Assembly: GCF_002873135.1 (NCBI RefSeq)
Contig: NZ_MCVI01000015.1
Location: forward strand, 45,646 to 109,645
DNA from: Shewanella sp. 10N.286.48.A6
GTDB lineage: Bacteria > Pseudomonadota > Gammaproteobacteria > Enterobacterales > Shewanellaceae
Length of the DNA: 64,000 nucleotides
Direction: 5' to 3'
Numbering within the stretch: position 1 is the stretch's first letter; each line of letters starts with the position of its first letter. Below are positions 1 through 64,000 of this stretch, one piece after another. A model generated the notes under the pieces. The model worked only from the letters and a program-made list of their open reading frames with translations, was not told where the DNA came from and made no database searches. A program made the translations under genes and the position numbers.

Positions 1-343
1 GCTCTGGCTCTGGCTCTGGCAGCTCATAAGACTCAGTCTCGACTATTTGTTCAACTGTTGCTTCAACTTCATCTACGGCAGTGACTACAGTATCTTCATC
101 TTGCACAGGGCTTGGTTCTAATTCTTGAGCTATTGATTCAGTCTCAAGTTCAGTATTATCTTGCGGTGCTGACTCAATCTCAGATGGGGCTGAGGCTATA
201 TCTGTTATCTCAGCTTCTGGCTGCGGATCTGCCTGAGTTGGTTCTTTCTGCTCTAGCTCTTGCTTAGCAACGGTTTGGGTTCGACGATAAAGATAAATAC
301 CCAGCCAAACCAATAAAACAACGACAATAATTTTAATAATCAT
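1..343 (-). CDS. Partial membrane-anchored protein with acidic Pro/Glu-rich linker
   Basis: The reading frame is open from an ATG at 343 down to the left window edge, so only about 114 N-terminal residues are visible. It begins with MIIKIIVVV and continues hydrophobic to about residue 18, followed by YRR, which reads as a single N-in membrane anchor. The rest is a low-complexity linker rich in Glu, Pro, Gln and Ala, ending in repeated PEPEPE at the window edge. Such an architecture (short anchor, long acidic linker, folded C-terminal domain) is seen in several envelope and division proteins, but the functional domain lies outside the window and I do not recognise the protein. It is divergent from the gene at 659. 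Confidence 0.7.
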   Translation of the reverse strand, partial: MIIKIIVVVLLVWLGIYLYRRTQTVAKQELEQKEPTQADPQPEAEITDIASAPSEIESAPQDNTELETESIAQELEPSPVQDEDTVVTAVDEVEATVEQIVETESYELPEPEPE

Positions 344-658
344 TTATAACACCATATTTGTGTCATGCTGTGTGCATTTGAATAGTTTTGGAGTTTACCA
401 TTCCTAGCCTATCCGAAGAAGGAAGCTTCATTTTTCTGCTTGAAAATTAAACAAGCTGAACTAATATTAATAAGCTATTCTTAGGACAAAAATCAAGTGT
501 TTATGTCGCTTTTATGCTCGTTAACACAATAAGCTGACATTATTTTTAGCTTTTGTTTTTATGTGCTCTAGTTCAAGCTTATTAAGCATTGAATTGAATA
601 AACAGACTGTGATTAGGTAAACTAGCCATACCCGAGTGATTTACTATGGTATTAACAC
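344..658. other. Divergent intergenic region
   Basis: This 315-bp AT-rich stretch separates the minus-strand anchor protein from the plus-strand ygbA-like gene and must hold both promoters. I see no convincing hairpin, palindromic operator or open frame in it. Confidence 0.5.
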
Positions 659-1075
659 ATGACAATAAGCGCGATCCTATCAGGCAAGCTGTTATATGAA
701 TTCAACACAATGAATGCTATGGCAAAAATTTATTGCCGGGCTCATCATCAAATTGCGTTACAAACGGAAAATAGCCAAGGCTTGTGCCCAGATTGCATTG
801 AATTGCTTGAATACGCAGAAACACGCTTAGATCGCTGTCCTTATGGTCAACAAAAGCCGACATGCAACAAATGTCCTGTGCATTGCTACAAACCGCACAT
901 GAAACAAAAAGTGCGTGAAATCATGATTTACTCTGGCCCAAGAATGCTGCTTCCCCATCCTATTATGGCGATAACGCATTTGCTCGCAGAAAGAAAGCCC
1001 GCACCTGGCAAACCGCCCGAAGCGGCGTCAAACCGTCATATGAGAAAACAGAAAAAACATAATAATGCTGCTTGA
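659..1075 (+). CDS. ygbA: YgbA-family (nitrous oxide-stimulated promoter family) protein
   Basis: The 138-residue protein carries the Cys-rich YgbA_NO signature: YCRAHH near residue 25, then C..C in LCPDC, RLDRCPYG, PTCNKCPVHCY, and the downstream GPRMLLPHP motif. In Escherichia coli ygbA is an NsrR-regulated gene needed for growth under nitrosative stress; the biochemical role is unknown, but the conserved cysteines suggest a metal or Fe-S site. The start is uncertain. The family core begins at about GKLLYEFNTMNAM, and an ATG at 646 in another frame encodes a short peptide ending near 700, so the true N-terminus could differ by a few residues. The C-terminus is a basic tail. Confidence 0.8.
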   Translation: MTISAILSGKLLYEFNTMNAMAKIYCRAHHQIALQTENSQGLCPDCIELLEYAETRLDRCPYGQQKPTCNKCPVHCYKPHMKQKVREIMIYSGPRMLLPHPIMAITHLLAERKPAPGKPPEAASNRHMRKQKKHNNAA

Positions 1076-1117
1076 TAAAGCGTGATTTAAGATATGACTT
1101 AACGATAAACAAAGGGA

Positions 1118-2032
1118 TTGGCCATCGTAATTAATCAGTTTTTTTCACAGGCGTATATTTGGCTATCATTACTCGCTGGCATACATTGCTTGGGAGTAGG
1201 TTTTTACGTCCGCTATATTTTTGCTAATAACGACAGCAGCACCAGCCATAGTAATCGCTTACTGGGCGCCTTATTTATTCTGATCTCGCTATTCTTTTTT
1301 TCAGCCAGTATCACCCGCGAAAATGCCCCAATTCAAATTCATTTTATGATGACGTTAATGGTGCCATTTTACTTCTTACTGATGCCCTTACTGTACAGCT
1401 ATTGCAAAGCGTGTTTACAAATTAAAACCTCTGACCTCAATTTCGTCAAACATATACTTACTACGCTAATTTCCATGGCGGTTATTGTTGTCACTGTATC
1501 GTTCAATATTGGTATGGTTCCCGATGCATCCCATATTCAAGTCAACAACATCAGTGAATTAGTCACCATTAATAAAATAGCCCTAGTCATGCCTGCCATT
1601 ATTTTAATTCAAAGCGGGATCTATTTTTTCCTTATCATTAGCGCGTTAAGTCGTCATAGAGTCGACAAACATCAAAGCTTAAAAAATGTTAGGTTTAGGT
1701 GGTTATTACTGCTTACTGGCGGCATTTTACTTAATTGGGTTTTACGATTGGTATTGGTGTTATTACCCTTCTATTTTGGTGACACTATTTCTAGCTATGC
1801 TGTTGGCATCGTCAGATTATGTCTATTAGCGACCATTTATGGGTTTGCCATATACGGACTACACCAAGTGACCCGACTGGTATTTTTACGTATCAAGGTC
1901 AATAAAACACCCCAGCATCATAGTGCCAAGCTGCTACTGGATAATGAAGAACTTGATTATTTAAGAAGTGTTATCAGTGATGACAAAGCCTCAGATCAGG
2001 GCTTAGAGAACAAGTCAGTCCCAAAAACTTAG
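1118..2032 (+). CDS. Seven-TM sensor-like membrane protein lacking an AraC domain
   Basis: A 304-residue integral membrane protein read from a TTG start behind an AAAGGGA ribosome site. It has about seven hydrophobic segments: roughly residues 12-34, 48-66, 74-94, 108-132, 152-176, 192-216 and 226-248. This arrangement resembles the membrane half of 7TM AraC-family regulators found in Shewanella and Alteromonadales. In those proteins the stretch after the last helix leads into a C-terminal AraC helix-turn-helix; here the frame ends about 50 residues after it, in a short charged tail. I found no AraC-like remnant in the next 250 bp. It may be a truncated regulator or a stand-alone membrane protein. 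Confidence 0.6.
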   Translation: MAIVINQFFSQAYIWLSLLAGIHCLGVGFYVRYIFANNDSSTSHSNRLLGALFILISLFFFSASITRENAPIQIHFMMTLMVPFYFLLMPLLYSYCKACLQIKTSDLNFVKHILTTLISMAVIVVTVSFNIGMVPDASHIQVNNISELVTINKIALVMPAIILIQSGIYFFLIISALSRHRVDKHQSLKNVRFRWLLLLTGGILLNWVLRLVLVLLPFYFGDTISSYAVGIVRLCLLATIYGFAIYGLHQVTRLVFLRIKVNKTPQHHSAKLLLDNEELDYLRSVISDDKASDQGLENKSVPKT

Positions 2033-2298
2033 TGAAATTAACTTCGCCAGATAAAGGCCACAGCCTGAGCCAACACCTGTACAAACAAGCTCAATTAAAG
2101 AGGATATTAAGTGAGTTATTTACTCACTGCTAGATTTAAATAACAACACCACTCATTTAAATACTCAGCACCAACTGAACTCATGTTAGTTTTAAGCACC
2201 TAGTAGCAATATTAGGCGTTTTTATTACAGCTTTGTTCAGCTTGGGTTTGCTATGCTAAAGCTATCATCACTAAAGTTTGCTTATCACAGGAGTTTTT

Positions 2299-2871
2299 AT
2301 GAAAAATATATTGTCATTGCTAGCGGTCACATTCGTGCTTATCGGACTGACATTTTCCAGCTCAGCTCACGCTGACAAATACGCCGAAGCCATTGCCGAT
2401 TTTAAAAAGGCCCCCGAAGTACAAGGCTTTTTTGATAGCGCTTATGGCTATGCGATTTACCCAACCGTGGGTAAAGGCGGCTTTGGTATCGGTGCGGCCT
2501 ACGGCTCAGGCAAGGTATATAAAGGTGGTGTTTATAGTGGTGATTCAAGCGTGTCACAACTTTCTATTGGCTTCCAATTAGGTGGACAAGCTTATAGCGA
2601 AATTATTTTCTTTAAAGATGCTGAAGCCTATAACGACTTTACCAGTGGTACCTTTGAGTTTAGCGCCCAGGCATCTGCAGTGGCCATTACTGTTGGCGCC
2701 AATGCACAAGTGGGCTCAACAGGTAACTCAGCAGGGGCTGGCAATGCAGGCAACCGTACAGCAGCTAATGCTGCTTATATGAATGGCATGGCGGTTTTCA
2801 CTGCCGCGAAAGGCGGATTGATGTATGAGGCGGCTATCGCAGGCCAATCATTTAGTTTTGATGCTAAATAG
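2299..2871 (+). CDS. Secreted YSC84-like (DUF500) lipid-binding protein
   Basis: The ATG at 2299 follows an AGGAG site and opens a clear signal peptide (hydrophobic residues 5-25, cleavage after SSAHA). The mature part begins with a helix (KYAEAIADFKKAPEVQGFF) and then the Gly-rich YSC84 core: GYAIYPTVGKGGFGIGAAYG, then GKVYKGG and QLGGQAYSEIIFF. The C-terminal third is rich in Ala, Gly and Asn. YSC84/SH3YL1 domains bind phosphoinositides in eukaryotes; bacterial secreted versions are common in marine proteobacteria and uncharacterised. A TTG seven codons upstream is in frame but has no advantage. A strong hairpin follows at 2938. Confidence 0.85.
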   Translation: MKNILSLLAVTFVLIGLTFSSSAHADKYAEAIADFKKAPEVQGFFDSAYGYAIYPTVGKGGFGIGAAYGSGKVYKGGVYSGDSSVSQLSIGFQLGGQAYSEIIFFKDAEAYNDFTSGTFEFSAQASAVAITVGANAQVGSTGNSAGAGNAGNRTAANAAYMNGMAVFTAAKGGLMYEAAIAGQSFSFDAK

Positions 2872-2937
2872 CCATGACTTACAAAAAACTAAATTTACAT
2901 AGACTTTAAATCACTGCCCTTTCAATTAATCATGATC

Positions 2938-2971
2938 AATAAATCAGGCTACCTTGGCAGCCTGATTTATT
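2938..2971. terminator. Bidirectional hairpin between convergent genes
   Basis: A perfect 13-bp stem (2938-2950 with 2959-2971, 8-nt loop) lies between the convergent ends of the YSC84-like gene and the secreted protein at 3020. It has A/T-rich flanks on both sides, so it can serve either strand. Confidence 0.75.
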
Positions 2972-3019
2972 GCACTTCAAGTACTTGCCACTGTAAGCAA
3001 TGTATGGCTTCAGCGATAC

Positions 3020-3628
3020 TTACTCATGACCCCAAGGCGTTGGCGGCAGCGCCACTGGCTTGGTTAAATCAAAATCCACTCTAAAATCACGATTTTCGCG
3101 GGTTAAACGATAAGTGAAGACTGTTGGCTCAATGTACATATGCCACACGTTAGTCACTGACGCTGTTAAGCCATTTTCATTAAAGTTAGCAATTGATTCA
3201 GCATCGACAGGAAATGATTGCTCAGTTGCAGTGCCCATGTCAGCAGTGTCGCCACCGTACATGGTGACTTTGTCTTCAGTGCCATCTTCATGACGGTGAT
3301 CATGCTTTAAGCGCAAGCCTGAAGTGGTTTTGGTGATAACCCATGTACGAGAGTGATCGTCACCCACATGAAAAGGAATTTTAAGCTCAGTATCGCTGCA
3401 TTCACGTACGTGCATGATTAATGCTTTATTGCTAAAAGCTGAATCAGCTTCGTTGCCCGCAGTCACCTCACCCGCATACGCTTTACCACAATGCACAGCA
3501 AGCGCATCAAAGTAACTGTCTTGTACACTAGCGTAAGTGGTAGATTCATCATGATCATGACTGCCATGTGCCATAGCAGTAGCGGGGATCAGACAACTCA
3601 ATACAGCAGTGGCCAATATTTTTTTCAT
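3020..3628 (-). CDS. Secreted protein of unknown function with His-rich N-terminus
   Basis: A 202-residue protein with a signal peptide (MKKILATAVLSCLIPATAMA, cleavage near residue 20). The mature N-terminus is HGSHDHDES, a short His/Asp cluster that could bind a metal. The remainder looks like a beta-rich single domain with two cysteines (HCGKAYAGE and RECSD) that could form a disulfide, and a GDDHSRTWVI motif. I recognise it as a type of conserved hypothetical periplasmic protein seen in marine gammaproteobacteria but cannot name a function. It stands alone, convergent with the YSC84-like gene. Confidence 0.7.
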   Translation of the reverse strand: MKKILATAVLSCLIPATAMAHGSHDHDESTTYASVQDSYFDALAVHCGKAYAGEVTAGNEADSAFSNKALIMHVRECSDTELKIPFHVGDDHSRTWVITKTTSGLRLKHDHRHEDGTEDKVTMYGGDTADMGTATEQSFPVDAESIANFNENGLTASVTNVWHMYIEPTVFTYRLTRENRDFRVDFDLTKPVALPPTPWGHE

Positions 3629-3746
3629 TATTATTCCTTGGGGTATTTATTTTAGTTTTTAATCATTCATTTAAACCATGGGCGATACCCTAAAGCAAAT
3701 GAACTAGGCTTGCAGACTAACAGTGATTGTTTAATTTAACCTGAAA

Positions 3747-3773
3747 TAAAAAAACCGCCTATTGGCGGTTTTC
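3747..3773 (-). terminator. Terminator of ygiQ
   Basis: A 9-bp G/C-rich stem (3751-3759 with 3764-3772, TATT loop on the plus strand) is followed on the minus strand by seven T residues, just past the ygiQ stop codon. Confidence 0.85.
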
Positions 3774-3803
3774 TAGTTAACAATTTCAAATTAGCTCAGC
3801 GGC

Positions 3804-6152
3804 TTATCTAGCGCCCTTACTATTTGAAGATTTATTTTTTGCATTCGCCTTATTGCTAAATGGCTGCTTCTTCTGTGACCAGCCTGTTTTAGCTTTGCCT
3901 TTGTTAGCGCTATTGGCATTAGCTGGTTTTTTAGCTGAAGATGACTTGCCGCCTTCTTGCTTTTCGCCAGCCGCTTTGGCTTTGTTGGCTTTGGTCGGTT
4001 TTTTACCGCTGTCTCTATCCGCAAACTGATTACCAGAAAAACGGGTGAAAGCCGTCTTACTACCATCATTTTTGCCACCACGGTTTTTAGCCCCAAAACC
4101 TTGGCGCTCATTACGTGATTCTGGTGGCACAATATGTTGCACCCCATTACCAATTAAATGCTCTTTACCCATGGCAGCTAAGGCTTCACGAATAAGTGGC
4201 CAGCCTGCAGGATCATGATAGCGCAGCAGCGCTTTGTGTAAGCGGCGCTGACGGCCTTTCTTAGGCACGGTCACTTGTTCACTGGTGTGCTTCACATTCT
4301 TCAATGAGTTAAGCTCAGTGTGGTAAATGGTGGTGGCATTGGCCATTGGCGATGGATAAAAATTTTGCACTTGATCAAGCTTAAACTTCTCTGATTTAAG
4401 CCACAGGGCTAGATTCAGCATATCTTCATCGGTGGTCCCCGGATGTGCTGAGATGAAGTAAGGAATAAGATACTGCTTCTTACCCGCTTCTTTAGAGTAA
4501 TGATCAAATAGCTCTTTAAACTTATGATAACTGCCCATTCCCGGCTTCATCATTTTGCTTAGTGGACCATCTTCAGTGTGCTCTGGGGCGATTTTTAAAT
4601 AGCCGCCCACATGATGCTTAGCCAGCTCTTTAATGTAGCGAGGATCTTCTGTGGCTAAGTCATAACGCACACCTGATGCAATCAGAACCTTTTTAATCCC
4701 CGACACGTCACGGGCGGCGCGATATAAATCAATGGTGTGTTTATGATCGGTACCTAAATGGCCACAAATTGAGGGATATACGCAGGATAAACGTCGACAA
4801 GTGGTTTCTGCTTTGACGCTAGTACAGCCGAGGCGATACATGTTAGCGGTTGGGCCACCTAAATCTGAAATAACCCCAGTAAAGCCCGGCACTTTGTCTT
4901 GAATATCTTTAATTTCTTTGATGATAGATTCTTGCGAGCGACTTTGAATAATGCGCCCTTCATGCTCGGTAATCGAGCAGAACGAACAGCCACCAAAACA
5001 ACCTCGCATGATATTAATCGAGGTTTTAATCATGTCGTAAGCAGGGATCACCGCTTTACCATAACTTGGGTGCGGTACGCGCTGATACGGCAAATCAAAC
5101 ACCGCATCCATTTCATCAGTATTTAATGGCCACGCTGGCGGGTTAACCCACACAGAGCGATTTCCTTGAGCTTGAAATAACGCGCGGGCACAACCCGGGT
5201 TTTGCTCTTGATGCAAAATACGTGAAGCATGGGCATACAAGAATTTATCGTCAGCCACTTTTTCATAAGCTGGCAGTAGCACATAGGTTTTTTCCCACGG
5301 CTTAGGTCTTGGCGGCTGCACGCTGATGGCTTTAGGGGCATCATTCTCAAAAATCTTTTTATCGGTTGGGCCGGATAATTTTTCACAGCCGACATCATCA
5401 GCACCATAAGGATTGGGGATAGGATCAATCTTGTGTAGTTGATCTAATTTGCGCGAATCCATGCCTTTCCAGCCGGGCAAAGGTTCATGACGAATAACTG
5501 CGGTGCCACGAATATCGTGCAAATCAGCCATTTTTTCGCCATTAGCGATGCGATGTGCCACTTCCACCAGCGGGCGCTCGGCATTACCGTAAATTAAGAT
5601 ATCGGCTTTAGCATCAAATATCACACTGCGGCGCACTTTATCAGACCAGTAATCATAATGAGCGATACGGCGTAAACTGGCCTCGATACCACCGATCACC
5701 ACGGGCACTTCTTTGAAGGCTTCTTTACAACGCTGGGTATAAACGGTTACCGCGCGATCTGGGCGTTTACCGCCTTCATCGTTTGGGGTGTAGGCATCAT
5801 CACTGCGAATGCGACGATCTGCGGTATAGCGGTTGATCATCGAGTCCATGTTGCCGGCGGTTACACCGAAAAACAGGTTCGGACGACCTAGCTTCATAAA
5901 GTCATTTTTATTTGACCAGTCTGGCTGACAAATAATACCGACTCGAAACCCTTGTGCTTCAAGCATACGGCCAATAACCGCCATGCCGAAACTTGGGTGG
6001 TCCACATAAGCATCGCCACTGACGATAATAATATCGCAGCTATCCCATCCAAGTTGATCCATCTCTTTGCGAGACATCGGAAGAAAGGGAGCTGTGCCGT
6101 AACACTCTGCCCAGAACTTTGGATAATTAAATAACGTGGATTCAACTTGCAT
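3804..6152 (-). CDS. ygiQ: YgiQ family radical SAM protein
   Basis: A 782-residue protein with the YgiQ architecture. The N-terminal domain (about 1-320) is preceded by [19 protein letters not shown] and contains the [18 protein letters not shown] motif. The radical SAM core follows, with the CX3CX2C cluster motif in [19 protein letters not shown] near residue 390. The last 110 residues are a low-complexity Lys/Ala/Ser/Asn tail ([16 protein letters not shown]), probably disordered and able to bind nucleic acid. Length and order match the family; the substrate is not established. The ATG at 6152 gives the canonical N-terminus. It stands as a single gene with its own terminator at 3747. Confidence 0.95.
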
Positions 6153-6291
6153 GTGTGTAACCTAAAATTGATGGATACGTCGATAAACGGTCGCGGAGTA
6201 TACCAGTTGGCGATGAGTAAGTGTGACTAAAAAAGCAGCAGATGTGAAATTTTTTTATTGATGACTAAAAATAAAAAACCTTATAAATACA

Positions 6292-6313
6292 GTGGGAATA
6301 GTAAAACTCCCAC
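6292..6313 (-). terminator. Weak hairpin after the MAPEG gene
   Basis: GTGGGA at 6292 pairs with TCCCAC at 6308, downstream of the MAPEG stop codon. The T-tract is poor, so this is only a possible terminator. Confidence 0.4.
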
Positions 6314-6329
6314 CTTATCAAGTACTCAG

Positions 6330-6725
6330 TCATAAGCCTAAAAATAAACCGATATTAACCACGGCTAAGCTGACAATAATTATCCAGGTGATTAATACTC
6401 CCCAAAACCGGCCAAAATGATAACCGCCTTTGCCCTGCGTTAAGCCAATGGCATGTAACAAGCGCGCGAATAACCACAAACTGCCAAACAAATGTAAAAA
6501 CGGTGCTGAAAGCCCATTCACTTCAGCCACCAAGATTAATAGCAGCGCAAATGGCGCGTTCTCCACAAGGTTAGCGTGCACGCGATCTGCAATAATTAAC
6601 TCTTGATTACCCTCATTGCCAATACCAATCTTCAGCCCTTTTCTAAGCTTTACCACTCGTAAACTAAAATAAATGGCCATTATGGCCGTTAAAGCGATAT
6701 ATAACCCCGATACACTGGCGATCAT
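6330..6725 (-). CDS. MAPEG family membrane protein
   Basis: A 131-residue protein with four hydrophobic segments (about 3-22, 55-75, 78-98 and 108-129). The MAPEG signature appears in the loop and second helix (DRVHANLVENAPFALLLI), where Arg, Asn, Glu and Asn correspond to the glutathione-binding positions of the family. MAPEG proteins are trimeric inner-membrane glutathione transferases or peroxidases. Bacterial members are mostly uncharacterised. It is a single gene, divergent from the oxidoreductase at 6945. Confidence 0.88.
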   Translation of the reverse strand: MIASVSGLYIALTAIMAIYFSLRVVKLRKGLKIGIGNEGNQELIIADRVHANLVENAPFALLLILVAEVNGLSAPFLHLFGSLWLFARLLHAIGLTQGKGGYHFGRFWGVLITWIIIVSLAVVNIGLFLGL

Positions 6726-6944
6726 TTGAACTCCTTTTAAATGCTGTTAAGGCTTCACTATATGCTAAATATCAGCTTTGTTTAATGAAAAAAGCGATTT
6801 TTATCATCACAGCGGCAAGGCTTACAAAAGCCTAATTTTGAATTTATTTAACAAATGTCACCTATATTGCAGTCATCATAATTCACATGTTCTAACCTAA
6901 AAATCGATTGATAACACCAAATATGACTCGAAGGAACAGAGCAG

Positions 6945-9900
6945 ATGAAACATAGTGACATCACTTTAGAAGATAAATATAACAATACATCTGGTCGTAT
7001 CTTTATAAACGGCAACCAAGCTTTAGTTCGATTACCGCTAATTCAAGCGCAATTAGACAAAAACCAAGGCTTGAATACCGCGGGTTATATTTCAGGTTAT
7101 CGAGGCTCGCCACTAGGGGCATTAGATAGTTATATCTGGAAAGCCAAAAAGCGTTTAGATCAACATAACATCACCTTCCAACCTGGGGTCAATGAAGACC
7201 TAGCTGCAACGGCGATTTGGGGCACCCAGTTACTCGACACCATACCCGAGCCTAATGTCGATGGCGTATTTGCCATGTGGTATGGCAAAGGGCCCGGTGT
7301 TGATAGAAGTGGCGATCCATTTAAACATGCAAACTATGCTGGCACCCATGAACATGGCGGCGTGTTGGTGGTTTACGGTGATGACCATCCTGGTAAATCA
7401 TCGACTATTTCACATCAAAGTGAACAAGCGTTAGCGGCAAATCTTATTCCCTCACTTTACCCTGCCGATGTCAGCGAATTTATCGATTATGGTATTTTAG
7501 GTTGGGCGCTGTCTCGTTATAGCGGCTTATGGGTAGGCTTTAAATGTGTGAATGAATCAGTGGAACAAACCGCTACCATTGATATTAATCTCGACAATAT
7601 AGATATCAAACGTCCTAGTCGAGATGACACCCCCACAGACAGCATCAATCTCAAAACCAGTGGCTTTATCCCGCCGCAAACCAATGAAACCAATGTCATT
7701 ACTCACCGCTTGCCCTTGGTGCATCGCTTTATTAAAGCCAATAATCTTGATCAGGTTCGCTTAGCCAAAAATGACAACGCCTCACAAAGAAGTCTGGGTA
7801 TTGTCACTGCCGGTAAAGCCTATAACGATGTAATGTCGGCCCTGGCATTATTAGAGATTGACAATGATCTTGCGCAAACACTGGGGTTATCGGTATTCAA
7901 ATTAGGTTGTATCTGGCCCATCGAGCCCAGCAAATTAACCGACTTTGCCCAGCAGCAACCTGAATTACTGGTTATTGAAGAAAAGCGCGCCTTTATTGAA
8001 GAGCAAATAAAATCAATCCTGTTTGGCAAACAAGGTGCCACACGGGTTATTGGTAAACAGGATGAAAATGGCCTCGCGCTCGTCAGTGCCGATGTGCAGT
8101 TAGAGCCACTCACACTGGCCTTTATCATCGCTGAGCGCCTGCGCATTAATGGTCAAACTCACCCCAAGGTTGACGCCGCAATTGTGCGTTTACGCTCAAA
8201 GCTTGACCCTAAAAGTTGCGCCACCAGCTTACCTAGAACCCCTTACTTTTGCTCTGGTTGCCCCCATAACACCTCCACAAAAGTACCTGAAAACAGTATC
8301 GCTATGGCTGGTATTGGCTGTCACGCCATGGCAGCATTTTATCGCAAAGACACCATGATCCCTTGCCATATGGGCGGTGAAGGCATGCAGTGGGTGGGCT
8401 TAGCCAAATACACTAACACCAACCACGTGTTTCAAAACCTAGGCGATGGCACCTATTATCACTCTGGCTTAATGGCAATCCGCGGAGCCATCGCGGCCAA
8501 GGTCAATATCACCTATAAAATTTTATATAACGATGCGGTTGCCATGACTGGCGGCCAGCCAGTGGATGGGCCAATCTCCGTCGCTGAAATTAGCCAACAA
8601 GTGACCTATGAAGGCATTAGTAAATGCGTGATTGTCACTGACTCGCCACAGGCATACGCCAATAACCCAGACATCGCCAAAAACGTTGAGATTTATCATC
8701 GTGACCGCTTAGACATGGTGCAAACCATGCTCAGCAAAATAGCAGGTTGCACCGTATTAATTTACGAGCAAACTTGTGCAGCAGAAAAGCGTCGCCGCCG
8801 TAAACGTGGCTTAATTGCTGATCCAACTAAACGCTTATACATTAATGCTGACGTGTGTGAAGGCTGCGGCGATTGCTCAGTTCAGTCAACCTGCGTGAGC
8901 TTGCAACCTAAAGTGACCTCGAAAGGCATCAAGCGTCAAATAGATCAATCCAGTTGTAATAAAGATTACAGCTGTAATAAAGGCTTTTGTCCTTCGTTTG
9001 TTACCGTCATTGGTGGCACCCCGAAAAAGGCCGCTGCCACCGCGATTTCAGCAGATGTGTTTGCCACGATTCCCGCGCCTACCGCGTGTAACATTGATGA
9101 TAACTACAATGTCATGATTGCAGGGATTGGCGGTTCAGGGGTGATCACTGTCGGGGCGATATTAGGCATGGCAGCTCATATTGATAATAAAGCCTGCTCA
9201 ATTTACGACATGACCGGCTTGTCGCAAAAAAATGGCGCGGTTTACAGCCATCTTAAATTTGCCAACTCACCTGAGCGATTATTTAGCCCTAAAATTGATA
9301 CTGGCAGCGCCGATTTAATTTTAGCATTCGATTTACTGGCGACCCTAGATCCGCACATCATTAAAATCATTAATGATCAACATACTCGCCTAATTGGTAA
9401 TGCTGCCATTGCGCCACCAGCAATATTTCAATTAAACCCACAAGCGATCCCCACTGAGTTTAAAGAGCAACAATCGTTAACCCAATTATTAGGCCGCGAT
9501 AATGTCGATTTTATCGATGCTTCTAACATCGCCAAAAAACTCATGGGAGATACCATAGGCGCTAATTTATTTGTGGTGGGCTTTGCCCTGCAAAAAGGGG
9601 CGTTACCGCTTTCAGTTGCCTCAGTTGAACACGCCTTACGCCTTAATGGTGTGAGTGTTGACTTTAATCTCAACGCGTTAAATTTAGGCCGATTATTGTG
9701 TTTTAATCCTGAATTTTTCTCGCAATTACTGACCACTGACAGCCAGCAAAATATTGCGACCACCGCCTTTAGCGCCATTGAAGATGGGGCTGAGCATCTC
9801 AGTCATTATCAAAGTAATGCCTATGCCGAACAATACCGTGAGTTTATTGAACAAGTCAGCCAAGCAGAAAAAGCTGTGGCTGAAAATTCTGACCGCTTAA

Positions 9901-10433
9901 CCTTAGCGGTAGCCACTAATCTGAGTAAATTAATGAGCTACAAAGACGAATATGAAGTGGCGCGTCTGCACAGCTCAGCGACGCTAATGCAAAATTTACA
10001 TAACGATTTTGACGGCGACTTTAAGGTTAAATTCTCTCTCGCACCGCCTTTGTTTAGCAAAAAACACCCAGATACTGGTTTACCGATTAAGCGTGAATTT
10101 GGCCCATGGATCTTAACGGCGTTTAAAGTGTTGGCTAAATTTAAGTTTTTGCGCGGCTCTAAACTAGATATGTTTAGCTATACCAATGAAAGAAAGATGG
10201 AAAGGCAGTTAATTAAAGATTATCAAGCAGATATAAAGCATATCATCGAAAACCTGAATCATGATAATTTACCACTCGCCATTGAAATCGCTCAGCTACC
10301 GCAAATGATTAAAGGCTTTGGCCATATTAAAGAAAACAATATTAGCGCCACACTCATGGCCAAAGGAAAGCTATTACATCAATTTACCCATGGCCCAGAT
10401 AAATCAGCCATTCAATTTAAAGAAGTTAGCTAA
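6945..10433 (+). CDS. Indolepyruvate ferredoxin oxidoreductase family protein (IorA-IorB type fusion)
   Basis: A 1162-residue thiamine-diphosphate oxidoreductase that converts 2-oxo acids to acyl-CoA with ferredoxin as acceptor. Domains in order: the pyrimidine-binding half (about 1-420); a TPP-binding half starting at CSGCPHNTST (about 434), with GGEGMQW and an acidic NDAVAMTGGQPV segment; a [4Fe-4S] segment at about 637-685 (CEGCGDCSVQSTC and CNKDYSCNKGFCP); and a gamma/Rossmann-type domain opening with GIGGSGVITVG near 726. A C-terminal region of about 250 residues (DUF6537-like) completes it. The length is normal for single-chain members of the family. The AAGGA site precedes the ATG by about 10 bases. 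It forms an operon with the FAD enzyme 22 bp downstream. Aryl or branched 2-oxo acids are the likely substrates; the exact one is not visible. Confidence 0.9.
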   Translation: MKHSDITLEDKYNNTSGRIFINGNQALVRLPLIQAQLDKNQGLNTAGYISGYRGSPLGALDSYIWKAKKRLDQHNITFQPGVNEDLAATAIWGTQLLDTIPEPNVDGVFAMWYGKGPGVDRSGDPFKHANYAGTHEHGGVLVVYGDDHPGKSSTISHQSEQALAANLIPSLYPADVSEFIDYGILGWALSRYSGLWVGFKCVNESVEQTATIDINLDNIDIKRPSRDDTPTDSINLKTSGFIPPQTNETNVITHRLPLVHRFIKANNLDQVRLAKNDNASQRSLGIVTAGKAYNDVMSALALLEIDNDLAQTLGLSVFKLGCIWPIEPSKLTDFAQQQPELLVIEEKRAFIEEQIKSILFGKQGATRVIGKQDENGLALVSADVQLEPLTLAFIIAERLRINGQTHPKVDAAIVRLRSKLDPKSCATSLPRTPYFCSGCPHNTSTKVPENSIAMAGIGCHAMAAFYRKDTMIPCHMGGEGMQWVGLAKYTNTNHVFQNLGDGTYYHSGLMAIRGAIAAKVNITYKILYNDAVAMTGGQPVDGPISVAEISQQVTYEGISKCVIVTDSPQAYANNPDIAKNVEIYHRDRLDMVQTMLSKIAGCTVLIYEQTCAAEKRRRRKRGLIADPTKRLYINADVCEGCGDCSVQSTCVSLQPKVTSKGIKRQIDQSSCNKDYSCNKGFCPSFVTVIGGTPKKAAATAISADVFATIPAPTACNIDDNYNVMIAGIGGSGVITVGAILGMAAHIDNKACSIYDMTGLSQKNGAVYSHLKFANSPERLFSPKIDTGSADLILAFDLLATLDPHIIKIINDQHTRLIGNAAIAPPAIFQLNPQAIPTEFKEQQSLTQLLGRDNVDFIDASNIAKKLMGDTIGANLFVVGFALQKGALPLSVASVEHALRLNGVSVDFNLNALNLGRLLCFNPEFFSQLLTTDSQQNIATTAFSAIEDGAEHLSHYQSNAYAEQYREFIEQVSQAEKAVAENSDRLTLAVATNLSKLMSYKDEYEVARLHSSATLMQNLHNDFDGDFKVKFSLAPPLFSKKHPDTGLPIKREFGPWILTAFKVLAKFKFLRGSKLDMFSYTNERKMERQLIKDYQADIKHIIENLNHDNLPLAIEIAQLPQMIKGFGHIKENNISATLMAKGKLLHQFTHGPDKSAIQFKEVS

Positions 10434-10455
10434 TACATAGCTACAGAGAGTGAAT

Positions 10456-11835
10456 ATGATAGATATTATAAAAAAGATAACCGCTATCGTAGGTGATAAA
10501 GGCATTATCCTTGGGGATGACGTTGCCAACAGGCCTGCTTACTCTTATGGCAAAGGACAATGCCAAGCACTGGCCATAGTGCGCCCTGCTTCAACCGAAG
10601 AGCTATCTAAGGTGATGAGCCTTTGCCACCAGCAGGATCAAACCACCATCCCTTGGGGCGGGTTAACCGGATTGGTCAATGGTACCTATGCAACAGCTGA
10701 CGATATTGCGATTTCGTTAGAGCGCATGACTCAGATTGAGTCCATCGATAATCAAGCGGGCACTATGACAGTACAAGCGGGCGTGCCGCTACAAGTAGTG
10801 CAAGAAAAAGCCGCCGCACAAGATTGGTTATTTGCTCTGGATTTAGGCGCCAGAGGCAGCGCCACTATTGGCGGAAATATTGCCACCAATGCTGGCGGTA
10901 ATAGCGTGCTTAAATATGGCATGATGCGTGAACAAGTCTTGGGCTTAGAAGCGGTTTTAGTGGATGGTACGGTTATTTCGTCATTAAACAGTATGCTAAA
11001 AAATAACGCCGGTTATGATCTTAAACAGCTATTTATCGGCACCGAAGGCACCTTAGGTATCGTCACTAAAGCCGTGTTACGCCTGCACCCTTTGCCCAGC
11101 AGTCGCAATACTGCCATTGTCGCCGCAACCCAGTTTGATGCTGTTGCCAAGCTACTGAAATTACTCAACAGTCACTTAAATGGTCAGCTATCGGCATTTG
11201 AAGTGATGTGGGGCAATTTTTATCAATTAATGACCGACTCAGACAAGCACAATACGGTTATCGACAGTGGCTATCCATATTACGTGTTAATTGAAGCCAC
11301 AGGCCATAACGCCGAGCGCGACGCCGTGCAATTTGAAGAAGCGCTAATGGCTGCGTTAGAGCAAGATATTTTAGTGGACGCCGCAATTGCTAAGTCAGAA
11401 AGTCAGCGTGAACAGTTATGGGCCATGAGGGATGATATTGACACTGTCATCAGCGAGTTAAACCCACTGTTTGCCTTTGATATTAGCCTGCCTATTGCCA
11501 ACATGGAGCAATATATTCAGCAAGTTGAAAGCCAAATTATGACGCAGTGGCCCCATGCAAAATTCATTGTATTTGGTCACTTAGGTGATGGTAATTTACA
11601 TTTAGGCATTTGTGTTGGTAGCTATGATGAGCAGACTAAGCATCAAGTGCAAAGCATTGTTTATCAGCAGCTAAAACCTTACGCTGGCTCGATTTCTGCT
11701 GAGCATGGCATTGGTTTAGATAAGCTTAAATACTTACATTGCTCCCGCACTGACAACGAAATAGCCTTAATGAAACGCTTGAAGCTCGCTTTTGACCCTA
11801 AAAATCTTCTCAACCGCGGCAAGGTTTTCCCTTAG
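10456..11835 (+). CDS. FAD-binding oxidase, GlcD / D-2-hydroxyacid dehydrogenase type
   Basis: A protein of about 459 residues. An FAD-binding PCMH domain fills the N-terminal half, with PWGGLTGLVNG and the long motif ARGSATIGGNIATNAGGN that contacts FAD, plus GTEGTLGIVTKAVLRLHPLP. The C-terminal FAD-oxidase domain carries VFGHLGDGNLHLGI and SAEHGIGLDK, whose His residues mark the D-lactate/D-2-hydroxyglutarate/glycolate dehydrogenase family. The ATG at 10456 is preferred because AGAGAG sits five bases upstream; a GTG two codons earlier is possible. It would oxidise a D-2-hydroxy acid to a 2-oxo acid, a logical supplier for the 2-oxo-acid oxidoreductase encoded just upstream. That link is inference. 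Confidence 0.88.
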   Translation: MIDIIKKITAIVGDKGIILGDDVANRPAYSYGKGQCQALAIVRPASTEELSKVMSLCHQQDQTTIPWGGLTGLVNGTYATADDIAISLERMTQIESIDNQAGTMTVQAGVPLQVVQEKAAAQDWLFALDLGARGSATIGGNIATNAGGNSVLKYGMMREQVLGLEAVLVDGTVISSLNSMLKNNAGYDLKQLFIGTEGTLGIVTKAVLRLHPLPSSRNTAIVAATQFDAVAKLLKLLNSHLNGQLSAFEVMWGNFYQLMTDSDKHNTVIDSGYPYYVLIEATGHNAERDAVQFEEALMAALEQDILVDAAIAKSESQREQLWAMRDDIDTVISELNPLFAFDISLPIANMEQYIQQVESQIMTQWPHAKFIVFGHLGDGNLHLGICVGSYDEQTKHQVQSIVYQQLKPYAGSISAEHGIGLDKLKYLHCSRTDNEIALMKRLKLAFDPKNLLNRGKVFP

Positions 11836-11855
11836 AGGTGGTAATAAATGTCAGC

Positions 11856-11880
11856 GTAGCAAGCCATTCAGGTTTGCTAC
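11856..11880. terminator. Hairpin between convergent genes
   Basis: A 10-bp stem with one G-U pair (11856-11865 with 11871-11880, 5-nt loop) lies between the ends of the FAD oxidase and dadA-like genes. There is no clear T-run on either strand, so termination efficiency is doubtful. Confidence 0.45.
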
Positions 11881-11894
11881 CCTGTCCAATTAAC

Positions 11895-13151
11895 TCAGCA
11901 ATTAACTGCGTAATCAGCGAGAGATATTTCAGGGCGCTCGCCACTAATAAGGTCTGCAAGCGCCTTGCCAGAGCCTGCCGCCATCGTCCAGCCTAAATGC
12001 CCATGGCCAGTATTAATATATAAATTATCAATTTTTGAGCGGCCAATTAGCGGCACACCCGATGCTGACACCGGTCGTAAACCCGTCCAACTTTTGGTGG
12101 TTTCTGGGTTCACAAAAGCGCTAGATTCAGGATAAATCGCCTGCAATAAATCATAAAGATTCTGCAACCGCCCTGGATTTAACTGGGTATCATAACCGTT
12201 AAACTCTGCCGTACCCGCCACCCGAATTCGATTCCCTAGCGGCACCACCCCAGCGTGAAGCGAATGGTCTATCACAGGCATGCTAGGCCCGCCTTGCCAG
12301 CCATCAAGCGCTAGGGTTAATGAATAACCTTTACAGGGGCGAACCGGAATATTAACGCCCACTTTATTCGCTAATAACGGCGTGTAACTGCCTGCTGCCA
12401 ATACAAATGCATCGGCATCTAACTGGCCTTGGCTAGTGTTAATGTGGGTGATTTTGCCCTGGTGCTTAATAATATCGTTCACTGTGGTGTTATATAAAAA
12501 CTGCACCCCTACTTTTTCAAGGTAAGTTGTTAGCTCAACACAATATTGATGGGCATCGCCAAAGCGATCTTCAGGAAAATAAATACTCCCTGCAACCTTA
12601 TCGTTTAGCGGGGCCAATGCAGGCTCAAGTTTAAAGGTGTCATCACGGCTGAGCATAGTGAACTTAACCGCTTCAGGCTTAAGAAACTCAGCCATAGCCA
12701 GCACTTCATCCAGCTCCTGTTGCTGACGACAGACCTTAATGGTGCCACTGCCACCACCCAGATCAGACAACCCGATTGCTTGGGTCATATCATCAAGCAC
12801 ATCTAGGGTGTATTTCGCCATGCGGGTGTTACGAAAAATACTTTGCTCGTAGGTTTTACGGCGAGAGTTTTTTAGAAAGGAGAGCCCCCACAATGCCAGC
12901 GAGGGTAATGCTTTAGGTCTGAGTAGTAATGGCGAGTCTTCTTTGCCAATCATTTTTAGCATATTAAAGAACACACCTGGTGCATTCCAAGGATCTGACA
13001 AACTGGGGGTCAGTAAGCCGCCGTTGGCAAAACTGGTTTCAAGCCCTGCACTTTCACGTCGATCAATCACTGTGACTTGATGCCCTTGAGCATGTAGCTG
13101 ATAAGCGGTGCTCAAGCCCAACAGTCCACTACCAATAATAATGATATTCAT
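11895..13151 (-). CDS. dadA: D-amino acid dehydrogenase (DadA family)
   Basis: A 418-residue FAD-dependent dehydrogenase that deaminates D-amino acids to 2-oxo acids and passes electrons to the respiratory chain. The N-terminal Rossmann motif is IIIGSGLLGLSTAYQL, followed by VIDRRESAGLETSFANGG, which is typical of DadA. Other family marks are the RPCKGYSLTL segment near residue 270 and the C-terminal WTGLRPVSASGVPLIG and NTGHGHLGWTMAAGSG. The RidA gene 35 bp upstream is transcribed the same way and would be the first gene of a two-gene operon; RidA hydrolyses the imine that such an enzyme produces. There may be a separate core dadA elsewhere in the genome, so the symbol denotes family. Confidence 0.88.
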   Translation of the reverse strand: MNIIIIGSGLLGLSTAYQLHAQGHQVTVIDRRESAGLETSFANGGLLTPSLSDPWNAPGVFFNMLKMIGKEDSPLLLRPKALPSLALWGLSFLKNSRRKTYEQSIFRNTRMAKYTLDVLDDMTQAIGLSDLGGGSGTIKVCRQQQELDEVLAMAEFLKPEAVKFTMLSRDDTFKLEPALAPLNDKVAGSIYFPEDRFGDAHQYCVELTTYLEKVGVQFLYNTTVNDIIKHQGKITHINTSQGQLDADAFVLAAGSYTPLLANKVGVNIPVRPCKGYSLTLALDGWQGGPSMPVIDHSLHAGVVPLGNRIRVAGTAEFNGYDTQLNPGRLQNLYDLLQAIYPESSAFVNPETTKSWTGLRPVSASGVPLIGRSKIDNLYINTGHGHLGWTMAAGSGKALADLISGERPEISLADYAVNC

Positions 13152-13186
13152 GTTTTCCCCTCAAGCATTACAGCGCTAATTGGTGG

Positions 13187-13558
13187 CTAATCTTTTATCG
13201 CTAACGCTTCAATTTCAATGCGCGCACCCGGGATCAATAAATCAGATCTCACAGTCGCTCTAGCAGGAGGATTATTAGGGAAAAATTCAGCATAGGCCTG
13301 ATTAAAGGCGGCAAAATCTTCAACGTGGGTTAACCAAATGGTATTTTTTACAATGGCGTCCAGCGTTAAATCTTGCTCTGCCAATAAGTTTTTGATGTTG
13401 GTTAGCACTTGCTTGGTCTGCACGGTGATATCACCATCCACTAATTGATTGTTCTGATCAAACGCCATCTGCCCAGATAAAAAAATAAACCCACCCGCAG
13501 CAACCGCAGGAGAGAAAGGTAAGCCTAAGGCATTGTTACCTAATACTTGTTTAGCCAT
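13187..13558 (-). CDS. RidA family reactive-imine deaminase
   Basis: A 123-residue protein of the YjgF/YER057c/UK114 family. It shows the conserved start (LPFSPAVAAGGFIFLSGQM), the middle KNTIWLTHVEDFAAFNQAYAEFF and the C-terminal PPARATVRSDLLIPGARIEIEALA, in which the active-site Arg (in ARATV) and the Glu of IEIEA are retained. RidA trimers hydrolyse enamine/imine intermediates to 2-oxo acids and ammonia. The position directly upstream of dadA fits clean-up of imines released by D-amino-acid oxidation. Confidence 0.92.
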   Translation of the reverse strand: MAKQVLGNNALGLPFSPAVAAGGFIFLSGQMAFDQNNQLVDGDITVQTKQVLTNIKNLLAEQDLTLDAIVKNTIWLTHVEDFAAFNQAYAEFFPNNPPARATVRSDLLIPGARIEIEALAIKD

Positions 13559-13589
13559 TTAAATTCAACCTTATATCAATGATGTCATG

Positions 13590-13604
13590 ATGATTAAAAA
13601 TCAT
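13590..13604. promoter_or_regulatory. Candidate Crp/Fnr-type operator between ridA and the regulator gene
   Basis: ATGATT-AAA-AATCAT is a perfect 6-bp inverted repeat in the divergent region, about 30 bp upstream of the ridA start. It resembles the TGAT/ATCA half-sites used by Fnr-type factors, and a Crp/Fnr gene is the divergent neighbour. The rest of this 309-bp region holds no gene I believe in. Confidence 0.3.
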
Positions 13605-13867
13605 TATAGGAGTAATTATTTGGCCAACACTGCAATCAAGATGACACTTGGGTAACTCTTGTTAATAAAAAAACACTAACTGCACCCGCATGTAACAAAT
13701 TAGCACCATTTATTACTATGCTGTCGACCTCAGTCATGGTAGATATAATCAGCAGCCTTTTAGGGTGATGGCTAAATTTTTTACAAGAAAAAAGCCAATA
13801 TAACAATAAAATATGGCCGTCAATTTCAGCATAAATACTAAAAATAATAACCAAAGTGAGCTCTAGT

Positions 13868-14587
13868 ATGTCGAATACAGCTAATTGGATTGCGTTATTG
13901 CCGCAACACATTCAAGACGAAGTAACCGCTACATTTAAAATAAAACACTTTAGTGATGGAGAGCACATTTACAGAAAAGGTGAATCAGGTGCTGGCGCGG
14001 GTCAATATCAAATACTCAGTGGTACGGTCCGTCTAAGAGTTATTGCAGACAATGGTAAAGAAGCCACTTATGTGATTTATGGTGAGGGTGACTGCATCGG
14101 TTTTTTATCGGCTATTGATAATGATGTACGCCCGCAAGATGTTATCGCCATTGGTGAGGTCAGAGTCGGTAAAATTGTATCCAAAGACTTCGAGCAATTA
14201 ACCGAAAAATACCCCATTATTTATAAGACACTGTGTGAGCATGTGGCCTATCGTATTCGAGAGGTGTTTAACATGTATGAGTATGGGTTATTTTTTAATT
14301 TAGAGCGCCGCTTAGCCAATCAAATATTATTTTTACTGGCCTTTTCAGCCACTAATGTTCCTAACTCTGCTTGCCAAGAGCTTGAATTTACCCAAGAGAT
14401 GTTAGCCTCTTCAGTAGGTGCGACCCGTCAGGCCATTAACAAGTTACTGAAAGATTGGTCAGATGCCGGATTTATTGAATATCACTATGGAAAAATCCGT
14501 ATTTTAGATTCTAAGCCGTTAGTCAAAATATCTGGGGTGGATAAAATGATCACCTCTCAAGTGGCTGTTAAAGCCATCGCGTCATAG
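13868..14587 (+). CDS. Crp/Fnr family transcriptional regulator
   Basis: A protein of about 239 residues with an N-terminal cyclic-nucleotide-binding fold (ISFKHFSDGEHIYRKG-like opening, then GEGDCIGFLSAI) and a C-terminal winged helix of the Crp type (FTQEMLASSVGATRQAINKLL, recognition helix SVGATRQAI). The Fnr four-cysteine cluster is absent, so it is not an oxygen-sensing Fnr. The ATG at 13868 gives the more natural start; an in-frame GTG lies four codons upstream. It is divergent from ridA-dadA and upstream of a TonB receptor gene, so it is a good candidate for control of the surrounding catabolic block. That role is inference from position. Confidence 0.85.
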   Translation: MSNTANWIALLPQHIQDEVTATFKIKHFSDGEHIYRKGESGAGAGQYQILSGTVRLRVIADNGKEATYVIYGEGDCIGFLSAIDNDVRPQDVIAIGEVRVGKIVSKDFEQLTEKYPIIYKTLCEHVAYRIREVFNMYEYGLFFNLERRLANQILFLLAFSATNVPNSACQELEFTQEMLASSVGATRQAINKLLKDWSDAGFIEYHYGKIRILDSKPLVKISGVDKMITSQVAVKAIAS

Positions 14588-14690
14588 GCGTAAATAGGCT
14601 TAATTGCCCGCAAGTTATGGGATGAGTGAATGACTGCAGTGACGAGTTGAAGTTAATAGCTCACTTTAAACATTAAGTTAAATAGCATCA

Positions 14691-14725
14691 AAAAAGCGCA
14701 GATTATAAAATAATTTGCGCTTTTT
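14691..14725. terminator. Bidirectional terminator
   Basis: A perfect 10-bp stem (AAAAAGCGCA with TGCGCTTTTT, loop of about 15 nt) lies between the convergent Crp/Fnr and TonB-receptor genes, with T-runs on both strands. Confidence 0.8.
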
Positions 14726-14781
14726 ATTTATCGTCAAAACCAAGGTTAAGCGTTAGCTAGACCAAGGTTACACCTGCAAGG

Positions 14782-16959
14782 CTAAAACTTATATTGTCCT
14801 TTAACGCCATAGGTTCTTGGCTGGCTGTACTGAGCACGTCCTATGCCCAAAAATGAGGTCGAGTTATGAATTTGCGACACATCATCTGCCAGATTTTTAC
14901 CCCATAAGAACACATTCCATGCGCCTGACTCAGCTTCAAAGCCAATTCTTGCAGCGCTTTCACCGCGCTCTTGGTTTAAGTTACTGACGGCATTATCTGG
15001 GTTTGAGTAAAACTTATCCCGTTTGAAGTAATCAGCCTGAACCACAAAATCGCCATAGTTCAGTGAATAACGATACTCAGCGCCAATGCCATAGGTATAT
15101 TTAGGCGCTTCAGCTAATTGATTACCTGAGAAGTCAGTACCAGGGCCTGCTGGCTCTGGAAAAGCTTTAAATTCAGCATCAGTGTAACCATAGTTTGCCC
15201 ACAACTGTAGACTGTCGATAGGTTGCCATTGCAGCTCAAGTTCAAAGCCTTTACTTTCAACTTCTGCGGCGTTGGTTATGGTGATAGCCGTGCCACCTGA
15301 TGGCAGTTGGGTAAAGCTTTGCACCTGATAATCATCATGTTGTGAGATAAACACATTGGCATTTAGATTTAAGGTGTTATCTAAAAATGGCGACTTAAAG
15401 CCAATTTCATAAGAATCAACTGACTCATCTTCAAAGGGTAACGCTTCGGCATCATTGATTAAGTCGGCATTATAACCACCGCTTTTAAAGCCGCGAGAAT
15501 AGCGGGCAAATAGCAGTAAATCTTCAACAGGGATCCAATTTAAGCTCACCGTAGGTGATACATCTGATGCGTCACGTGACTCTTTGGCTGATAAATTAGT
15601 AAACAAGCCTGAAGTATCAACAATGGTGTAATCAATGGCTTTTTCTTCATAGGTGTAACGAAGACCTGCGGTAATACTCCACTGATCAGTAAATCGATAA
15701 TTACCGTGGGCAAATAGCGCATATGAATCGGCATCAACATCAGCTACACGGCTAGCACCAACATACACTGGTGGCGCAGCTGGGTTAAGTGCAGGTGCAA
15801 AGGCTTGGACATCTGAGTCACCCTCAATACTTTGGGTTAGGTAGTAAGCGCCAACAATGTAATCAAAGCTTTCATAGGCAGGAGAAGCGAGTCTTAACTC
15901 TTGAGAGAAGTGAGTTGAGTCTTCTGTTTGAAATTCAGTAAAGGCATAGGGCAGTGGCGAATAGTCTTCATCCACATCACTTAAGTTCCATTCTGAGCTA
16001 CGTAGGCCTGTAACCGATGTTAATTGGAATTCATTGGCAAAGGTATGATCAATGGTCAGCCCGCTGCCTTTAATGGTGCTATCTAACCTTTGGGTTGAAT
16101 CTAATGACACCACATTGACATCCGGTGCGAGTGGATCATCGACTTTTTCACCCAGTAATACGTTGGCTTTATTTTCAACATAATCAAAGCTTAACGACAC
16201 GTTGGTATTCTCACCCGCATGCCAATAAAATTGCGCTCGGGTTGCCAGCTCATCTTTATTATTGAATTCATCAACAAATTTATCTGCTGGGATCACCCCC
16301 AGCGGATCGCTGTTTTCAACAAAACCATCACGATCGGTTTTCGTCACTGACAAGCGCCCTGAAAAATCTTCAGAAAATGGAACATTAATACTGCCGTTAT
16401 AGCTTTGCAGGCCAAAATTGCCAATATCCACACCTAAACGCCCGCTCAGCTCATCTGAATGTGGTCGTTTAGTAATAATATTAATCGCACCAGCAACGGT
16501 ATTTTTACCAAATAGAGTTCCCTGAGGGCCGCGCAATACTTCAACACGTTCAACATCTAACGCGGATTGGTTAGCAGCTGATGAGCGCCCAACCCAAACG
16601 CCATCAATATATACCCCAACGCGGTTATCGTAACCTGGGTTACGTGAGCGATCACTAATACCGCGAATACCAAAAGATGGTGACGACTCTATGTACCCAG
16701 TGACAATCATGTTCGGCACACTAAATTGCATGTCTCGCACATCTTGCGCGCCTAGCCTTTCAATATCGGTCTCGTTCATGGCACTGATGGCAATAGGGAC
16801 TTCATTAATTGATTGGGCACGTTTTTGTGATGTCACCTGAATGACTTCAATACCTGTGGCGTTGTCTTGTTGCGTAGGGTCATTTTCTTGTGCATAGCTT
16901 GGAGCACTAAGCCCCAGCAAAACCACACTAATTGCGATACCTAATTGTGTTCTCTTCAT
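14782..16959 (-). CDS. TonB-dependent outer-membrane receptor
   Basis: A 725-residue receptor with a signal peptide (cleavage near SYAQ, residue 24), a TonB-box-like segment (IEVIQVTSQ, about 33-41), a plug domain containing the QSINEVPIAISAM and VEVLRGPQGTLFGKNTVAGAINI motifs (about 50-165), and a 22-strand-type barrel ending in aromatic Phe (KGQYKF). The plug and barrel match the IroN/FpvA-like or sphingomonad-type receptors that take up varied organics rather than a specific siderophore. It lies divergent from the M81 peptidase and its transporter, which suggests import of the substrate processed by those genes. The true ligand cannot be read from sequence. Confidence 0.92.
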   Translation of the reverse strand: MKRTQLGIAISVVLLGLSAPSYAQENDPTQQDNATGIEVIQVTSQKRAQSINEVPIAISAMNETDIERLGAQDVRDMQFSVPNMIVTGYIESSPSFGIRGISDRSRNPGYDNRVGVYIDGVWVGRSSAANQSALDVERVEVLRGPQGTLFGKNTVAGAINIITKRPHSDELSGRLGVDIGNFGLQSYNGSINVPFSEDFSGRLSVTKTDRDGFVENSDPLGVIPADKFVDEFNNKDELATRAQFYWHAGENTNVSLSFDYVENKANVLLGEKVDDPLAPDVNVVSLDSTQRLDSTIKGSGLTIDHTFANEFQLTSVTGLRSSEWNLSDVDEDYSPLPYAFTEFQTEDSTHFSQELRLASPAYESFDYIVGAYYLTQSIEGDSDVQAFAPALNPAAPPVYVGASRVADVDADSYALFAHGNYRFTDQWSITAGLRYTYEEKAIDYTIVDTSGLFTNLSAKESRDASDVSPTVSLNWIPVEDLLLFARYSRGFKSGGYNADLINDAEALPFEDESVDSYEIGFKSPFLDNTLNLNANVFISQHDDYQVQSFTQLPSGGTAITITNAAEVESKGFELELQWQPIDSLQLWANYGYTDAEFKAFPEPAGPGTDFSGNQLAEAPKYTYGIGAEYRYSLNYGDFVVQADYFKRDKFYSNPDNAVSNLNQERGESAARIGFEAESGAWNVFLWGKNLADDVSQIHNSTSFLGIGRAQYSQPRTYGVKGQYKF

Positions 16960-17289
16960 CGTCGCACCTGTTTATTTATTTTTGTTTATTGGATTATTTT
17001 TATAAGCAAAAAACAGCACGCTCCCAAACTGCGCAACTCAACAACTTTGCCTTTATCTAGGGGTAACAAACTGATTAGAGGCAATCTGTCACCTAGATTA
17101 CAAAGTGGTAACTTTCACGCAACGAACAAAAAGATTTCATCTTAACATTTGCCAGCAGCGTCTTTGTCACTGGACTGACAACTGCTGTTTCGGCGCATAA
17201 TGTTCAGCAAATGTAATCAATGTGACAGTGTGGTGATTGCTTAAGCCCCTATCTTAACGTTAACGTTTTGATTACAAGTTGGTGGTGGC
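16960..17289. other. Divergent regulatory region
   Basis: This 330-bp stretch separates the TonB-receptor gene from the M81-peptidase gene and must carry both promoters. It contains a TTAACGTTAACG repeat near 17255 but no convincing gene; the 66-codon open frame at its left edge shows no coding character. Confidence 0.45.
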
Positions 17290-18837
17290 ATGAAAGATTC
17301 AAATAAAATTCGCGTGGGGATCGGTGGGCTATTTCATGAAACAAACACCTATGCCACAGAGTTAACTGGGCCGACAACCCTTAAAGATTTAGTGGTGTAT
17401 GAAGGTGAAGCGCTATTAAAGCTTGCGGGTACTGCCATGGGCGGCGCTATTGATGCCTGTCTCGAAAGTGACTGGGAAATCGTCCCAACAGTATTCATGC
17501 ACGTTAACACCACATTCGGCACAGTTACCGACGATGCTTATGCCGCCGTCAAGCAGCAGCTGTTATCAACATTAGCCAATGAGCCAGTCGATGTATTTTA
17601 TTTGATGGTTCATGGCGCAGGTATCGTCCAAAGCACCTCAGATTTAGAAGGCGATCTGGCTAAGTCCATCCGCGAGGTCGTTGGGGTTGACACCAAAATC
17701 GTTGCCTCAACTGATTTACATGGCAAAGTGACAGATCTTATTGCTCGTGAATATGACTATTACACCACCTGTAAAGAATATGCCCACGTAGATTTTAATC
17801 CTTGCGCCAAAGAAGCACTACTCACTGGGGTTAGCGCCTTTTTAAATCAACTGACGCCCACCATGAATTACCAGAAAATTCCGATTTTATTGCCGCCTTC
17901 AACCACCATGGAGGCAGGTACCTTTGGCACCTTAATCCGCGATAAGTGCCTTGCCTATGAAGAAAATCCTCAAATACTCAATTGCTCGGTAATGCACGGT
18001 TTTCCCTATCAAGACACTGAATATTGCGGCATGTATGTATTAGTGACCACTGACAACGATATTGTGTTAGCTGAGCAAATTGCCACTGAATTTGCCCAAT
18101 GGATTTGGGACAACAGACAACTCAGCCTTAATCTGCCACCTAATGTCGATCAAACCATTGCCATCACAACCGATATTCTTGCCACTAAAGGCCGCTATCA
18201 AGCCCCTGCCGCTTTTTGGGAAAATGATAATAAACCGATTGTGATTGCAGATATTGGTGACAATCCCGGTGGCGGCTGTACCGGTGACACAACCCATTTG
18301 CTGAGTAAAATCCTCACCACCGACTTGGGTAAAGTGGCCTTTTTTAATATTCGCGATCCCCAAGTGGTAAAGCAAGCGATTGAGGCGGGTGTTGGCGCAA
18401 CGATTAGTGTCAATTTAGGTGGCAAGTTAGATCCACTTCGCAGTGGCAATCCTATTGCGTGCACAGCTTATGTAAAGTCGATTTCTGATGGCATAGAAAC
18501 CATTCGTGGGCCGATGTTAAACGGTGTCAGCTTCGATTTAGGTCCTTCGGTAAGACTCAGCATTGGCCAAGTGGATGTGATTGTGCAAACAGGCTTAGGC
18601 CAAGCTTTTGACGATGTATCGGGGCGTGCCCACGGCATTGATATTTATGAGTACGATGTGGTTTGCGTTAAATCATCAGCACATTGGCGCGCCTTCTACC
18701 AAAAAGTAAGTGATCACTTACTGATGGCTGACTCACCCGGGCTTACCACCGCCAGAGTGGGCGAATTTGCGCATACCAAGCTCACGCACCCTATATATCC
18801 CATTGATAATGATGCCAGCTTTCCCATTGGCGCGTAA
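17290..18837 (+). CDS. M81 family metallopeptidase (MlrC / microcystinase C-like)
   Basis: A 515-residue protein of the M81 (DUF1485/MlrC) family. The N-terminal domain opens with RVGIGGLFHETNTYA, followed by VHGAG (about 115) and the ASTDLHGKV segment, which supply likely zinc ligands (Asp and two His). The C-terminal MlrC domain carries the signature ADIGDNPGGGCTGDTTHLL near 320. MlrC opens linearised microcystin peptides; related proteins act on other amides, so the substrate here is open. The ATG follows a GGTGG site. A TonB receptor lies divergently and an MFS transporter 36 bp downstream, the arrangement expected for uptake and hydrolysis of one compound. Confidence 0.88.
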   Translation: MKDSNKIRVGIGGLFHETNTYATELTGPTTLKDLVVYEGEALLKLAGTAMGGAIDACLESDWEIVPTVFMHVNTTFGTVTDDAYAAVKQQLLSTLANEPVDVFYLMVHGAGIVQSTSDLEGDLAKSIREVVGVDTKIVASTDLHGKVTDLIAREYDYYTTCKEYAHVDFNPCAKEALLTGVSAFLNQLTPTMNYQKIPILLPPSTTMEAGTFGTLIRDKCLAYEENPQILNCSVMHGFPYQDTEYCGMYVLVTTDNDIVLAEQIATEFAQWIWDNRQLSLNLPPNVDQTIAITTDILATKGRYQAPAAFWENDNKPIVIADIGDNPGGGCTGDTTHLLSKILTTDLGKVAFFNIRDPQVVKQAIEAGVGATISVNLGGKLDPLRSGNPIACTAYVKSISDGIETIRGPMLNGVSFDLGPSVRLSIGQVDVIVQTGLGQAFDDVSGRAHGIDIYEYDVVCVKSSAHWRAFYQKVSDHLLMADSPGLTTARVGEFAHTKLTHPIYPIDNDASFPIGA

Positions 18838-18873
18838 ACGGTTCGCCGATAACAATAATAACAAGGATCATTT

Positions 18874-20208
18874 ATGAAAAGTTCCAGCAATGTCATCAGC
18901 GACGATGGCGCATTAAATGCCGAAAACCTGCCCACAACTGCCGAAGATAGCAAGGCGACCAATCGCTATTATGTGCTGTTTATGCTGGCGCTAGTGTGCG
19001 CCTTGGCTTATATGGACCGCTTCGTATTGTCGGTGTTAATCGAACCAATAAAGCACGACTTAAGCCTTTCTGATACGCAACTAGGTTTGTTAACCGGCTT
19101 TGCGTTCGCCTTTTTCTATGCTGTGTTTGGTATTCCCATTGCCAGACTGGCAGATAAATATAATCGTCCATTGATCATCTCTGTTAGTGTGGCGCTGTGG
19201 AGTACCATGACTGCAGCTTGCGGTATGTCAGTTAACTTCATTCAACTACTATTAGCCAGAATTGGCGTCGGAGTGGGTGAGGCAGGCTGTATTCCTGCCA
19301 GTCACGCCATGCTGGGGGACTTATTTCCCGGTAAACAAAAAGCCTTTGCGATTGGTATTTTCCAAGCTGGCGGCACCGTTGGTATTTTAGCGGGATTAAT
19401 TTTAGGCGGCTTAGTGGCCAACAGTGTGGGTTGGCAAATGACCTTTATTTTTATGGGCCTGCCCGGTTTAATCGTGGGCTTGGTGGTTTGGCTGACAGTA
19501 AAAGATAACAGAGGCCTAGATAGTGTCAGCAATCCGCTCATCAATGCTGATAATGATAAGCTCAACCTTATTGCGACCATCAAACATCTGCTAACACAAA
19601 GAACCTATCGAAACCTGATGTTAGGGCTATCTATGGGCGCGTTTGGTAATTATGGCATTGTGCAGTGGCTACCGTCATTTTTAATCCGAACCCATCACAT
19701 GAGCCTTGAAGAAGTCGGTGTTCTTTATGGTTCGGTAATGGGCTTTGGTACCTTGTTTGGTACCTTGGCAGGGGCGTTTTTAGCCCCTCAGATTATTGCT
19801 AAAGATCAGCGCTGGGAAGTCAAATGGGCCGCATGTTGCTTTGTGATTGTCATTCCAATCTTTATCGGCAGCTTTTTAGTTGCTAACTCAACGCTGGCAC
19901 TGGGGCTATTATTTTTAGGGGTATTTACCTTATCAACTGGGACTGGGCCATCATTTGCCGCAGTGCAAACCGTTGCAGGGCCTAAAATGAAAGCCATGGC
20001 CGTGGCACTAACCATGCTGTGTATGGCAATTTTAGGTCAAGGCTTTGGACCATTAGTTGTTGGCATGGTCAGTGACGCTTTAGTACCACAGTTTGGCGAG
20101 CAATCACTGCGCTATTCCCTCAGTATCTCAATGATTATTTTGGCATGGGGTGCGATTCATTTATTTAAAGCATCTAGCACTATCGTTAAAGACAGTCAGT
20201 CGCTTTAA
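18874..20208 (+). CDS. MFS transporter, spinster-like
   Basis: A 444-residue major-facilitator protein with twelve predicted helices. Diagnostic motifs are LAYMDRFVLSVLIEPIKHDLSLSDTQLGLLTGFAFAFFYA in the first two helices (quoted in part), the loop 2-3 signature GIPIARLADKYNR, and the helix-4/5 segment GVGEAGCIPASHAMLGD that marks the spinster subfamily. Such transporters often sit in marine catabolic clusters beside TonB receptors. It follows the M81 gene by 36 bp with an AAGGA-type ribosome site, so the two are co-transcribed. Likely role: inner-membrane import of the compound hydrolysed by the M81 enzyme (inference). Confidence 0.9.
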   Translation: MKSSSNVISDDGALNAENLPTTAEDSKATNRYYVLFMLALVCALAYMDRFVLSVLIEPIKHDLSLSDTQLGLLTGFAFAFFYAVFGIPIARLADKYNRPLIISVSVALWSTMTAACGMSVNFIQLLLARIGVGVGEAGCIPASHAMLGDLFPGKQKAFAIGIFQAGGTVGILAGLILGGLVANSVGWQMTFIFMGLPGLIVGLVVWLTVKDNRGLDSVSNPLINADNDKLNLIATIKHLLTQRTYRNLMLGLSMGAFGNYGIVQWLPSFLIRTHHMSLEEVGVLYGSVMGFGTLFGTLAGAFLAPQIIAKDQRWEVKWAACCFVIVIPIFIGSFLVANSTLALGLLFLGVFTLSTGTGPSFAAVQTVAGPKMKAMAVALTMLCMAILGQGFGPLVVGMVSDALVPQFGEQSLRYSLSISMIILAWGAIHLFKASSTIVKDSQSL

Positions 20209-20220
20209 TTAACCTGTCAT

Positions 20221-20250
20221 TAACGGCTTAGGTAATACCTAGGCCGTTAG
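20221..20250 (+). terminator. Long hairpin after the MFS gene
   Basis: A 14-bp arm pairs with its partner with one mismatch and a 2-nt loop, just after the transporter stop codon. It lacks a T-run, so it may be a terminator of low efficiency or a transcript-end stabiliser. The remaining 290 bp before thrE shows nothing else. Confidence 0.55.
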
Positions 20251-20544
20251 CTATAACATTGCCATCATAGATACCTGTCTGCTTGCTGGTTTTACAGCCA
20301 AAAAATCAACATGGCTCGTCGCTAACCTCTGCCTTTAATCCCCCCTTTGACCTGCGCTTTGAGCGTTAATACCTCAGCTTAAACATTTCTGGTCTACAGT
20401 ATGTATAAACTAAATTATGCCAATGCTTTTTAACCGACTGATAAAATCGTAAAAATAGCCAAATGTAGGTATTCAGTAAAGCACATTTCGGTTACTATGC
20501 GCGCCAAATAACGACTCCCTTTTACCCTAGAGTGACCATGCAAA

Positions 20545-21765
20545 ATGAACGATGACAACTTCATTGAAAAACGCCGATTTATCATAAGATTAGGTAAGGC
20601 GTTGCACAAATTTGGCACCCCGGCATATCGCCTTGAGTCCCATTTACAAACGGTCTCTACTACCTTGGGGATTGAAGGCTATTTTTTGATCTCGCCCACT
20701 TCAATGACCTTCGTGTTACAGCATGATACTGAGCAAGAATATAATCATGTGGCGCGGGTCAAACCAGGGGAGTTAGATTTAGGCTCCCTTGCCCGCACGT
20801 TTGATTTAGTTGAAGAGCTAACCACAGGTCAGCGCACCTTAACCGAAGCCCTTAATCGCCTAGAAGAAATTGCCAACAAGCCTAACCCTTACGGCCATAA
20901 ATTAACCTTGCTGTCTTTTGGCGTCAGCGCCGGCGCTTTTGCGATGCTGATGGACACCAGTTGGAATGATGTGTTCTGGTCAGCCATGCTAGGGCTACTG
21001 GTTTATGGCATGGTTTTTTGGGCTGAGCGCTCGTCACGAATGGCAGAAATGCTTGAGCCCCTTGCGGCGGTGATATGTGCGATTCTTGCCTGCGGTATTG
21101 CCATATTAGACCCTAGTATTAATATTCCTGTGGTGATCCTCTCTGGGATTATTATTTTTATTCCCGGTTTAGCATTAACACTGGGGCTTGCGGAGTTAGC
21201 CGCGCGGGATCTCATCTCAGGCACAGCCAGAATTATGGATGCGATGATGCTACTGTTTAAGCTGTATTTTGGCGCCGTATTAGGCATGACACTGGGTAAA
21301 GTCATGTTTGGCGAATCAGTGCATATTGAGCCTTACGCGCTACCAATTTATGCCTCGTGGGCGGCGGTGCCATTACTCTCAATGGCGTTAGTGATTATCT
21401 TTAAAGCCCGCCTTAAGGATTCACCTTGGGGCATTTTTGCCGGTATCGTGGCGTATTTTTCAGCCATGATTGGCGGCTTATATTTAGGCGAGTCTATTGG
21501 TATTTTTGTCGGCGCACTGGCGGTGGGCATTTACTCCAACTTATTTGCCCGTTGGATGAAAGCACCGGTATCCATTGCCCTACTTCAAGGCATTGTTATT
21601 TTGGTGCCTGGCAGTAAAACCTATATCGGCTTAAACGCAATGATTTCAGGTGAAACCATGCTCAATCAGGCCCATATTGGCTCACAAGTGTTCTTGATTT
21701 TTATGTCACTGATTGCTGGGCTTATATTCGCTAACGTCATCGTACCGCCAAAGCGAAGTTTATAG
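20545..21765 (+). CDS. Threonine/serine exporter family protein (ThrE type)
   Basis: A 406-residue membrane protein that fuses the two halves of the ThrE family. The N-terminal DUF1212 part opens with a cytoplasmic domain (FIIRLGKALHKFGTPAYRLE, FLISPTSMTFVL) before about five membrane helices. The second part (from about 270) is the DUF3815-like half with five more helices, including LLQGIVILVPGSKTYIGLN. Members export threonine and serine using the proton gradient. The start chosen (AATGAACGATG) gives the expected N-terminus. It stands alone with a strong terminator downstream. Confidence 0.88.
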   Translation: MNDDNFIEKRRFIIRLGKALHKFGTPAYRLESHLQTVSTTLGIEGYFLISPTSMTFVLQHDTEQEYNHVARVKPGELDLGSLARTFDLVEELTTGQRTLTEALNRLEEIANKPNPYGHKLTLLSFGVSAGAFAMLMDTSWNDVFWSAMLGLLVYGMVFWAERSSRMAEMLEPLAAVICAILACGIAILDPSINIPVVILSGIIIFIPGLALTLGLAELAARDLISGTARIMDAMMLLFKLYFGAVLGMTLGKVMFGESVHIEPYALPIYASWAAVPLLSMALVIIFKARLKDSPWGIFAGIVAYFSAMIGGLYLGESIGIFVGALAVGIYSNLFARWMKAPVSIALLQGIVILVPGSKTYIGLNAMISGETMLNQAHIGSQVFLIFMSLIAGLIFANVIVPPKRSL

Positions 21766-21806
21766 CTTCTTAAATAATAGCTTCTTATATAATAGCCTCT
21801 TATATA
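21762..21806. repeat. Three tandem 15-bp repeats
   Basis: ATAGCTTCTTAAATA, ATAGCTTCTTATATA and ATAGCCTCTTATATA follow one another without spacers. The first overlaps the thrE stop codon. Confidence 0.8.
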
Positions 21807-21850
21807 ACCGCCCTTTTAAAATGGCCCTCTAAAAAAGCCCTCGGCAACAC

Positions 21851-21879
21851 CAACAAGGGAGCACATCGCTCCCTTGTTG
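21851..21879 (+). terminator. Terminator after thrE
   Basis: A perfect 12-bp stem (CAACAAGGGAGC with its complement, ACATC loop) is followed by ATTTTTAC, a standard intrinsic terminator. Confidence 0.88.
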
Positions 21880-22041
21880 ATTTTTACGCAAAAAAGCAGC
21901 GAAATTCAAAATACCCGCCATACTAAGATAAGGCATTTAATTTCAGCTGTTGAAATTTTAAATGCTATTTACTCAATAGCTTAATTAGCTATCCCTTCTA
22001 TAAATAATTGAGTAGGTACCATAATAAAAACTAATAATATT

Positions 22042-23712
22042 GTGATAATTCGCGCTAATTGCGCTTTAGCCATTATCCTTGTTATTACCTTGATTATCTC
22101 TATCGCCGCGGCACATGCTGAGCAAATTAACAACCTGCAGCATTCAGCCTCGGCATTGGTAATGACAAACAGCAAAAACCAGTCAACCCCCTTTACTGTC
22201 GATAACATTATCGTGCAGAGCAATGCTATTTTTGATGAATCAGCCCCTGATGCCTTCTTTATTCACCACTGGGCCAACTGGCTACATATCAACACCACTG
22301 AAGCAACGATCCTCGATAAGCTTACGTTCACTGAAGGCGATGAGGTAAATCAAAAAACCTTTGCAGAATCCCAGCGCTTACTGCGAGCCGAGCCTTACCT
22401 GCGAGAAGCCAAAATTTATCTCGCAGAAAAAGATCCTAGCGCAGAGAATGAGCAAGATACTGTGGTGGTGGAAACCTGGGATAATTGGTCACTCTTGCCC
22501 ACCTTCAGCTTAAGCTCTAGCGGTGGTGAAACTAAGTTTTCTGTCGGGATAAAAGAAGATAACTTGATGGGACGCGGCATTAAAACCCGCTTTAAATATC
22601 AATCAAATGCTGATCGAACCGGTTATAAGTTTGGCATTTCAGCACCACTAAAATTCATCAAACACGCCACAATTGCTGCCAATTGGTATGATAATAGTGA
22701 TGGTCAAGCAACCCAACTGTATTTTAATAAGCCGTTTTACTCACTAGATACCCCCGATAGGTATTTCGCAGAATACTTAACCGATCAACGTATTGATACC
22801 TTAAGACAAAATGGCCAAGACGTTAATGAGTTTGAGCATAATGTCGATTATGCCGCTATCGGCTATGGCTGGCTTATTGATAAAACAGAGGCGGATTTAT
22901 CGCGAATTAGCTTAGGTTTTACCCAAGATAAACACCAATTTGAGCCCAGTGAGACCTTTCCAAATCAAGCCTTGCCTGAAGACAGAGACTTTTTATACCC
23001 TTGGGCAAGTTATGAATACTTACAAGATGATTATAAGGTGTTTACTAATATCCATCTAATTAATAATCATGAGGACTTTAACTTAGGCTGGCGTCACTTT
23101 GTGCAATTAGGCATTGAGACTCGCGATGTCGCCGAAGAGTCTTCTGTAGGCTATCACCTAACGGTCAGTAGCAGTCGAGGCTATCAACAACAAGATAATT
23201 TATTCTTATTTAATCTTACTGGTGAAGCCAGCTTTAACACCAGCCAAGCCGATTACTATAATATCAGCATCCAAGGTGAATACTTCCACCACATTAACCC
23301 TAAATGGACCGCCTACGCTAAAACCCGCTTAGCCAGCTCGCAAAATAATTACCTCGATGACCCCTTTGCCCTAGGCGATGATACAGGGGTAAGAGGTTAT
23401 CCTAACGACTATCAATATGGTGATAATCAATGGTTGCTCTCAGGAGAAGTCCGCTATTATCCCAACATCAATTTATATCAACTTGCTGAACTTGGCTGGG
23501 CCACCTTTGTGGATATTGGACAGGCGTTTGGCGGGCCTGATGACAATAATGAAGTCAACGCCCCCATTGGCAGCATTGGCATTGGTGCCAGAGTGTATTC
23601 ATCAAAATCCAGCTACGGTAGTGTCGGCCATATTGATTTCGCGGTGCCCTTTACCAGCGGCGAATATGTCGATGATTGGGAGTGGCGCTTTCAAGTGAAA
23701 AATCGTTTTTAA
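22042..23712 (+). CDS. BamA/TamA-like outer-membrane protein with POTRA-type domain
   Basis: A 556-residue protein read from a GTG start. A hydrophobic signal (about 8-26) is followed by an Omp85-like periplasmic part: FTVDNIIVQSNAIFDES and LTFTEGDEVNQKTFAESQRLLRAEPYLREAKI (quoted in part) are POTRA-like, with a strand-helix-helix pattern. From about residue 155 a beta-barrel follows (alternating strands, DNLMGRGIKTRFKY, GDDTGVRGYPNDYQYG, ending VKNRF with C-terminal Phe). The GVRGY motif corresponds to the Omp85 loop-6 VRGF/Y motif. It is too short for BamA (about 800) and has fewer POTRA domains, so it is a paralogue of unknown substrate. Confidence 0.8.
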   Translation: MIIRANCALAIILVITLIISIAAAHAEQINNLQHSASALVMTNSKNQSTPFTVDNIIVQSNAIFDESAPDAFFIHHWANWLHINTTEATILDKLTFTEGDEVNQKTFAESQRLLRAEPYLREAKIYLAEKDPSAENEQDTVVVETWDNWSLLPTFSLSSSGGETKFSVGIKEDNLMGRGIKTRFKYQSNADRTGYKFGISAPLKFIKHATIAANWYDNSDGQATQLYFNKPFYSLDTPDRYFAEYLTDQRIDTLRQNGQDVNEFEHNVDYAAIGYGWLIDKTEADLSRISLGFTQDKHQFEPSETFPNQALPEDRDFLYPWASYEYLQDDYKVFTNIHLINNHEDFNLGWRHFVQLGIETRDVAEESSVGYHLTVSSSRGYQQQDNLFLFNLTGEASFNTSQADYYNISIQGEYFHHINPKWTAYAKTRLASSQNNYLDDPFALGDDTGVRGYPNDYQYGDNQWLLSGEVRYYPNINLYQLAELGWATFVDIGQAFGGPDDNNEVNAPIGSIGIGARVYSSKSSYGSVGHIDFAVPFTSGEYVDDWEWRFQVKNRF

Positions 23713-23760
23713 ACTGACACTTGTCGTTACTGCTGCAACCTTAATTTTACTCTCTAACCA

Positions 23761-24186
23761 CTAAGGCTTTTTAACCGCTGAAAAGCCTGCTATTTTTTGT
23801 TTCACTTGCTGTTCTTGCTGTTTATCATCAATGCGATAGATGCTTTTTATTCGGGTGGTGAATTGCGGCTCTGCCGCGGTCGATACCGTATCAAAACCCG
23901 CTTCAACTGTCCCCAGTTTCGATGAGACCAATAAGGCTTGTGCAAACTGCAAATTATTATCAATGCCATCAAGCACCAGTAAATAACTTTGCCTTGGGCG
24001 CACGTCAATAAATAAACTACGGCTATCGATACTGCGCCAACTATCAAGTCGAAAATGACTAATCGAGTTAACCTGCTGTAACTCATCAAACTGATACATG
24101 GCCGCTTTTTGCTTACTGGCTTGCGTTGCGGCGCAGCCAGTAAGTAATAGTATTAATCCTAAGCTAATCAACTTGTTTACAGACAT
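23761..24186 (-). CDS. DUF6491-like lipoprotein
   Basis: A 141-residue protein with a lipoprotein signal (LILLLTGCAATQ, lipid-modified Cys at 18). The mature part has SISHFRLDSWRSIDSRSLFIDVRPRQSYLLVLDG (quoted in part), which resembles the DUF6491 fold: a beta-rich domain preceding a 'response to a ligand' pattern not yet characterised. It is convergent with the BamA-like gene and likely resides in the outer membrane leaflet or periplasm. Function unknown. Confidence 0.7.
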   Translation of the reverse strand: MSVNKLISLGLILLLTGCAATQASKQKAAMYQFDELQQVNSISHFRLDSWRSIDSRSLFIDVRPRQSYLLVLDGIDNNLQFAQALLVSSKLGTVEAGFDTVSTAAEPQFTTRIKSIYRIDDKQQEQQVKQKIAGFSAVKKP

Positions 24187-24254
24187 GGTCTACTATCCTT
24201 TCAATCCATTGTGACGAGATAAAAACATAAACAATAACTAACATGAGTTGCGGT

Positions 24255-25205
24255 TTATTTATACAAGTTTTTATAATTCGGTACGTGTTCAACCCACCTC
24301 GGTGGCGTGCCAATATATTGCTGCACCGCTTTAATAAACTCACTCACTAGCAGGGTTTGCTTACGATGCGGATAGACAGCATATATGCCAGTATCCATAG
24401 TGGAAAGTGAATAGCGGGTTAATAATGGCACTAATTTAAGCTCAGTAATCGACTGATTTAAATTAAATAAATCAATATGAGTGTAACCTAAGCCATCCTT
24501 CACCGCTTCAATAATGGTTCTGACATCGCTGACTTTATAATTCCCCTGCATTTTATAGTTTTTAAACTGTTCGCCATGGGGCTGCTGGGATAAACGCATC
24601 TGATCTAAGATGACATTGCCATTGCTATAAATAACCGCAGGCAATTGAATTAACTCTTCTGGGGTTTTCGGGTGACCATGCTCCGCCAAAAATGCCTCTG
24701 AAGCCAAGATGGCAAAGTGAGTATTAGCAATTTTTTTAGCAATCAAATTCGACTCTGTGAGCTTGCCAATCCTAAAAGCCACATCAAAATGATCAGAAAT
24801 GATATCGGCGCGTTTATCATCCAATGACAGGGTAACTTTAACATTGGGGTATTGCTTCATAAATTGGGTGATGACAGGTTGCAGATACTCCTGACCAAAG
24901 AAGATAGACGAGGTAATTCTAATAATCCCTTTCGGCTCAGACTGATATGAATCTGCAATATTTTGGATTTGATTTAGGGTATCTAATAACGTCTGGGTTT
25001 GTTCGAGGATCTCTTCCCCTGCTGAGGTTAATGAAAACGAGCGCGTTGAGCGATTAAGTAATTGCACCCCTAATTCGGCTTCCAACTTTTTGATTTGCTT
25101 TGACAGTAACGAGTTATCCATATCGTGCAATGCCGCCGCTTTAGTAAACGAACCCTGCTGCACCACATCAAGAAAAAGACTCAGCTGTTTAGTAATCGAT
25201 TGCAT
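24255..25205 (-). CDS. LysR family transcriptional regulator
   Basis: A 316-residue LTTR. The N-terminal winged helix-turn-helix reads LFLDVVQQGSFTKAAALHDMDNSLLSKQIKKLE with the recognition helix in DNSLLSKQI; a linker helix and the two-lobed effector domain follow (GIIRITSSIFFGQEYLQPVI, FRIGKLTESNLIAKKI). It belongs to the CrgA-like subgroup, judging by the RSTRSFSLTSAGE segment. It is divergent from the AhpD-like gene at 25684, with 478 bp between, and could regulate it or its own promoter. Confidence 0.9.
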   Translation of the reverse strand: MQSITKQLSLFLDVVQQGSFTKAAALHDMDNSLLSKQIKKLEAELGVQLLNRSTRSFSLTSAGEEILEQTQTLLDTLNQIQNIADSYQSEPKGIIRITSSIFFGQEYLQPVITQFMKQYPNVKVTLSLDDKRADIISDHFDVAFRIGKLTESNLIAKKIANTHFAILASEAFLAEHGHPKTPEELIQLPAVIYSNGNVILDQMRLSQQPHGEQFKNYKMQGNYKVSDVRTIIEAVKDGLGYTHIDLFNLNQSITELKLVPLLTRYSLSTMDTGIYAVYPHRKQTLLVSEFIKAVQQYIGTPPRWVEHVPNYKNLYK

Positions 25206-25240
25206 TTATCATGTCCTTGGAAGCTTCAAGCAACTTCAAA

Positions 25241-25290
25241 TAAGCTTGAATAAGCTTGAATAAGCTTGAATAAGCTTGAATAAGCTCGAA
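25241..25290. repeat. Five tandem 10-bp repeats
   Basis: The unit TAAGCTTGAA occurs four times exactly and a fifth time with one change (TAAGCTCGAA), then TAAGCG breaks off. A 10-bp period matches one helical turn. It lies just upstream of the LysR gene on the minus strand. Confidence 0.85.
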
Positions 25291-25536
25291 TAAGCGTACT
25301 CAGCTAACGTTGATTAAACTAATCATAGCTTGCTGCCAAACTGAATCCAAACAAAGTCGCCGCCTAATAGTTGATATAAGCTTCAAGTTTACGATTGCTC
25401 AGTATCAATAACTTCCCTCAAGCCCTTATGCTTATCTTTGCCCTGAGAAAAAATGGCTATCACTCAACAATTACGTCGAGAAATTAAACTTAAACCTACG
25501 CTTTTTCAATGCATTAATCGCAAAACACTTTTTATT

Positions 25537-25576
25537 TTGAACAATCGTTCAAAATAAAGCTTGAACGATCGTTCAA
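25537..25576. promoter_or_regulatory. Two TetR-type operators upstream of the AhpD-like gene
   Basis: TTGAACAATCGTTCAA (25537-25552) and TTGAACGATCGTTCAA (25561-25576) are near-perfect 16-bp palindromes spaced 24 bp centre to centre. The same sequence type occurs twice in front of the tetR gene (28652 and 28675), so one TetR protein should bind all four. Confidence 0.85.
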
Positions 25577-25683
25577 TTAAGTCTATATTTATTTCACACA
25601 ATGAAGTTACCCCCTATTTTTTACTAGAGCTAACTGACTTGAACTAAATTATTTATAAGAAGATTCAAATTCGGAGCATCATC

Positions 25684-26232
25684 ATGAGCAAATTTACTAT
25701 TCACACTATCGAGTCTGCACCACAAGCAAGTAAAACGATGTTAGAACAGTCTTTAAAAAGCTTTGGCATGGTGCCCAATCTTCATGGAGTGCTTGCTGAA
25801 TCGCCGAATACCTTTGAGGCCTATCAAACACTGCATAACCTATTTGAAAGCTCATCTTTCAATGCCGAAGAATTAACGGTAGTGTGGCAAACCATTAATG
25901 TTGAACATGGTTGTACATACTGTGTACCAGCCCATACTGGCATCGCCCATATGATGAAAGTGGATGGCGCGTTAACTGAAGCACTGAGAAATCGCACCGC
26001 AATGCCAACCGCTAAATTACAAGCACTACATGACACCACATTGTTGATGGTGCGTAACCGTGGCTTGTTATCTGATGCTGAAATGGAAGCCTTCTTTGCG
26101 GCAGGTTATGGCCAGCAACAGTTACTGGAAATCATTTTAGGTCTGTCACAAAAAGTCATTAGCAACTACGTAAACCATGTTGCTCATACTCCGGTGGATA
26201 AGCCTTTTCAACAATTTGCTTGGGAAAAGTAG
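25684..26232 (+). CDS. AhpD/carboxymuconolactone-decarboxylase-like protein
   Basis: A 182-residue all-helical protein with the AhpD-like active site EHGCTYCVPAHTGIAH (CXXC plus downstream His, near residues 78-86), preceded by the N-terminal LKSFGMVPNLHGVLAESPNTFEAY stretch (quoted in part) typical of peroxidase-related members of the CMD family. Such proteins act as thiol peroxidases or as partners for alkyl hydroperoxide reductase. GGAG lies six bases before the ATG. Two TetR operators lie about 110 bp upstream; a DsbA-like oxidoreductase follows at 26417, suggesting a thiol-stress or electrophile-responsive operon. Confidence 0.87.
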   Translation: MSKFTIHTIESAPQASKTMLEQSLKSFGMVPNLHGVLAESPNTFEAYQTLHNLFESSSFNAEELTVVWQTINVEHGCTYCVPAHTGIAHMMKVDGALTEALRNRTAMPTAKLQALHDTTLLMVRNRGLLSDAEMEAFFAAGYGQQQLLEIILGLSQKVISNYVNHVAHTPVDKPFQQFAWEK

Positions 26233-26277
26233 CCGCTAATCCAGCGCCCACCAATAAGTAAGACATTTACGGTTAAC

Positions 26278-26305
26278 ATTAAAGCTGATAATTATCAGCT
26301 TTAAT
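26278..26305. terminator. Perfect 28-bp palindrome between the AhpD and DsbA genes
   Basis: ATTAAAGCTGATAA and its exact complement meet with no loop spacing. It can fold as a terminator-like hairpin or bind a dimeric protein. Just after it, short imperfect repeats of the type CTAAATTC run from about 26325 to 26375. Confidence 0.55.
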
Positions 26306-26416
26306 CATTTTCAAAGCTAAATCCAAGTACAATTCTAAATTCGAACCTAAATTCAGACCTAAGTTCAAACCCAAGAAAAGCATAAGTCCAAAATCACATA
26401 GCAAGGCAGGTGTAAT

Positions 26417-27073
26417 ATGTCAGATAAAATTAAACTCGATATCGTTTCAGATGTAGTTTGTCCATGGTGTGTGGTCGGTTACAAGAGTTTGCAGCAAGCC
26501 ATTAAAGAGCTGGGGATAGAAGACAAAGTTGAACTTGAGTGGCAACCTTTTGAGCTCAATCCTGATATGCCTACAGAAGGTGAAGAATTACGTGCACATG
26601 TGGCGCGTAAATATGGTTCAAGTGCTGAAGATAGCGCCAAAGCCAGAGAAAATATTGCCCAGCGCGGCGCCGAATTCGATTTTGAGTTTAACTTTGGCGA
26701 CGATATGCATATCGTTAATACCTTTTATGCTCATATATTGCTGGATTACGCCAAAGGTTTTGATAAACAAACTGAATTGAAATTACGTTTGTTTAGCGCT
26801 TACTTTACTGAGCATAAAAATGTCTCAGATAGAGCAGTATTGGCCAATGAACTGGCAGCTATTGGGCTTAACGTCGATGAGGCTATGGCATTATTAGACA
26901 ACCCCGACATCAGAGAGCATATCAGCGCTGAAAAAAACCAATGGACCGCTGCGGGGATTTCTTCGGTACCGACGGTTATATTTAACCGCACTAGTGCCTT
27001 AAACGGCGCTCATCCGGTTGAGTCATATAAACAGGTACTGACGCAACTATTGGCAGAGTTAGAAAGTAACTAA
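26417..27073 (+). CDS. DsbA family oxidoreductase (FrnE-like)
   Basis: A 218-residue thioredoxin-fold protein with a CPWC active site in DVVCPWCVVGYKSLQ (about residues 13-16), an inserted helical domain and a closing cis-Pro loop SSVPTVIFN. The family includes FrnE and 2-hydroxychromene-2-carboxylate isomerase relatives; members are cytoplasmic (no signal peptide here) and give tolerance to disulfide or electrophile stress. An AGGT ribosome site precedes the ATG. It follows the AhpD-like gene by 184 bp and is probably under the same TetR control, though the palindrome at 26278 may partly terminate upstream transcription. Confidence 0.9.
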   Translation: MSDKIKLDIVSDVVCPWCVVGYKSLQQAIKELGIEDKVELEWQPFELNPDMPTEGEELRAHVARKYGSSAEDSAKARENIAQRGAEFDFEFNFGDDMHIVNTFYAHILLDYAKGFDKQTELKLRLFSAYFTEHKNVSDRAVLANELAAIGLNVDEAMALLDNPDIREHISAEKNQWTAAGISSVPTVIFNRTSALNGAHPVESYKQVLTQLLAELESN

Positions 27074-27105
27074 TGGTGAGACTTTTTTAAAGCCGATGAC
27101 ATAAT

Positions 27106-27134
27106 AAACGGATGATAAATATCATCCGTTTTTT
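27106..27134 (+). terminator. Terminator after the DsbA-like gene
   Basis: An 11-bp perfect stem (27106-27116 with 27121-27131, AAAT loop) continues into a T-run. Confidence 0.9.
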
Positions 27135-27246
27135 AGTTTATGAACCCGCTGTTGATGGGATTTATCCCGTTCTGCTTTAAGCTTTTAGAGCACGGCTCAT
27201 TAACTTCACTGCTAAATAAGCTTTGGTAAATGTTATCACTGCGGCG

Positions 27247-27936
27247 TTAAGTCTCTTTAATCGCAAATTGGCTCATCATATTATCTAATGCTAGTAAATC
27301 AGTGGCGATCACATTGGGCTTAATCTCCCAAGGGTCAAATATCGCCGTTGGTGATCGCTTAACCCAAGCTGCTTTAAGCCCTGCCGATATAGCCCCCGTC
27401 ACATCAAAAGAATTACTGGAGATTAACCAAGTTTGACTGGCGACTGAGCCTGACACTTGCAAAAAATGCTGATAAATAGCCGGATTAGGCTTAAAGGTAT
27501 TGATCTCATCGGCGCTCACTATCGCTTCAAATAACTCAATAAGGCCTGCTGTTTGCAATAATTGCTCAACCGCTTTGGCAGTACCATTTGAAAAGGCAAA
27601 TAACCGATAACCTTGGGCTTTAAATGCCAGCAAGCCTTGCTTTACTTCTGCAAATGCTGGCAAGGTTTTATAGCGTTCTAGTAAGGCTTGTTTTTGGCTT
27701 GAAGATAAAGATATTTGATAATACAGGCAGGTATAATCTAGCGCTTGGCGGGTACACTCACTAAAAGGAACATAATTGTTCATCAAGCCTCTGCGAAACG
27801 AATACTCTAATTGTTTCTCGCGCCAAGTAGTTGAGAACCCAAAGGCTTTATCACCCACCAGCGTTTGCAATTGTGCCAACAGCCCATGGGTGTTAATTAG
27901 CGTGCCATAAACATCAAAAGCCACTGTAATAGCCAT
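27247..27936 (-). CDS. Haloacid dehalogenase type II (HAD superfamily)
   Basis: A protein of about 229 residues. HAD motif I is FDVYGTLINTHG with the nucleophile Asp near residue 6; motif II is in LFAFSNGTAKAV (Ser/Asn); motif III and IV occur around FKPNPAIYQHF and SSNSFDVTGAISAGLKAAWV. The VYGTL form plus LISSNSFDV marks the (S)-2-haloacid dehalogenase subfamily. The second ATG (27936) is favoured because AAGGG sits six bases upstream. It is divergent from the DsbA-like gene and transcribed with the tetR gene, so it may join the same TetR regulon. Confidence 0.88.
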   Translation of the reverse strand: MAITVAFDVYGTLINTHGLLAQLQTLVGDKAFGFSTTWREKQLEYSFRRGLMNNYVPFSECTRQALDYTCLYYQISLSSSQKQALLERYKTLPAFAEVKQGLLAFKAQGYRLFAFSNGTAKAVEQLLQTAGLIELFEAIVSADEINTFKPNPAIYQHFLQVSGSVASQTWLISSNSFDVTGAISAGLKAAWVKRSPTAIFDPWEIKPNVIATDLLALDNMMSQFAIKET

Positions 27937-28033
27937 ATTCATCCCTTAAAAATAAAATCATTTATTTAGAGGTTTTACTTTAGTGCTCTTTGTCCCTAGC
28001 CGCTGCATTGCCATTGCAACAATCAAACGCTTT

Positions 28034-28630
28034 TTAATGGCCAGGCATTAATTGCGAACTTTCAAATACACCATCAATGAGAGTTTGAATGGTATCGTCA
28101 TCTTGATTGGCATGGGCATAAGTACGAATACCAATTATCTGCACTTGAATAAAACGTGCTAACGCCTGTGGATCTTGAGTCGTATCTAACTCACCTAACT
28201 GCTGCGCTTCAGTGAGTAGTGCGGCAAATTCAGCCTCAACCATCCCTAAGGCACTTTTAGCTTCAGCTAATAAATCGGCATTGTCTGTGGTTAATTCTGC
28301 CACAGTTTTAACCAGCATACACATACCACTTGGCACGGTTGATTTGTTGGCTAACACTGAGCGCTCAATAAACAGTTTTAACGCCCTAAGGGGCGAGCCA
28401 GCATCAATACGGCACTGGGCTAACATCTCAACACCCGTTTGCGCATAGTATTGTAAGGCCTCTTTAAACAAGCCTTCTTTGCTGCCAAAGCTGGCATAAA
28501 TACTACCAGGGCGTAAATCGATTACTTCTTGCAGGTTACGCATTGAAGTCGCGTGAAAACCTTTTTGCCAATATAGGTTGGCCGCTTTTTGAATCGTTTC
28601 CTCACGATTAAATTTGGCTGCTTTAGTCAT
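28034..28630 (-). CDS. TetR/AcrR family transcriptional regulator
   Basis: A 198-residue regulator. The N-terminal TetR helix-turn-helix reads FNREETIQKAANLYWQKGFHATSMRNLQEVIDLRPGSIYASFGSKEGLF (quoted in part), with the characteristic SIYASFGSKEGL helix. The C-terminal ligand-binding helices resemble the AefR-like/TetR_C_16 type (PSGMCMLVKTVAELTTDNADLL). Two palindromic operators (28652-28667 and 28675-28690) lie 22-60 bp upstream, indicating autorepression. Matching operators lie before the AhpD-like gene, so it should control AhpD, DsbA and perhaps the HAD gene in response to an electrophilic or thiol-reactive effector (inference). Confidence 0.92.
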   Translation of the reverse strand: MTKAAKFNREETIQKAANLYWQKGFHATSMRNLQEVIDLRPGSIYASFGSKEGLFKEALQYYAQTGVEMLAQCRIDAGSPLRALKLFIERSVLANKSTVPSGMCMLVKTVAELTTDNADLLAEAKSALGMVEAEFAALLTEAQQLGELDTTQDPQALARFIQVQIIGIRTYAHANQDDDTIQTLIDGVFESSQLMPGH

Positions 28631-28651
28631 AATCTTAGTCTCAGATCTATA

Positions 28652-28690
28652 TTGAACGATTGCTCAATTTTACAATGAACGACTGTTCAA
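28652..28690. promoter_or_regulatory. Two TetR-type operators at the tetR promoter
   Basis: TTGAACGATTGCTCAA (28652-28667) and ATGAACGACTGTTCAA (28675-28690) are degenerate forms of the TTGAACGATCGTTCAA palindrome seen at 25561. Spacing is 23 bp. Confidence 0.8.
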
Positions 28691-28859
28691 GTCTAGTTTG
28701 CCTTACTGGCGATGACCAATAATTGCAGCTCTAGTAGTTTTAAGGTTTATCTGATTTAATCACCTTAATAAATGACGCTACTTGGTGCCAAGGCTTAAAC
28801 AACTGAACTTCAATAACGATCAGGCCAAACTGCAATCTTCATCTAGGCCATTATCCCCT

Positions 28860-29258
28860 ATGACACTATCAATAGTGTTAGTGGTATTGCTGTGTCAGTT
28901 ATTTACTATTAGTACGGCATTCTCAGTGCAATACCCTCACGGAGAACATCCATCAGGTATCGTGCTTGCCCATCACCATGCAGATTTATCACAGCACTCT
29001 CATCCTTACCAAGAGGCTGAAAATACACTTAAAAAAACCTTTAATGCCACTGAATCACAGGCAGAAATATTAGCAGCGAATAACCCTGATAAGTCCGCTG
29101 CTGATCATGAACATGCTAATCAGTCACTCTCTGCGGCTCATCCACCATTCGAATCCATATTTGTCGCTGAATTTGCCCATACCAATACCCTTTCAGATAA
29201 TCCAATAGATTATCAAAGTTACCAATTTGCTCCCCCTATACCTCCACCACATCAATAA
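28860..29258 (+). CDS. His-rich predicted secreted protein
   Basis: A protein of about 132 residues from the ATG at 28860; the frame is open further upstream from a TTG at 28782. It opens with a hydrophobic segment (MTLSIVLVVLLCQLFTISTA) that reads as a signal peptide or anchor, followed by a His-rich stretch (HGEHPSG and HHHADLSQHSH), a second His cluster (ADHEHANQS, AAHPPF) and a Pro-rich end (PPIPPPHQ). The histidine clusters suggest metal binding. It directly precedes the HupE/UreJ-like gene and the anchor protein, so the three could form a metal-handling group. No family recognised. Confidence 0.55.
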   Translation: MTLSIVLVVLLCQLFTISTAFSVQYPHGEHPSGIVLAHHHADLSQHSHPYQEAENTLKKTFNATESQAEILAANNPDKSAADHEHANQSLSAAHPPFESIFVAEFAHTNTLSDNPIDYQSYQFAPPIPPPHQ

Positions 29259-29419
29259 GTCAGCGACTTTATAATCATATTCGTAATAAGAGTGATTTAA
29301 CTGACTGCGCATTCATCAAGGCCAAACTGAGTTATTTCAGCAGAGCTTCAATGATTGAGCTCAGTCGTAAAGCGATATTTATAACGCGCATTTGTGCGTG
29401 ACTTATTGGAGTTACAACA

Positions 29420-30115
29420 ATGAGCCAACCACTGGCCACTGCCATAAAAATGGTGGTGATATTCATGGGGCTTTTCGCTTCATTTTCTTTATTTGCCCAT
29501 GGTGTTGATGAAGACACTCGGCAATTTCTTACCTTAAATCAGGGCGTTTCCATCTTCCCTTTCATTTACATTGGCGCTAAACACATGGTCACTGGATACG
29601 ACCATTTACTGTTTCTCGTCGGGGTGATTTTCTTTCTATTTCGCACTAAAGATGTGCTGATTTACGTCAGTTTATTCACCATCGGCCACAGTGTAACCCT
29701 GCTATTTGGGGTGCTAAATGATGTGCAGATTAATGCTTATCTTATCGATGCCATTATTGGATTTTCAATTGTGTACAAAGGCTTTGATAATCTCGGCGGC
29801 TTTAAACGCCTATTCGGTTTTCAACCTAATACCAAGGTTGCAGTGATGATCTTTGGACTGTTTCACGGCTTTGGTTTAACCACCAAGATTCAAGAGTTTC
29901 AGCTGCCCAGCGATGGACTTGTTGCCAACATCATCGCCTTTAATGTCGGTGTTGAAATCGGCCAATTTTTAGCATTGGGATTGATACTGATCGTGATGAG
30001 CTTATGGCGACGTCATAAAAGCTACCTGCAGTTTTCTACCGCCGCCAATACCTTGCTAATGAGCAGCGGCTTAATGTTAGTGGGCTTTCAATTAACTGGC
30101 TATTTTATCAATTAA
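29420..30115 (+). CDS. HupE/UreJ family membrane protein
   Basis: A 231-residue protein with a signal-like first helix (about 10-27) followed by AHGVDE and then six membrane segments. The family motifs are FIYIGAKHMVTGYDHLLFLVGVIFF (quoted in part), with the conserved GxxHxxxGxDHLLF pattern, SLFTIGHSVTL, and FGLFHGFGLTTKI. His and Asp in these helices form the proposed nickel/cobalt site; HupE/UreJ proteins are secondary metal permeases. The gene sits between the His-rich protein and the anchor protein. A role in nickel or cobalt import is likely by family; the metal is not determined by sequence. Confidence 0.9.
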   Translation: MSQPLATAIKMVVIFMGLFASFSLFAHGVDEDTRQFLTLNQGVSIFPFIYIGAKHMVTGYDHLLFLVGVIFFLFRTKDVLIYVSLFTIGHSVTLLFGVLNDVQINAYLIDAIIGFSIVYKGFDNLGGFKRLFGFQPNTKVAVMIFGLFHGFGLTTKIQEFQLPSDGLVANIIAFNVGVEIGQFLALGLILIVMSLWRRHKSYLQFSTAANTLLMSSGLMLVGFQLTGYFIN

Positions 30116-30163
30116 TCAGCCGGAATATGCATCATCATTTACCGCATTTTTTAAGGAACAAAC

Positions 30164-30820
30164 ATGAACAAGAATGAACAACAGTTGCAGCCAATAGTTA
30201 TTCCGGTGCACTCCATAACTATTCCTGTACACTCCACAGCAACGCTTATTAAAGCCAGTATCGCCGCAGGTGTTATTGCCGCGATTGTACTGGTCACAGC
30301 CATATTACCTGCTGAATACAATATCGACCCGACGGGTATTGGCAAAGCCTTAGGGTTAACCAAAATAGCTCAAGCAGCTGAAATAGGGACTGTTGAAAAT
30401 ACAGAAAGTGTAGAGGGTATAGATGATATAGAGAGTGCAGCGTTAGTCATTGTCACCGCGCCCTTAGTTGCAGACATTAAACAAGCCCGAAAAACGGCAG
30501 CGGTAAGATCGGATAGCGTCAATGTGGTTATTCCTGCAGGCAAAGGGTTGGAATATAAATTACTGCTCAATCAATTTACTCATTTAACCTATCAATGGCA
30601 CACCCTTGATGAAGCGCCGTTGTTTTTTGACTTTCACGGTGAGCCCCAAGGCGATACCACTGGCTACTATGAAAGCTACAACATCAGTACTGCAAATAAA
30701 GTGACAGGCTCATTAACCACCCCTTTTGCAGGTGCCCATGGTTGGTATTGGAAAAACACCAGCGATGCTGCCATTACCGTGGTACTCAACACGACTGGGG
30801 CCTATAACATTAAAGGCTGA
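30164..30820 (+). CDS. Transmembrane anchor protein
   Basis: A 218-residue protein with one N-terminal membrane helix (about 25-47) followed by LPAEYNIDPTGIGKALGLTKIAQAAE, a conserved post-helix motif known from proteins annotated as 'transmembrane anchor protein' that accompany HupE/UreJ genes. The C-terminal half has the strand-rich periplasmic region LLNQFTHLTYQWHTLDEAPLFFDFHGEPQG with His and Asp residues, and closes with a Trp-rich GAHGWYWKN segment. It is 48 bp downstream of the HupE-like gene. A role in presenting metal to the permease is plausible but not shown. Confidence 0.75.
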   Translation: MNKNEQQLQPIVIPVHSITIPVHSTATLIKASIAAGVIAAIVLVTAILPAEYNIDPTGIGKALGLTKIAQAAEIGTVENTESVEGIDDIESAALVIVTAPLVADIKQARKTAAVRSDSVNVVIPAGKGLEYKLLLNQFTHLTYQWHTLDEAPLFFDFHGEPQGDTTGYYESYNISTANKVTGSLTTPFAGAHGWYWKNTSDAAITVVLNTTGAYNIKG

Positions 30821-30903
30821 TTGGCTTAATGGTTAGTGGTTAATGGTTAGTGGTGATGAGTCATCAAACTAAATCAAAAAACTAAATCAAAAAACTAAAT
30901 CAG

Positions 30904-30951
30904 AAAAAATCCACTGTCGATTATCTTAACGATACTCTGATAGTGGATTTT
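30904..30951. repeat. 48-bp hairpin repeat, copy 1
   Basis: Identical to 34963-35010 over 48 bp. The ends are inverted (AAAATCCACT with AGTGGATTTT), so it folds as a terminator-like hairpin. Here it follows the transmembrane anchor gene; the surrounding 316-bp intergenic also has short TCAAAAAACTAAA repeats before it. Confidence 0.92.
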
Positions 30952-31136
30952 ATTTATTAGAATGCCCCACTTTCAAAGCCAAACTACCAGCAGCTTCAGT
31001 TAAAAAAGCTAAAAATATCTAAAATCAGGCCAAACCCTCTAAAAAACTCTATTTTTAAAACAGTTCACTCATCAAATCTGCGCATCTTTAGCTAATGTCC
31101 TCGGCGGAAGCAATACTAAGTAATCCTAAAATTAAG

Positions 31137-33413
31137 ATGATCATGATGAACAATAAAAAGCACATATGGGCATATAGCATGTCACTAGCCGCTCTTGTTA
31201 TGGCAGGGTGTGGTAACGATGGCCGTGATGGTGAAGACGGTATTTCACCACCACCTAGCAGCCCTTCAGCGAAGGTTTTATCCCTCGATATTGAAGATAT
31301 TTCTGTCTCTGAAGGTAATATTACCCTTAAATTCTCTGCTGAAAATGAACAAGGGACGCCAGTCACAAAAATTAACAGCATTAGAGTTGAAGCCGCTCAG
31401 TTACTCGCACCAATTAATGGTGATAGCTCTGCTTGGCAATACCTGCTCAACGAAACCTGCAATGAAGAGTGCCCAGGAGAGCTAACCGACTTTGCTAACG
31501 GCCAATACCAATACACAATGGGTACCAACTTAGCCGATAGCAGTTACTTTCCAAATGGCTATGATGCAAGCTTACCTCAACGCGTTATCCTCCGCGTAAA
31601 TGGCACTGAGTTAGTGCCGACCACATATCAAAACACTGATTACATGGTCGATGGTTCTGAGCTATCGTTCACCCGTAATATTGTTGATAGTCAAACATGT
31701 TTAAGCTGTCATGAAGACATTGCCAGCATTAAACATGGCGGTGATAGCCTAGAAAACTGTGCCACTTGCCACTCTGCAGGCAGAGTCGATGATGATAAAA
31801 CATGGCCTATAATTGCTCATCAAAAGCATATTGGTGTTAGCTCTGAGACCGTTGGTAACTGTTTAGCTTGTCACAACAATGAAGAAACAACCGAACACAC
31901 TGAAGCGCTAAACTGGCAAACAATGCCAACTCGTGAAAATTGCTCTAGTTGTCATAACTTAGAAGAAGCCAACATAGATCATAGCGGTATGAGTGATAAC
32001 AGCCAATGCTCAAGCTGCCATAGTGCCGAGCATGTCTATGATAAACACCGAGGCAAAGCCGATGCCGGTATCGCTGGCCGCAGCCTAATGAATGTCAACA
32101 TTAGCGATGCGAAGATTGTTGATGTTGAAGGTGAATCATTTGCAGAAATCGTGGTTGGACTTGAAGATCAACAAGGCCAACCGCTGCCTTTTACTAGCAC
32201 AGAAGCGAAAGATTGGGATTATTTATCCGGGCTTGAGTTGTACGTAAACTGGGGTATTGATGTTAATTTCACCCAAGGGCAACAAGACGGTATAGGGCTT
32301 GCTGGTCACATGGGACAAGGCCGCGGCTATACTGTTTACGGTAAAACCACCAAACGAATGACGTCAGAGCAAAGCGGATTACGTCCCTTAACGCCTGTGC
32401 ATGCATTAGTTGATGGCAACCTTGTTTACCGGGTCGGGCCAATTGAGATGAATGATACCTTTGCAGGTGACACCTCAGACAATTATGGCTTTATCTCGAA
32501 TCGAGTCTTTTTCTGTACGGATGATTTAGGTCAAGCAGCGACCTGTGGTGCCGAAGGCGTTAAGAGCAATGCTACTTATAACAAACGTTGGTTCTTTGAT
32601 GCCAATGGCCTGCGTGATGAAATTAAACGTCGCCCAATTGTGTCAAACAAAAATTGCGGTTCTTGTCATGGTTACAATGAAGAAACGGATACTACCGAGC
32701 TAAATTGCCGCAGTTGTCACTCTCGCAATACTGAGTCAAACCTCGAGCTGGCGAATACGACCTGTTTCTCCGGTAATGACGGTGAAGAAGCTATTGCATT
32801 TAAGCCTATGATGCCTCGCGGTAAAGGCTACGGCACCTCAACTGCTGATATCGTTGATGCATGTGTCGCATGTCATAATCCCAATACTCCGCCGACCCAA
32901 GCCATTCGCGAACGTCATACTGTGCAAGGTGACAAAGACTTTGTTGAACAGCTCATTGTGAGTCACCCAGATCATAAAATCTGGATGCATTCATTACATA
33001 ACAACCAGCGGGCAACTCAGAAACAACCGGATTGGATCCGCTCAGTAAATTACCCCGCTAACCAAGCCAACTGTTACCGTTGTCATGAAGGTGACACTTT
33101 TGGTGCAGAGCGTTTAACTGAAGAAGGCAAACCCTTAGCATTGGATCTGACTTATGATCCTGATAGCAGAGCATATCCGGCCACTGATGTTAACGTCGAT
33201 GCTTATGTGAGCCCAGTGTCGGCAACTTGTTATTCATGCCATGCCAAGCGGTATGACGAAGACAGCAATACCATGGTAATTAAGCCCCATGTACGTGCGC
33301 ATATGGAGCAAAATGGCGGTCGTTTTGGTGTCCCTAAGGATGAACTGGAAACAGAATCCTGTGTGACTTGCCATAAATTAGACAAACTCAAACAACAGCA
33401 TAAATTGAATTAA
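31137..33413 (+). CDS. undA: Undecahaem outer-membrane c-type cytochrome, OmcA/MtrC family (UndA-like)
   Basis: A lipoprotein of about 758 residues (lipobox LVMAGC near residue 24). It carries eleven CXXCH haem motifs: CLSCH, CATCH, CLACH, CSSCH, CSSCH between about residues 187 and 305, then CGSCH, CRSCH, CVACH, CYRCH, CYSCH, CVTCH between about 505 and 745, split by a beta-rich domain of about 200 residues. This 5+6 pattern matches UndA rather than the ten-haem MtrC/OmcA. Such proteins reduce iron or other extracellular acceptors at the cell surface and depend on a porin-cytochrome conduit, which is not in this window. The start is uncertain (MIMMNNKKHIW; a frame extension reaches 31095). 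No mtr genes are adjacent; a ToxR-like regulator follows. Confidence 0.9.
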   Translation: MIMMNNKKHIWAYSMSLAALVMAGCGNDGRDGEDGISPPPSSPSAKVLSLDIEDISVSEGNITLKFSAENEQGTPVTKINSIRVEAAQLLAPINGDSSAWQYLLNETCNEECPGELTDFANGQYQYTMGTNLADSSYFPNGYDASLPQRVILRVNGTELVPTTYQNTDYMVDGSELSFTRNIVDSQTCLSCHEDIASIKHGGDSLENCATCHSAGRVDDDKTWPIIAHQKHIGVSSETVGNCLACHNNEETTEHTEALNWQTMPTRENCSSCHNLEEANIDHSGMSDNSQCSSCHSAEHVYDKHRGKADAGIAGRSLMNVNISDAKIVDVEGESFAEIVVGLEDQQGQPLPFTSTEAKDWDYLSGLELYVNWGIDVNFTQGQQDGIGLAGHMGQGRGYTVYGKTTKRMTSEQSGLRPLTPVHALVDGNLVYRVGPIEMNDTFAGDTSDNYGFISNRVFFCTDDLGQAATCGAEGVKSNATYNKRWFFDANGLRDEIKRRPIVSNKNCGSCHGYNEETDTTELNCRSCHSRNTESNLELANTTCFSGNDGEEAIAFKPMMPRGKGYGTSTADIVDACVACHNPNTPPTQAIRERHTVQGDKDFVEQLIVSHPDHKIWMHSLHNNQRATQKQPDWIRSVNYPANQANCYRCHEGDTFGAERLTEEGKPLALDLTYDPDSRAYPATDVNVDAYVSPVSATCYSCHAKRYDEDSNTMVIKPHVRAHMEQNGGRFGVPKDELETESCVTCHKLDKLKQQHKLN

Positions 33414-33438
33414 TCCCCAAATTCATCATCACTCCACC

Positions 33439-33461
33439 AAAGGGGCATTTATGCCCCTTTT
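33439..33461 (+). terminator. Terminator after the cytochrome gene
   Basis: A 10-bp stem (AAAGGGGCAT with ATGCCCCTTT, TT loop) runs into T residues shortly after the stop codon. Confidence 0.8.
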
Positions 33462-33554
33462 ATTTGAGGAAGGTCATTTTTTTTGACCACTTTCACATCA
33501 ACATCAACCACATTCCGCTATATTATATCTCTTCTTAACCACTCAGGAATTTTC

Positions 33555-34733
33555 ATGTTGTTGCTGGCCAACTTGCTATTCGATTCTGACAAACAAACCC
33601 TGACGGATGCTAGAACAGGTGAGCAGCACTCATTATCGTTTTCAGAAAATGCAGTATTAAAACATTTAATACTGGCTGAAGGTGTCGCCACTAAAACCGA
33701 TTTACAATCAGCTGGTTGGCCTAACCGCAATGCGACTGATGCATCTCTCAATCAATGCATCAGTACCTTAAGACGAAAGCTTGCCAGCGATGAGTCAATA
33801 GAGCTTAAAACCATTCCGCGTCATGGTTACGCATTAAACGCGCCACAGGCCACAAAGCAAAACAAAAATCCCCGTACAACCCTAACCATCAAAGCTATGG
33901 TTATATTGATATTTTTGAGTATCATTATCGCCGTTATAGGGTATAGACAATGGCAACCGTCTTCAGTAAACCTGCCTTTTACGTTATGCCAACAACATCC
34001 ATTAACAGCAGTAATTGAGGCGACCTCAGAAGATCACTGTGATTCATTGCCGCTGCCCATCATTAATCCATCCCAGCCCCAATGGCTAGGACAACACAAT
34101 CATTACTACAGTTTAGCAATGTGCCCAGAAGGTGATTGCGCTCAAACAGGCTTGCTCAATACCGTTAGCCATAACGCCTTAATATCTTCAGTACAACTAC
34201 AGCAGCTGACGCAAAAGATACAGCTCACCACCACGCCGTCCAGAAATCAATTAACCTTACCCAAAGCGGCTGTACAAACAACTGAATTAACCGAGCAACA
34301 TTATAATAATTATATTTATTATCCGACTGAATCTGGTGACATCGTAAGAGTCGATTTTAGGATGGCCTTGCTCTACAACGAAGACAAAGCAGGTATTATG
34401 ACGGTTGATGCCTGTATTAGCCTGTTAAATTGCGATGGGGCATCGATACAGTTTCAAGCTCGTTATCAATTTAATGAGCAACAAATAGAGCAAGAAGGTC
34501 ACAACATAAGTGTATTTTTCATGACCGTTGATCATCAACACCTCACTCCAGATCAACATTTAGGAAAACAAGGCGAACTGTTCACTTTCTACAGCTCGTT
34601 GCGCCGCAGCCTATTGTTCGATAATGATATTCGCTACTACCGCCTACAAGATGATGAGCATTATGGTGTATGGCAGTTACCACTGTTAGGCAATCCGGTA
34701 GCATGGCTGCATCGGCAACAATTAGCGCTATAG
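33555..34733 (+). CDS. ToxR/CadC-like transmembrane transcriptional regulator
   Basis: A protein of about 392 residues. The N-terminal winged helix of the OmpR/ToxR type reads FSENAVLKHLILAEGVATKTDLQSAGWPNRNATDASLNQCISTLRRKL (quoted in part) with the closing IPRHGYALN wing. A single membrane helix follows at about 112-130 (MVILIFLSIIIAVIGY), and then a periplasmic domain of about 260 residues with several cysteines (TLCQQHP, DHCDSL, MCPEGDC, DACISLLNCD) that could form disulfides. The ATG at 33555 is chosen over the upstream TTG because AGGA sits seven bases before it and the protein then starts as expected. It is the likely regulator of the adjacent cytochrome gene. Confidence 0.85.
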   Translation: MLLLANLLFDSDKQTLTDARTGEQHSLSFSENAVLKHLILAEGVATKTDLQSAGWPNRNATDASLNQCISTLRRKLASDESIELKTIPRHGYALNAPQATKQNKNPRTTLTIKAMVILIFLSIIIAVIGYRQWQPSSVNLPFTLCQQHPLTAVIEATSEDHCDSLPLPIINPSQPQWLGQHNHYYSLAMCPEGDCAQTGLLNTVSHNALISSVQLQQLTQKIQLTTTPSRNQLTLPKAAVQTTELTEQHYNNYIYYPTESGDIVRVDFRMALLYNEDKAGIMTVDACISLLNCDGASIQFQARYQFNEQQIEQEGHNISVFFMTVDHQHLTPDQHLGKQGELFTFYSSLRRSLLFDNDIRYYRLQDDEHYGVWQLPLLGNPVAWLHRQQLAL

Positions 34734-34962
34734 CACCTATTGATGAGCCCATTTCACATTGTTGAGTGTTGATGATTGCAGGTTGCAGAGTACTCAGTAC
34801 GGCTAAGCACAACGCGATATAGGAACTTGGTCATCTTGTCTTGCCCGTTTCTATTAGAAACAAAACTGCGATGCCGTTGTTGCTGGGGTAATTAACATTA
34901 CTCGGAGTATAAAATGAGACACTTGATAGGGCTTAATCGTCAACACCAAGATAATTAACGAT

Positions 34963-35010
34963 AAAAAATCCACTGTCGATTATCTTAACGATACTCTGAT
35001 AGTGGATTTT
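34963..35010. repeat. 48-bp hairpin repeat, copy 2
   Basis: Exact 48-bp copy of 30904-30951, followed here by a longer T-run. It lies between the convergent ToxR-like and DUF3144 genes in an otherwise empty 311-bp gap. Confidence 0.92.
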
Positions 35011-35044
35011 TTAAATCATAATCTTGCGCTGTGCAGCAACAGGT

Positions 35045-35344
35045 TTACTTTTGTGTTTTACGGTAATGATCAAAGTTTTGGATGTAATCTTCCATGTTGC
35101 CTTCAAGCAGCTTGCGGTACTCTTCAGTGTAATAGGCCACCATGTCAGCTTTTTTCTGCTGCATCTCTTCGGCATTATCAAAACCAGTAGAAGCAAACCA
35201 AGCATTGTAGCGGGTTAAGGAATACATGAATGAAGCGCTTACTTCACCCGTTTTTACCTTGGGATTTTGATTAAACTCATTAGCAACATTAATAAACTGA
35301 CTAGCGCGATCGAAAAAAGCTTTATCTGGTTTTGAATCAAACAT
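35045..35344 (-). CDS. DUF3144 family protein
   Basis: A 99-residue acidic helical protein. The DUF3144 core is visible as FFDRASQFINVANE, then VKTGEVSASFMYSLTRYNAWFAS and MVAYYTEEYRKLLEGNMEDYI. No signal peptide or membrane segment. The family is small, cytoplasmic, common in Shewanella, Vibrio and Pseudomonas, and of unknown function. It stands alone. Confidence 0.88.
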   Translation of the reverse strand: MFDSKPDKAFFDRASQFINVANEFNQNPKVKTGEVSASFMYSLTRYNAWFASTGFDNAEEMQQKKADMVAYYTEEYRKLLEGNMEDYIQNFDHYRKTQK

Positions 35345-35513
35345 GATAGATCCTTGTACTGAAAGTTGCCTGTAGCGGCAAAGTAAAATAGCAATGGTAA
35401 TAACCTACGTGCTTTTACGCTGGTAAACCTTAAGGTGGTTCACACTCTGCAATAATGATGCTCCGTAACTGTGAGCAGCATCAATATGTCGAGAAATCAC
35501 TGAATTTAACACA

Positions 35514-35549
35514 TAAAAAAACCCTACTGATCATTAAGTAGGGTTTTAT
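35514..35549 (-). terminator. Terminator of the CpdB-like gene
   Basis: An 8-bp stem (ACCCTACT with AGTAGGGT) flanked by A-runs and T-runs lies just past the stop codon of the minus-strand nucleotidase gene. Confidence 0.8.
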
Positions 35550-35591
35550 ACTTTCTAAACTTTAACGCTAAACTTTAATGCTAAATCAGCA

Positions 35592-37730
35592 TTACTGACC
35601 TTTAGCTTTACAGTTAAATTCACCGCTGTAATCAAAGTTAAAGTTGTAAATAGTGAAACCTTCAGTACCTTCTTTAGTACCGTCTTCACCGTCTGTAGAC
35701 AAACCAGTGATTTCATTAGTTGCACAGCGAATACCTTCTTCAAGTTTAGCTGAGCTAAATGAAACACTTTCTGTCGTTGGCGCGATAAGCTCAAACACTT
35801 TAGCGTTCGGGAAGGCTAAGGTGTTATCACCTTCTTGCTCAGCTAAACGATCAGCTAAGTAGAACTGCACCAATTCACGGTTATTAAATGCCGCTTCTTC
35901 TTTAACTAGCTCAGCATTATCAACACCTGGCATACGCGAGTTAGATGCACGGTAGTTGTTAGTGATCACATAGATTTCTGCGTCATCAGCAATTTCAACA
36001 CCGTTATAGGTAAGCTCAACTAACTGCTTGCTGTCTGTTGTATCAAATTCCCAACCATTAATGTTGGTGTACTTTGATTGGTTTTCAACGTTGATTGTGT
36101 ACTTAAGTAGCCCTTCACCTGACTGGTTAAAACCAGCGTAGAAGGCATCAAAGTTATAACCAGGGAAGCCTTCAACAAGGAAAGTCTCACCTTCAGCTAA
36201 TGGTAAGCTGTTATAAGCATTTGAGTTAACCCACTCAATCCAGTTTTTCATATCCGCACCGGTCATTTTTAAAACGGCAGGGGTATTGTTATCAAATACA
36301 TAGATATCAGCAACTGAAGCGTTAGTTAGCTCACCAGTTTGAATGTTGGTGTAATCGGCGCCGCCATTACGACCAGATTTAAATGGCGCAGATACAGACA
36401 TGAAAATAGCGTCTGCAGATGCATCAGCAAACTCGCCTTCTGCTTTCCATTTATTCAGTTGATGAAGCTGTGCTTGGTTAACCACTTGCATGGATAAATC
36501 TGGTACCACTTGTGGGAAGAAGCTGTTCATGTTGACATCGATTTCAGCAATCATTGCTGACATGTAATCAACTGTACCTTCATGCTCTTCAACTACTAGA
36601 TCTTCAATAAGAACATCAGACTCATTTGGAATTAGTGAGCGCAGCTCGGTTGTAGAGTGAGAATGGTCAACAGTCCATGTCTCGCCGTCATCGCTAGATT
36701 TAAGTTTAAGATCAATCACCCCTAACTTAGCACCCCAGAAACCTGGCATGATGGCTGGAATACCATTAATTAAACCAAGCTCAGGATCAACCCCTGGAAT
36801 TTCACCGTATTCATTATTTGCATTCGGGAATTCACGGTGGTCGTGACCAAACATAATGGCATCAACACCGTCTACATAAGCAAGGTGTAAGGTTGCGTTT
36901 TCAGCAAACTCATCATTATTGTCATTGAGGCCTGAATGCGGGATAGCAACAATAACGTCTGCGCCTTCAGCCTTCATCATAGGCACAAAATGTTCAGCGG
37001 TTTTCTTGATATCTGAAACCATCACATTACACACTAGATGCGAAGCATCCCAGCCCATAATATCTGGTGGTGTAAAGCCAATGACACCGACTTTAACATT
37101 GTATGATTCACCATTTTCGGCAATAAACTCACGGTCTAAAATGACATATGGGTTATACATATTTTCTGCGGTGTCATAAAAATCTTCAGTAATGCGTACT
37201 TCACATTCATCTGCTGCATTGCTGACTTTTTCAAGCGAGCTATCAGCTTTCCATACGTTTGAGCTAACATAAGGGAAATCTGAACCTTTAAGCGCTTCAT
37301 CTAGGTATTCAAGGCCATAGTTGAACTCATGGTTACCTAAGTTAGCTGCATCATATTCTAAATAGTTCATCGCTTTGTAAACCGGATGCTTTTCACCTTT
37401 AAGATGCTCAGCACCTAGCGCTGCCATGTAGTCGCCCATTGGGCTACCTTGGATTAAATCGCCATTATCAAATAACATGCTGTTTGTTACTTCATCGCGC
37501 GTTTCAGCAATGACTAAGGAAGTACGTGCTAAGCCCCATTCTGGCAGGTTGTTTTCGTTGTGTTCTGCACTCGCGAAGTAATTGTATGGCATAACGTTAG
37601 TATGGATATCAGTCGTTTCCATCAAACGGACTTCCATGCTAATTGATTTATCGTCTGATGAGCTATTACAACCTGTAAGTACTGCTGCAACACTGGTCGC
37701 AAGCAGAAGTTTCTTAGCATTCAATTTCAT
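35592..37730 (-). CDS. CpdB/UshA-type 2',3'-cyclic-nucleotide phosphodiesterase / nucleotidase lipoprotein
   Basis: A 712-residue lipoprotein (lipobox AVLTGC, Cys at 21). The N-terminal metallophosphoesterase domain carries the ligand motifs TTDIHTN, DNGDLIQGSP, NLGNHEFNYGL, VAIPHSGL and MFGHDHREFPN in the canonical order, so the dinuclear metal site is intact. The C-terminal 5'-nucleotidase domain (about 400-690) includes the substrate-binding NNYRASNSRMPG. CpdB-like enzymes release nucleosides and phosphate from extracellular 2',3'-cyclic nucleotides. It is somewhat longer than E. coli CpdB (about 650) and is lipid-anchored rather than soluble. Confidence 0.87.
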   Translation of the reverse strand: MKLNAKKLLLATSVAAVLTGCNSSSDDKSISMEVRLMETTDIHTNVMPYNYFASAEHNENNLPEWGLARTSLVIAETRDEVTNSMLFDNGDLIQGSPMGDYMAALGAEHLKGEKHPVYKAMNYLEYDAANLGNHEFNYGLEYLDEALKGSDFPYVSSNVWKADSSLEKVSNAADECEVRITEDFYDTAENMYNPYVILDREFIAENGESYNVKVGVIGFTPPDIMGWDASHLVCNVMVSDIKKTAEHFVPMMKAEGADVIVAIPHSGLNDNNDEFAENATLHLAYVDGVDAIMFGHDHREFPNANNEYGEIPGVDPELGLINGIPAIMPGFWGAKLGVIDLKLKSSDDGETWTVDHSHSTTELRSLIPNESDVLIEDLVVEEHEGTVDYMSAMIAEIDVNMNSFFPQVVPDLSMQVVNQAQLHQLNKWKAEGEFADASADAIFMSVSAPFKSGRNGGADYTNIQTGELTNASVADIYVFDNNTPAVLKMTGADMKNWIEWVNSNAYNSLPLAEGETFLVEGFPGYNFDAFYAGFNQSGEGLLKYTINVENQSKYTNINGWEFDTTDSKQLVELTYNGVEIADDAEIYVITNNYRASNSRMPGVDNAELVKEEAAFNNRELVQFYLADRLAEQEGDNTLAFPNAKVFELIAPTTESVSFSSAKLEEGIRCATNEITGLSTDGEDGTKEGTEGFTIYNFNFDYSGEFNCKAKGQ

Positions 37731-38921
37731 ATTTATTCCAGATAATTATTTTATTTATGTCTGTATGCCGAATTATTGCCACAGATTAAGATTGGTCAAT
37801 TAATCTCAAGCAATATTTCAGCATCAGTAAAGGCGGGAGTAAATTAAATAAAACATACAAATAAGTAAAGTGAAGATTTTATTTCAAACAACAATAAAAA
37901 CAAAAAACAGCTTTGAATTTAAAGTCAAAAAAATAACAACGCAGAAAACAAGCAACAAACGTAAAAATAAAAATTACAGATATAGTTTGAAAAACAAGCT
38001 TAAGACTCACGGCTAAAAACCTTAAGTCTTAACTTACCCCTCATAAATATTTCAGTTAATATAAAAACAGCACATATATTCAACAAGTATCTCTTAGGAT
38101 AAAAAATATCCCTCAAGATATGAATAAAAAACAACACTCTGAATTGTTTCGACAGCAAGACACTGCCACGATCAAAAACATAAAATAATTAAAGTACAGA
38201 CAGATAAGATAAAACCAAAACTTCAGACCTCTATTTTACTCTAGCCTTTGGCACCATGTTTAATTACAAAACCTTAGCTTTTATGATTGTGATGATTGGT
38301 AGAGCTTATGTCCCAGTCAATTGAAATGACACTTGTTCTTGAAATGATCAATAAATTTCAAATCTGACCAAAATAGAAAACAATTCAGTACTACTCGCCT
38401 ACTGCTACTGATAACATTATAAATATAAAATTAGTTTTGAAAATTTAAATTAAAAACCTGGCTGCAACAAGTGTTTCTCACAAAATAAACACCAATCAAG
38501 CCGCAAACAAACACCTGAGCAACAACAAATAAACATCTTAAGCCTCGCCGCGACACTTTAAATTACCAACAAATTAAATGGCAATTAATAAAAATAGTTT
38601 CTTAAATTATTCAAACCCTAATTATTAATAACCTACAGCAGTTACAAAGTGATTAGATTGTTAATAAAGACATAAGCAAAGATAAAATAGCAACACTATT
38701 TGTAAAATACAGACATAGAGACAACCCAATATAAACAGTGTAATCAATTATCAGTTAAATATAATTTTATTATCGAAAAGTGCTTAATTAAAAGTGTAAG
38801 AATTATAACTAAGTCCCTGGTAGATGATATTGACTACTACTGAATTCAATAGTACTTATAAAGGTAAGAGCACATATAAACTGATTGCCAATTAATATGT
38901 GCTTAAGTGTCTGATTGACGA
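37731..38921. other. AT-rich intergenic region of 1.2 kb without genes
   Basis: No reading frame of note is open on either strand. The composition is visibly poorer in G+C than the genes around it, with long runs of A and T. I see one hairpin near its right end (38869-38903, 9-bp stem), which could terminate the minus-strand barrel gene. It may hold a decayed gene or a long upstream regulatory region of the nucleotidase gene; nothing decisive is visible. Confidence 0.6.
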
Positions 38922-40097
38922 TTAAAAGCCCGAGCCTAGGTTAAAATACAATGCCCGCTCCTCTTCACTGGCGGCGACATCCACTCCCATATGAATGCCG
39001 TAACGTCTGGCAATTTGATAGCGAAAGCCAACACCATAAGCATTAACGGAGTCGCTGCTGTCTTGTATTGATTCCGTCTCTGTCTCTGTTTGGCCGTAAC
39101 CGTAAAAGGTCGATACCGTCCAGCGGTGATCTATGTGATACATCAACTGCGCTTGTAAGGTGCCGACTTGATCACCTTGATAGCGAAATGCTGATACACC
39201 ACGAAGATCAACATAAGGCTTAGTGGTAGGTGAAAGGCTGGTGTCTTTCTCATACAATTCCTGATAACTAGCAGCGACCGCAAAGGTCCACTTTTTAGCA
39301 ATAGGGAAATAAAACTCGCCACTGGTATCTAAGGTACCGTAATGACTGTCAGAACCTAACGCCTCATCATATAACATGTATTCAGCCGATAAAATGTAAC
39401 CCTTTTTCGGGAAAAACATATTATCTCGAGTGTCATACTCGGCCACCAAACCAAGACCTGAGGTGGTATGTTTATCACCCAGTGCGGTTTGCAAAAACCA
39501 ATCAACTACAGCGTTTGATGATGAGACACTGGACACTGACCATAGCTGTTTTAAGCCCAACAATAATGGCGTATCAGCCACTCTAAACTGCAGTTTTTGC
39601 ATCGCAAAGTAAGCTTCGGTAGTGGTATCAAATTTGAGGTTTTTCCCTTCAGGTAGTAAGCCACCTAAATTAGTATAAATATCTAAATTCGCCTTAGCAG
39701 CACCTGCGCCGCCGGTATAACGAATACTATCGTTTAACCAAGAATGACGGTGCCCCGCAAAAGCAAACCAAGTACCATTGGCTGTCGCGCCGCCGCCCAC
39801 CAAGGTCATTGCTGCAGGAATTAACTGGGCGCCGCCATCAATAGACTCAAGGGCTTTTTGTTTACGTAGTTCTTTTTCTTCATCGGTTTCGTGCAAAAAC
39901 AAGCCCATCAAACCACCACCAGCACCAACTGCAGGCTCAGTAATTAAAATAGGAACCGGTAAAAAACCATAGGCATTTTCAGCGAGGTGATAGCCAAGAT
40001 CAAATTGGCCATCTTGCTGGTCAAAAAAATAAGACTGTTCAGCAGATGCTTGCCAAGAAGCCATCGCTAAAATGCATAATGAGATTTTTTTAAACAT
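38922..40097 (-). CDS. BamA/TamA-like (surface antigen D15) outer-membrane barrel
   Basis: A protein of about 391 residues from the ATG at 40097 (a TTG five codons upstream is less likely). Signal peptide MFKKISLCILAMASWQASA, then a short linker and a barrel with about sixteen alternating strands. The Omp85 marks are FVAEYDTRDNMFFPKKGYILSAEY (quoted in part) and VDLRGVSAFRYQGDQVGTLQAQL, equivalent to the DTRD and loop-6 RGY regions, and the C-terminal FNLGSGF. No POTRA domain is visible, so it is a barrel-only relative. Substrate unknown. It has an inserted charged segment (LHETDEEKELRKQK) after the N-terminal strands. Confidence 0.8.
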   Translation of the reverse strand: MFKKISLCILAMASWQASAEQSYFFDQQDGQFDLGYHLAENAYGFLPVPILITEPAVGAGGGLMGLFLHETDEEKELRKQKALESIDGGAQLIPAAMTLVGGGATANGTWFAFAGHRHSWLNDSIRYTGGAGAAKANLDIYTNLGGLLPEGKNLKFDTTTEAYFAMQKLQFRVADTPLLLGLKQLWSVSSVSSSNAVVDWFLQTALGDKHTTSGLGLVAEYDTRDNMFFPKKGYILSAEYMLYDEALGSDSHYGTLDTSGEFYFPIAKKWTFAVAASYQELYEKDTSLSPTTKPYVDLRGVSAFRYQGDQVGTLQAQLMYHIDHRWTVSTFYGYGQTETETESIQDSSDSVNAYGVGFRYQIARRYGIHMGVDVAASEEERALYFNLGSGF

Positions 40098-40295
40098 GAA
40101 GTACCTAACCAAGTAAAAAGAGTACCAGTACTGAATCGGCCGTCCCCAAAAATACCAATATGGGTTAGCACAATAAAACTCAGCAGCATTAACGATAAAA
40201 ATTATGACTTAATTAAAGCAGTTTTTCGACTCACTGTTGAAGGATCGAACCATTCAATCCCATCACAACTAAGGTTCAGTGCAGTGTGAATACAA

Positions 40296-40325
40296 AAAAG
40301 CCTATCTATCACAGGATAAATAGGC
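40296..40325 (-). terminator. Terminator after the SDR gene
   Basis: GCCTATCTATC pairs with GATAAATAGGC across a short loop, downstream of the minus-strand SDR stop codon. Confidence 0.55.
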
Positions 40326-40354
40326 CAATTCTAATTCTAATTTAAGCAAATGAT

Positions 40355-41101
40355 TTAACTCATTTTTCTGATAACACTCACAGGTGCGACTCGCAATACC
40401 CAATGCAAAATAGCCCATGGCCAGCTTGGCACAAAAGCGTTGGGCTTTTCTTTATTGATGGCCTTTACTAGCGCCTTACAACCGGTTTCGGTATCGACAA
40501 TAAAGGGGATTTTTTCAACCCCTTCATTGATCTCACTTTGAATAAAACCAGGGTGAATACAGCTTACTTTTATCGGGGTATTCATTACATCAATACGTAT
40601 GCCTTCACTAAGAGATGTTAGCGCTGCTTTAGTGGCTGCGTAAACTGTCATCGCCCGTCTAAAACCACGTACTGCACTGACAGATGATATGGTGACTAAA
40701 TGCCCTGAATTTTGAGCCCTAAAGATAGCCATTGCCGCCTCAGCCTGTGCAAGCGCGGCAATAAAATTGGTTTCTGCTGTTTGTTTATTGGCATTAAAAT
40801 ACCCAGTACCAATGGAAGCACCTTTGCCCATGCCCGCATTAATAATAATGCGGTCTAACGGCCCCATTTCAGCGTTAAATTGATCAAAAACGCTAAAAAC
40901 AGCCTCATGATCATTCACGTCTAAGGCTTTTATCAGCACGTTAATTTGCGGGTTAATTTGTTCTAGCTCAGCCTTGAGCTCAACTAACCTATCCATTCGG
41001 CGCGCACACAGTGCTAAGTTAGATCCCTGTTTTGCAAATTCAATGGCCATTCCTCGACCTAAACCCGAACTTGCCCCGGTGATCAAAATATTTTTTCGCA
41101 T
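40355..41101 (-). CDS. SDR family NAD(P)-dependent oxidoreductase
   Basis: A protein of about 248 residues with the classical short-chain dehydrogenase motifs: ILITGASSGLGRG (cofactor glycine motif), INAGMG (NAG), a catalytic Ser in VTISSVSAVRG, and YAATKAA (YxxxK). The C-terminal 30 residues are hydrophobic with Trp and Pro (WPWAILHWVLRVAPV), suggesting membrane association. The second ATG (41101) follows a GGA site; the first (41113) does not. Substrate unknown. It is probably co-transcribed with the phosphatase gene upstream (90-bp gap). Confidence 0.88.
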   Translation of the reverse strand: MRKNILITGASSGLGRGMAIEFAKQGSNLALCARRMDRLVELKAELEQINPQINVLIKALDVNDHEAVFSVFDQFNAEMGPLDRIIINAGMGKGASIGTGYFNANKQTAETNFIAALAQAEAAMAIFRAQNSGHLVTISSVSAVRGFRRAMTVYAATKAALTSLSEGIRIDVMNTPIKVSCIHPGFIQSEINEGVEKIPFIVDTETGCKALVKAINKEKPNAFVPSWPWAILHWVLRVAPVSVIRKMS

Positions 41102-41190
41102 CTTATTATCCATTTTATGATGAGTTATTTTTATTATTTACATGGGCTATTTAAGCCCATTTTAGGCGCTGTTACAGCAAAAATAAGCAC

Positions 41191-41922
41191 TTAGGTGTAA
41201 GTAATTATCCTTTTATCCCCTTGTTGCTCGAATATATCGTGCTCATTTAATGACGACAATGACCACTGCTTGTCCTGACCTCTGGCCACCACTTTGGTCA
41301 CGCCGCCATTGACTAATGACCAATTAATATCGACAAACTGTGTTAGCGGCAATCCCAATAATAAACTGGCAATCACGCTAATTGGTCCGCCCGATGAATA
41401 GACCAAAATGGTTTTACCGTGATGCTCGCTGGTTAAGCGCTCAAAAACACCTATGACCCTTTGCTGAAACTCTGCCCAAGATTCGGTATATGGACCACTG
41501 TCATTATGCTTGGCCGTTGCAGATGCCTGTATCCACTGCTGCATAGCGCCGAAAAAGTGCTGCTGAAAAGCCGCGAGAGGATCGGGCTCTTGAGCCAAAA
41601 ATGCACGCATTTTACTGGGGCTGGTAAATTCAGGATGGTATACCCCAAGAATATTTTGATGGTCATATTCATTCCAGCCAACATCTTGCTCAGTTAAACT
41701 TATCAGTGCATCATCGGCCAAACCAAAGGTATCTAGGCTATGCTGCGCGGTTTGCTGATGGCGTAACATTGAGCCTGTTATCACGAGATCTGGCGTAATG
41801 GTTTTATTGGCTAAATATCGCCCCACCAGCTTAGCCTGCTCAATGCCTAAATCAGATAACTGATCATAATCATCGGCATGAAAACTGGCTTGGCCGTGAC
41901 GAATTAGAAAAATTTTACTCAT
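41191..41922 (-). CDS. Histidine phosphatase family protein
   Basis: A protein of about 243 residues from the ATG at 41922; a frame extension adds 26 residues without domain character. Motifs are KIFLIRHGQASFHADDYDQLSDLGIEQA (quoted in part), with the catalytic RHG, then ITGSMLRHQQTAQ and VYSSGGPISVIASLLL, where the usual HG pair of the second histidine site reads SGGP here. That change means the second catalytic histidine may not be conserved, so it may be a binding or regulatory member of the family rather than a true phosphatase. The family covers phosphoglycerate mutases and various phosphatases. Confidence 0.82.
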   Translation of the reverse strand: MSKIFLIRHGQASFHADDYDQLSDLGIEQAKLVGRYLANKTITPDLVITGSMLRHQQTAQHSLDTFGLADDALISLTEQDVGWNEYDHQNILGVYHPEFTSPSKMRAFLAQEPDPLAAFQQHFFGAMQQWIQASATAKHNDSGPYTESWAEFQQRVIGVFERLTSEHHGKTILVYSSGGPISVIASLLLGLPLTQFVDINWSLVNGGVTKVVARGQDKQWSLSSLNEHDIFEQQGDKRIITYT

Positions 41923-42201
41923 GGTAAGTCCCATCACTAAATGCTGAATTTGCTGCGTTAAGCGCCTTATATAATGCCCATAAACCGTTTTTACATCCAA
42001 ATGCTAAATCATGCTCAACAGCATTTAAAGCCCGTAAGAGCGACCTGTTTATTTCATTAACATAGCCTATTTTTAAAGGGGATTCGACAGTCTTTAATCA
42101 TGATACAAAAGAAGCCTTTTTAGTTACTTGATTAGGAAGCAAAGAATTGAGTTATGAGGGTAAGTGATAGTGAATTAGAGCGCTTTTATTCGCATTAAGA
42201 A

Positions 42202-44466
42202 TTACGCAGTCCAAGTTGGATTGCAGTGCCAAGCTTGCACCCACTTAGGCACCTGTGCTGCTGGCATAGGTCTAGAAATACCATAACCTTGAGCTATAGT
42301 GCAGTGAAGTGATAACAGCTTGTCAGCTTGTGCCTTGTTTTCTACCCCTTCAGCTATGACCCCAAGGTCAAAAATATCAGCTAAACCGATAATAGCCTTC
42401 AAAATGGCCAGATCAGACGTATCTGTTAACATATCCCGAATAAAGCTCTGATCAATTTTTAATTTCGTAGCAGGCAAGCTTTTAAGGTAGGTAAGTGATG
42501 AGTAACCGGTACCAAAATCATCTAAGGCAAACTTAACGCCCATTTGTAAACAGGCGTTCATTCGCTGACTAATTTTAACCATATCTTCTAAGGCACTGGT
42601 TTCTAATATCTCCATTTCCAATAGCTCGGGAGAAATATTAGGGTAAGCGGTTAAAGCTGCAGCTAAGTTGGCGACAAAGTCACTACTTTGCAATTGGCTG
42701 GCGCCAATGTTGACACTAACGGGAATCGTTAAGCCTTTTTCTTGCCACTCATCTAGTTGTTTAAGTACAGTATCAATTACCCACTCGCCTATTTTAATGC
42801 TAATTAAGTGGTCTTCAATCATGGGTAAAAAGACTTCTGGCAGCAATAATCCTTGTTGCGGATGCTGCCAGCGCAGCAATGCTTCAACCCCCACTACTTT
42901 CCCTGTGTTCATATTTACTTTAGGCTGAAAATAAAGAACAAACTCTTGGTTTTCGTAAGCCTGAATAATACACTCAAGGCTCTTTCGTTTCGTTTTCGAG
43001 GCTTCAGCAGAGTCCTTATCAAAAAATAAATAACAGCTTTTGCCTGCGTCTTTCGCTTGATACAGCGCATGATCAGCTTGTCTTAGCAATAAGTCTGGAT
43101 CGGTGCCATTTTGCGGGTACAGTGTTACCCCAATACTGGTTGAAGCTTGCAGTATTTCTTCATTGCAAATAATACTTTGCGATGCAGCCACCAGCATCCG
43201 CTGTAATACTGGTTCACAATCACTGGCCTGTTCTAGGTCACTGAGTACTGCAACAAACTCATCACCGCCAATACGCGCTAAAAAGTCTCCTGCACGCAGC
43301 GCACTTTTTAGCGCCTGTGAAATTAAAACTAAGAATTGATCGCCAGTGCTATGGCCGTGGATATCGTTAATGGCTTTAAAGCCGTCTAAATCAAGATAAG
43401 CCAGTGCCAGCTTTTTACCGCGTCGCTGGCTCTGTTTTAGTGCCTGCGCTAACTTATTGGCCAGTAATGCTCTATTGGGTAAACCAGTTAACATATCGTG
43501 ATGGGCGGTATGCTCTAGTTGCTGCTGGTGCGCTTTTTTATCGGTTATGTCAGTAAACATTGAGACATAGTGCATGACCTTACCATACACATCACGCACC
43601 GCACTGATTGATTGCATTTGCGGATAAATTTCGCCGTTTTTGCGTTTATTCCATATTTCATCACACCAATAGTTATGCTGTTTCAGCGTGCTCCACATAC
43701 CGTCGTAAAAGTCTGCAGACTGTCGACCCGATCTGAAAATTCGTGGATTTTTACCAATGGCCTCTTGACGGCTAAAGCCCGTTATCTGAGTGAAAGTGTC
43801 ATTAACTTCAAGGATATTGCCCTTTAAATCGGTGATCATGATGCCTTCATGAGCATGACTAAAAACACTGGCGGCAAGTTTTAATTTTATTTCAGATTTT
43901 TTAGTGGCGGTAATATCTGTCAGTGCGCTAAGGCATTCAAGGCCATCTTCGTTAATAGTAAGCTTTAACTGTACCGTGCTTAGCTTATTATCGATGTTAA
44001 GTTTTATCTCACTGTCTGGAGAGTCAACGCCTTGAAAAGTATTGCCAAGGTGAGCGTTATATTGCAGTAGGGAGTCTTCAGTTAAGTATGCTCCAAGGCG
44101 TTTACCCAGTATATTTTTACGGGGCATACCTAACATACTTGCAGCGGTAAAATTAGCCTGAGTGATATGCCCAGTGCGATTAAGCGAAACATAACCTACT
44201 GGGGCTAAATCATATAATGCTTGATAGTTTGCAGCGGCTGATTCGGCGATATCTCTGGCCACTATTAGCTCTTTTTGCTGCATCTCTAATTCGATTTGAT
44301 GCACCTGTAACTCATGTAGTAATCGATCAGCTGCAACCTCATCCGCTAGTGAGCAGCGCTCATTGCACTCATTGCAATCATGTTTATGCTGACACTGCAT
44401 AGAATCCTTACGCAATGAATTCAGGCTTTGAATAGTTGGCTTTATACCCTTGTTCATTGCGTGCAC
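42202..44466 (-). CDS. PAS-GGDEF-EAL protein with Cys-rich N-terminus
   Basis: A 754-residue c-di-GMP enzyme. An N-terminal Cys/His cluster (QCQHKHDCNECNERC, about 24-38) precedes a coiled-coil helix, a PAS domain (about 78-188), a second PAS with PAC (about 196-312, HEGIMITDLKGNILEVN), the GGDEF domain with intact RIGGDEF (400-404) and an EAL domain with EALLRW (528-530) and DDFGTG (649-654), so both cyclase and phosphodiesterase motifs are retained. It is cytoplasmic (no membrane helix). The start could be the ATG at 44457. It follows the CheB-CheR-PAS gene by 41 bp, so the two are co-transcribed. Confidence 0.93.
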   Translation of the reverse strand: MHAMNKGIKPTIQSLNSLRKDSMQCQHKHDCNECNERCSLADEVAADRLLHELQVHQIELEMQQKELIVARDIAESAAANYQALYDLAPVGYVSLNRTGHITQANFTAASMLGMPRKNILGKRLGAYLTEDSLLQYNAHLGNTFQGVDSPDSEIKLNIDNKLSTVQLKLTINEDGLECLSALTDITATKKSEIKLKLAASVFSHAHEGIMITDLKGNILEVNDTFTQITGFSRQEAIGKNPRIFRSGRQSADFYDGMWSTLKQHNYWCDEIWNKRKNGEIYPQMQSISAVRDVYGKVMHYVSMFTDITDKKAHQQQLEHTAHHDMLTGLPNRALLANKLAQALKQSQRRGKKLALAYLDLDGFKAINDIHGHSTGDQFLVLISQALKSALRAGDFLARIGGDEFVAVLSDLEQASDCEPVLQRMLVAASQSIICNEEILQASTSIGVTLYPQNGTDPDLLLRQADHALYQAKDAGKSCYLFFDKDSAEASKTKRKSLECIIQAYENQEFVLYFQPKVNMNTGKVVGVEALLRWQHPQQGLLLPEVFLPMIEDHLISIKIGEWVIDTVLKQLDEWQEKGLTIPVSVNIGASQLQSSDFVANLAAALTAYPNISPELLEMEILETSALEDMVKISQRMNACLQMGVKFALDDFGTGYSSLTYLKSLPATKLKIDQSFIRDMLTDTSDLAILKAIIGLADIFDLGVIAEGVENKAQADKLLSLHCTIAQGYGISRPMPAAQVPKWVQAWHCNPTWTA

Positions 44467-44507
44467 TTGGTCATGGCTATCTTCCTTTGCCTTTGGATAT
44501 CACTTTG

Positions 44508-47500
44508 CTATTCCATCTTGCAAAGTTTCTCCAGATTATTTTGTACATCCACCAATAAATTCCTAAGCTCTGCTTCAGAGGAGTTATTCCCCCGCTTAAG
44601 TATTTCCCTTACATTATTTAAGGTTTTTAAGTTGTGCTTTTTATCGGTAATGTTTTTAGTCACACAAACAAACAGACCTTGTTGTTGTGAGTACATTGAA
44701 CATTCAAACCATTGCTTAGTTTCTTTTACGTAATACTCAATTTTTTCTGGCTTGCCAGACATAGCGACGCGACCACAAGCAGCCATAAAATCACTATTAG
44801 ATTGGAGGATATTTGGAATGACTTCACTGCCATTTTTTCCAATTACGTCATGTAGTTCGGTTATGCCAACATAAGCGTTGTTTACTTCAAGATAGTTGAA
44901 GTCTACCGCTTTGTCATTGTTCAAAATGATTCTTTTATAGGCAACTGCATGGGAGGAATTTTCAAATAATAATCGGAATCGCGATTCCGATTGCGTCATG
45001 GCAATACTCGCCATTCTGTTTTCAGTATTGTCACTAAAGGTGATCACTACGCCATCGATGAGGTTTTCTTGGGTGCGATAAGGCATGATGCGCACGATAT
45101 ACCAGCGACCATCATGGGTTTGCACCTCTGTTTGCTGAAATATCAGGCTCCGCAGCACTTCGCAGGCATCATCAGCCAAGGCGGGATAAATTAACGAGCT
45201 AACTAAATCAGTGATCGGACGACCAACATCACTGGCAATGAGTTTGAAAATACTGCGTGTTTCAGTGGTATAACGGCGCACCTTAAGATCGCTATCTAAA
45301 AACAAGGTGGCAATATTGGTGCTATTAAGCAGGTTTTTCATGTCATCACTGGCTTCTGACAACTCATTAACTTTAGTGTTTAGCTCATGATTGACGGTTT
45401 GTAATTCCTCATTCATCGACTGCATTTCTTCTTTAGAGGTGGTCAGCTCCTCGTTAGTACTTTGCAGCTCTTCATTGGTGCTTTGTAATTCTTCATTAGT
45501 CGACTTGAGGTTTTCTTGTGCAAACTGCATCTCATTGGTGGTGATCCTTAAATCATCCCGAGCCTGTTGCAGGACTTGGTTTAAGGCAACTATTTCATCA
45601 GTATCAGTAGCGCTATCAACGCCATCAGCGCTACTGTGCGTGCTTAAAGCCGAAGTCTGCATTGATGATTCACTAAACAGCACCAATACCATGCCACACA
45701 GACTTGCAGGTTGCAGCAATGGTTGCACACTCACATCCACTTGCACTGTATTGCCATTAGTCCCCACACTAATATTTCTTAGTTCAGCCTTCTTCTTTTG
45801 GCGCACAGCCCGATTAAACACTTCACTTATGGGCGCAGTTAAACCTTCACGAGCCATTGCAAATAGATTGTGATTTACTTTACCGGCTGCGGGCTCTAAA
45901 TAATTGCCAGTTTTACCATTGATATAGACGATATCCGCTTGCTCTGTGGTCAGCAACGCCGCTGGCACAAAGTGCTCTTGCAACAGCGATTGGGTCAAGT
46001 CTTCTAAGTTCAAATCATCAACTCCTTGGGTTTTAGCGGGCACCAGTTTTTCAAACATTTGCTCAGGTGAATAGCCACCTGAGGTTCTGCTTGGAAAGCT
46101 CATTAAATTAATCGGTTCAATTGTCTCGCATCGCTGATAAATACGCAGTTTTTCATGCACAGCACTAAACAGGACGTCGTCTTTACCTATGGTTTCAGAG
46201 GTGCCTAACACCAGCACCCCACCAGGATTTAAGCTGTAATGAAATAAGGGGATCAGCTTTTGCTGTAAATCCGCTTCTAAATAGATAAACAAGTTTCGAC
46301 AACTGATTAAATCAAGCTTAGTAAATGGTGGATCGGTGACCAGATTTTGCTGGGCAAAAATAACCATTTCCCGTATTTCTTTACCGATGCGGTAACCTGC
46401 CTTATTGGCCACAAAATAATGATCTAATCGCGTTTGAGCAATATCATCTGCAATACTCGCCGGGTAGATCCCAGCTCGGGCTTTTTTAACCGCGTCATTA
46501 TCAAGATCGGTGGCAAATATCTGCAACTCAAAATGCTGGGGATAACTCCCTTGCTTTAAGGCTTCTTGAAACACGATTGCCAATGTATAAGCCTCTTCAC
46601 CGCTAGAGCAAGCAGGTACCCAAGCTCGCAAGGTGCCGCCTTCTGGGTGTTTAGCCAGCAATGCTGGAATAACCTCATCCTGAAGCTGCAGCCAAACCTG
46701 ACTGTCACGGAAAAAGTGTGTCACACCAATGAGTAACTCGTTAAACAGCAGTTCATTTTCTTGGGCATTACTGCGTAAATACTGAGCATAGTCAGCAATG
46801 CTGGTGAGCTTATGCAAAGCCATGCGCCGCTCAATACGTCTATAAATGGTGCTTTTTTTGTAACGGGAAAAATCATGCCCTGTATGGGATCGCAGCAAGG
46901 CGATGACTTTTTTAATGTCGTGGTGATCTTGTTCAGTATTTTCAACCTGAATAGGCATGTGGTTGAGGTAATTAACCACATTATCCATTAACACATCTGC
47001 GGGTGCTACAGCATCAACTAGTCCGGTATCAATGGCACTTTTAGGCATACTGGCAAATTTGGCCGTATCAGGGCGCTGTACAAACACTGCACCAAATTTT
47101 TCTTTGATAGCCCGTAACCCAAGCGTGCCGTCTGAGCCCATTCCCGACAGAATCACCGCAATGCTTTGAGCCTGTTTATCAGCCGCTAAAGACTTAAGAA
47201 AATAATCTATCGGTAAATGTAACCCATGGGGCTCAACACGAGGAAATAGCAGTAATGTCCCATTTAAAAGAGTTAGGTCATAAGCGGGCGGGATAACATA
47301 TACATGATTGGGCTTAACCATCATGCGATCGCTAATTTGTAGCACCTTAAGTGGGGTTACACGCTGCAACAGCTCACACATAATGCCTTTATGGTGAGGG
47401 TCTAGATGCTGCACCACCACAAAAGCCATACCGCAATCAGCTTTAGCCTGGCTTAAAAACTGCTCAATGGCCTCAAGGCCGCCAGCAGAAGCACCAATAC

Positions 47501-47588
47501 CAATAATAGGAAAGTCAGCCTTTGTCGCCGACGTTTTTACATCAGTTGTCAGCGGAGTCGGCGCGGTAGCAGCATTGGGCTTTTTCAT
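44508..47588 (-). CDS. CheB-CheR-PAS hybrid methylesterase/methyltransferase
   Basis: A 1026-residue multidomain signalling protein. CheB methylesterase (about 25-205) keeps the triad: Ser34 in GASAGG, His61 in VVQHLDPHH and Asp153 in GMGSDGTLG. CheR methyltransferase follows (about 230-490), with the SAM motif PACSSGEEAYTLA and ISCRNLFIYL. A long heptad coiled coil (about 665-750) built of NEELQST/NEEL repeats links to two PAS domains (about 752-860 and 868-985). It lacks the CheB receiver, so it is not a classical chemotaxis CheB. It precedes the GGDEF-EAL gene (41-bp gap). Confidence 0.93.
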   Translation of the reverse strand: MKKPNAATAPTPLTTDVKTSATKADFPIIGIGASAGGLEAIEQFLSQAKADCGMAFVVVQHLDPHHKGIMCELLQRVTPLKVLQISDRMMVKPNHVYVIPPAYDLTLLNGTLLLFPRVEPHGLHLPIDYFLKSLAADKQAQSIAVILSGMGSDGTLGLRAIKEKFGAVFVQRPDTAKFASMPKSAIDTGLVDAVAPADVLMDNVVNYLNHMPIQVENTEQDHHDIKKVIALLRSHTGHDFSRYKKSTIYRRIERRMALHKLTSIADYAQYLRSNAQENELLFNELLIGVTHFFRDSQVWLQLQDEVIPALLAKHPEGGTLRAWVPACSSGEEAYTLAIVFQEALKQGSYPQHFELQIFATDLDNDAVKKARAGIYPASIADDIAQTRLDHYFVANKAGYRIGKEIREMVIFAQQNLVTDPPFTKLDLISCRNLFIYLEADLQQKLIPLFHYSLNPGGVLVLGTSETIGKDDVLFSAVHEKLRIYQRCETIEPINLMSFPSRTSGGYSPEQMFEKLVPAKTQGVDDLNLEDLTQSLLQEHFVPAALLTTEQADIVYINGKTGNYLEPAAGKVNHNLFAMAREGLTAPISEVFNRAVRQKKKAELRNISVGTNGNTVQVDVSVQPLLQPASLCGMVLVLFSESSMQTSALSTHSSADGVDSATDTDEIVALNQVLQQARDDLRITTNEMQFAQENLKSTNEELQSTNEELQSTNEELTTSKEEMQSMNEELQTVNHELNTKVNELSEASDDMKNLLNSTNIATLFLDSDLKVRRYTTETRSIFKLIASDVGRPITDLVSSLIYPALADDACEVLRSLIFQQTEVQTHDGRWYIVRIMPYRTQENLIDGVVITFSDNTENRMASIAMTQSESRFRLLFENSSHAVAYKRIILNNDKAVDFNYLEVNNAYVGITELHDVIGKNGSEVIPNILQSNSDFMAACGRVAMSGKPEKIEYYVKETKQWFECSMYSQQQGLFVCVTKNITDKKHNLKTLNNVREILKRGNNSSEAELRNLLVDVQNNLEKLCKME

Positions 47589-47875
47589 TATTTGAAGTGA
47601 TTTTATGTTAAAGAAGTCGAGTTTAGATAATGCGCCCCATGAGCAAGAAACTCAATAAACTTAGCCTCATTACTGATTAATAAGGACTTTAATACATATA
47701 TTGGTCATAATTACAGACGATTCAATCATAGAGGTTAGCACTAAGCACCTCTATAACGGATGATTTAGCTATTGTATAGTGGCCATTAATATTCACCTTA
47801 TCGCATTAGTTATTATTAAATAAAGTGCCACCCATTGTTAATGTTTGAAAGTCATGATAACAATAGCCTTCATCA

Positions 47876-48766
47876 TTAACGATTAGCAGGTTGCTGCACC
47901 TGTGTTTTTCGGCCGCGAAAGTGCTTAACCCAATACACTAATAAACTAGGGCCAATGTACATAGTTAAACCATATACCCCTGCGGCAATAGCATACTCAG
48001 GTTCATGCAAAAAACTGATCGCAATTAATATTGCCAAAGCCGCATTTTGCATACCAACTTCAATGCCTAACGTTAGTCCATCAATAATGGATAATGAGCA
48101 CAACCTAGCCAGTAATAGCCCCATCATTACCGATAATATATTCAGTGAAATACTCGCCAGAAAGACTTGTTCAAATGATTCGAGTAACAACTCACGCTCT
48201 TTGATTATCAGGGCAATAATCATAGTGAGCATAAAAAACAGTGAAAACCGCCTAAAATACACTGCCACTTTTTGTGCCCAAGATGCGTAATGGTGCCGAA
48301 TCACTATGCCTATCAATACAGGCAGTAAAGTAATCAGCACCAGCCCTAAGGCCGCTGCCAAAATTGAAAACTCTGTCGCTTGATCACCTACAAATAACAG
48401 CACCGAGTAACCAATAATAAACGGCGTGGTAAACACACAAATTAATGTGGATAACGCCGTTAAACTGACTGATAGTGCTAGATTTGCTTTAGCTAAATGA
48501 CTAAAGACATTAGACATAGTGCCGCCGGGACAAGCTGCAAGGATCATCAAACCTACCGCCAATGCAGCATTAAGGTCTAACGCGATACAAATACCTAGCG
48601 CCAACAAAGGCAGCAGAATCACTTGCCCAAGCAAACCCACTATAATGGGTTTAGGTGTGCGCCATAAGCGCGTAAAATCTTGCTGAGTTAAACTCAACCC
48701 CATACCAAGCATAATAAAGGCCAATGCCAGCGGTAATAACACCTCAGTAAAAATTGACGCTTCCAT
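47876..48766 (-). CDS. Bile acid:sodium symporter family (BASS) transporter
   Basis: A protein of about 296 residues with nine or ten membrane helices. Family marks: MILAACPGGTMSNVFSHLAKANLALSVSLTALSTL (quoted in part), in which the CPGG and Asn/Ser residues form the sodium site, and the C-terminal EVGMQNAALAILIA. The ATG at 48766 follows an AGGGGGGA site, clearly better than the upstream ATG. Substrates range from bile acids to pantothenate or other organic anions. It lies upstream of nothing co-directional; the aldolase gene is transcribed towards it. Confidence 0.88.
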   Translation of the reverse strand: MEASIFTEVLLPLALAFIMLGMGLSLTQQDFTRLWRTPKPIIVGLLGQVILLPLLALGICIALDLNAALAVGLMILAACPGGTMSNVFSHLAKANLALSVSLTALSTLICVFTTPFIIGYSVLLFVGDQATEFSILAAALGLVLITLLPVLIGIVIRHHYASWAQKVAVYFRRFSLFFMLTMIIALIIKERELLLESFEQVFLASISLNILSVMMGLLLARLCSLSIIDGLTLGIEVGMQNAALAILIAISFLHEPEYAIAAGVYGLTMYIGPSLLVYWVKHFRGRKTQVQQPANR

Positions 48767-48872
48767 ACATCCCCCCCTGATGTCCATTGATGTCCATTGA
48801 TGTTATTTATCCCTGCAGGTACTTTCTACTGGCACTTTTTGCTGACGCCTATAATCACTGTTTGCTCTCGCT

Positions 48873-49679
48873 TTAATCAAGAAAACGACTATCTTGAGCA
48901 AGCACTTGTTGGAACAAGGGCTGAAAGTTACCCCATGTCACCAAGTCAGAACCATTAAACTGACGGGTTTTAGTGGCAATTTCATCGCTAATAAGCTGCA
49001 TATTGCCCGCTGCTTGTGCCAATAATTGACTATGGCAACAACTGTCCATCATCACAAAGTTAGCCACCGCAGCATCTACTGATTTAGCCACGGTTAACAG
49101 CCCATGGTTTTGTAAAATAACTGCGGTATTATCAGCTAATGATTCAGCAATCATATCGCCTTCACTTAATTCAGCGACAACTCCTGTGAACGCATTAAAC
49201 ACACTGTGATTTTGATAAAACATACAAGCATCTTGGGAAATTGGCGCTAATAACTCACCCGAGGCAGAAAAAGCGCGACCATAAGTGGTATGCGCATGAG
49301 CAATGGCATTCACATCCGGTCTGGCATGATGGATCCTAGAATGAATGGCAAAAGCGGCATTATTAATGGCAGAGTTCCCCTCAATAATATTACCCTGGTG
49401 ATCAACCCTAACTAAGTCAGAGACTGTAATGTGGCCGAAGTACATCCCAACAGGATTGACCCAAAAAGTCTCTGGTTCAATGCAGTCACGCAAGGTAATA
49501 TGCCCTGCTAATCCTTCATCAAAACCTTTAAGGGCAAACGCCCTAAAACCTGCCGCTAAGCGCTGCTTTTCATATTCACGTTGCTCTAGCGGATCGCTAA
49601 ATGTCGCTGGCATTGGTAGCTTATATTTCTCACTACCTATGGTCATGCGCTTCGCTTGTTCCATCATATGACTATTCAT
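48873..49679 (-). CDS. Class II aldolase/adducin family protein
   Basis: A 268-residue protein with the class II aldolase zinc motif IHHARPDVNAIAHAHTTYGRAFSA (quoted in part; His residues of the AHAH pair bind zinc), a third His in LQNHGLLTVAKS and an N-terminal GHITLRD phosphate-binding region. Members are fuculose-phosphate-type aldolases, epimerases or decarboxylases; this longer type occurs in marine bacteria beside LysR regulators and transporters. It is co-directional with the BASS gene (106-bp gap) and divergent from a LysR gene 88 bp away, which may control it. Confidence 0.88.
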   Translation of the reverse strand: MNSHMMEQAKRMTIGSEKYKLPMPATFSDPLEQREYEKQRLAAGFRAFALKGFDEGLAGHITLRDCIEPETFWVNPVGMYFGHITVSDLVRVDHQGNIIEGNSAINNAAFAIHSRIHHARPDVNAIAHAHTTYGRAFSASGELLAPISQDACMFYQNHSVFNAFTGVVAELSEGDMIAESLADNTAVILQNHGLLTVAKSVDAAVANFVMMDSCCHSQLLAQAAGNMQLISDEIATKTRQFNGSDLVTWGNFQPLFQQVLAQDSRFLD

Positions 49680-49767
49680 TAACTGTTCCTTTTTTAACTC
49701 ATGTTAATCTAATGTAAATAGTCGTAAGATAAATAAAAGTGATATAAATTTATGGCGAAACATTAAT

Positions 49768-50700
49768 ATGATGCATAGTAAGATTGATTTAAATTTGTTC
49801 TTAGTGCTCAAAGCTGTCTATCAAGAAGGCAGTATTACCGCCGCTGCGACTAAACTGCATCTTACCCAGCCAGCGGTTAGCCACGCACTAGCACGATTAC
49901 GAGACAAATTTAACGACCCACTGTTTATCCGCCACGGCAGAAAAATGGTGCCTTCATCCGTTTGCCAGAACATTATTCCCCAAGTGATTGACGGATTAGC
50001 AGTGTTAGAGCAAACACTGTCAGACAATACAGCCTTTGATGTCAGTCAACATCAGCGGGAGATTAAGTTTGGTTTTCGCGATATTTTAGAATCGATATTT
50101 TTCCCAGTATTGGTCACTGACTTACTGACAAATACCCCTAATATCACAGTAAATAGCCGTCAAGTTACACAGGTTGAAATGGAGCCCGCGTTAATGCATC
50201 AAGACTTAGATATTGTCATTGATGTATTAATGCCAACCCATGACGATATTCGCCACACACTAGTGTGTAATGAGCGGTTTTCGTTAATATGCCGCCAAGG
50301 TCATCCGATATTGCAAGACTTAACCTTAGCCAACTATGTTAATTTCCCCCACGCCTTGGTCACCTTAAAAGATTCCAAAGTTGACCTCGTGGATATGGCG
50401 TTAGCGATGCACGGGCTTGCGAGAAAAATAGCCTTGCGATGTGAGCATTATTTTGCCGCCACCAGCGTGATCAGTCGCAGCGATATGTTACTGACTATGC
50501 CAAATGCTTACGCCAGTCTACTCAAAGATAAAATGCCCGTGAGTGTGGTAGAGCTGCCCTTTGAAGTACCCGATTTACCTGTCTATATGTATTGGCATAA
50601 ACAAGCGGAGCAAGACCCATTAAATGGTTGGATGCGAGATAAACTGTTAAAAATCGCAAAGGAAGAGTTAGACTTAAGAGTTGAGCACAAGCAGCCATAA
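49768..50700 (+). CDS. LysR family transcriptional regulator
   Basis: A 310-residue LTTR. The HTH reads LVLKAVYQEGSITAAATKLHLTQPAVSHALARLRDKF (quoted in part), the NodD/PcaQ-like subgroup, followed by a two-lobed effector domain (REIKFGFRDILESIFFPVL; ALMHQDLDIVIDVLM). It is divergent from the class II aldolase gene across 88 bp and could be its regulator. Confidence 0.9.
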   Translation: MMHSKIDLNLFLVLKAVYQEGSITAAATKLHLTQPAVSHALARLRDKFNDPLFIRHGRKMVPSSVCQNIIPQVIDGLAVLEQTLSDNTAFDVSQHQREIKFGFRDILESIFFPVLVTDLLTNTPNITVNSRQVTQVEMEPALMHQDLDIVIDVLMPTHDDIRHTLVCNERFSLICRQGHPILQDLTLANYVNFPHALVTLKDSKVDLVDMALAMHGLARKIALRCEHYFAATSVISRSDMLLTMPNAYASLLKDKMPVSVVELPFEVPDLPVYMYWHKQAEQDPLNGWMRDKLLKIAKEELDLRVEHKQP

Positions 50701-51174
50701 AAGAACCCGTAACTCACGCACTCCTTATTCTCCAAAAGGGGGCTTTGTGATGTAATAACACGCTGACTTACAATCACTATAGCGCCTATTTTATTATCGT
50801 CTAGACACTCAATACTCTATTACAGCCAATGACTAACGCCTCAAATATTGAGTCATAACCAATAACAAGCCAATGAAAAGCCAATGAAAAGCCAACCAAC
50901 ATAACGGCCATGTTATTTTGATCCATATGCTAATAAATGAATCGATAATTGAGCTCTTTCATGGTTTAGACATTAAATAATTATCATCATAATTCACTTT
51001 ATTGCATGAGTTATGACAAAGCAGTCTATTTAAAACAACGGTTGACGATAGACAGCAACAAGCGGGTTCACCATAATCGCCCTAAAAATAGCAGATGCAC
51101 TTAAACACTTGAAAATAATGTCATTTGTTTAATTTCTGTTTTGAATTTGTTATCAAATGTAGTGGGTTGGTCTA
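50701..51174. other. Intergenic region of 474 bp
   Basis: No gene is visible. It holds a double GCCAATGAAAA repeat near 50880-50892 and is AT-rich. It must contain the promoter of the YeeE/YedE gene at 51175. Confidence 0.5.
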
Positions 51175-52446
51175 GTGGAAATAAATAAAAATCAAGCGGT
51201 GATGGCCGTTGCCATTTTGCTATTAACCTTAGTGGTTGGTGCGACTCAATTAGCCAATGACGGGCTGTTTTTACGCTTGTTATTAGGCCTTAGTTTAGGC
51301 TTTGCGTTAGCCAAAGGCGCCATCGGTTTTGCAGGCAGTATTAACCGCGCTTACCGCCGCGGCTCTACTCAATTATTGCAAACCCTGATGTTCATGTTTG
51401 TGATCACTGCCATCATCAATGCCGGTTTATTGCTTAACGCTGATAGCCAGCACTATGATTTATGGATTAACCCCATTAATGCAGGGCTATTGATTGGCGG
51501 CATCATGTTTGGTGCAGGCATGAGCTTATCCAGCTGCTGCGCAACGGGGATGATGGTGGAGTTTGTCAGTGATGTGCCAAGAGCGGCAATTACCTTAGTG
51601 TTTTTTGGCGCGGGAGTCTTTTTTGGCTTTCCATTACAAAGCAGCCAAAGCTGGATAACGGATAGCTGGTTTTCATCAGCAAGCTATCAAGGTAAAGGGG
51701 TATTTTTACCCGACTTGTTTGCTGGCACGCCGCTAAATGGTTACTTCATGTCAATTTTAGTGACCATAGTTTTAGCGTTAACCGTGGTGATTATTGCCAA
51801 AAAATATGAAAACTATCGCCGCCGTAAAGGCTCATACTTAGGTGTCGCCGGTGAAATTGAGCGTCAACAGCTTCAATCCCAAAGCGTTAACCGTGATGCA
51901 GACACACAGTTCACGTTATTTAGCCGTAAAACATATCAAAACTGGCTTGCCAGCCTGTGGCAAATGCGCACCACAGCATTAGTTATTGCCGTTATTTTTG
52001 GCATCATGATGGCAAGTACTGGCTCAGGCTGGGGCGCATCGACCCCCTTTGGTATTTGGTTTGCTAAAGGTTTGATGTTGTTTGGGGTTGAAATGAACAC
52101 CATTACCGAAATAAGCCAACGACCAGAAGCCATGTTCAGTACGCCTTTTTTTGAACACGGGGTATCAGTACAAAACTTGGCGATTTTCTTAGGCACGCTC
52201 ATCGCGGTGTTATTTATGGGTAAATTTAAATTCTCATTTGCCATAAACCACTCCACAAAACAGCTGGCATTGTTTGCTTTAGGTGGACTGTTAATGGGCT
52301 TTGGTACACGCTTTGCTAACGGCTGTAATGTCGGCGCCTTGTTCACCCCAATTGCTAATTTCTCATTATCTGGTTGGGTATATTTACTGGTACTTGTCAT
52401 CGGCGCCATTGCAGGTAACCGTTTCCAACAAGCGGTAATGAAATAA
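51175..52446 (+). CDS. YeeE/YedE family sulfur transporter
   Basis: A 423-residue protein with about ten hydrophobic segments and the two DUF395 repeats. The first contains GAGMSLSSCCATGMMVEF, the second FGTRFANGCNVGALF; the paired Cys-rich motifs are the sulfur-relay positions of the TsuA/YeeE family, which imports thiosulfate. It is read from a GTG start. The gene is followed by the displaced rnpB terminator (52471), in convergent orientation, so its own terminator is shared with that hairpin or missing. Confidence 0.88.
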   Translation: MEINKNQAVMAVAILLLTLVVGATQLANDGLFLRLLLGLSLGFALAKGAIGFAGSINRAYRRGSTQLLQTLMFMFVITAIINAGLLLNADSQHYDLWINPINAGLLIGGIMFGAGMSLSSCCATGMMVEFVSDVPRAAITLVFFGAGVFFGFPLQSSQSWITDSWFSSASYQGKGVFLPDLFAGTPLNGYFMSILVTIVLALTVVIIAKKYENYRRRKGSYLGVAGEIERQQLQSQSVNRDADTQFTLFSRKTYQNWLASLWQMRTTALVIAVIFGIMMASTGSGWGASTPFGIWFAKGLMLFGVEMNTITEISQRPEAMFSTPFFEHGVSVQNLAIFLGTLIAVLFMGKFKFSFAINHSTKQLALFALGGLLMGFGTRFANGCNVGALFTPIANFSLSGWVYLLVLVIGAIAGNRFQQAVMK

Positions 52447-52470
52447 GTTACTGATAGACTAGACAGCAAA

Positions 52471-52500
52471 AAGCCCGCTTATCTTTCGATAAGCGGGCTT
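52471..52500 (-). terminator. Probable original rnpB terminator (GNRA-loop hairpin)
   Basis: A perfect 13-bp stem with a GAAA tetraloop on the minus strand is followed there by five T residues. It sits directly after a relict of the rnpB 3' end (52511-52528), at the same spacing seen between rnpB and its terminator in E. coli. It therefore reads as the native rnpB terminator, now about 10.7 kb from the gene. Confidence 0.8.
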
Positions 52501-52510
52501 CGTACTATTA

Positions 52511-52528
52511 GGTGAGTTGGCCGATAAA
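52511..52528. repeat. Relict rnpB 3' end (distal attachment site of the island locus)
   Basis: GGTGAGTTGGCCGATAA resembles the 19-bp core at 54529 and 63204 with a one-base deletion and substitutions. Its minus-strand reading ends GGCCAACTC, the perfect complement of the rnpB 5' strand GAGTTGGCC, whereas the copy now in rnpB pairs with a G-U wobble. This marks it as the ancestral rnpB end. Confidence 0.8.
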
Positions 52529-52869
52529 CAAATTATCAGGTGTCGATGCGGTTGAGGACGTTGGTGGCTGGCCCACAAGTATTCCCTGTACTTTTTGGTA
52601 ATCAGATGTACTTGTGGCGACTAGCAAAGGTATCTGCACATTAGGTCACTCATTCACATCCTTGTGACCGTTACATTGGTAAGTCCATTTACAGTACCTG
52701 CTGCAAGCAATAAATAACAATGACACTTTGATACTCAATAAACGAACCAAATACCAAACCTGCTCAATGAACCCACTATCGATATTTGACCAACTTGTTA
52801 ACCGACAAGCTTGAACCTTTAGCTGGTATACAATACCCTCCCCTTAAAATCGCGATTATGTGAGCAATA

Positions 52870-54093
52870 ATGAAAAAAGTATTAGTAATAGGCTATGTAT
52901 GGCCAGAGCCGAATTCATCGGCGGCGGGCACACACATGATGTCGTTATTGAGGCTTTACAAGCAGCAAGGTTGGATTGTTGAGTTCGCTACTCCAGCTCA
53001 GCCATCGGATCATATGATTGATTTGAGTCTTGAAGGGATCTCCAGCAAAAATATCGCCCTTAATTGTGACAGTTTCGATGTCTATATCTCACAATATCAG
53101 CCTGATATCGTCATGTTTGACCGCTTTATGATGGAGGAGCAGTTTGGCTGGCGCGTCGATAAAAACTGTCCTGACGCACTGAAAATTCTCGATACTGAAG
53201 ACCTGCAATGTTTGCGTAATGCCCGTCATCAAGCAGTTAAAAGTGAGCGAACACTCACACAAGCTGATCTGTTCAGTGACATCGCTAAGCGTGAAATTGC
53301 TGCTATTCTTCGCTGTGATATTTCACTCATCATCTCTAGTTTTGAGATGGCGCTATTACAAAGCCAGTTTAAAATCGATTCAAGCTTACTGCACCATTTG
53401 CCGTTTATGGTCGACCTTGATAAGTGCCCCACGCAAACAAAAGCCTTCGCTGACCGCCAGCACTTTATGACCATAGGCAACTTTCGCCATGCGCCAAACT
53501 GGGATGCGGTGTTGTACCTGCAAAAAATCTGGCCGTTAATTCGAAAGCAACTGCCACAGGCTGAGCTGCATATTTATGGGTCTTATCCACCACCAAAAGC
53601 CACGGCGCTGAATAACCCCAAAACGGGCTTGTTAATCAAGGGCTGGGCTGAAGATGCCTATGCCGTCATGGAGCAATCCAGGGTTTGCTTAGCGCCAATA
53701 CGATTTGGCGCCGGGATTAAAGGCAAGTTACTTGATGCCATGATCATGCAAACCCCAAGTGTCACCACATCGGTTGGCAGTGAAGGCATGGTAGAAGATG
53801 AACCATGGCCGGGAGTCATCAATGACGATATGGCTGCCTTTGCCCAAGCTGCGGTGGATTTGTATCGTGATGAATCACGTTGGCTGGAAGCGCAAAGCCA
53901 TGCCAGCAACCTGTTATCGGCGCGATATGATGGCCAAACTCTGGGACGAAAGTGGATGGAGAAGTTAACTCAGACGCTTGAAAATATTGATCAACATAGA
54001 CTCAATAACTTCACTGGCGCCATGATGAAGCACCACTCCATGGCGAGCACGAAATATATGTCCCAATGGATAGCGGCTAAAAACGCTAAATGA
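52870..54093 (+). CDS. Glycosyltransferase (GT4/GT1-like)
   Basis: A 407-residue GT-B fold enzyme. The N-terminal domain opens with KKVLVIGYVWPEPNSSAAGTHM, including the Gly-rich SAAGTH loop; the C-terminal donor domain contains FMTIGNFRHAPNWDAV, LHIYGSYPPPKA, IKGWAED and the APIRFGAGIKGKLLDAMIMQTPSVTTSVGSEGM (quoted in part) signature, with the acidic EGM motif at the end. No membrane helix. It lies alone within the decayed island at the rnpB locus; a sugar-transfer role on surface polysaccharide is the usual one, but acceptor and donor cannot be read. Confidence 0.85.
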   Translation: MKKVLVIGYVWPEPNSSAAGTHMMSLLRLYKQQGWIVEFATPAQPSDHMIDLSLEGISSKNIALNCDSFDVYISQYQPDIVMFDRFMMEEQFGWRVDKNCPDALKILDTEDLQCLRNARHQAVKSERTLTQADLFSDIAKREIAAILRCDISLIISSFEMALLQSQFKIDSSLLHHLPFMVDLDKCPTQTKAFADRQHFMTIGNFRHAPNWDAVLYLQKIWPLIRKQLPQAELHIYGSYPPPKATALNNPKTGLLIKGWAEDAYAVMEQSRVCLAPIRFGAGIKGKLLDAMIMQTPSVTTSVGSEGMVEDEPWPGVINDDMAAFAQAAVDLYRDESRWLEAQSHASNLLSARYDGQTLGRKWMEKLTQTLENIDQHRLNNFTGAMMKHHSMASTKYMSQWIAAKNAK

Positions 54094-54458
54094 TATCAGT
54101 GCTAACACTCTTGAAAAACACTCTTGAAATGCGCTCTTGAAATACACTGGGCTCTGCAGGCTATTCTGCAGAGTTCACTTTCAGTTTTAAATCAGCAGTT
54201 TTAAATCGACAATTTCGAATCGATAATTCCGAAAGAACAAACCCCTAAAGGTCTAAATCTCTATAGCCTTAAACCTCTACAGCCCTAGCTCTGTCAATCC
54301 AGGATGGTCATCGGGTCTGCGCCCTAGCGGCCAGTGAAAGCAGTTAGGAGTATTATCCACTTGTAATCAGAATCTTCTTTGTTGCTCCAGAAGTTCACTA
54401 TTGATCAGTCAGCTAGAAGCTATAAGGGATCTTGTGTGTCACAGGTTGTGACCCACTT

Positions 54459-54477
54459 TGTAGCAAAAGTTGTAGCA
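54459..54477. promoter_or_regulatory. Relict integrase operator repeats
   Basis: TGTAGCA-AAAGT-TGTAGCA is a direct repeat with a 12-bp period, 51 bp inside the att copy. The active integrase has TGTACCA-AACCT-TGTACCA with the same period, 50 bp inside its att copy. The integrase that should follow here is absent. Confidence 0.6.
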
Positions 54478-54492
54478 CAGGCAGAAACATAA

Positions 54493-54518
54493 AAGGCCTC
54501 ACATTGCTGTGAGGCCTT
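54493..54518 (-). terminator. Hairpin next to the internal att copy
   Basis: A perfect 11-bp stem (AAGGCCTCACA, TTGC loop on the plus strand) followed by TTTT on the minus strand. It sits 10 bp inside the att copy, where an rnpB transcript would have ended when this island was directly attached to rnpB; it may have replaced the displaced native terminator. Confidence 0.65.
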
Positions 54519-54528
54519 CTAATAGAAT

Positions 54529-54547
54529 GGTTGAGCTGGCCGATAAG
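54529..54547. repeat. Internal att copy (19-bp rnpB 3'-end repeat)
   Basis: GGTTGAGCTGGCCGATAAG, identical to 63204-63222 within rnpB. It separates the complete island from the decayed one. Confidence 0.93.
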
Positions 54548-54676
54548 TCAACTCAAGAAGAACATGTAACGTCATGTTTTATTGAATATTTAACACCATG
54601 AACTTTATCTATTTAGAACAGAATATATCTAATTAAGCGACCAAATATATAAGGTGCTAGCCCTAATAACTAAATA

Positions 54677-56497
54677 TTAAACAACCAACTTTGCTTCAGT
54701 TGCTAATAAATGCATAAAATCATCTGTAGATTTAATTTTTAAGTCAATCTTCATGAAATCTGCCATATTAAATACAGCCTCATTAGGGTTATCACCATCA
54801 ACAATAGATTTGTTCAAGTTTTCAGATAAAGACTTGAAACGTAACCTATCTTTGGCTAGCTTTTCTATGGAAGCAGTTTCAAAAGCATCTGTGTTTTCTT
54901 TAATTTGTTTTATGCGCATCTCAAAAATTTCTTTAACTCTTTTAGTCCGCATTTCACTTTTGGCTCCAAACAGATCGGCCTGGTCAAGTATCCATACAAC
55001 AATTGTGGATGCTATACCAGTAAACATAATCATTGTTGCTTCTGATAAAACATCTCCCATAGGAAGCTTGTTAATAAAACCTAGCACAGTTTCTTCAAAT
55101 GCAAACCCTATATACGTAATAACTGTTGTTGCTAATAGCTTCGTTATCGCGTCTGCCTTCTGTGCTGAAGATGAAGCACCAAGTAATATTTTAATGGCTT
55201 GAACGATAGCACTAAAGCCTTCAACGATTATTTTTAGTGCTTTTTTCAGTATTCCAAAAAACATGTCTACGATTGCATTTAATAAGTACCTAACGAAATT
55301 TTTAAGTGCATCAGTAAGTGCTCCTAATCCAACGTTCGCAATATTTTCCATTACATATTTACTTGCACGTTTTAGCCTAAACGAAAATGCTGATAATTTC
55401 GAAGTTGCATCAGTCCCGTGAAGAATACCATTTTGAAACATATCTTTGAATTCAAAAACTATTGGTTTCAAAATGAGAATCAACAATTCTCCAAGACCTT
55501 TATCTTTTAATTCACCCACAGCTTGTTTTTGTGCATCTTGAGCTACGCCTTTGATTGCCTTAGTATCTTTTGTTATATTTTTAACAACAGTTTTATTAAG
55601 GTGCTTCTCAACCGCATTTTTAGCTTCATCTTCTCGTATAATTGCTTTATTAAAAGTAGCTTCATTTACATGTTTTTCTATACTATTTAACGTTTCTTGC
55701 TCTTGTTTAGTTAACTGGGTTTTATTTCTTAAATTATCTCGCTTAGCCTTCAATTCAGACCATGACTGACCAGACTTTATTTTATTAACTTTCTCACTAA
55801 TAATATCAAAGTTAGCACCTTGGTTGGTTGCCGCTTTGATATCGTCCTTTGTGATGCCTTTACTTCCGCTATAATCCTCAAAAGCTTTTGCTAATGGGAT
55901 GTTGTGATCATTGTTTGCACTCGACGTGGTCGTTTTTTTACCATTTTCTCTTTGGCTTTTATTATAGTCGCTACCAGTTCTTCTAAGTCTTTTACGTGAA
56001 CCATCCTCATTGACTTCTAGCTCGCTATAAACAGATTTTTTTTCACTAAAATACTCATCAGTATAATTATTCTTTAAAGTACTATCTTCAATATCATCAC
56101 GAACATACTTTCCTTTATCATCAATATTCGACTCAGTATTTTGATCTAATTGCTGTTTGTCGAGTATGGCATCTTCATGATCCTTTTTTTTTGATGCATA
56201 AGTAAAAGCATTTACATCATTTACCAAGCGGCTAGCCGTTATACCTCTCTGTTTGAGACCTAATTTTTTGACTCCAACTAGGCCATCACAGATATTTAAT
56301 ATAAGAGGGGTCAATAAATTTTCTGAAGAATTGAATTCGTCCCTTATTTCCTCTAAAACATCTATTGAAGCTTTCTGGTCATGCAGCTCCATATCAATTA
56401 AAACTTTACTCGCCTGTAAAGGTGATGCTGCAGTTAATTTTTTAACAATGTCTTCGGCGGTTAAAATTGGTTGGTTAAACTTAGCTTTATCAGACAT
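54677..56497 (-). CDS. Large unknown membrane protein of the island operon (606 aa)
   Basis: The last gene of the five-gene operon; SD AAGGAG six bases before the ATG, 9 bp after the preceding gene. Residues 1-200 are hydrophilic and low-complexity, with many Lys/Glu/Asn and a repeated acidic pattern (about 105-180). A coiled-coil region spans about 240-330. Then come hydrophobic or amphipathic segments: about 336-350, 400-440 (FVRYLLNAIVDMFFGILKK and onward), 452-476 and 488-504, and a final helical domain (510-606). I do not recognise the family. The mixture of amphipathic helices and a long cytoplasmic head suggests a membrane-inserting or pore-forming effector, but that is inference. Confidence 0.75.
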   Translation of the reverse strand: MSDKAKFNQPILTAEDIVKKLTAASPLQASKVLIDMELHDQKASIDVLEEIRDEFNSSENLLTPLILNICDGLVGVKKLGLKQRGITASRLVNDVNAFTYASKKKDHEDAILDKQQLDQNTESNIDDKGKYVRDDIEDSTLKNNYTDEYFSEKKSVYSELEVNEDGSRKRLRRTGSDYNKSQRENGKKTTTSSANNDHNIPLAKAFEDYSGSKGITKDDIKAATNQGANFDIISEKVNKIKSGQSWSELKAKRDNLRNKTQLTKQEQETLNSIEKHVNEATFNKAIIREDEAKNAVEKHLNKTVVKNITKDTKAIKGVAQDAQKQAVGELKDKGLGELLILILKPIVFEFKDMFQNGILHGTDATSKLSAFSFRLKRASKYVMENIANVGLGALTDALKNFVRYLLNAIVDMFFGILKKALKIIVEGFSAIVQAIKILLGASSSAQKADAITKLLATTVITYIGFAFEETVLGFINKLPMGDVLSEATMIMFTGIASTIVVWILDQADLFGAKSEMRTKRVKEIFEMRIKQIKENTDAFETASIEKLAKDRLRFKSLSENLNKSIVDGDNPNEAVFNMADFMKIDLKIKSTDDFMHLLATEAKLVV

Positions 56498-56506
56498 ACA
56501 ATCTCC

Positions 56507-57433
56507 TTAAGCAACTTTTTGCGCTAAATAATTAACTTTAATGCTTAATGATTCTGCTAGACTTTCATCTTTATCGATTACTTCACCATTCTCAGATAAA
56601 TATCCCAGAGTAGCCATTTGCTTTAAAACAATCGAAAGATTAAATAAGGCATGAAATTCTTCAATATGTACTATTGGAATTAGTTTAAAATCCAAGTTAT
56701 GTGAAAATATATTTTCAGAGTTGGCCATTTGTTTAAAACGTTGTGTTTGAATGCCATATTCAAATCTATTTAATAGTGCTTCATAGTTTCTAATTAAAGA
56801 TCCAAAATAACCTATGACGTTATCTACTGATTCAGAGATAACCTGCAGCTTTTTACTTTGAGATTCTAGCTTCGTTATTTCTTCATAAACCCTGACCTCT
56901 TCCTGCTTTACTTTTTCTAACGATTCTTTAGCTTTCTTTCGAGAAAAAATACCCAAGGTAAAAATCATGGCTGCAGTATCGATGAAAGTCATTTTATTAA
57001 AGTCGATAAGTATCAAGTCTTTTTTAGAGCTAACACCGGATGTATCTTTTACGTCCAAAATTGAATCATCAAATAACTCACCAAAAGGTTGCCCTTTCAC
57101 TGTCACATTCTTCAATCTACTTGATACATTAATAAAACGCTTAAAGTGATGGTTATAAATATCAGTTTTGAAGCTATTGATTTTACTAACCTTATCTTCA
57201 ATATCATCACCGATACCTTTCACCGCAGCCTGATATTTACTCCTAGCCTTATCATATCTTTCATTTATTTCAGCAAGAAGGGCTTCAGCTTCATCTGTGT
57301 AGTTTTTTCCTGTAAATGCATTCCATACTTTTGTACAAACTGTTTTCACTTTATCTACACATTCACTAACTAGCTTTTTACCACTATTCCAAACCTTGCT
57401 ACAGCCACTTTTAAAGCTACTCCATAATCCCAT
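56507..57433 (-). CDS. Amphipathic coiled-coil protein of the island operon (308 aa)
   Basis: The fourth gene of the operon; its SD AAGGAG lies across the TerB-like stop codon, which suggests translational coupling. The N-terminal 40 residues form a repeated amphipathic pattern with KVWN at residues 13-16 and again at 35-38, each preceded by Cys. Long coiled coils follow (about 46-110 and 165-220), separated by a moderately hydrophobic segment (148-164, FIDTAAMIFTLGIF). No enzymatic motif is visible. The family is unknown to me; the amphipathic start suggests membrane binding without a true transmembrane helix. Confidence 0.72.
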   Translation of the reverse strand: MGLWSSFKSGCSKVWNSGKKLVSECVDKVKTVCTKVWNAFTGKNYTDEAEALLAEINERYDKARSKYQAAVKGIGDDIEDKVSKINSFKTDIYNHHFKRFINVSSRLKNVTVKGQPFGELFDDSILDVKDTSGVSSKKDLILIDFNKMTFIDTAAMIFTLGIFSRKKAKESLEKVKQEEVRVYEEITKLESQSKKLQVISESVDNVIGYFGSLIRNYEALLNRFEYGIQTQRFKQMANSENIFSHNLDFKLIPIVHIEEFHALFNLSIVLKQMATLGYLSENGEVIDKDESLAESLSIKVNYLAQKVA

Positions 57434-57436
57434 GAC

Positions 57437-57841
57437 TTACTCCTTATTGATTAATTGCTGGCCTTCTAAATACAGGTCATTCATAGCCAAGACCCAACGG
57501 TGGATCTTTTTCATTTCGTATTCCTCAAACCCCATAGCTGCTGACAGTTTACTCATGAAGTTTGACTCTTCTTCACATACATCACCATCAGCCAATAAAA
57601 TGCCAAACAACTCTAACAAAACAATCCTTTTATTTTTGTTAGATGATTTAGAAATAACTTTAGTAACACCTTCAATATTTTGTTGCTTTGAAAGCTCGTA
57701 AGACGGCAATTCACATTCATGCATAAACGATTGAAAAACTTCCAACTCTTCGTCTTTATGAGTACCATTTAATCCCATAGAAAAATGAGCTAACTCTAAA
57801 AAATTTTTCTTTTCACCAATATTTAATTCACTTAGATACAT
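57437..57841 (-). CDS. TerB-like protein of the island operon (134 aa)
   Basis: A small helical protein with two acidic, EF-hand-like elements: NGTHKDEELEVF near residue 25 and LLADGDVCEEESNFM near residue 85, the pattern of the TerB (tellurite resistance) fold that binds divalent metal. The surrounding helices (FLELAHFSMGLNG; AAMGFEEYEMKKI) fit the family. There is no other ter gene nearby, so a tellurite-resistance role is unlikely; TerB domains also occur in several anti-phage systems. AAGGAAG precedes the ATG by a short gap and the gene starts 11 bp after the previous one. Confidence 0.7.
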   Translation of the reverse strand: MYLSELNIGEKKNFLELAHFSMGLNGTHKDEELEVFQSFMHECELPSYELSKQQNIEGVTKVISKSSNKNKRIVLLELFGILLADGDVCEEESNFMSKLSAAMGFEEYEMKKIHRWVLAMNDLYLEGQQLINKE

Positions 57842-57852
57842 CTTTTACTTCC

Positions 57853-58761
57853 TTAATATGCTTTAACTGTTGGCTTTTGACCTTTACCACTTTCATCAAA
57901 TGAAAATTCTGTGCGTTGATTAATTTCACCTGCTTCATCGTATAAATATTCGAATACGATTTGTTCTTGACCATTGAATTCAAGACCTTTCTCTGGATTG
58001 CCATCTGCGCTATAGAACATTTGATATTTCAGCTGTTCATTTGCAAATGTATCGCTACTGCGCTTAACGCCATTTTCATAATAAACCTGAGTTACTTGAC
58101 CTGAATGTTTGTCAGTTATTTTTAATACTTTACAGTTACCAAGTTGTTTAGTGAACTCTTCGGTATCAACAGTAAGCTCAGTATGTTTACCAAGCTCATT
58201 TGTGATTTCGATAGTATTTTCTATTCTTAATGTGTGTATTGACTTTGTTAACTGCTCAAAATTAGAAAGCTGTTCTTGCTTATGTGAAAATGCTAACGTT
58301 TTTTGTGATTTTTCAATTTCATTAATTGAATTGTTAATTGTATTAGTTGATATTTTTTGATTTTCTAGAAGTGCGGATGATGAATTAGTTAATAGAGACA
58401 AAATACTTTCATTTTGTGCTTTAGAGTTTTCTTTAAAGGTGGAAAGAGTTAAAACCACGCTCTTAAGTTCTGCTTGAACTTGAGAATAACACCCAATTAT
58501 ATTTTCTTCAGTTTTAGATAAACTACTTGAAATATCTTTATTGATTGCCAAAACAGCGGTGTTAATAGCTTTAGTTCCTTGCTCAACGGTTACTTTTAGC
58601 TCTGCAGTTTCTTTCGCATTTTTGATGTTCGAAGCTTTTGTTTGTTCATCCAATTTACTTTGTAAGTTACTAACTTTTGATTTTAAAAACACAGTTGTAA
58701 TCAAATTAATAACACCAACTAATGATACTGCGATGATTACGTGTAGTAGGTTGATTTCCAT
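57853..58761 (-). CDS. Membrane-anchored coiled-coil protein of the island operon (302 aa)
   Basis: One N-terminal membrane helix (7-26, LHVIIAVSLVGVINLITTVF) followed by a long coiled coil (about 28-200) rich in Thr, Ser and Lys. The C-terminal third (205-302) is a small beta-rich domain with tandem short strand pairs, such as VYYENGVKRSSDTF and MFYSADGNPEKGLEF and FEYLYDEAGEINQRTEF. These resemble MORN or YD-type repeat units rather than an enzyme. It would project a coiled-coil stalk and a binding domain from the inner membrane. It starts 17 bp after the WYL gene. Confidence 0.72.
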   Translation of the reverse strand: MEINLLHVIIAVSLVGVINLITTVFLKSKVSNLQSKLDEQTKASNIKNAKETAELKVTVEQGTKAINTAVLAINKDISSSLSKTEENIIGCYSQVQAELKSVVLTLSTFKENSKAQNESILSLLTNSSSALLENQKISTNTINNSINEIEKSQKTLAFSHKQEQLSNFEQLTKSIHTLRIENTIEITNELGKHTELTVDTEEFTKQLGNCKVLKITDKHSGQVTQVYYENGVKRSSDTFANEQLKYQMFYSADGNPEKGLEFNGQEQIVFEYLYDEAGEINQRTEFSFDESGKGQKPTVKAY

Positions 58762-58778
58762 ATATTTCTCTTTGTTTT

Positions 58779-59645
58779 TTAAGTATGATTGTAATTCTTT
58801 ATTAAGTTCGTCTTACATGTAAGACGGTAAATCATTTCTATATTGGGTATCCAACTTTTAACTATAGGGAAAACCTGTAGCTGATTAACAATATTTGTTG
58901 CTATTAATAAACTTCCATTATCTAACTTATCTTTTATCTTTTGCTCGGGTAAAACTCTTCTCCTTTCAAAGTGACTTGCAACGTTCTTATTAACCTTTAA
59001 AATAACTTTAATCTTACCTTCACTAATCCATATAGTGTCATCATTAATAATTTCTATTTCTTTGTCTTTTAAAAACAACTCATTTGAAAGCAGTAAGATT
59101 TCTATTAAGCCAACTTGGAATATTTTTAGCTTCCCCGCATCAATAGCAGCCAAGTACCAACACCCTTGAAAACTAATTAATTTATAAGGCTCAATGTTTT
59201 TGTATTCTTTTTCATTGTAATAAAAATCAACTTTATAGTTTGATCGTATAGCCTTACTGATTTTTGTAAATTGATGCCGATACTGAGGCATACAAGATAC
59301 CTCGTAATTTACGGATTTGATTAAGTAAGGGGAGTCTTGATTGTCACTAAACAGCTCATTTAAAAAGCTTTCATTAAATATGGGAAACAAATCCCTTACA
59401 CCACAAATATTAGAGAATTTACTAATAATAGCTTTATTCAACTTTCCAGCTTTATTTTTTCTAAGCGACCAAAGAGGTTTTGACTTATCAATATCAAGAA
59501 ATCTTAGGCGTTCATTGATATCTCTTCGAACGGTTCGTTCTGATACGTTAAATTGGTTTGCTAATAGTGAGGTATTAATACCTTCACTTTTATTTAGCAT
59601 ACCAATTATTTCAGCCAATCGTTCAGCTATCTTAATATCTGCCAT
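58779..59645 (-). CDS. WYL-domain transcriptional regulator of the island operon
   Basis: A protein of about 288 residues from the ATG at 59645; a longer frame to 59735 runs through the operator and is unlikely. The N-terminal DeoR-type winged helix reads SLLANQFNVSERTVRRDINERLRFLDI; the C-terminal WYL domain carries YKVDFYYNEKEYKNIEPYKLISFQGCWYLAAID (quoted in part) and a closing VKSWIPNIEMI beta element. HTH-WYL repressors (CapW, BrxR) control anti-phage operons and sense nucleotide-like ligands. It is the first gene of the operon, with an inverted-repeat operator 52-68 bp upstream, so self-regulation is likely. Confidence 0.87.
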   Translation of the reverse strand: MADIKIAERLAEIIGMLNKSEGINTSLLANQFNVSERTVRRDINERLRFLDIDKSKPLWSLRKNKAGKLNKAIISKFSNICGVRDLFPIFNESFLNELFSDNQDSPYLIKSVNYEVSCMPQYRHQFTKISKAIRSNYKVDFYYNEKEYKNIEPYKLISFQGCWYLAAIDAGKLKIFQVGLIEILLLSNELFLKDKEIEIINDDTIWISEGKIKVILKVNKNVASHFERRRVLPEQKIKDKLDNGSLLIATNIVNQLQVFPIVKSWIPNIEMIYRLTCKTNLIKNYNHT

Positions 59646-59696
59646 GTCCTTTGAAATACCTTTAACTACTTGAGTATTTGATACTAAACCATTGAA

Positions 59697-59713
59697 CGGA
59701 CAGGTGGTGTCCG
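59697..59713. promoter_or_regulatory. Candidate WYL-regulator operator
   Basis: CGGACA-GGTGG-TGTCCG is a 6-bp inverted repeat with a 5-bp spacer, the form of operators bound by HTH-WYL dimers. It lies about 52 bp upstream of the chosen start of the WYL gene and would sit at the operon promoter. Confidence 0.6.
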
Positions 59714-59927
59714 CACAACATAATCCTTTAAACAATTCTAAGCTACTATTTTTTATAGAATAAATCCATACTTTAATTAACTATTTCACTATATTTGCCT
59801 AAATAAATATAGGTCTATATTGTCTTCAAGTGATTACTACTTGATAGGTATCGTGGATAGATGACTTGTTTACTGGATAGGTGGCAAAAAATTCAGATTT
59901 GCAGAAGACAAATCCATTGAAAAATCC

Positions 59928-60350
59928 TCATGTCCGAAATTTATGCTTATATAGAAATTTTGGAAACTTGTATTTACAAATTAACCATAATGATACCAGC
60001 TTATAGTAACCTGTTAATTCATATATCAAAAATTTCAGTCTTGAATTGTAGCTATGTGTTATTAAGCCGTGATAATGAGTAAGTTCAAAACTCATAGATT
60101 CAAGCTTTTCAAGGTTCAATTTAGCTCTTAAATTATGAGACTTCTGTTTTTCATTCCATTTATTACAAACAAGCAACTTACCTTCTACACTTTCAGCTAA
60201 ATAGCTTCCACTATCATCAGTGACGTAAATTGAATAACAGTCTACAGCTTCTCCTTCAGGCCCACTCCTTGGTATAGGATTCATTTTGGATGATTCAAGT
60301 GCACGTTTAAGTGCCTTAATAAAAGTTTTATCTAAGAATCCTAGTGACAT
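59928..60350 (-). CDS. Small unknown protein of the island (about 140 aa)
   Basis: Read from the ATG at 60350 (a TTG start is two codons earlier). The N-terminal half is hydrophilic and beta-like (VDCYSIYVTDDSGSYLAESVEGKLLVC), the C-terminal third is hydrophobic with two possible membrane segments (LKFLIYELTGYYKLVSLWLI). No family recognised. It is separated from the WYL operon by 192 bp that may hold its own promoter. It may not be a real gene, although it shows no stop codons over its length. Confidence 0.5.
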   Translation of the reverse strand: MSLGFLDKTFIKALKRALESSKMNPIPRSGPEGEAVDCYSIYVTDDSGSYLAESVEGKLLVCNKWNEKQKSHNLRAKLNLEKLESMSFELTHYHGLITHSYNSRLKFLIYELTGYYKLVSLWLICKYKFPKFLYKHKFRT

Positions 60351-60467
60351 TAGCAACAGCCTTCATAAGTTAATACTCCGTAATATTACCATGTACTTCA
60401 ATAAATTAACCTATACATCTCCCCCCCATCACAACACCACACAAAGGGTAGCACTTAACCACACCCT

Positions 60468-60566
60468 AGTGACACGTATCACAAATGATACCAATAGCGT
60501 GTCATTTAAGTTGATAATCGGCTTGTGACACACTACAGTGGCAACATCTAACACTTAAGTGACACA
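60468..60566. promoter_or_regulatory. Repeated TGACAC motifs before the serine recombinase (candidate res/operator site)
   Basis: TGACAC occurs at 60470, 60526 and 60559, with inverted copies such as CGTGTCA at 60498; arms at 60468-60476 and 60498-60506 form an inverted repeat of about 9 bp. CACTTAAGTG at 60552 is a perfect palindrome. Sites of this form are used by serine resolvases and by their repressors. The layout directly upstream of a resolvase gene fits a res site. Confidence 0.5.
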
Positions 60567-60572
60567 GAAAAC

Positions 60573-61142
60573 ATGCCTCAAATTATTGGATATATCAGAG
60601 TATCAACAGTTGACCAGAACACTGCTAGGCAGCTTGATGACATCGAATTAGACAGAGAGTTTACTGATACCTGCTCAGGCAGCACCGTAACCCGTCCAGC
60701 ACTGAACGAACTAAAGAGTTACTGTAGAGAAGGTGACACCGTAGTTGTACATGATATAAGCCGCTTAGCTCGTAACATTGAAGACCTGATTAACTTGATA
60801 CGCTTTTTCAATGATAAGGGGGTAACTGTTCAATTCAAAAAAGAGGCTATGATTTTCACCGCTGAGCAATCGAACCCAATGAACACATTGATGCTCAATC
60901 TATTAGGTTCCGTATACCAGTTTGAGCGTGAGATAATGCTAGAACGTCAACGTGAAGGCATTGCCAAAGCTAAGTCAGCAGGTAAATATAAAGGACGCCC
61001 ATTGTCTGTCGCTCCTTCTGAGATAACTGAACTATTAAATCAAGGGTTATCAATTCGAAAAGTTGCTAGCCAATTAGGGGTAAGTACTACAACAGTACAG
61101 AAGGTTAAAAAGTTATCTAAACCACTTTTCAAATCTTCATGA
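60573..61142 (+). CDS. Serine recombinase, resolvase/invertase family
   Basis: A 189-residue resolvase. The N-terminal catalytic domain carries YIRVSTVDQN (Arg9, catalytic Ser11), a second Arg pair in VVVHDISRLARN, and the Glu-rich helix FTAEQSNPMNTLM; the C-terminal HTH is SIRKVASQLGVSTTTVQ (about 158-175). Standard length for the family. It carries repeated TGACAC motifs just upstream, so it may act on res sites there. Its presence together with a tyrosine integrase in one island is notable; it may resolve island dimers or invert a segment. Confidence 0.92.
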   Translation: MPQIIGYIRVSTVDQNTARQLDDIELDREFTDTCSGSTVTRPALNELKSYCREGDTVVVHDISRLARNIEDLINLIRFFNDKGVTVQFKKEAMIFTAEQSNPMNTLMLNLLGSVYQFEREIMLERQREGIAKAKSAGKYKGRPLSVAPSEITELLNQGLSIRKVASQLGVSTTTVQKVKKLSKPLFKSS

Positions 61143-61277
61143 GGACTTCAATACAAATGGCAGGTCTTCCCCTAAATCCTCACACTCTAAAGCTGTTGGT
61201 TTAGCTTACACAGGAAAACAGCACAGTGATAATAAGGATTAGAGGTTCTACACTTTTACTGGTTACATTAATATATT

Positions 61278-61526
61278 CTAATTATCTAACCCTGTCTTGT
61301 AGCCAAGTAATTTTTTACCAAGTTTGGCTAAAAAACAAACGCTAATAAAGTAAATAATTAAAGCGACATATATTAAGTAGTCACCTCTTGGTAAGTAATT
61401 AATCATATGAAATTCGTAATTGAAACTTAAGGTTTGTCCAACCGCGCATATAATTATGCAAACTAACCAATTAACAACCATAAAAAAGAAATCTTTTAAT
61501 TTCATAAATCTTAATGAGCCTTTCAT
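61278..61526 (-). CDS. Two-TM small membrane protein of the island
   Basis: An 82-residue protein with two membrane segments (about 13-30 and 50-66) separated by a short loop (SFNYEFHMINYLPRGD) and basic residues at both ends (LKLKD, KLGKKLLGYK). No signal peptide, no recognised family. It lies between the serine recombinase and the integrase, with 325 empty bases before the integrase. A second ATG eight codons in is possible. Confidence 0.55.
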   Translation of the reverse strand: MKGSLRFMKLKDFFFMVVNWLVCIIICAVGQTLSFNYEFHMINYLPRGDYLIYVALIIYFISVCFLAKLGKKLLGYKTGLDN

Positions 61527-61851
61527 GAAGTCTTACATCTACCGATAGAACTATACGATCTTGTAAGAATAAAATTATAAATTGATTCGTTAATTATAAC
61601 TCATGCCAATCAACCTAACTATTAACTAGACAGCTTTACAATGCACCCCTCCCGGTCTGCAACACTAGATATACATATAACCTAAAACCTCCACGTAATG
61701 GCTACAGCTCTTCCCCCTTTTTTACAAATAATTGATTGTGCGATCCCTACATACCCTTAAACCATGCTTTGAAAGCACATGTATACGTTTATCGGCAGAA
61801 TAACGGTGTCAGCTATGGCTATGTATACTTGCAACCTCATTCAATCATTCA
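61527..61851. other. Intergenic region inside the island
   Basis: A 325-bp stretch between the two-TM gene and the integrase. I see no open frame of interest and no clear hairpin. It is unusually AT-rich and contains short runs such as CCTAAAACCTCCACG near 61680. Confidence 0.4.
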
Positions 61852-63132
61852 TCAATCAAATTCAACTCTGTCGATCACAACCAGTAATGACTTCAGCGGG
61901 TAGCTATGGGTGTACCTTTTCGTGATACCAGATTCTGATTTTTCATGTCCTACCACCTCTTGTAATAAGCCTAACTCAACACCACCAGCTCGAGACTTGG
62001 TAATAAATGTATGCCTAAAACTGTGAAAGACTTTGCGCTCACCGAGGTCATTCATGGTAGTAATATTGGAGTTGCGGATTGATTTATGTAAGTGGTTAGT
62101 CAAAGCATTGGGACGGTCAACTAATTCAGGAAACAAATAATCAGTTTTCAGTGATACGTAAGACAAAAATCCAGCATTCATTAATTCGTGGTGTACTGGA
62201 ACCCTTCTTGTTGCAGCTTTAGTTTTCCCTTCAGCAATCCAAAAGTAGTGCCGCTGAGCATCTTCATCAAAGCGAATATCTGTTGCTTTAAGATTAGTTA
62301 TTTCACTGCGTCTTGCACCAGAATAAATCGCTATAAGTAAGACCCACTTCCTCCAACCGTGGTGATGCTTTGCGAATAACCTAATAGCGTTGATTTCATT
62401 ATCAGAGAAAACAGCAAACCGAGTTGAACTAGATTCAAACTTAATATTATTTGTTGGCGACTCACTAAGAATATCGACTTCTTTTGTCAGGTAACTACTA
62501 AAGAAACCCTGACACAGCTTAAACAGTTCCTTCACCGTCTTAGAAGATACAAGGTGGACTTGCTCTACCTCATTAAGCTCAAGCAGTTCTTGCGGTGACA
62601 GTAAGTGATAAGGCTTTATGTTTCGCCTAGGTGTTGAGGCATATCGGGTTAACAGTGATTTAATATCTTGCTTAGTTATCTGTGTCACTGCGACATTGCC
62701 CAAACAGCACTTTATAAATTCAAAGTACCTTTTAGCACCACTCTCAACTTTCACACTCCACGATTTCCACTCAACAAAGTCAGCCCAAGCATCCTCAAGT
62801 AAGTAAGGTTTAGGTGTTATTGCTGGTGGTATAGGTAACGACCTCTGAAGGCTAGCTGTAAGCTCATATACAGCGCCATGAGGCATTATTACTGAGTTCA
62901 GCTCACATTGTCTTAGGTGATTAATTAGCTGCGTCACATGATCACACGGGGCTATTAATTGGTTGATTTGATGTATTACAGGGAAATGATTAGCTAAACG
63001 AGACACAGCAATACTGTATGAATCGGTGCGCAGTGAACGTTTGATTTCTTTATGGGGATATAAGTGTCTAAATCGCTGAGGAATAACAAAGCGGAAATGA
63101 TAGGTTTTATTTCGAAGATGGATGTACTGCAT
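61852..63132 (-). CDS. Tyrosine recombinase / integrase of the rnpB island
   Basis: A 426-residue integrase. The N-terminal arm-binding part opens with YIHLRNKTYHFRFVIPQRFR and matches the DUF6538-type start. The catalytic domain has the tyrosine-recombinase residues: Arg274 in SGARRSEI, Lys in EGKTKAATRRV (303-305), His370 and Arg373 in FHSFRHT, His396 in VGHEKSE and the nucleophile Tyr407 in KRYTHS. It is encoded next to its own attachment site, reading away from rnpB, which is typical of rnpB-, tRNA- or tmRNA-type integration. The promoter region holds the 12-bp-period TGTACCA repeats at 63135. Confidence 0.93.
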   Translation of the reverse strand: MQYIHLRNKTYHFRFVIPQRFRHLYPHKEIKRSLRTDSYSIAVSRLANHFPVIHQINQLIAPCDHVTQLINHLRQCELNSVIMPHGAVYELTASLQRSLPIPPAITPKPYLLEDAWADFVEWKSWSVKVESGAKRYFEFIKCCLGNVAVTQITKQDIKSLLTRYASTPRRNIKPYHLLSPQELLELNEVEQVHLVSSKTVKELFKLCQGFFSSYLTKEVDILSESPTNNIKFESSSTRFAVFSDNEINAIRLFAKHHHGWRKWVLLIAIYSGARRSEITNLKATDIRFDEDAQRHYFWIAEGKTKAATRRVPVHHELMNAGFLSYVSLKTDYLFPELVDRPNALTNHLHKSIRNSNITTMNDLGERKVFHSFRHTFITKSRAGGVELGLLQEVVGHEKSESGITKRYTHSYPLKSLLVVIDRVEFD

Positions 63133-63134
63133 AA

Positions 63135-63153
63135 TGTACCAAACCTTGTACCA
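63135..63153. promoter_or_regulatory. Integrase operator repeats
   Basis: TGTACCA-AACCT-TGTACCA, a direct repeat with 12-bp period, lies a few bases upstream of the integrase start and 50 bp inside the att copy. The same arrangement with different core bases survives in the decayed island at 54459. Control of integrase expression by such repeats is inference. Confidence 0.6.
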
Positions 63154-63202
63154 TTTAAGGCGTAAAATCTAGAAACACTATGCAATACATCCACTTACGG
63201 AA

Positions 63203-63545
<343 letters not shown>

Positions 63546-63626
63546 GGCGCGGATTATAGCCTAAGCCACTGCAACACACCAACTAAAATATGGCTTTATG
63601 GCAAACCATATGAAGCTGAGGTAAAC

Positions 63627-63654
63627 AGGTTGAGCTAACTACTCAACTCAACCT
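63627..63654 (-). terminator. Weak hairpin after rsmI
   Basis: AGGTTGAG pairs with CTCAACCT (8 bp, long loop) just past the rsmI stop codon. The T-tract is poor. Its GGTTGAGCT start resembles the att core by chance. Confidence 0.35.
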
Positions 63655-63659
63655 ATTCT

Positions 63660-64000
63660 CTATAGACCGATTTCTAAACCGTATTTGTAAAGCGCATTCT
63701 TTTTAAGGCCGTAGATTTCGCCAGCCAATGCCGAGGCTTTTTTAAGTGGCAGTTCTTTACATAGCAATTTTAAAGTATTGATCACCACTGTGGGTATTTC
63801 TGAATCACTGTCACTGCGGTGACCATGGATCATTAATACGATTTCGCCTTTTTGCTGATTTAAGTCATCTTTAACTTGTTGCAGTACAGCGCCTGCTGCG
63901 CCAGATAAAAAGGTCTCAAAGGTTTTAGTCACTTCACGGGCCATGACAATTTCACGGTCTTCGCCTAATGCCGCCACAATTGACTCTAAACTGTGCACTA
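63660..64000 (-). CDS. rsmI: 16S rRNA 2'-O-ribose methyltransferase RsmI (C-terminal part)
   Basis: The window cuts the gene; about 113 residues of the C-terminal domain are visible and the start lies beyond the right edge. The sequence contains SIVAALGEDREIVMAREVTKTFE, QQKGEIVLMIHG and the closing ELPLKKASALAGEIYGLKKNALYKYGLE (quoted in part), a close match to the E. coli RsmI tail. RsmI methylates the ribose of C1402 in 16S rRNA. Its position beside rnpB is a known gammaproteobacterial arrangement, which supports the rnpB assignment. Confidence 0.95.
   Translation of the reverse strand, partial: VHSLESIVAALGEDREIVMAREVTKTFETFLSGAAGAVLQQVKDDLNQQKGEIVLMIHGHRSDSDSEIPTVVINTLKLLCKELPLKKASALAGEIYGLKKNALYKYGLEIGL

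Follow-up and report, generated by a model that had tools for sequence, protein, structure and literature searches.

What might a closely packed operon, built from genes of mostly unrecognised families, be doing on an integrative island in Shewanella? The window analysed here is a 64,000-nucleotide stretch of DNA from Shewanella sp. 10N.286.48.A6, and the operon consists of five open reading frames on its minus strand, in the order WYL, A302, TerB, C308 and D606, with intergenic gaps of 17, 11, 3 and 9 nt in the ORF listing. Purine-rich ribosome sites are visible in the sequence, and on both points the first-pass annotation, which had described tight packing and strong ribosome sites, was right. 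A Pfam scan of the five proteins found no family above its cut-off in A302, C308 or D606. Our search, by titles and abstract openings of the papers listed, found no published account of the operon; most preprints and subscription papers lie outside that search, so one could exist elsewhere. We propose that the last four genes form a cassette encoding a membrane-anchored immune complex in which D606 intercepts incoming DNA at the inner membrane, a reading to which we give a probability of about 0.55.

The island and its insertion at rnpB

An island that runs from 54529 to 63222 carries the operon as its main cargo. An exact 19-nt direct repeat borders it, attL-like at 54529-54547 and attR-like at 63204-63222, the right copy being the 3′ end of the integration target rnpB (63203-63546, minus strand; bacterial RNase P RNA class A, RF00010, 331.9 bits). 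Four of the seven relatives compared (L096, L097, L098 and L100) display an empty site, in which the island's left flank, from 54417 or about 54480, joins rnpB directly with an overlap at the repeat; in the remaining three, the left side matches at the 19-bp repeat only. The shared end repeats, their position at the rnpB 3′ end and the empty sites therefore delimit an island of about 8.7 kb. Besides the operon, it encodes a tyrosine integrase (61852-63132, minus strand; PF00589, 5.4e-15; DUF6538, 1.3e-10), a serine recombinase of the resolvase/invertase type (60573-61142, plus strand; PF00239, 2.2e-35) and small ORFs on the minus strand, one of 142 aa in which the Pfam scan recognised no family (59928-60356) and a hydrophobic one of 82 aa (61278-61526). 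With its integrase, terminal repeats and empty sites, it is an integrative element, as had been claimed at first. Over the island, 2-kb windows have a G+C content of 0.31-0.38; elsewhere it is 0.38-0.47, apart from one other dip to 0.34 at 37001-39000.

The surroundings of rnpB have changed in other ways. In the window, a glycosyltransferase gene (52870-54093) lies between a sulphur-transporter gene and the island. Reading the sequence of the closest relative (L094, genome G108) shows the end of the transporter gene immediately before rnpB, with no island; the glycosyltransferase gene is missing as well, which implies a second insertion or a deletion at the window's site. Other members of the genus have, besides a longer copy, additional fragments of the rnpB end, 103-138 nt long and 93-97% identical to that of the window (G037:C5:142878-142995, G114:C64:52952-53054 and G093:C1:596172-596309). 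Such sequences suggest that integration at the rnpB 3′ end has happened repeatedly.

An operon that makes up most of the cargo of an 8.7-kb integrative island, and that has some relatives on plasmids, might also serve the island itself, its nuclease excluding competing elements or punishing loss of the island. However, neither Pfam nor PADLOC recognised a small antitoxin-like partner in the operon, and the flanking genes of its relatives are largely chromosomal; we regard such selfish maintenance as unlikely.

A four-gene cassette with an optional regulator

Scanning genome contigs with a profile of the D606 alignment yielded 25 loci, whose gene content was then established by blastp; they are not independent, because several are close relatives at the same genomic place. 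The first-pass annotation had named genes scattered without conserved order as evidence against its reading, and A302-TerB-C308-D606 are instead found in one order and on one strand in 19 of the 25 (L006-L008 and L010-L025). Tight spacing is kept too, with gaps of -14 to 32 nt in the 7 of these 19 orthologous loci that were computed, starts being chosen mechanically. As for the other six loci, a contig edge interrupts the cassette inside C308 in L009, a different long helical protein stands upstream of TerB-C308-D606 in L027 (Weissella) and L030 (Helicobacter), and the D606 homologue is the sole gene of the window's operon found in L026, L028 and L029.

The genes preceding TerB where A302 is missing (L030:6683-8269 and L027:6099-8693) both encode long, probably amphipathic helical proteins, the first matching the apolipoprotein A1/A4/E family at 1.4e-28 and the second below cut-off. 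The D606 gene itself is split into two ORFs in L015:10001-11925, L027:10001-11816 and L132:4457-6126, with the break near the nuclease/membrane junction. The two ORFs overlap slightly in L027 and L132, so some split genes may be natural two-gene versions and not decay.

Distribution of the cassette is patchy. D606 matches at E<=0.001 occur in 26 of 152 genomes of the family-level sample, several of them weak or partial, and of 369 class-level genomes, only that of the window yielded C308. Named D606 matches belong mostly to Shewanella and other marine Gammaproteobacteria. A profile search with A302 retrieved 28 proteins, itself included, among the best 8000 candidates scored; ten of the 28, counting the window's own, seem to share a genome with D606 matches, and this suggests that A302 travels with the cassette.

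The first gene of the operon is an optional neighbour. It encodes a 288-aa HTH-WYL regulator (58779-59645, minus strand) with PADLOC matches and with HTH_DeoR (6.5e-9) and WYL (3.1e-7) domains in Pfam, and it stands just upstream of the cassette in 3 of the 19 loci (L014, L017 and L018); the domains seen initially are real, but the regulator is not a fixed part of the unit. Where present, it probably represses the operon. Its supposed inverted-repeat operator is not confirmed. The repeat exists at 59692-59718, with 9 of 11 arm bases pairing, yet it is no better than chance: when the region is shuffled by a first-order Markov model, 55 of 150 shuffles reach it. The paired CGGACA/TGTCCG core was not seen upstream of WYL in L014, L017 and L018, a lone GGACA being present in the last two. 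WYL genes also adjoin the D606 homologue or its partner in L003, L066, L124 and L128.

A predicted membrane-tethered nuclease and its companions

Judged from alignments, D606 (54677-56497, minus strand), the predicted effector, appears to combine an HNH (His-Me finger) nuclease with a helical membrane region. It matches PADLOC PDC-M40B at 1.5e-12, and a structure model and a fold comparison also entered the assignment, the beta-beta-alpha-metal fold of such nucleases being putative in D606. The predicted nuclease region, residues 136-303 (55589-56092, minus strand), is our main new result, a domain previously unrecognised: the initial description as a large membrane protein had its hydrophobic helices right and missed this part. 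The predicted catalytic motif, D197-H198...N229...N238..K241 (55775-55909, minus strand), comes from the alignment of homologues, in which H198, N229, N238 and K241 are kept in 49/49 and the position of D197 is D in 46 and E in 3. Among 22 divergent relatives, the H/N/N residues are the only invariant ones besides the first Met, and D or E precedes the H in all 22. Matches of the D606-family profile overlap above-cut-off GmrSD_C matches in all six genomes tested, a link that goes via relatives and not directly from D606. The standalone GmrSD_C-type HNH nucleases (type IV restriction GmrSD, SspE) share the motif [DE]H..P / N / N..K with the D606 family, whereas the HNH part of D606 is joined to hydrophobic helices; Pfam and PADLOC scans found no further restriction domain.

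In the structure model, residues 310-600 are almost wholly helical, and this half is alignable across the wider family. It includes the hydrophobic helices of residues 405-507 (54977-55285, minus strand), with Kyte-Doolittle 19-mer peaks of 1.6-1.8 starting at residues 420-423 and 483-487. Membrane insertion of D606, as predicted from hydropathy, is likely.

A302 (57853-58761, minus strand; 27 homologues besides itself) has a single hydrophobic stretch, at its N-terminus, with a Kyte-Doolittle 19-mer maximum of 2.57. Lysines follow, which suggests a cytoplasmic stalk. Beyond the anchor, the alignment displays a stretch of low conservation whose length varies, then a conserved C-terminal domain. 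Of the membrane anchor, coiled coil and small repeat domain announced earlier, the hydrophobic N-terminus is confirmed, and the resemblance of A302 to MORN_2 (0.39 in Pfam) falls below threshold. The next protein, of 134 aa (57437-57841, minus strand), had been called TerB-like and does carry the domain, aligned with its homologues and matching PF05099 at 7.6e-7, with 29.9 bits against a curated cut-off of 24.4. C308 (56507-57433, minus strand) is a conserved protein with 118 homologues besides itself, mostly long helices in a model of mean pLDDT 65.8. TerB and C308 probably act as switch and scaffold.

The TerB domain could also bring to mind a stress or tellurite/metal-resistance operon, TerB and coiled coils protecting the envelope and D606 being a structural membrane protein, and one distant homologue (L001) does lie near a TerY/TerD gene set. 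Yet TerB is the only Ter family that Pfam found in the operon's five proteins, all aligned family members (49/49 and 22/22) retain the HNH triad, the neighbours are varied, JukA included, and the setting is a mobile island. We consider resistance very unlikely.

Exchangeable partners and a probable role in defence

In the wider D606 family, whose loci were taken as encountered and are no random sample, the partners change. A small protein, often glycine-rich, is encoded just upstream of the D606 homologue in nine loci (L001, L004, L026, L028, L029, L064, L065, L069 and L132); eight of these proteins form two groups of four homologous to each other (hhalign 98.8), and the ninth, that of L132, is linked by blastp. 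A PDC-M09A-like coiled coil precedes the homologue in six loci, all six also having a short cysteine-cluster ORF downstream (L066:7539-7811, L067:7539-7823, L126:4247-4543, L128:4524-4790, L130:4357-4644 and L131:3908-4195), whose YkgJ-like name comes from the annotation of L066 and L067 and, in the other four, from the sequence start. A PDC-M40C-like gene lies downstream in three more, L002 (by PADLOC), L127 and L129 (by blastp), and in L003 the homologue is directly downstream of a JukA gene. L005, L068, L124, L125, L145 and L146 are not part of these counts. The family thus appears as one predicted effector placed beside different partners in different lineages, JukA among them. Homologues H22-H47, from Klebsiella, Raoultella and E. 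coli plasmids, are annotated ATP--cob(I)alamin or cobalamin adenosyltransferase in 25 of 26 cases, which is probably a misannotation.

Parts of the operon resemble known or candidate defence systems. D606 matches M40B of the PADLOC candidate PDC-M40 over residues 121-513, and the corresponding proteins of L003, L064, L065 and L066 match it strongly (2e-39 to 8e-64). Neither PDC-M40C nor JukA is matched at E<=1 by any of the five operon proteins, and A302 and TerB have no PADLOC match at all at this threshold. C308 matches M09A of PDC-M09 weakly (0.0027); profile comparison with two M09A-like proteins gives a probability of only 17, too low to establish homology. Published descriptions treat PDC systems as candidates from guilt-by-embedding, mostly unvalidated (PMC12988326, PMC10855318), and our literature search found no paper naming PDC-M40 and none on PDC-M09. 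Shango has a TerB-like protein in common with this operon and is reported to include an ATPase and a DEAD/DEAH helicase as well (PMC10250203); Pfam and PADLOC scans found neither in the operon, leaving the set incomplete, with TerB only. Among 127 ORFs flanking 18 of the 25 loci, PADLOC matches at 1e-10, WYL aside, are to BnzA, IetA, type I REase, mad2, mad3, TRIP13 and ZorA, one ORF per model; these are raw counts, from which we claim no enrichment. The flanking Pfam tally is mainly of ordinary chromosomal functions, among the matches listed (25 of 199 families).

JukA, which adjoins a wider-family homologue and is not matched in the window's operon, is reported to work with diverse effectors at the early infection vesicle, where JukB forms pores (PMC13282480). 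D606 might instead attack the host on sensing infection, either by cleaving its chromosome or by making the inner membrane leaky through its helices, with death before phage release. This abortive infection ranks next after DNA interception at the membrane and is, to our mind, doubtful: the JukB model is matched neither by D606 (E<=1) nor by the D606 homologues (0 of 3 records, E<=10), and a protein that acted purely as a pore would have no need of an invariant nuclease motif.

We return to interception at the membrane. A role of the cassette in defence is probable. The stalk, TerB and membrane effector of the first-pass annotation fit it, because of the conserved order, the mobile island, the PDC-M40B match and the relative downstream of JukA; the effector, in our reading, would be a tethered HNH nuclease and not simply a membrane-inserting protein. 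The complex would be located at the inner membrane, on its cytoplasmic side, and A302, TerB and C308 may detect phages or mobile elements where they enter. Detection would free D606 or bring it into position, and its HNH domain would then cut the entering DNA close to the membrane; the helical part would keep D606 in place and may make the membrane permeable as well. If this reading is true, H198A and a mutant lacking the hydrophobic helices would tell cutting apart from pore formation.

More tentatively, D606 and its relatives may make up a superfamily of HNH nucleases embedded in the membrane, which bacteria would combine with JukA, with an M09A-like coiled coil and a YkgJ-like protein, with PDC-M40C, with the small, often glycine-rich partner or with A302-TerB-C308, at least five partner sets in all. 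These nucleases would cut the DNA of phages or plasmids at the point where it leaves the inner membrane. If our reading is true, a nuclease-effector role would be given to a family now annotated 'DNA repair protein', 'ATP--cob(I)alamin adenosyltransferase' or 'hypothetical protein', and a testable mechanism to unvalidated PADLOC candidates. It would also suggest that immunity at the membrane follows a common design in which sensors, JukA among them, can be exchanged, and, should the superfamily exist as described, restriction would take place at the door and not in the cytoplasm.
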